11,629 nt of DNA, taken from the NCBI GenBank assembly GCA_947625005.1, contig CANQNA010000039.1, positions 1 to 11,629 of the forward strand, in the 5' to 3' direction. The DNA comes from an uncultured Bacilli bacterium (GTDB lineage: Bacteria > Bacillota_I > Bacilli_A > RF39 > UBA660). The notes beneath the pieces are model-generated. The model searched no databases, was not told the origin of the DNA, and was given only the letters and a program-made list of their open reading frames with translations. How positions within the stretch are numbered: position 1 is the stretch's first letter; every line of letters starts with the position of its first letter. The position numbers were made by a program, and so were the translations under genes. Positions 1 to 11,629 of this stretch are shown piece after piece.

Positions 1-993
1 GAAACTAATACTTTTTCTGTTAACGAATACAATAAAACTTCCCATAATTTAATAATAGTAGATGAAATGTCCATGTTAGATTCTTATCTTTTCTATAGCC
101 TTTTAAATGGATTAAAAAGTGATATTCAACTTATTTTAGTAGGAGATGAAAATCAACTTCCTAGTGTTAATGCCGGTAATATTTTAAATGATTTAATTAA
201 TACCAAAGTATTTCACCATATTAATTTAACTACTATATATCGTCAAAGCGAAAATTCTTTTATTCCTTTACTTGCCAAAGAAATTAAAGATAAAAATATA
301 ACAACTAATTATTTAGAAAAAAAAGATGATTACAATTTTATTTATTCGGATGTCAGAAATATTAAAGATTTAATCTGTGAAATTAGTAGAAGAAGTATAG
401 AAAAAGGTTTAAATGAAAATGATATTCAAATACTTGCTCCTATGTATAAAGGAGAAAATGGTATAGATAATTTAAATATTCATTTACAAGAAATATTTAA
501 CCCTCATGAAGATGACCGTAAAGAAACTAAAGTAGGTAATATTATTTATCGAGTAGGAGATAAAATTTTAAATTTAGTAAATGATCCTGATAAAAATATT
601 TTTAATGGAGATATAGGTTATATAAAAGAAGTGAATATAGATAGTAAAAAAGATTTCATAATTATTAATTTTTACAATAATAATGTTTCTTTCAAAAGAG
701 AAGATCTCTCAAGTATCAAACATGCTTATGTTATAAGTATTCATAAAAGCCAAGGTAGTGAATTTAATCATGTTATAATGCCAATCACTAAAACATTTCA
801 CAAAATGCTTTACAATAAATTACTTTATACTGCAGTATCTCGTGCCAAAAAAAGCTTAGTAATAATTGGCAGTACAGAAGCTTTTGAATATGCAGTAAAA
901 AATGACCAAACTCGAGCGAGAAAAACAACTTTATATGAAATAATTTTGCATAAAATGAAAACAATAGACCAAACTATTATTGAGGTGGAATAA
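1..993 (+). CDS. recD2: RecD2-like ATP-dependent DNA helicase (5' partial)
   Basis: This is the C-terminal 330 residues of a superfamily 1B helicase. The reading frame is open from base 1, so the N-terminus, including the Walker A motif, lies outside the window; the ATG at 67 falls inside motif II and is not a start. Helicase motifs appear in order: Walker B/motif II (VDEMSMLD, about residue 20), motif III (GDENQLPSVNAG), motif IV (TIYRQS), a RecD-type GDKI...NGDIGYI stretch, motif V (HKSQGSEF) and motif VI (YTAVSRAK). RecD2 proteins of Bacillota unwind DNA 5'-3' without RecBC and act in repair and replication-fork maintenance. The full-length family is about 750-800 residues, so slightly under half is present. 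The stop TAA overlaps the next ATG (TAATG), indicating translational coupling. TraA-type relaxase helicases share these motifs but are less likely in this housekeeping context. Confidence 0.93.
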   Translation, partial: ETNTFSVNEYNKTSHNLIIVDEMSMLDSYLFYSLLNGLKSDIQLILVGDENQLPSVNAGNILNDLINTKVFHHINLTTIYRQSENSFIPLLAKEIKDKNITTNYLEKKDDYNFIYSDVRNIKDLICEISRRSIEKGLNENDIQILAPMYKGENGIDNLNIHLQEIFNPHEDDRKETKVGNIIYRVGDKILNLVNDPDKNIFNGDIGYIKEVNIDSKKDFIIINFYNNNVSFKREDLSSIKHAYVISIHKSQGSEFNHVIMPITKTFHKMLYNKLLYTAVSRAKKSLVIIGSTEAFEYAVKNDQTRARKTTLYEIILHKMKTIDQTIIEVE

Positions 994-1127
994 TGGAAAA
1001 GAAAAAAGGAGCCTTAATTGCATTTCATGCTGTAGCAATTACTGGAATTCTCTCAGGTTACGCTTATTTAATTTGTCAAAATAAAAAACAAACAAAAGTT
1101 AATTTAAATACCTTAAATAAATTATAA
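993..1127 (+). CDS. Small single-pass membrane protein (44 aa)
   Basis: This short gene encodes 44 residues and starts at the ATG of the TAATG overlap with the helicase stop. A strong Shine-Dalgarno (GAGGTGG, 982-988) precedes it at good spacing, inside the helicase's last codons. The protein has a basic N-terminus (MEKKKG), a hydrophobic stretch at about residues 7-28 (ALIAFHAVAITGILSGYAYL) and a polar Asn/Lys-rich tail, so a single membrane helix is expected. I do not recognise the family and infer no function. Support for a real gene comes from the Shine-Dalgarno, the stop-start overlap, the clean membrane-protein architecture and a terminator immediately after it. It should be co-transcribed with the helicase. 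There is one Cys (residue 28) at the end of the helix. Confidence 0.72.
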   Translation: MEKKKGALIAFHAVAITGILSGYAYLICQNKKQTKVNLNTLNKL

Positions 1128-1157
1128 TACTAACTTAGTAAAATGTTAGTATTTTTT
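1126..1157 (+). terminator. Rho-independent terminator of the recD2 operon
   Basis: A perfect 9-bp inverted repeat (AATACTAAC 1126-1134 / GTTAGTATT 1145-1153) with a 10-nt loop is followed by a T-run (1152-1157). The left arm begins inside the stop codon of the 44-residue ORF. The stem is AU-rich, as expected for this genome. Confidence 0.8.
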
Positions 1158-1178
1158 CTTGTCTTATTTTTAAAATAT

Positions 1179-1313
1179 ATGTTTGAATAAAATAGAAGTG
1201 AGAAAGAGATTTGTAAAAACGATTTAGCAGATTTTTTAGATGAATTAGAAAACAATGATGATATAAATTATACAACTTATTTAAAAAGTTTATATGCAGT
1301 AACATTTTATTAA
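1179..1313 (+). pseudogene. Possible remnant of a small ORF, broken by a stop at codon 4
   Basis: The frame from the ATG at 1179 reads M-F-E, then TAA (1188-1190), then 40 uninterrupted codons to a TAA at 1311-1313. The open part (1191-1310) encodes an acidic, protein-like sequence that includes NDLADFLDELENNDDINY and ends YLKSLYAVTFY. It has no usable start codon of its own, and there is no Shine-Dalgarno before 1179. It could be a gene fragment inactivated by one nonsense change, the tail of a deleted gene, or chance openness in AT-rich spacer. I recognise no family. Confidence 0.25.
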
Positions 1314-1342
1314 AAAAATGTCTCATGTATTTTCTTTTTACC

Positions 1343-1371
1343 TTGCTAAACTATTTTTTTTATATTATACT
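1343..1371 (+). promoter_or_regulatory. Sigma-A-type promoter for the 1390 gene
   Basis: A -35 TTGCTA (1343-1348) and -10 TATACT (1366-1371) are separated by 17 bp, with a T-rich spacer. The predicted start, about 1378, lies at the Shine-Dalgarno AGGTGA (1379-1384), giving a leader of only about 12 nt before the ATG at 1390. Confidence 0.65.
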
Positions 1372-1389
1372 TTATACTAGGTGAATCAT

Positions 1390-2628
1390 ATGAAACATAA
1401 ATTACCAGAAAGTTTAAAAATTGGATTATTAGATAATCAAATTACAAATACTGATGCTATTTTAAAAGCTTTAATGTACACAAATGACTATGATATGTTA
1501 GAAGAATATTATAATTTTTTATCTAAAAATATTGATATTAAAATTTATAAAGATTTAGATATTATTATCGCTGCTATTAAATCTCGTTTAAATACTTTAA
1601 AAGAAAAAAAAGATATTAAACAAGAATTAGAAAAAGCAAAAAATATTAATAAAAGCTTACAAGGATTAGTATTAATTGAAAATTTAAAAGAATATAATGA
1701 TACTAATAAAGATGTTTATTATTTAAAATATAGTGATGAGGAAAATGTTCATATTTTAGAAATAACAAATCTTCTAAAATTTTCTGAATTATTACAGACT
1801 ACTGCTCCTACTATGAATGCTCATAACTTTTATGAATATTTAAAAAGTCGATATTTTAAAGAATTAAGACAACATGATTTAGAAGAAAATATAGATTTAA
1901 ATATTTATGAAACAGAATATCATATTAAAGACAAACCGGCATTTTTAGTTGAAAAAGATTTAATAAATACTTATGTTCATTTAAATTATCCCAATATGAC
2001 TCCTAAATTAAGTATTGATTCTAATCATGAAAGAATATATTATGTGGGAAATACAATTATTAAATTCCATAATGATAATGGTAAAAGAAAAATGGAAATA
2101 ATTAGTAAAGATAATACTAAAGAACAAAATAAGGCTTTAAATACTTCAGACAATAAATCATCTGGATATATTGACACTTCTTCTGATACAATTTTCAGGA
2201 ATGATTTAGATAATATAGATATTAATGAAGTAGAAGTGAAACCTTTGATTGCAAAATACATATCAGGAACTATTTTAGAAAAAGAAGAAAAAATTAAAGT
2301 ATATGCTTATCTTTTAAATATTTTAGATAGTTTAGAATTAGGTTTTAATCCTTCTAATACAGATTTAGATTTACTAGCATCTACTGTTGATTATTTACAA
2401 ACAATTAGTTTAAACTCCGTCGAAAAAGAAATATTATTTCGAGCAACTAGATATTATAAAATGCAAGAGGATACATATAGCAAAAACAATGAGGTTTCTT
2501 TAAAAAAAACCTATAAAGCAAACGAAGCATTAATTCCTTCTGATAATGGAGCATCTTTGAGCATAATTATTATTACAGTAACTATTCTTTTAGGCGCTCT
2601 TATAAGTGCTATTATGCTTGTAAAATAA
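1390..2628 (+). CDS. Hypothetical tail-anchored membrane protein (412 aa)
   Basis: I do not recognise this protein. The ATG at 1390 is chosen over the in-frame GTG at 1381 because that GTG is part of the AGGTGA ribosome site (1379-1384), 5 nt before the ATG. The body is soluble and charged, with mostly helical-looking segments at residues 1-95. The central part (about 100-235) is richer in beta-like and aromatic segments. A Ser/Asn/Asp-rich linker (about 245-275) and a second helical region (about 280-370) follow. The last 23 residues or so (LSIIIITVTILLGALISAIM) form a single hydrophobic helix ending at the C-terminus, and there is no N-terminal signal, so a cytoplasmic body held by a tail anchor is likely. 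It has its own promoter and no terminator before frr, whose promoter overlaps its 3' end. Codon use matches its neighbours. Confidence 0.85.
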   Translation: MKHKLPESLKIGLLDNQITNTDAILKALMYTNDYDMLEEYYNFLSKNIDIKIYKDLDIIIAAIKSRLNTLKEKKDIKQELEKAKNINKSLQGLVLIENLKEYNDTNKDVYYLKYSDEENVHILEITNLLKFSELLQTTAPTMNAHNFYEYLKSRYFKELRQHDLEENIDLNIYETEYHIKDKPAFLVEKDLINTYVHLNYPNMTPKLSIDSNHERIYYVGNTIIKFHNDNGKRKMEIISKDNTKEQNKALNTSDNKSSGYIDTSSDTIFRNDLDNIDINEVEVKPLIAKYISGTILEKEEKIKVYAYLLNILDSLELGFNPSNTDLDLLASTVDYLQTISLNSVEKEILFRATRYYKMQEDTYSKNNEVSLKKTYKANEALIPSDNGASLSIIIITVTILLGALISAIMLVK

Positions 2629-2646
2629 TATAAATATTTGTATAAT
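2618..2646 (+). promoter_or_regulatory. Sigma-A-type promoter for frr
   Basis: A -35 TTGTAA (2618-2623) and a consensus -10 TATAAT (2641-2646) are separated by 17 bp. The -35 box lies in the last codons of the upstream gene. Predicted initiation at about 2653 coincides with the start of the Shine-Dalgarno AAGGAG (2653-2658). Confidence 0.72.
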
Positions 2647-2669
2647 AAAATTAAGGAGAAAATATATTT

Positions 2670-3212
2670 ATGGATTTCGAAAAAATTACAGAAGAAAAAA
2701 TGCAGAAAGCAATTGAAAATTTACAAACTCGTTTTACAACAGTTCGAGCAGGTAGAGCTAATCCTGCAATGTTAAATGGTATTATGGTAGAGTGTTATGG
2801 AACATCTTCACCTCTTTCTAGTTTATGTAATATAACTGTTCCGGAAGCTCGTCAATTATTTGTTAAACCATTTGATAGAAGCATCATAAAAGATGTAGAA
2901 AGAGCGATTAATGAAGCAAATTTAGGAATTACTCCAACTAATAATGGAGAAACTGTTATTTTAACTATTCCTGAATTAACTGAAGATAGAAGACGTGAAT
3001 ATGTTAAATTAGTTAAAACAATGGCGGAAGAAGCTAAAATAGGAATACGTAATGCTCGTCAAGATGGTAATAATCTAGTTAAAAAAGCAGAAGAATTAAC
3101 TGAAGATGAAAAAGATATGTATCAAGATAATATTCAAGAGTTAACTAATGAATATAATAAAAAAATTGATACTTTATTAAAAGAAAAAGAACAAGAATTA
3201 TTATCTGTTTAA
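2670..3212 (+). CDS. frr: Ribosome recycling factor
   Basis: The gene encodes 180 residues, close to the usual 185. Frr acts with EF-G in the cytoplasm to split post-termination ribosomes. Hallmarks are the N-terminal helix leading into TTVRAGRANPAML (about residues 23-34), the beta-rich domain II (VECYGTSSPLSSL, PFD, LGITPTNNGETV), and the return helices with LTEDRRREYVK and RNARQDGN. The start is supported by AAGGAGAA at 2653-2660. In many Bacillota frr lies beside pyrH and tsf; here it is instead between two hypothetical genes, which suggests local rearrangement. It has its own strong promoter. No terminator is visible in the 47 bp before the next gene, so read-through is likely. Confidence 0.97.
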   Translation: MDFEKITEEKMQKAIENLQTRFTTVRAGRANPAMLNGIMVECYGTSSPLSSLCNITVPEARQLFVKPFDRSIIKDVERAINEANLGITPTNNGETVILTIPELTEDRRREYVKLVKTMAEEAKIGIRNARQDGNNLVKKAEELTEDEKDMYQDNIQELTNEYNKKIDTLLKEKEQELLSV

Positions 3213-3259
3213 AGGAATTTTAAAAATAATCCATAACAAGTATAAATAGGAGGGATAAA

Positions 3260-3778
3260 ATGGATTATTTTTTAATGCATGAATGTATTTTTAAAATATT
3301 AATTAAAAAACAGAAAATATTTATTTTAAATTTTTTAAAAAGTTTAGATATTAGTATTTCAGATTATTTATTATTTGATTTAAAAGTTCCTAAAAAAAAT
3401 ACAAAAGTAGATATTATTTTAATTAGTAATAATTTAATTATTAATTTAGAATTAAATAAAAAGAAAATTTCTTTAAAGAGAAATAAATTATTTTTAGAAA
3501 CTTTAATTAAACTTTTACCGGATTATCAAGTAATACAAATTAATATTAATTTATTTGCAGAAAAGAATACTAACAGTAATATTTTTAATTATTATCAAGA
3601 TAATGAATATTTAAAATTTATTACATCATTAGATTATTTAAAATTTCAAACTAATAAAAAAGAAATTATCCAAGTTCAACAATATTTAAAATCTTTAAAT
3701 CAAGATAGATTAATTGAAATGTGCTTAAAAGAAGATAGTATTAAAAATAATTTAGATCAATTATTTAAAGAAAACTAG
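3260..3778 (+). CDS. Rpn/PDDEXK-like small protein (putative PD-(D/E)XK nuclease fold)
   Basis: This 172-residue protein has an excellent ribosome site (AGGAGGG, 3248-3254). The segment at about 49-80 (KVDIILIS..LIINLELNKKK...RN) resembles the core of the Rpn/'PD-(D/E)XK nuclease family transposase' group. There an Asp (here D51), an E-x-Q (here E64-L-N66, so Q is replaced by N) and a downstream Arg (R74) mark the active region, and a later strand such as VIQININLF (91-99) is typical. Known Rpn proteins are DNA endonucleases that promote recombination, and relatives are phage-defence or mobile-element components. This copy is shorter than the usual 250-300 residues and appears complete, lacking much of the C-terminal part. 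The assignment rests on motif pattern alone. It may be a degenerate or domesticated member, since the Q-to-N change may impair catalysis. It lies between frr and lepA. Confidence 0.55.
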   Translation: MDYFLMHECIFKILIKKQKIFILNFLKSLDISISDYLLFDLKVPKKNTKVDIILISNNLIINLELNKKKISLKRNKLFLETLIKLLPDYQVIQININLFAEKNTNSNIFNYYQDNEYLKFITSLDYLKFQTNKKEIIQVQQYLKSLNQDRLIEMCLKEDSIKNNLDQLFKEN

Positions 3779-3794
3779 TTATTTAATAGTTTTT
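3771..3794 (+). terminator. Weak candidate terminator between the PD-(D/E)XK-like gene and lepA
   Basis: AAAACTA (3771-3777) pairs with TAGTTTT (3787-3793) across a 9-nt loop, ending in five T. The 7-bp stem has only one G-C pair and the T-run is largely inside the arm, so termination may be inefficient. It overlaps the upstream stop codon. Confidence 0.35.
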
Positions 3795-3795
3795 A

Positions 3796-3804
3796 TGATA
3801 TATT
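3796..3804 (+). promoter_or_regulatory. Extended -10 promoter for lepA
   Basis: TG-A-TATATT (3796-3804) fits the extended -10 pattern TGnTATAAT. I see no good -35 at 16-18 bp; the spacing positions read AT-rich non-consensus. Initiation at about 3811 would fall on the Shine-Dalgarno GGTGA (3811-3815), giving a leader of about 10 nt. Confidence 0.5.
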
Positions 3805-3820
3805 ACTTATGGTGATTTAG

Positions 3821-5614
3821 ATGCAAAATAACATCAGAAATTTTTCGATAATTGCTCATATTGATCATGGAAAATCGACATTGGCTGATCGTATTTTAGA
3901 AATGACACATAGTGTTTCTAGTCATGAAATGAAAAATCAACTTTTAGATAACATGGACTTAGAAAGAGAAAGAGGAATTACTATAAAATTAAATGCAGTA
4001 GAATTACACTATAATTATCAAAATGAAGATTATATTTTGCATTTAATTGATACTCCCGGTCATGTAGATTTTTCTTATGAAGTTTCTAGAAGTTTAGCTG
4101 CTTGTGAAGGAGCTTTATTAGTAGTTGATGCTGCTCAAGGAATAGAAGCTCAAACTCTAGCTAATCTTTATTTAGCCCTTAATAATAATTTGACTATTAT
4201 TCCCGTTATAAATAAAATAGATTTACCTAATGCTGATATAGAAAAAGTAAAAAAAGAATTAATTGATGTTTTAGGATTTAAGGAAGAAGAAATTATTTTA
4301 TGTAGTGGAAAGACTGGAGTAGGTGTAGATAAACTTTTAGAAGCTATTATAAAAAGAATAAAACCGCCTAAAATTAATAATGAAAGTCCTACTAAAGCTT
4401 TAATATTTGATAGTTATTTTGATGCTTATAAAGGAGTTATTGCTTCTGTTAGAGTAATGGAAGGAAGTATAAAAGCTAAAGATACTATTAAAATGATGGC
4501 TAGTGGAATGACTTATGAAGTGGTAGAACTTGGTATTAATACGCCAAAGGAAAAGAAATTATCTGAGTTAACTTGTGGGCAAGTTGGATGGATTTGTGCT
4601 TCTATTAAAACTATAGATACAGTAAGTGTTGGAGACACTATAACTACTTTAAGAAATGAAGCAAAAGAACCTTTAGCAGGTTATAAACCAATGAAACCTA
4701 TGGTATATTCCGGAATTTATCCTGTTGAACCAAATAAATTTGAAAATTTAAGAGAAGCTTTAGCAAAATTAAAATTGAATGATGCATCCCTTACGTTCGA
4801 ACCAGAAACGTCAGAAGCTTTAGGTTTTGGTTTTCGTTGTGGTTTTTTAGGCCTTTTACATATGGATATAATTGAAGAAAGAATTAGAAGAGAATTTAAT
4901 ATAGAAATAATTGCTACTAGTCCTAGTGTAGTTTATGAAGTAAAAATGACTAATAATGAATTAATTAAAGTAGAAAGTCCTAATAAACTTCCAGATAGAG
5001 TTAAAATTGCTTATATAAAAGAACCTTTTATTTTAACTAATATTTTTGTTCCCACAGAATACATTGGACCTATTATGGAATTATGTCAAGATAAAAGAGG
5101 TATTTATAAATCTTTAGAATATATTAATTCTACAAGAGTAAATATTCATTATTTATTACCACTTTCTGAAATTGTTTATGATTTTTTTGATAAACTAAAA
5201 AGCAGTACAAAAGGTTATGCTTCTTTTGACTATGAACTTGCTGATTATTTAGAAAGTGATTTAGTTAAAATGGATATTTTGATTAATGGAGAAGTAGTTG
5301 ATGCTTTAAGTGTTATTGTTCATAAAAGTGTTGCTTATAAACGAGGAAAAGAAATAGTTGATAATTTAAAAGAAATTATTCCTAGACAATTATTTCAAAT
5401 ACCTATCCAAGCTAGTATTGGCTCTAAAGTAATTGCTCGAGAAAATATTAGTGCAATGCGCAAAAACGTTTTAGCAAAATGTTATGGAGGAGATATTACT
5501 CGTAAAAGAAAACTTTTAGAAAAACAAAAAGAAGGGAAAAAAAGAATGAAAATGGTAGGTAATGTTGAACTTCCTCCAGAAGCATTCTTAAGTGTTCTAA
5601 AAACTGATAAGTAG
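3821..5614 (+). CDS. lepA: Elongation factor 4 (LepA), translational GTPase
   Basis: The gene encodes 597 residues, matching the family's roughly 600. EF4 is a ribosome-associated GTPase linked to back-translocation and 30S biogenesis. G-domain motifs are AHIDHGKST (12-20), RGIT (51-54), DTPGH (77-81, with the catalytic-site His81), NKID (131-134) and SGKTG (162-166, preceded by Cys where many homologues have Ser-Ala-Lys). EF-G-like domains II, III and V follow, then the LepA-specific C-terminal domain, which ends with [20 protein letters not shown] and [14 protein letters not shown]. The ATG is preceded by GGTGA at 3811-3815. The stop TAG overlaps the hemW ribosome site (TAGGTGAG), so the two genes are coupled. 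Confidence 0.98.
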
Positions 5615-5621
5615 GTGAGTT

Positions 5622-6704
5622 ATGAAATCATTATATATTCATATTCCTTTTTGTAAACATATTTGTTCTTATTGTGATTTCCCTAAAGTTTACTATGATG
5701 AGGATTTAGTTTTAAAATATTTAGAAGCTTTAGAAAAAGAAATTGAAGAAACTTATAATGGAGAAAAAATAAAGACTTTATATATTGGAGGAGGAACACC
5801 TTCCTTATTAAGTAAAAATGCTTTAGATATACTATTTAATATTGTTAAAAAAATTGATTTAACCCATTTGCTCGAATTTACTTTTGAATGTAACATATCT
5901 GATATTACTGAAGAATTAATTAATTTTTTAGTCCAAAATAAAGTAAATAGAATTAGTTTAGGAGTAGAATCTTTTAATATAAGTAATCTAAAATTTATGG
6001 AAAGAACTGCTGAATTTAATGATTGTTTAGAAAAAGTAAATTTAATAAAAAAGTTAGGTATTACTAATATAAATATTGATTTAATGTATGGAATACCTAA
6101 TGAAACTTTAAATGACTTAAAAAACGATTTAAAACTAATTTTAAAGTTAGAACCCACTCATATCAGTGCATATTCTCTTATTTTAGAAAATCATACTAAA
6201 TTAAAAGCATTAGAAACTCATCCTATAGAAGAAGAAATTGAAATAAAAATGTATGAATATCTAGAAAAAAAACTTAAAAAAAGTAAATTTAAACATTATG
6301 AAATCAGTAATTATGCAAAAGATAATTATGAATCAATCCATAATTTAACTTATTGGAATAACGAAGAATATTATGGCTTTGGCCTAGGTGCACATGGTTA
6401 TATTGAAGGATTTCGTTATGCTAATACTAAAAATATTCAAGATTATATTGCCGGTAAATATCGTTTAGAAGAAAATTTAATTTCTCGTCAAGAAAAAATG
6501 GAAAACGAAGTAATGTTAGGATTAAGAAAATTAGAAGGAATAAATTTAGAAGAATTTTATGATAAATATGAAGTTAATCTTCAAGAAGTTTTTCCTATTA
6601 AACCTTTAATTAAAAATAAAGAACTTATTTATAAAGATGGTTATGTTTATATTAATCCAGAAAAAATATATGTAATGAATGAAATATTATTGAAATTAAT
6701 CTAA
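5622..6704 (+). CDS. hemW: Heme chaperone HemW, radical SAM (coproporphyrinogen III oxidase-like)
   Basis: This 360-residue protein is slightly shorter than E. coli HemW (378). Radical-SAM cysteines are in C11-KHI-C15-SY-C18-DF, the CxxxCxxC pattern of HemW. GGGTPS (56-61) is the SAM-binding glycine motif. RISLGVESFN (110-119) has Glu where Gln is common (GVQSF). Also recognisable are NIDLMYGIP, HISAYSL and the WNNEEYYGFGLGAHGY segment, with a C-terminal winged-helix-like region from about residue 285. HemW binds heme and an Fe-S cluster and inserts heme into respiratory enzymes; it is not the oxygen-independent oxidase HemN. It follows lepA by 7 bp, the usual Bacillota order, but hrcA-grpE does not follow. 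In an organism without visible heme pathway genes its substrate is uncertain. There is no clear terminator after it. Confidence 0.93.
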   Translation: MKSLYIHIPFCKHICSYCDFPKVYYDEDLVLKYLEALEKEIEETYNGEKIKTLYIGGGTPSLLSKNALDILFNIVKKIDLTHLLEFTFECNISDITEELINFLVQNKVNRISLGVESFNISNLKFMERTAEFNDCLEKVNLIKKLGITNINIDLMYGIPNETLNDLKNDLKLILKLEPTHISAYSLILENHTKLKALETHPIEEEIEIKMYEYLEKKLKKSKFKHYEISNYAKDNYESIHNLTYWNNEEYYGFGLGAHGYIEGFRYANTKNIQDYIAGKYRLEENLISRQEKMENEVMLGLRKLEGINLEEFYDKYEVNLQEVFPIKPLIKNKELIYKDGYVYINPEKIYVMNEILLKLI

Positions 6705-6760
6705 AATTAATTGATTTTAATAAAATATTCTATAAATTTTATTATAAAAGTGAGGTAATT

Positions 6761-7558
6761 ATGAAAAAAGGAAAAATAATAGGTCTTATTATAATTATGA
6801 TAATATTTTTAGTTTTGTTCTTAATTTTATTAAAACATTTTAATTATCCTAAAAATACGATTGGTAATATTGCTTATAATAAAACTAAAAAAGAAGAAGT
6901 AGTGTATTTATTGGAAGATAATAAGTTAACTCCATATGTAGTTTTAACTAATCATTACAATAATAATTCTGACACTTTATTATTAAGAAAAAATGTTATA
7001 GGAGATGAAAATTATTATATAGATTATAATGGTTCAATTATACCAGAGAAAATATATAACGGTGCTCTAAAAATGAACAATACACAATATTATCAAGATA
7101 CTGAAGTAGATTATTTTCTTTTAAATATATTTCCAAAAAAGTTTGAAAAAAAATTATTAAAAATTATTAAAAATACAAAATTAAGTATTTCTTTATACAA
7201 TAATGGGAAATATGATAATACAAAAATTAGTAGACAATTTTTTCTTCTTTCATTTTTAGAATTAAATACAACAAATAGTTGGCAAAATAAATCTACAAAC
7301 AAAACAAAATTAAATTATTTTAAATTGAATAGTAATAGAATAGCGAAAAATGATGCGGGTATTATAGTTACATATTGGACAAGGACATATGCAACGAATG
7401 GTTTTGGTGCCATTGGATTAAATGGTGGTATTATAACAGAAACTAGTACAGAAGCAAAATATGGAATTAGGCCTGCGCTAACTATTGACAGCAAAACAAA
7501 AATTAAAAAAACTTACTCTGAAAAATTTAATCAAGATATTTGGATTTTGGATATTTAA
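6761..7558 (+). CDS. Membrane-anchored extracytoplasmic protein, DUF6273-like
   Basis: This 265-residue protein starts MKKGK, followed by a strong hydrophobic helix (about 6-24) with no obvious cleavage site, so it is probably an N-terminally anchored protein with its domain outside. The remainder shows the motif order I associate with DUF6273-type domains of Bacillota surface and phage proteins: LLLRK (73-77), FFLLSFLE (160-167), YWTR (205-208), GAIGLNGG (216-223) and YGIRPALTID (234-243). The WTR...G...G.RPAL ending recalls FGE/C-type-lectin-like folds, a possible relation rather than a demonstrated one. Function is unknown; a surface binding role is inferred only. The ribosome site is GAGGT (6752-6756). 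It lies where hrcA would often follow hemW, next to another surface protein gene. Base composition is like its neighbours. The leader has an all-AT 9-bp hairpin (6718-6726/6736-6744) of doubtful meaning. Confidence 0.75.
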   Translation: MKKGKIIGLIIIMIIFLVLFLILLKHFNYPKNTIGNIAYNKTKKEEVVYLLEDNKLTPYVVLTNHYNNNSDTLLLRKNVIGDENYYIDYNGSIIPEKIYNGALKMNNTQYYQDTEVDYFLLNIFPKKFEKKLLKIIKNTKLSISLYNNGKYDNTKISRQFFLLSFLELNTTNSWQNKSTNKTKLNYFKLNSNRIAKNDAGIIVTYWTRTYATNGFGAIGLNGGIITETSTEAKYGIRPALTIDSKTKIKKTYSEKFNQDIWILDI

Positions 7559-7580
7559 ATAATTAAAATTAAATTTAATT

Positions 7581-7592
7581 ACAAACGTTTGT
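7581..7592. promoter_or_regulatory. Palindromic candidate operator ACAAACGTTTGT
   Basis: This is a perfect 12-bp palindrome ending 5 bp before the -35 box of the 7656 promoter. Its centre, CAAACGTTTG, matches the form of LacI/GalR-family operators (central CG, as in PurR boxes), and it stands out in AT-rich spacer. The regulator is unknown and no such gene is in the window. Confidence 0.4.
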
Positions 7593-7597
7593 TGTAC

Positions 7598-7625
7598 TTG
7601 AATTTTTTTCTGATTATGCTAAAAT
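7598..7625 (+). promoter_or_regulatory. Sigma-A-type promoter with extended -10 for the 7656 surface protein
   Basis: A -35 TTGAAT (7598-7603) is followed after 16 bp by -10 TAAAAT (7620-7625). A TG at 7617-7618 makes an extended -10 (TGcTAAAAT). Predicted start is about 7632, giving a leader of about 24 nt that carries GAAGGGA (7642-7648). Confidence 0.68.
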
Positions 7626-7655
7626 TAGTATAGACCATATAGAAGGGATATAAAT

Positions 7656-9080
7656 ATGAAGTTTAATAAAACAAAATTATTTTTATTGGGGTTAGTGTTT
7701 GGTACGTACTTAAGCATATTATCCGTTAATGCTGCATCTTTAAGTATTAAGACAGTTAGCACAACTGATAATGAAGCAAAATATGAATTATATCTTGTTG
7801 GTATTAAAGATACTGATAATATTTCAAACTTAACAATAAATATTGATAGTAGTAATGGAGCGGCTACTAAATCTATTACAAAAGCAGACAATATTACTGC
7901 AACTTGTAATAATAATGGATGTAATGGCATTACTATAACTGGTACAGGTGATGTAAAAATTGCTAATATTACTTTAAGCAATGGAACAACTGCAACAATT
8001 GATAATTTACTTTTAACAGCATCTGCTAGTGGATATACTTCCGTTTCATCTCCTGCAGTCAGTTTAAAAAGTGCGAGTGCTCCAGTAACTACAGAACCTG
8101 TAAAAAGTAGCAAAGCAACCTTAAGTGGATTAACTGTTACATCAGGAACTATATCTCCAACATTTTCTGAAAATGAAAAAAATTATACTATTAATGATAT
8201 TAAAGATACAATAAGTAGTATTACATTTAATCCAACTTGCGAACGTTGTCAAATAACTTATACTTGCAAAGAAAATTGTTCTGTATCAACTCAAACAAAC
8301 GGAAGAATTATGATAGAAGAGGGAGCTAATATAGTAGTTCTTACTAGTAAAAGTGAAGATGGAAAAAATACCGCAGAATACACTTTTACTATTTATCGAG
8401 GAGAAATTGAAGAACCAAGTGCTTATCTTACTGACTTATCTTTAAAAGATGCAACTCTTAGTCCAAAATTTGATATGCTTTTAAATGACTATACTGTAAC
8501 TGTTGATAAAGATGTAGAAAAATTAGATATAACTTATACTTTGGAAGATCCTAAGGCAAGTGTAGAAATTAAGGGAAACGATAAACTAAAAGATGGAGAA
8601 AATACTGTAACAATTACTGTTACAAGTAGTGATAGCAAAAGTAAACAAGTATATACTATAATTGTTACAAAAGAAGATATTTGTGATCCTGAAAAAGAAG
8701 ATTGTGAAGGAGAAGAAAAATTAGAAGAAACAAAAATTAAGAAAAAGAAAAATACTTGGTTAATCGTTCTTTTATCAGTAATTGGAGTTCTTATAATTGG
8801 AGGAGTAGGATTTATCTTATTTAAGAAAAAGAAGAAAAAAAATAAAGATAATAAAGATGATAAAAATAAACCTAAAAAAGGGAAGAAATTAAAAGACATG
8901 TTAGTAGAACCTGAAGAAGAGGAAGAAGAAACTGTTGAAGAAAATGAAGTCCCTCTTCAAGATGAAACTATAGCTAGTGAAGATAAAGAGGAAAATATAA
9001 TCACCCCTAGAGTAAAACCTAGTGTTGAAGATGCTTTAGAAGATTTAATGAAAACTAAAGAAATTGAACTTAAAGATTAA
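7656..9080 (+). CDS. Single-pass surface protein with cohesin-like and cadherin-like beta domains
   Basis: This 474-residue type I membrane protein has a clear signal peptide (basic start, hydrophobic core about 7-22, likely cleavage after VNA26). Residues 27-135 form a Thr/Asn-rich beta domain resembling cohesin-type modules. Two cadherin-like beta-sandwich repeats follow (about 154-248 and 256-339); both begin with an L-x-x-L/V...G/AT-L/I-S-P-x-F pattern and contain an NYT/DYT turn. Six extracellular cysteines cluster (C84/C89 and C195/198/204/208), with two more at 343/350 before the membrane, suggesting disulfides. A membrane helix lies at about 367-389. The cytoplasmic tail is first Lys-rich, then Glu-rich, and ends PSVEDALEDLMKTKEI. 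The family architecture suggests adhesion or envelope scaffolding, with the tail available for a cytoplasmic partner; this is inferred. It is monocistronic, with its own promoter and terminator. Confidence 0.85.
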   Translation: MKFNKTKLFLLGLVFGTYLSILSVNAASLSIKTVSTTDNEAKYELYLVGIKDTDNISNLTINIDSSNGAATKSITKADNITATCNNNGCNGITITGTGDVKIANITLSNGTTATIDNLLLTASASGYTSVSSPAVSLKSASAPVTTEPVKSSKATLSGLTVTSGTISPTFSENEKNYTINDIKDTISSITFNPTCERCQITYTCKENCSVSTQTNGRIMIEEGANIVVLTSKSEDGKNTAEYTFTIYRGEIEEPSAYLTDLSLKDATLSPKFDMLLNDYTVTVDKDVEKLDITYTLEDPKASVEIKGNDKLKDGENTVTITVTSSDSKSKQVYTIIVTKEDICDPEKEDCEGEEKLEETKIKKKKNTWLIVLLSVIGVLIIGGVGFILFKKKKKKNKDNKDDKNKPKKGKKLKDMLVEPEEEEEETVEENEVPLQDETIASEDKEENIITPRVKPSVEDALEDLMKTKEIELKD

Positions 9081-9105
9081 ATAATAAAAATCACTTGAAT
9101 ATAAT
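9077..9105 (+). promoter_or_regulatory. Candidate gdpD promoter with its -10 in the terminator loop
   Basis: A consensus -10 TATAAT (9100-9105) lies in the terminator loop. A weak -35 TTAAAT (9077-9082) is 17 bp upstream and overlaps the previous stop codon. Initiation at about 9111-9112 would start the RNA at the AGGTGA ribosome site, after the left arm, so the hairpin could not form. Confidence 0.45.
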
Positions 9106-9123
9106 TAATCAGGTGATTTTTTT
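9086..9123 (+). terminator. Strong terminator after the 7656 gene, with the gdpD ribosome site in its 3' arm
   Basis: AAAAATCACTTGA (9086-9098) pairs with TCAGGTGATTTTT (9109-9121): 13 bp with one G-U pair and a 10-nt loop, followed by a T-run to 9123. AGGTGA (9111-9116) in the 3' arm is also the only Shine-Dalgarno for the ATG at 9124. Confidence 0.88.
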
Positions 9124-9762
9124 ATGATAATTGCCCATAGAGGTTTAGTTACTGATAAAATAAAAGAAAATACTTTAGCCGCTTTTATTAATGCTTTAAA
9201 TAATAATTATGATGGTATTGAGCTAGATATTAGAAAAACTAAAGATAATAAAATAGTAGTTTTACATGATCCCTTAATAAATAGAACCAGTAATGGTAGT
9301 GGATATATTAAAAACTTTACTTATAAAGAATTAACTAAATTTAATTTTGGAACTAAAAAATACAAAGCAAAAATACCTTTATTAAAAGACGTGTTTTTAA
9401 ATATTAATAATACTAATATAATAATTGAACTTAAAGAAACTTTTACAGTTCAAGAATTAGAAAAAGTTTTAAAATATAATAGAAATAATAAAATATATTT
9501 TTGTAGTTTTTTTCTTAAACATTTAGAAGAAATAAAAAGCCTTAATTATCCCAAAGGACTAATCAATTATCTTTTAAATAGTAATATTGATTATAATAAA
9601 TACGATTTTTATCTTTTATATTATAAATTTTATAACGATTCTGTTCTAAAAAAATTAAATAAAATTAAGAAAGAATTATTTTTATATGGAATTAACAAAT
9701 ATAAAGATTTAAATGCCAAAAAATATTCTTCTAAGAAAGTTAACTACATTGTAAAATATTAA
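9124..9762 (+). CDS. Glycerophosphodiester phosphodiesterase family protein
   Basis: This 212-residue protein is at the short end of a family that is usually about 240-250 residues. Catalytic signatures of the TIM-barrel GDPD family are present: HRG (5-7), ENT (15-17), the metal-binding E33-x-D35 (GIELDI), HD (48-49), IPLLKD (84-89) and IELKE (101-105). The enzyme hydrolyses glycerophosphodiesters to glycerol-3-phosphate and an alcohol. There is no signal peptide, so it should be cytoplasmic. The C-terminal third (after about residue 130) is Lys/Tyr/Asn-rich and poorly conserved by eye, and the canonical late Trp/Asn motif is not evident, though the family's metal and acid-base residues are all in place. 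The start is fixed by AGGTGA at 9111-9116, inside the preceding terminator. Confidence 0.88.
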   Translation: MIIAHRGLVTDKIKENTLAAFINALNNNYDGIELDIRKTKDNKIVVLHDPLINRTSNGSGYIKNFTYKELTKFNFGTKKYKAKIPLLKDVFLNINNTNIIIELKETFTVQELEKVLKYNRNNKIYFCSFFLKHLEEIKSLNYPKGLINYLLNSNIDYNKYDFYLLYYKFYNDSVLKKLNKIKKELFLYGINKYKDLNAKKYSSKKVNYIVKY

Positions 9763-9786
9763 ATTAAAAAAAAGCATCAAATTTGG

Positions 9787-9815
9787 TTGAAAGTCTAAAA
9801 TTAAGATGTTATAAT
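9787..9815 (+). promoter_or_regulatory. Strong promoter of the rpsU operon (extended -10)
   Basis: A -35 TTGAAA (9787-9792), a 17-bp spacer and a consensus -10 TATAAT (9810-9815) are preceded by TGt (9807-9809), making an extended -10. This is the best promoter in the window. The leader is about 23 nt and contains GGGAGGG (9831-9837) before the ATG at 9845. Confidence 0.85.
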
Positions 9816-9844
9816 ATTTTAAGAAATGAAGGGAGGGAAAAAAT

Positions 9845-10036
9845 ATGACAAAAGTTGAAGTTAGAAACGGAAATGTTGATGGAGCTTTAAAAAGATTTAA
9901 AATGAAAGTTGCAAAAAGCGGTGTCCCTTCTGAACTAAAAAAACATAAACATTATGAAAAACCTGGAGTAAAAAGACGTAACGAAAAAAAAGAAATGATT
10001 AAAAATTCTCGTAAAAGAAGAAAAAGAAACGACTAG
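9845..10036 (+). CDS. rpsU: 30S ribosomal protein S21
   Basis: The gene encodes 63 residues, typical for S21 of Bacillota. The start MTKVEVRNG, the segment GALKRFKMKV and a very basic C-terminus (KNSRKRRKRND) are characteristic. S21 sits near the 3' end of 16S rRNA on the 30S subunit and assists initiation. The AAGGGAGGG ribosome site and the strong promoter fit high expression. In Bacillota it is normally followed directly by yqeY. Here the original junction is duplicated: the last five codons and the stop lie inside the 44-bp direct repeat, so rpsU itself remains intact. Confidence 0.97.
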   Translation: MTKVEVRNGNVDGALKRFKMKVAKSGVPSELKKHKHYEKPGVKRRNEKKEMIKNSRKRRKRND

Positions 10037-10064
10037 GTGAAAATATGAATGAACAAATAAAAAA
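10021..10064 (+). repeat. 44-bp direct repeat, copy 1 (rpsU-yqeY junction)
   Basis: This copy is identical to 10721-10764, exactly 700 bp away. It holds the last 16 nt of rpsU with its stop, the 8-nt gap containing the yqeY Shine-Dalgarno, and the first 20 nt of yqeY. Here the yqeY start reads M-N-E-Q-I-K-K and then meets TAG (10066-10068), so it is a dead start that could yield only a 7-residue peptide. Identity stops sharply on both sides (g/t at 10020/10720, g/a at 10065/10765). Confidence 0.97.
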
Positions 10065-10152
10065 GTAGAAAAGAAGTAATTACATATAAAAAAATAATCA
10101 CCTTGGGAAATACAGGAAAAAATCAAATAAAAGTTCACATAAATGAAAAAAA

Positions 10153-10158
10153 TATAAT
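10153..10158 (+). promoter_or_regulatory. Possible -10 box for the inserted gene
   Basis: TATAAT lies 32 nt before the ATG at 10191. The best -35-like hexamer, TTCACA (10134-10139), is only 13 bp upstream, too close for normal spacing. Read-through from the rpsU promoter is an equally good explanation for expression. Confidence 0.25.
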
Positions 10159-10190
10159 TAAATTTTTACATATTATTGAGAGGAATAAAA

Positions 10191-10703
10191 ATGATTAAAA
10201 ATTTAACAGAAGAATACATATTGGATTTTTTAAAAAATTATTTAAAAGCTTTTAGTACAAAGCTCCAAATTATACTTCTATTTCTACTTTCTATTCTTTT
10301 TATAATTTTAGCGATTGTATTTTTTAAAAAGAAAAATTCAAAATTTTTTTCTATAATCTTTATTGGCACTTCAATTTCTTTAATGTTTTTAATATATGAT
10401 TGTTATGAAAAATATTTTGTAGTTAAATATTCTTTAGACAATAAAACATATTCAATAGTAGAAAGTAAAGTTATAAATAAAAAAGAAAAATGGGGGATGC
10501 CTCAAGACATTGGATATAACAGTTACTACATTTATTTTAATTCTAAAGAAAAAGACAACACAATGAAAGTCGATAGTAGTTTATATAAAAAAATTAAAAT
10601 TGGTGATATATATTATCTACTTTATGTTAGAAAAAAAGATAAAACATATCTGTTAGAAATATTTAGCAAAGAAGAGTATAAATTATATAATAATATTAAA
10701 TAA
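10191..10703 (+). CDS. Hypothetical two-helix membrane protein carried on the insertion
   Basis: I recognise no family. The ATG at 10191 is chosen because GAGAGG (10178-10183) precedes it at 7 nt; an upstream in-frame TTG at 10176 overlaps that ribosome site and is unlikely. The 170-residue product has a short amphipathic N-terminus, two hydrophobic helices (about 26-45 and 52-69) separated by a short KKKNSK loop, and a C-terminal soluble domain (about 75-170) rich in Tyr and Lys. That domain holds VIES-like strands, NSYYIYF (110-116), KIGDIYYLLY (136-145) and a Tyr-rich end, which looks like a small beta domain. With both ends likely cytoplasmic (positive-inside rule on the loop is ambiguous), orientation is uncertain. 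It is the only gene on the insert, has no detectable mobility function, and lies in the rpsU transcript. Confidence 0.8.
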   Translation: MIKNLTEEYILDFLKNYLKAFSTKLQIILLFLLSILFIILAIVFFKKKNSKFFSIIFIGTSISLMFLIYDCYEKYFVVKYSLDNKTYSIVESKVINKKEKWGMPQDIGYNSYYIYFNSKEKDNTMKVDSSLYKKIKIGDIYYLLYVRKKDKTYLLEIFSKEEYKLYNNIK

Positions 10704-10720
10704 TCTATATGTATAAATTT

Positions 10721-10764
10721 AAAAAGAAACGACTAGGTGAAAATATGAATGAACAAATAAAAAA
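10721..10764 (+). repeat. 44-bp direct repeat, copy 2 (functional yqeY start)
   Basis: This copy is identical to 10021-10064. The former rpsU 3' end (10721-10736) is now untranslated leader, and AGGTGA (10735-10740) followed by the ATG at 10745 starts the intact yqeY. The duplication therefore preserved the ribosome sites of both flanking genes. Confidence 0.97.
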
Positions 10765-11185
10765 AGATTTAGTTGACTCTATGAAAAATCAAGACAAATT
10801 TAAAACTTCAGTTCTAAGAATGCTTAAAAGTGCTATTCAAAGTGAAGCAATTAACAAAAAACATGAATTAAACGATGATGAGGTTATTGCGGTAATAAAA
10901 AAGCAAGTAAAAGTAAGAACATCATCTATGGAAGAATATACAAAATATAATAGAACTGATTTAGCAGATGATTTAAAAAAAGAAATAGAGATATTAAATG
11001 CTTATTTACCTGAAGAATTAAGTGATGATGAAGTCATTAAGATAATTGATGAAACCATTAATCTTGAAAAAGCAGAAACTATCAAAGATATGGGTAGAGT
11101 AATTAAAGCAATTGCTGCAACTTATGGTAGTAGAGTAGATATGGGTAAAATAAGTAGTCTTGTTAAAGATAAATTAAATAATTAA
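10745..11185 (+). CDS. yqeY: GatB/YqeY domain-containing protein
   Basis: The gene encodes 146 residues, close to B. subtilis YqeY (148). The ATG at 10745 is chosen over an in-frame ATG at 10709 because that extension only translates the duplicated rpsU tail (KKRLGEN), whereas AGGTGA sits 4 nt before 10745. Family features are the helical N-terminal half with [12 protein letters not shown], the [18 protein letters not shown] segment, AYLPEEL (86-92), MGRVIKAI (116-123) and the [11 protein letters not shown] end. The domain resembles the tail of GatB, which binds tRNA in amidotransferases; stand-alone YqeY has no firmly established role. It is normally the second gene of the rpsU operon, and here the insertion lies between them. 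mscL follows 13 bp later. Confidence 0.94.
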
Positions 11186-11198
11186 GGAAGTAAGGTAT

Positions 11199-11609
11199 AT
11201 GAAGAATTTTATAAAAGAGTTTAAAGAATTCATTAATAAAGGCAACGTTGTTGATTTAGCAGTTGGTGTTATTATTGGTACAGCTTTTTCGAAAATTGTT
11301 TCTAGTATAGTAAATGATATAATTATGCCAATTGTAGGAATTCTTATTGGTGGACACGATTTTTCCAATCTTTCAATAAAATTTAGAGATGCTTCAATAA
11401 TGTATGGAAGTTTTATTCAAAATGTTTTAGATTTTCTTATAATAGCAATTTGTGTATTTATCTTTGTTAAAATAGTTAATAAAATAACTAGAAAAGAAGA
11501 AAAGAAAAAGGAAGAAGAAACTACTCCAAAAAAAGATGATCAAATTGTTTTATTAGAAGAAATTAGAGATTTATTAAAAGAAAAGAAAACAACAAAAAAA
11601 GCAAAATAA
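11199..11609 (+). CDS. mscL: Large-conductance mechanosensitive channel MscL
   Basis: The 136-residue protein matches the family (about 130-150). MscL is a homopentameric membrane channel that opens under tension to release solutes in hypo-osmotic shock. Signatures are the N-terminal amphipathic helix [15 protein letters not shown]1 with [20 protein letters not shown] (17-36) and [14 protein letters not shown] (39-52), a short periplasmic loop, TM2 (about 69-96), a charged linker of Lys/Glu, and the cytoplasmic bundle helix [10 protein letters not shown] (118-127). Start is at the ATG with AAGGAAG (11184-11190) overlapping the yqeY stop. It appears co-transcribed with yqeY. Only 20 nt follow its stop in the window, so no terminator can be judged. 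Confidence 0.97.
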
Positions 11610-11629
11610 AAGATTTTAAATACTGGTTT

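What the first reader, a model, noticed from the sequence alone, without database searches (positions are those of the whole stretch)
10021..10764. 44-bp perfect direct repeat brackets a gene-bearing insert in the rpsU-yqeY junction
The two copies sit exactly 700 bp apart and are identical over 44 bp with sharp edges. The repeated unit is centred on the junction (rpsU end, yqeY ribosome site, first yqeY codons), so the insert enters a core ribosomal operon while leaving both genes with stops, starts and ribosome sites intact. No recombinase or inverted ends are visible, and 44 bp is too long for ordinary insertion-sequence target duplication. This suggests att-like or homology-driven integration of a tiny cargo unit, perhaps a minimal non-autonomous element that exploits a conserved gene junction.
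Basis: partly seen in the sequence, partly recalled or inferred. Interest (0 to 1): 0.72.

Follow-up and report, generated by a model that had tools for sequence, protein, structure and literature searches.

The report
Small gene inserted between two genes
In an unidentified bacterium a 700-base piece carrying one unknown membrane-protein gene sits between two genes that are usually neighbours, framed by a 44-base exact repeat that keeps both neighbours intact; it is probably a small, recombinase-less mobile-element remnant or a captured fragment, interesting but not a new kind of thing.

Summary
A 44-bp perfect direct repeat (10021-10064, 10721-10764; spacing 700) covers the last 16 nt of rpsU, an 8-nt spacer and the first 20 nt of yqeY. 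The longest exact repeat in 200 Markov simulations was 22. rpsU lies directly before yqeY in 123 of 127 loci examined (63 of 67; 60 of 60; none a close relative), so the 700 bp are derived. The insert holds one complete gene (ORF2, 170 aa, two hydrophobic segments); the protein search found only itself, in a row that counts four contigs. Before it lies a 45-codon frame without a usable start, probably a gene tail cut at the left repeat. I found no recombinase, inverted ends, dif-like site or terminator. Database contig lengths suggest that a second contig spans the insert and that two relatives lack it; both are inferences. Best mechanism: an att-flanked, recombinase-less remnant or mini-element (CIME-like), read from the rpsU promoter. 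Close rivals are capture of a DNA fragment with local duplication, and homologous integration. No genome of the organism or a close relative could be reached, so mobility is untested. Interest is modest.

The parts
9787..9815 (+). promoter-like site before rpsU (TTGAAA-17-TATAAT, TG before the -10)
   Evidence: 11 of 12 consensus matches; the count of such sites in the region (8) is not above shuffles (mean 11.0)
9845..10036 (+). rpsU, 30S ribosomal protein S21, complete
10021..10064 (+). copy 1 of the 44-bp direct repeat (attL-like)
10045..10068 (+). stub of yqeY left in copy 1: seven codons, then TAG
   Evidence: sequence
10065..10720 (+). 656-bp insert between the two copies
   Evidence: against the rest of the window only short matches of up to 21 nt, best E 0.006
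10061..10198 (+). 45-codon open frame without ATG or GTG (one internal TTG, no ribosome site seen by eye); end overlaps the ORF2 start (AATGATTAA); probable 3' remnant of a truncated gene
   Evidence: codon score 0.207, reached by 1 of 43 antisense and exceeded by 2 of 4 other sense open frames; no family match
10178..10183 (+). ribosome-binding site GAGAGG, 7 nt before the ORF2 start
   Evidence: sequence
10191..10703 (+). ORF2, 170-aa cargo protein, two hydrophobic segments then a low-confidence predicted beta domain; no family above its cut-off
10721..10764 (+). copy 2 of the 44-bp direct repeat (attR-like), supplies the ribosome site and start of yqeY
10745..11185 (+). yqeY, complete
   Evidence: 3 of 8 relatives viewed start MNEQIK, the others similarly

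Best explanation
A 700-bp unit (656 bp plus one 44-bp copy) was inserted, apparently recently, between rpsU and yqeY. Most likely it is an att-flanked element without its own recombinase: a CIME-like remnant, or a minimal element moved in trans by a tyrosine recombinase encoded elsewhere. The 44-bp site in the circle matched the junction. Recombination therefore gave two copies: the left one completes rpsU and the right one gives yqeY its ribosome site and start. The cargo gene ORF2 has its own ribosome site, points with the operon, and would be co-transcribed from the rpsU promoter, since no terminator-like site lies between. Shown: repeat, intact genes, derived state relative to the loci examined, no recombinase family in the insert. 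Inferred: recent date, site-specific mechanism, expression, mobility.
For: Repeat far beyond chance. The rpsU-yqeY adjacency looks ancestral: 63 of 67 loci and 60 of 60 further loci. Length and target type match integrase att repeats: 8-60 bp, and 3' ends of ribosomal-protein genes such as rpsI, rplL, rpmE, rpmG (PMC5704250, PMC5357655 passages). Decayed elements that keep attL and attR are known as CIMEs (PMC5704250 passage). A promoter-like site precedes rpsU and no terminator-like site was found in 9700-11200. The ORF2 row counts one member sequence on four contigs, presumably including the window, which argues against a one-off assembly error.
Against: No clear inverted-repeat core in the 44-mer: best ungapped arms pair 4 of 7 (the score was at its floor, so the shuffle control there says nothing). 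No integrase or helper element was seen at this site: 123 of 127 junctions are empty, 4 unresolved. No hits in viral contigs, phages or plasmids; the viral scans need exact words, so their reach is limited. The left end looks like a truncated gene, which fits capture equally well. The word rpsU does not occur in the main text of the two papers on integration targets.
Confidence: 0.4

Rival explanations
1. Fragment capture with local duplication. A staggered break, or a replication fork that switched template and returned 44 nt upstream, patched in a piece of another operon (the tail of one gene plus the whole of ORF2). Only duplications that kept both rpsU and yqeY survived selection.
For: The 45-codon frame is fairly gene-like, overlaps the ORF2 start as in an operon and has no usable start, as expected of a randomly cut donor. 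Both repeat borders are A-runs that could serve as microhomology. No recombinase and no clear palindromic core.
Against: 44 bp is long for such a duplication (general knowledge); A-runs are common in a window of 24% G+C; the donor locus could not be sought because no genome is held.
Confidence: 0.27
2. Homology-driven (Campbell-type) integration: a small circle that already carried the rpsU-yqeY junction recombined by the host's RecA pathway.
For: 44 bp of exact identity is near the known minimum for RecA-type recombination (recalled); no site-specific signs in the 44-mer.
Against: Needs a prior circle holding exactly 44 bp of this junction and nothing more of either gene; no match in the plasmid collection.
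Confidence: 0.18
3. Assembly artefact: the insert belongs elsewhere and was joined through a shared repeat.
For: The window appears to be a single contig (longest contig 11629); reads were not available. The window's own full-length GDPD was not listed, so the database counts used against this reading are incomplete.
Against: A misjoin cannot easily create the same 44 bp on both sides of unrelated DNA. The ORF2 row counts four contigs. P0144, a GDPD fragment on a 1769-bp contig, starts at codon 90; if collinear that contig ends at 10893-11159, across both repeats. Without the insert it would hold a full yqeY, but the window's yqeY row counts one contig.
Confidence: 0.07
4. Insertion sequence, MITE, or dif-module (XerCD) cassette.
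For: Small non-autonomous unit with flanking direct repeats.
Against: None of the 19 inverted pairs joins the two insert ends; the repeat is much longer than usual target duplications (recalled); no dif likeness: best 13 of 28, reached by 798 of 1000 shuffles (one recalled dif sequence).
Confidence: 0.03

Closest known systems
CIME (cis-mobilizable element: decayed ICE/IME that keeps attL and attR)
   Same: att-like direct repeats in the 8-60 bp range, at the 3' end of a ribosomal-protein gene, no integrase or transfer genes found
   Different: only 700 bp with one complete gene; target rpsU; the repeat reaches into the next gene; no related autonomous element seen at this site
IME integrated at ribosomal-protein gene 3' ends (rpsI, rplL, rpmE, rpmG)
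   Same: target kind and restored gene end
   Different: no integrase, no relaxase; yqeY start is restored as well as the rpsU end
dif-module / XerCD-mobilised cassette (recalled)
   Same: small cargo between direct repeats
   Different: no dif-like sequence

Membership tests
CIME | flanked by att-like direct repeats, 8-60 bp | tested here: met
   44-bp perfect repeat; range from a PMC5704250 passage
CIME | lacks integration and transfer genes | tested here: met
   insert holds only ORF2 and a 45-codon frame; no such family for ORF2 or the frame
CIME | derived from an ICE/IME integrated at the same site | tested here: inconclusive
   no such element found; 123 of 127 junctions empty, 4 unresolved, none from a close relative
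CIME | att sites recombine (excision, accretion) | not testable with these tools
   needs reads or PCR
IME | complete integrase and relaxase inside the repeats | tested here: not met
   definition from a PMC5357655 passage
tyrosine-recombinase site | imperfect inverted repeat around the crossover (recalled) | tested here: inconclusive
   best ungapped arms 4 of 7 or 6 of 11 (arms 7-12, spacers 4-11); the score sat at its floor of 0, so the 200 shuffles do not test it; natural cores can be degenerate (recalled)
IS / MITE | terminal inverted repeats, short target duplication (recalled) | tested here: not met
   none of 19 inverted pairs joins the insert ends
dif-module cassette | 28-bp dif-like sites | tested here: not met
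   13 of 28, shuffle mean 13.4; one recalled dif sequence only

The most novel reading that the evidence does not exclude
A minimal cassette of about 700 bp, one gene plus one 44-bp site, that moves with a recombinase supplied in trans and uses the junction of a conserved ribosomal operon as its attachment site, with a repeat tailored to restore both neighbouring genes; other strains of this clade would then carry other cargo at the same junction.
Probability: 0.12. Interest if true: 0.68.

Novelty: new member of a known kind. Interest (0 to 1): 0.33.

Why it matters
If it is an att-flanked unit, it would add the rpsU-yqeY junction to the ribosomal-protein genes used as integration sites and show how small a recombinase-less element can be while keeping a ribosomal operon working. 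It would give this little-known A+T-rich clade a ready site to look for cargo exchange. If it is fragment capture, it is an example of a new gene entering a core operon without breaking it.

Tried and rejected
Insert homologues: Pfam gives only sub-threshold matches for ORF2 (DUF4131 1.7e-4, DUF2500 0.0022), PHROGs and NCBIfam weak ones, PADLOC none, the protein database only itself (139 candidates scored), PDB sequences two at E 0.29 and 0.82, neither meaningful. The single-sequence fold (pLDDT 64) had no Foldseek match at E 0.001 or better, so I do not name its function.

Close relatives: the genome-contig scan with YqeY returned 34 loci, 30 of them titled Paenibacillus. Samples of 398 genomes each from the class and the phylum of one of these gave at best 44% identity among the listed matches and one genome at 47% with E 1e-32 as the limit. 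A further class of 59 gave nothing at 1e-34. The clade itself was not reached.

Fusion of the 45-codon frame to the yqeY start in copy 1: the two are out of register, and a TAG follows after seven codons; I treat the frame as a remnant. XerCD dif and IS/MITE readings were set aside. Paper searches for an element at rpsU or yqeY: the listings show none by title or start of abstract, and one search listed no paper; of these I opened only PMC4266089, two passages (rpsU there flanks a streptococcal gene). I saw passages only of PMC5704250, PMC5357655 and PMC11389934 (nothing used), and only listings.

Full report
What is there. The window appears to be one whole contig (its own proteins give a longest contig of 11629) with 23.6% G+C. 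No genome is held for it. Its genes (recD-like helicase end, frr-like, lepA, a coproporphyrinogen-oxidase-like gene, a DUF6273 and a cadherin-like protein, a GDPD gene, rpsU, yqeY, mscL; the frr, recD and oxidase names are from my reading of the translations) suggest a Bacilli-type bacterium, perhaps of the RF39 group (inference, recalled). The 119 listed relatives of yqeY (of 1713 proteins found) have 64-76% identity, and one GDPD relative at 61% is labelled 'Bacilli bacterium'.

The repeat. Two identical 44-mers start at 10021 and 10721. Copy 1 begins 16 nt before the end of rpsU; both copies run over an 8-nt spacer into yqeY for 20 nt. The ribosome site TAGGTG overlaps the rpsU stop. Copy 2 is the working start of yqeY: of 8 relatives viewed, 3 begin MNEQIK as here and the others similarly. 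Copy 1 is the working end of rpsU and leaves a seven-codon yqeY stub. In 200 Markov-2 simulations the longest repeat was 22 nt; the next longest real one is 17 nt.

The insert is derived. I looked for rpsU upstream of yqeY in all 67 loci first held: 63 have it, with 17-28 nt between; 4 do not (L032 Arcobacter, L065 and L066, which are one genome, and viral L067). L001 and L035 are also one genome. I then fetched 60 further stretches, chosen by hand from the places listed that had no locus, leaving out many (near-identical rows and the tail of the list); 60 of 60 have rpsU 20-48 nt before the start of the YqeY match. So 123 of 127 junctions are empty and 4 are unresolved. None of these is a close relative (best 47% YqeY identity).

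Closer relatives are only seen through database contig lengths. YqeY P0020 and GDPD P0129 both give a 1880-bp contig from the same source, and P0073 and P0169 both give 2004 bp. If each pair is one contig (inference from equal length and source), it is shorter than the 2062 bp from the GDPD start to the yqeY end in the window, so a 700-bp insert of this kind does not fit. A third pair at 2087 bp (P0036, P0173) decides nothing.

Is it an assembly error? Reads were not available. The ORF2 row counts one member sequence on four contigs, which I read as the identical protein on four contigs including the window's; the window's yqeY row counts one contig. P0144 is a fragment of the same GDPD protein that starts at its codon 90, on a 1769-bp contig. 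If that contig is collinear with the window it starts at 9125-9391 and ends at 10893-11159, over both repeats but short of the yqeY end; without the insert it would have held a full yqeY. This favours a real insert, by inference. A caution: the window's own full-length GDPD was not listed, so such counts are not complete.

The cargo. ORF2 (10191-10703) has GAGAGG 7 nt before its ATG. It has two hydrophobic stretches (18-50 and 50-72) and a single-sequence model of two long helices, five strands and a short end helix with low confidence (pLDDT 64). Weak profile matches (DUF4131, DUF2500) are below cut-off. Its codon score is the lowest of the eight frames I scored by name (0.098 against 0.207-0.550). 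This fits foreign or atypical DNA, but membrane composition could do the same, and six of the other seven had helped to build the codon table, which favours them. The other frame of the insert, 10061-10198, has 45 codons, no ATG or GTG (one internal TTG), and ends in AATGATTAA over the ORF2 start. Its score of 0.207 is reached by 1 of 43 antisense open frames of 40 codons or more, and exceeded by 2 of 4 other sense frames that may themselves be genes. It reads like the tail of a gene that was cut at the repeat; that is an inference.

Expression. A promoter-like site with 11 of 12 matches lies before rpsU (9787-9815) and no terminator-like site in 9700-11200. The number of promoter-like sites in the region is not above shuffles, so this is weak. 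I expect ORF2 to be read with the ribosomal operon.

Mechanism. A repeat that completes the gene on the left and restarts the gene on the right is what an integrase att site gives, and size and target fit the literature passages. But a duplication of any origin would have to look like this to survive, because both genes would otherwise be broken. Against a site-specific origin, the 44-mer has no clear palindromic core (that shuffle control is uninformative because the score was at its floor), there is no recombinase in the insert, and no element was found here in the loci examined, nor any match to the insert or junction in phages, plasmids or viral contigs (one search found one distant viral YqeY only). 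The truncated frame at the left edge fits decay of a larger element or capture of a fragment. I put the att-flanked remnant or mini-element at 0.4, capture at 0.27, homologous integration at 0.18.

Verdict. A real (not read-verified), derived, operon-compatible insertion at an unusual site, probably a CIME-like remnant. The claim of mobility is open. I found no paper on an element at this junction in the searches, seen as listings.

Noticed in passing
window 984-1124 and 1191-1310 (+): Two short open frames after the helicase gene have gene-like codon scores (0.36 and 0.47); start codons were not checked; possible small genes.
   Followed up: no
L067 (IMG/VR contig of 217 kb), 4001-4441: A large viral contig encodes a YqeY-like protein (33% identity to the window's), with no rpsU found in the stretch held.
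   Followed up: no
L065/L066 (genome G766) and L032 (Arcobacter): yqeY without a detectable rpsU upstream in the stretch held, so the adjacency may not be universal.
   Followed up: no
window 7656-9077 (+): 474-aa protein with cadherin-like domains, one late hydrophobic segment and a highly charged lysine- and glutamate-rich C-terminal tail.
   Followed up: no
window 9124-9762 (+): The window's own full-length GDPD protein was not listed by the protein search that it queried; only a 123-aa piece of it on a 1769-bp contig was.
   Followed up: partly
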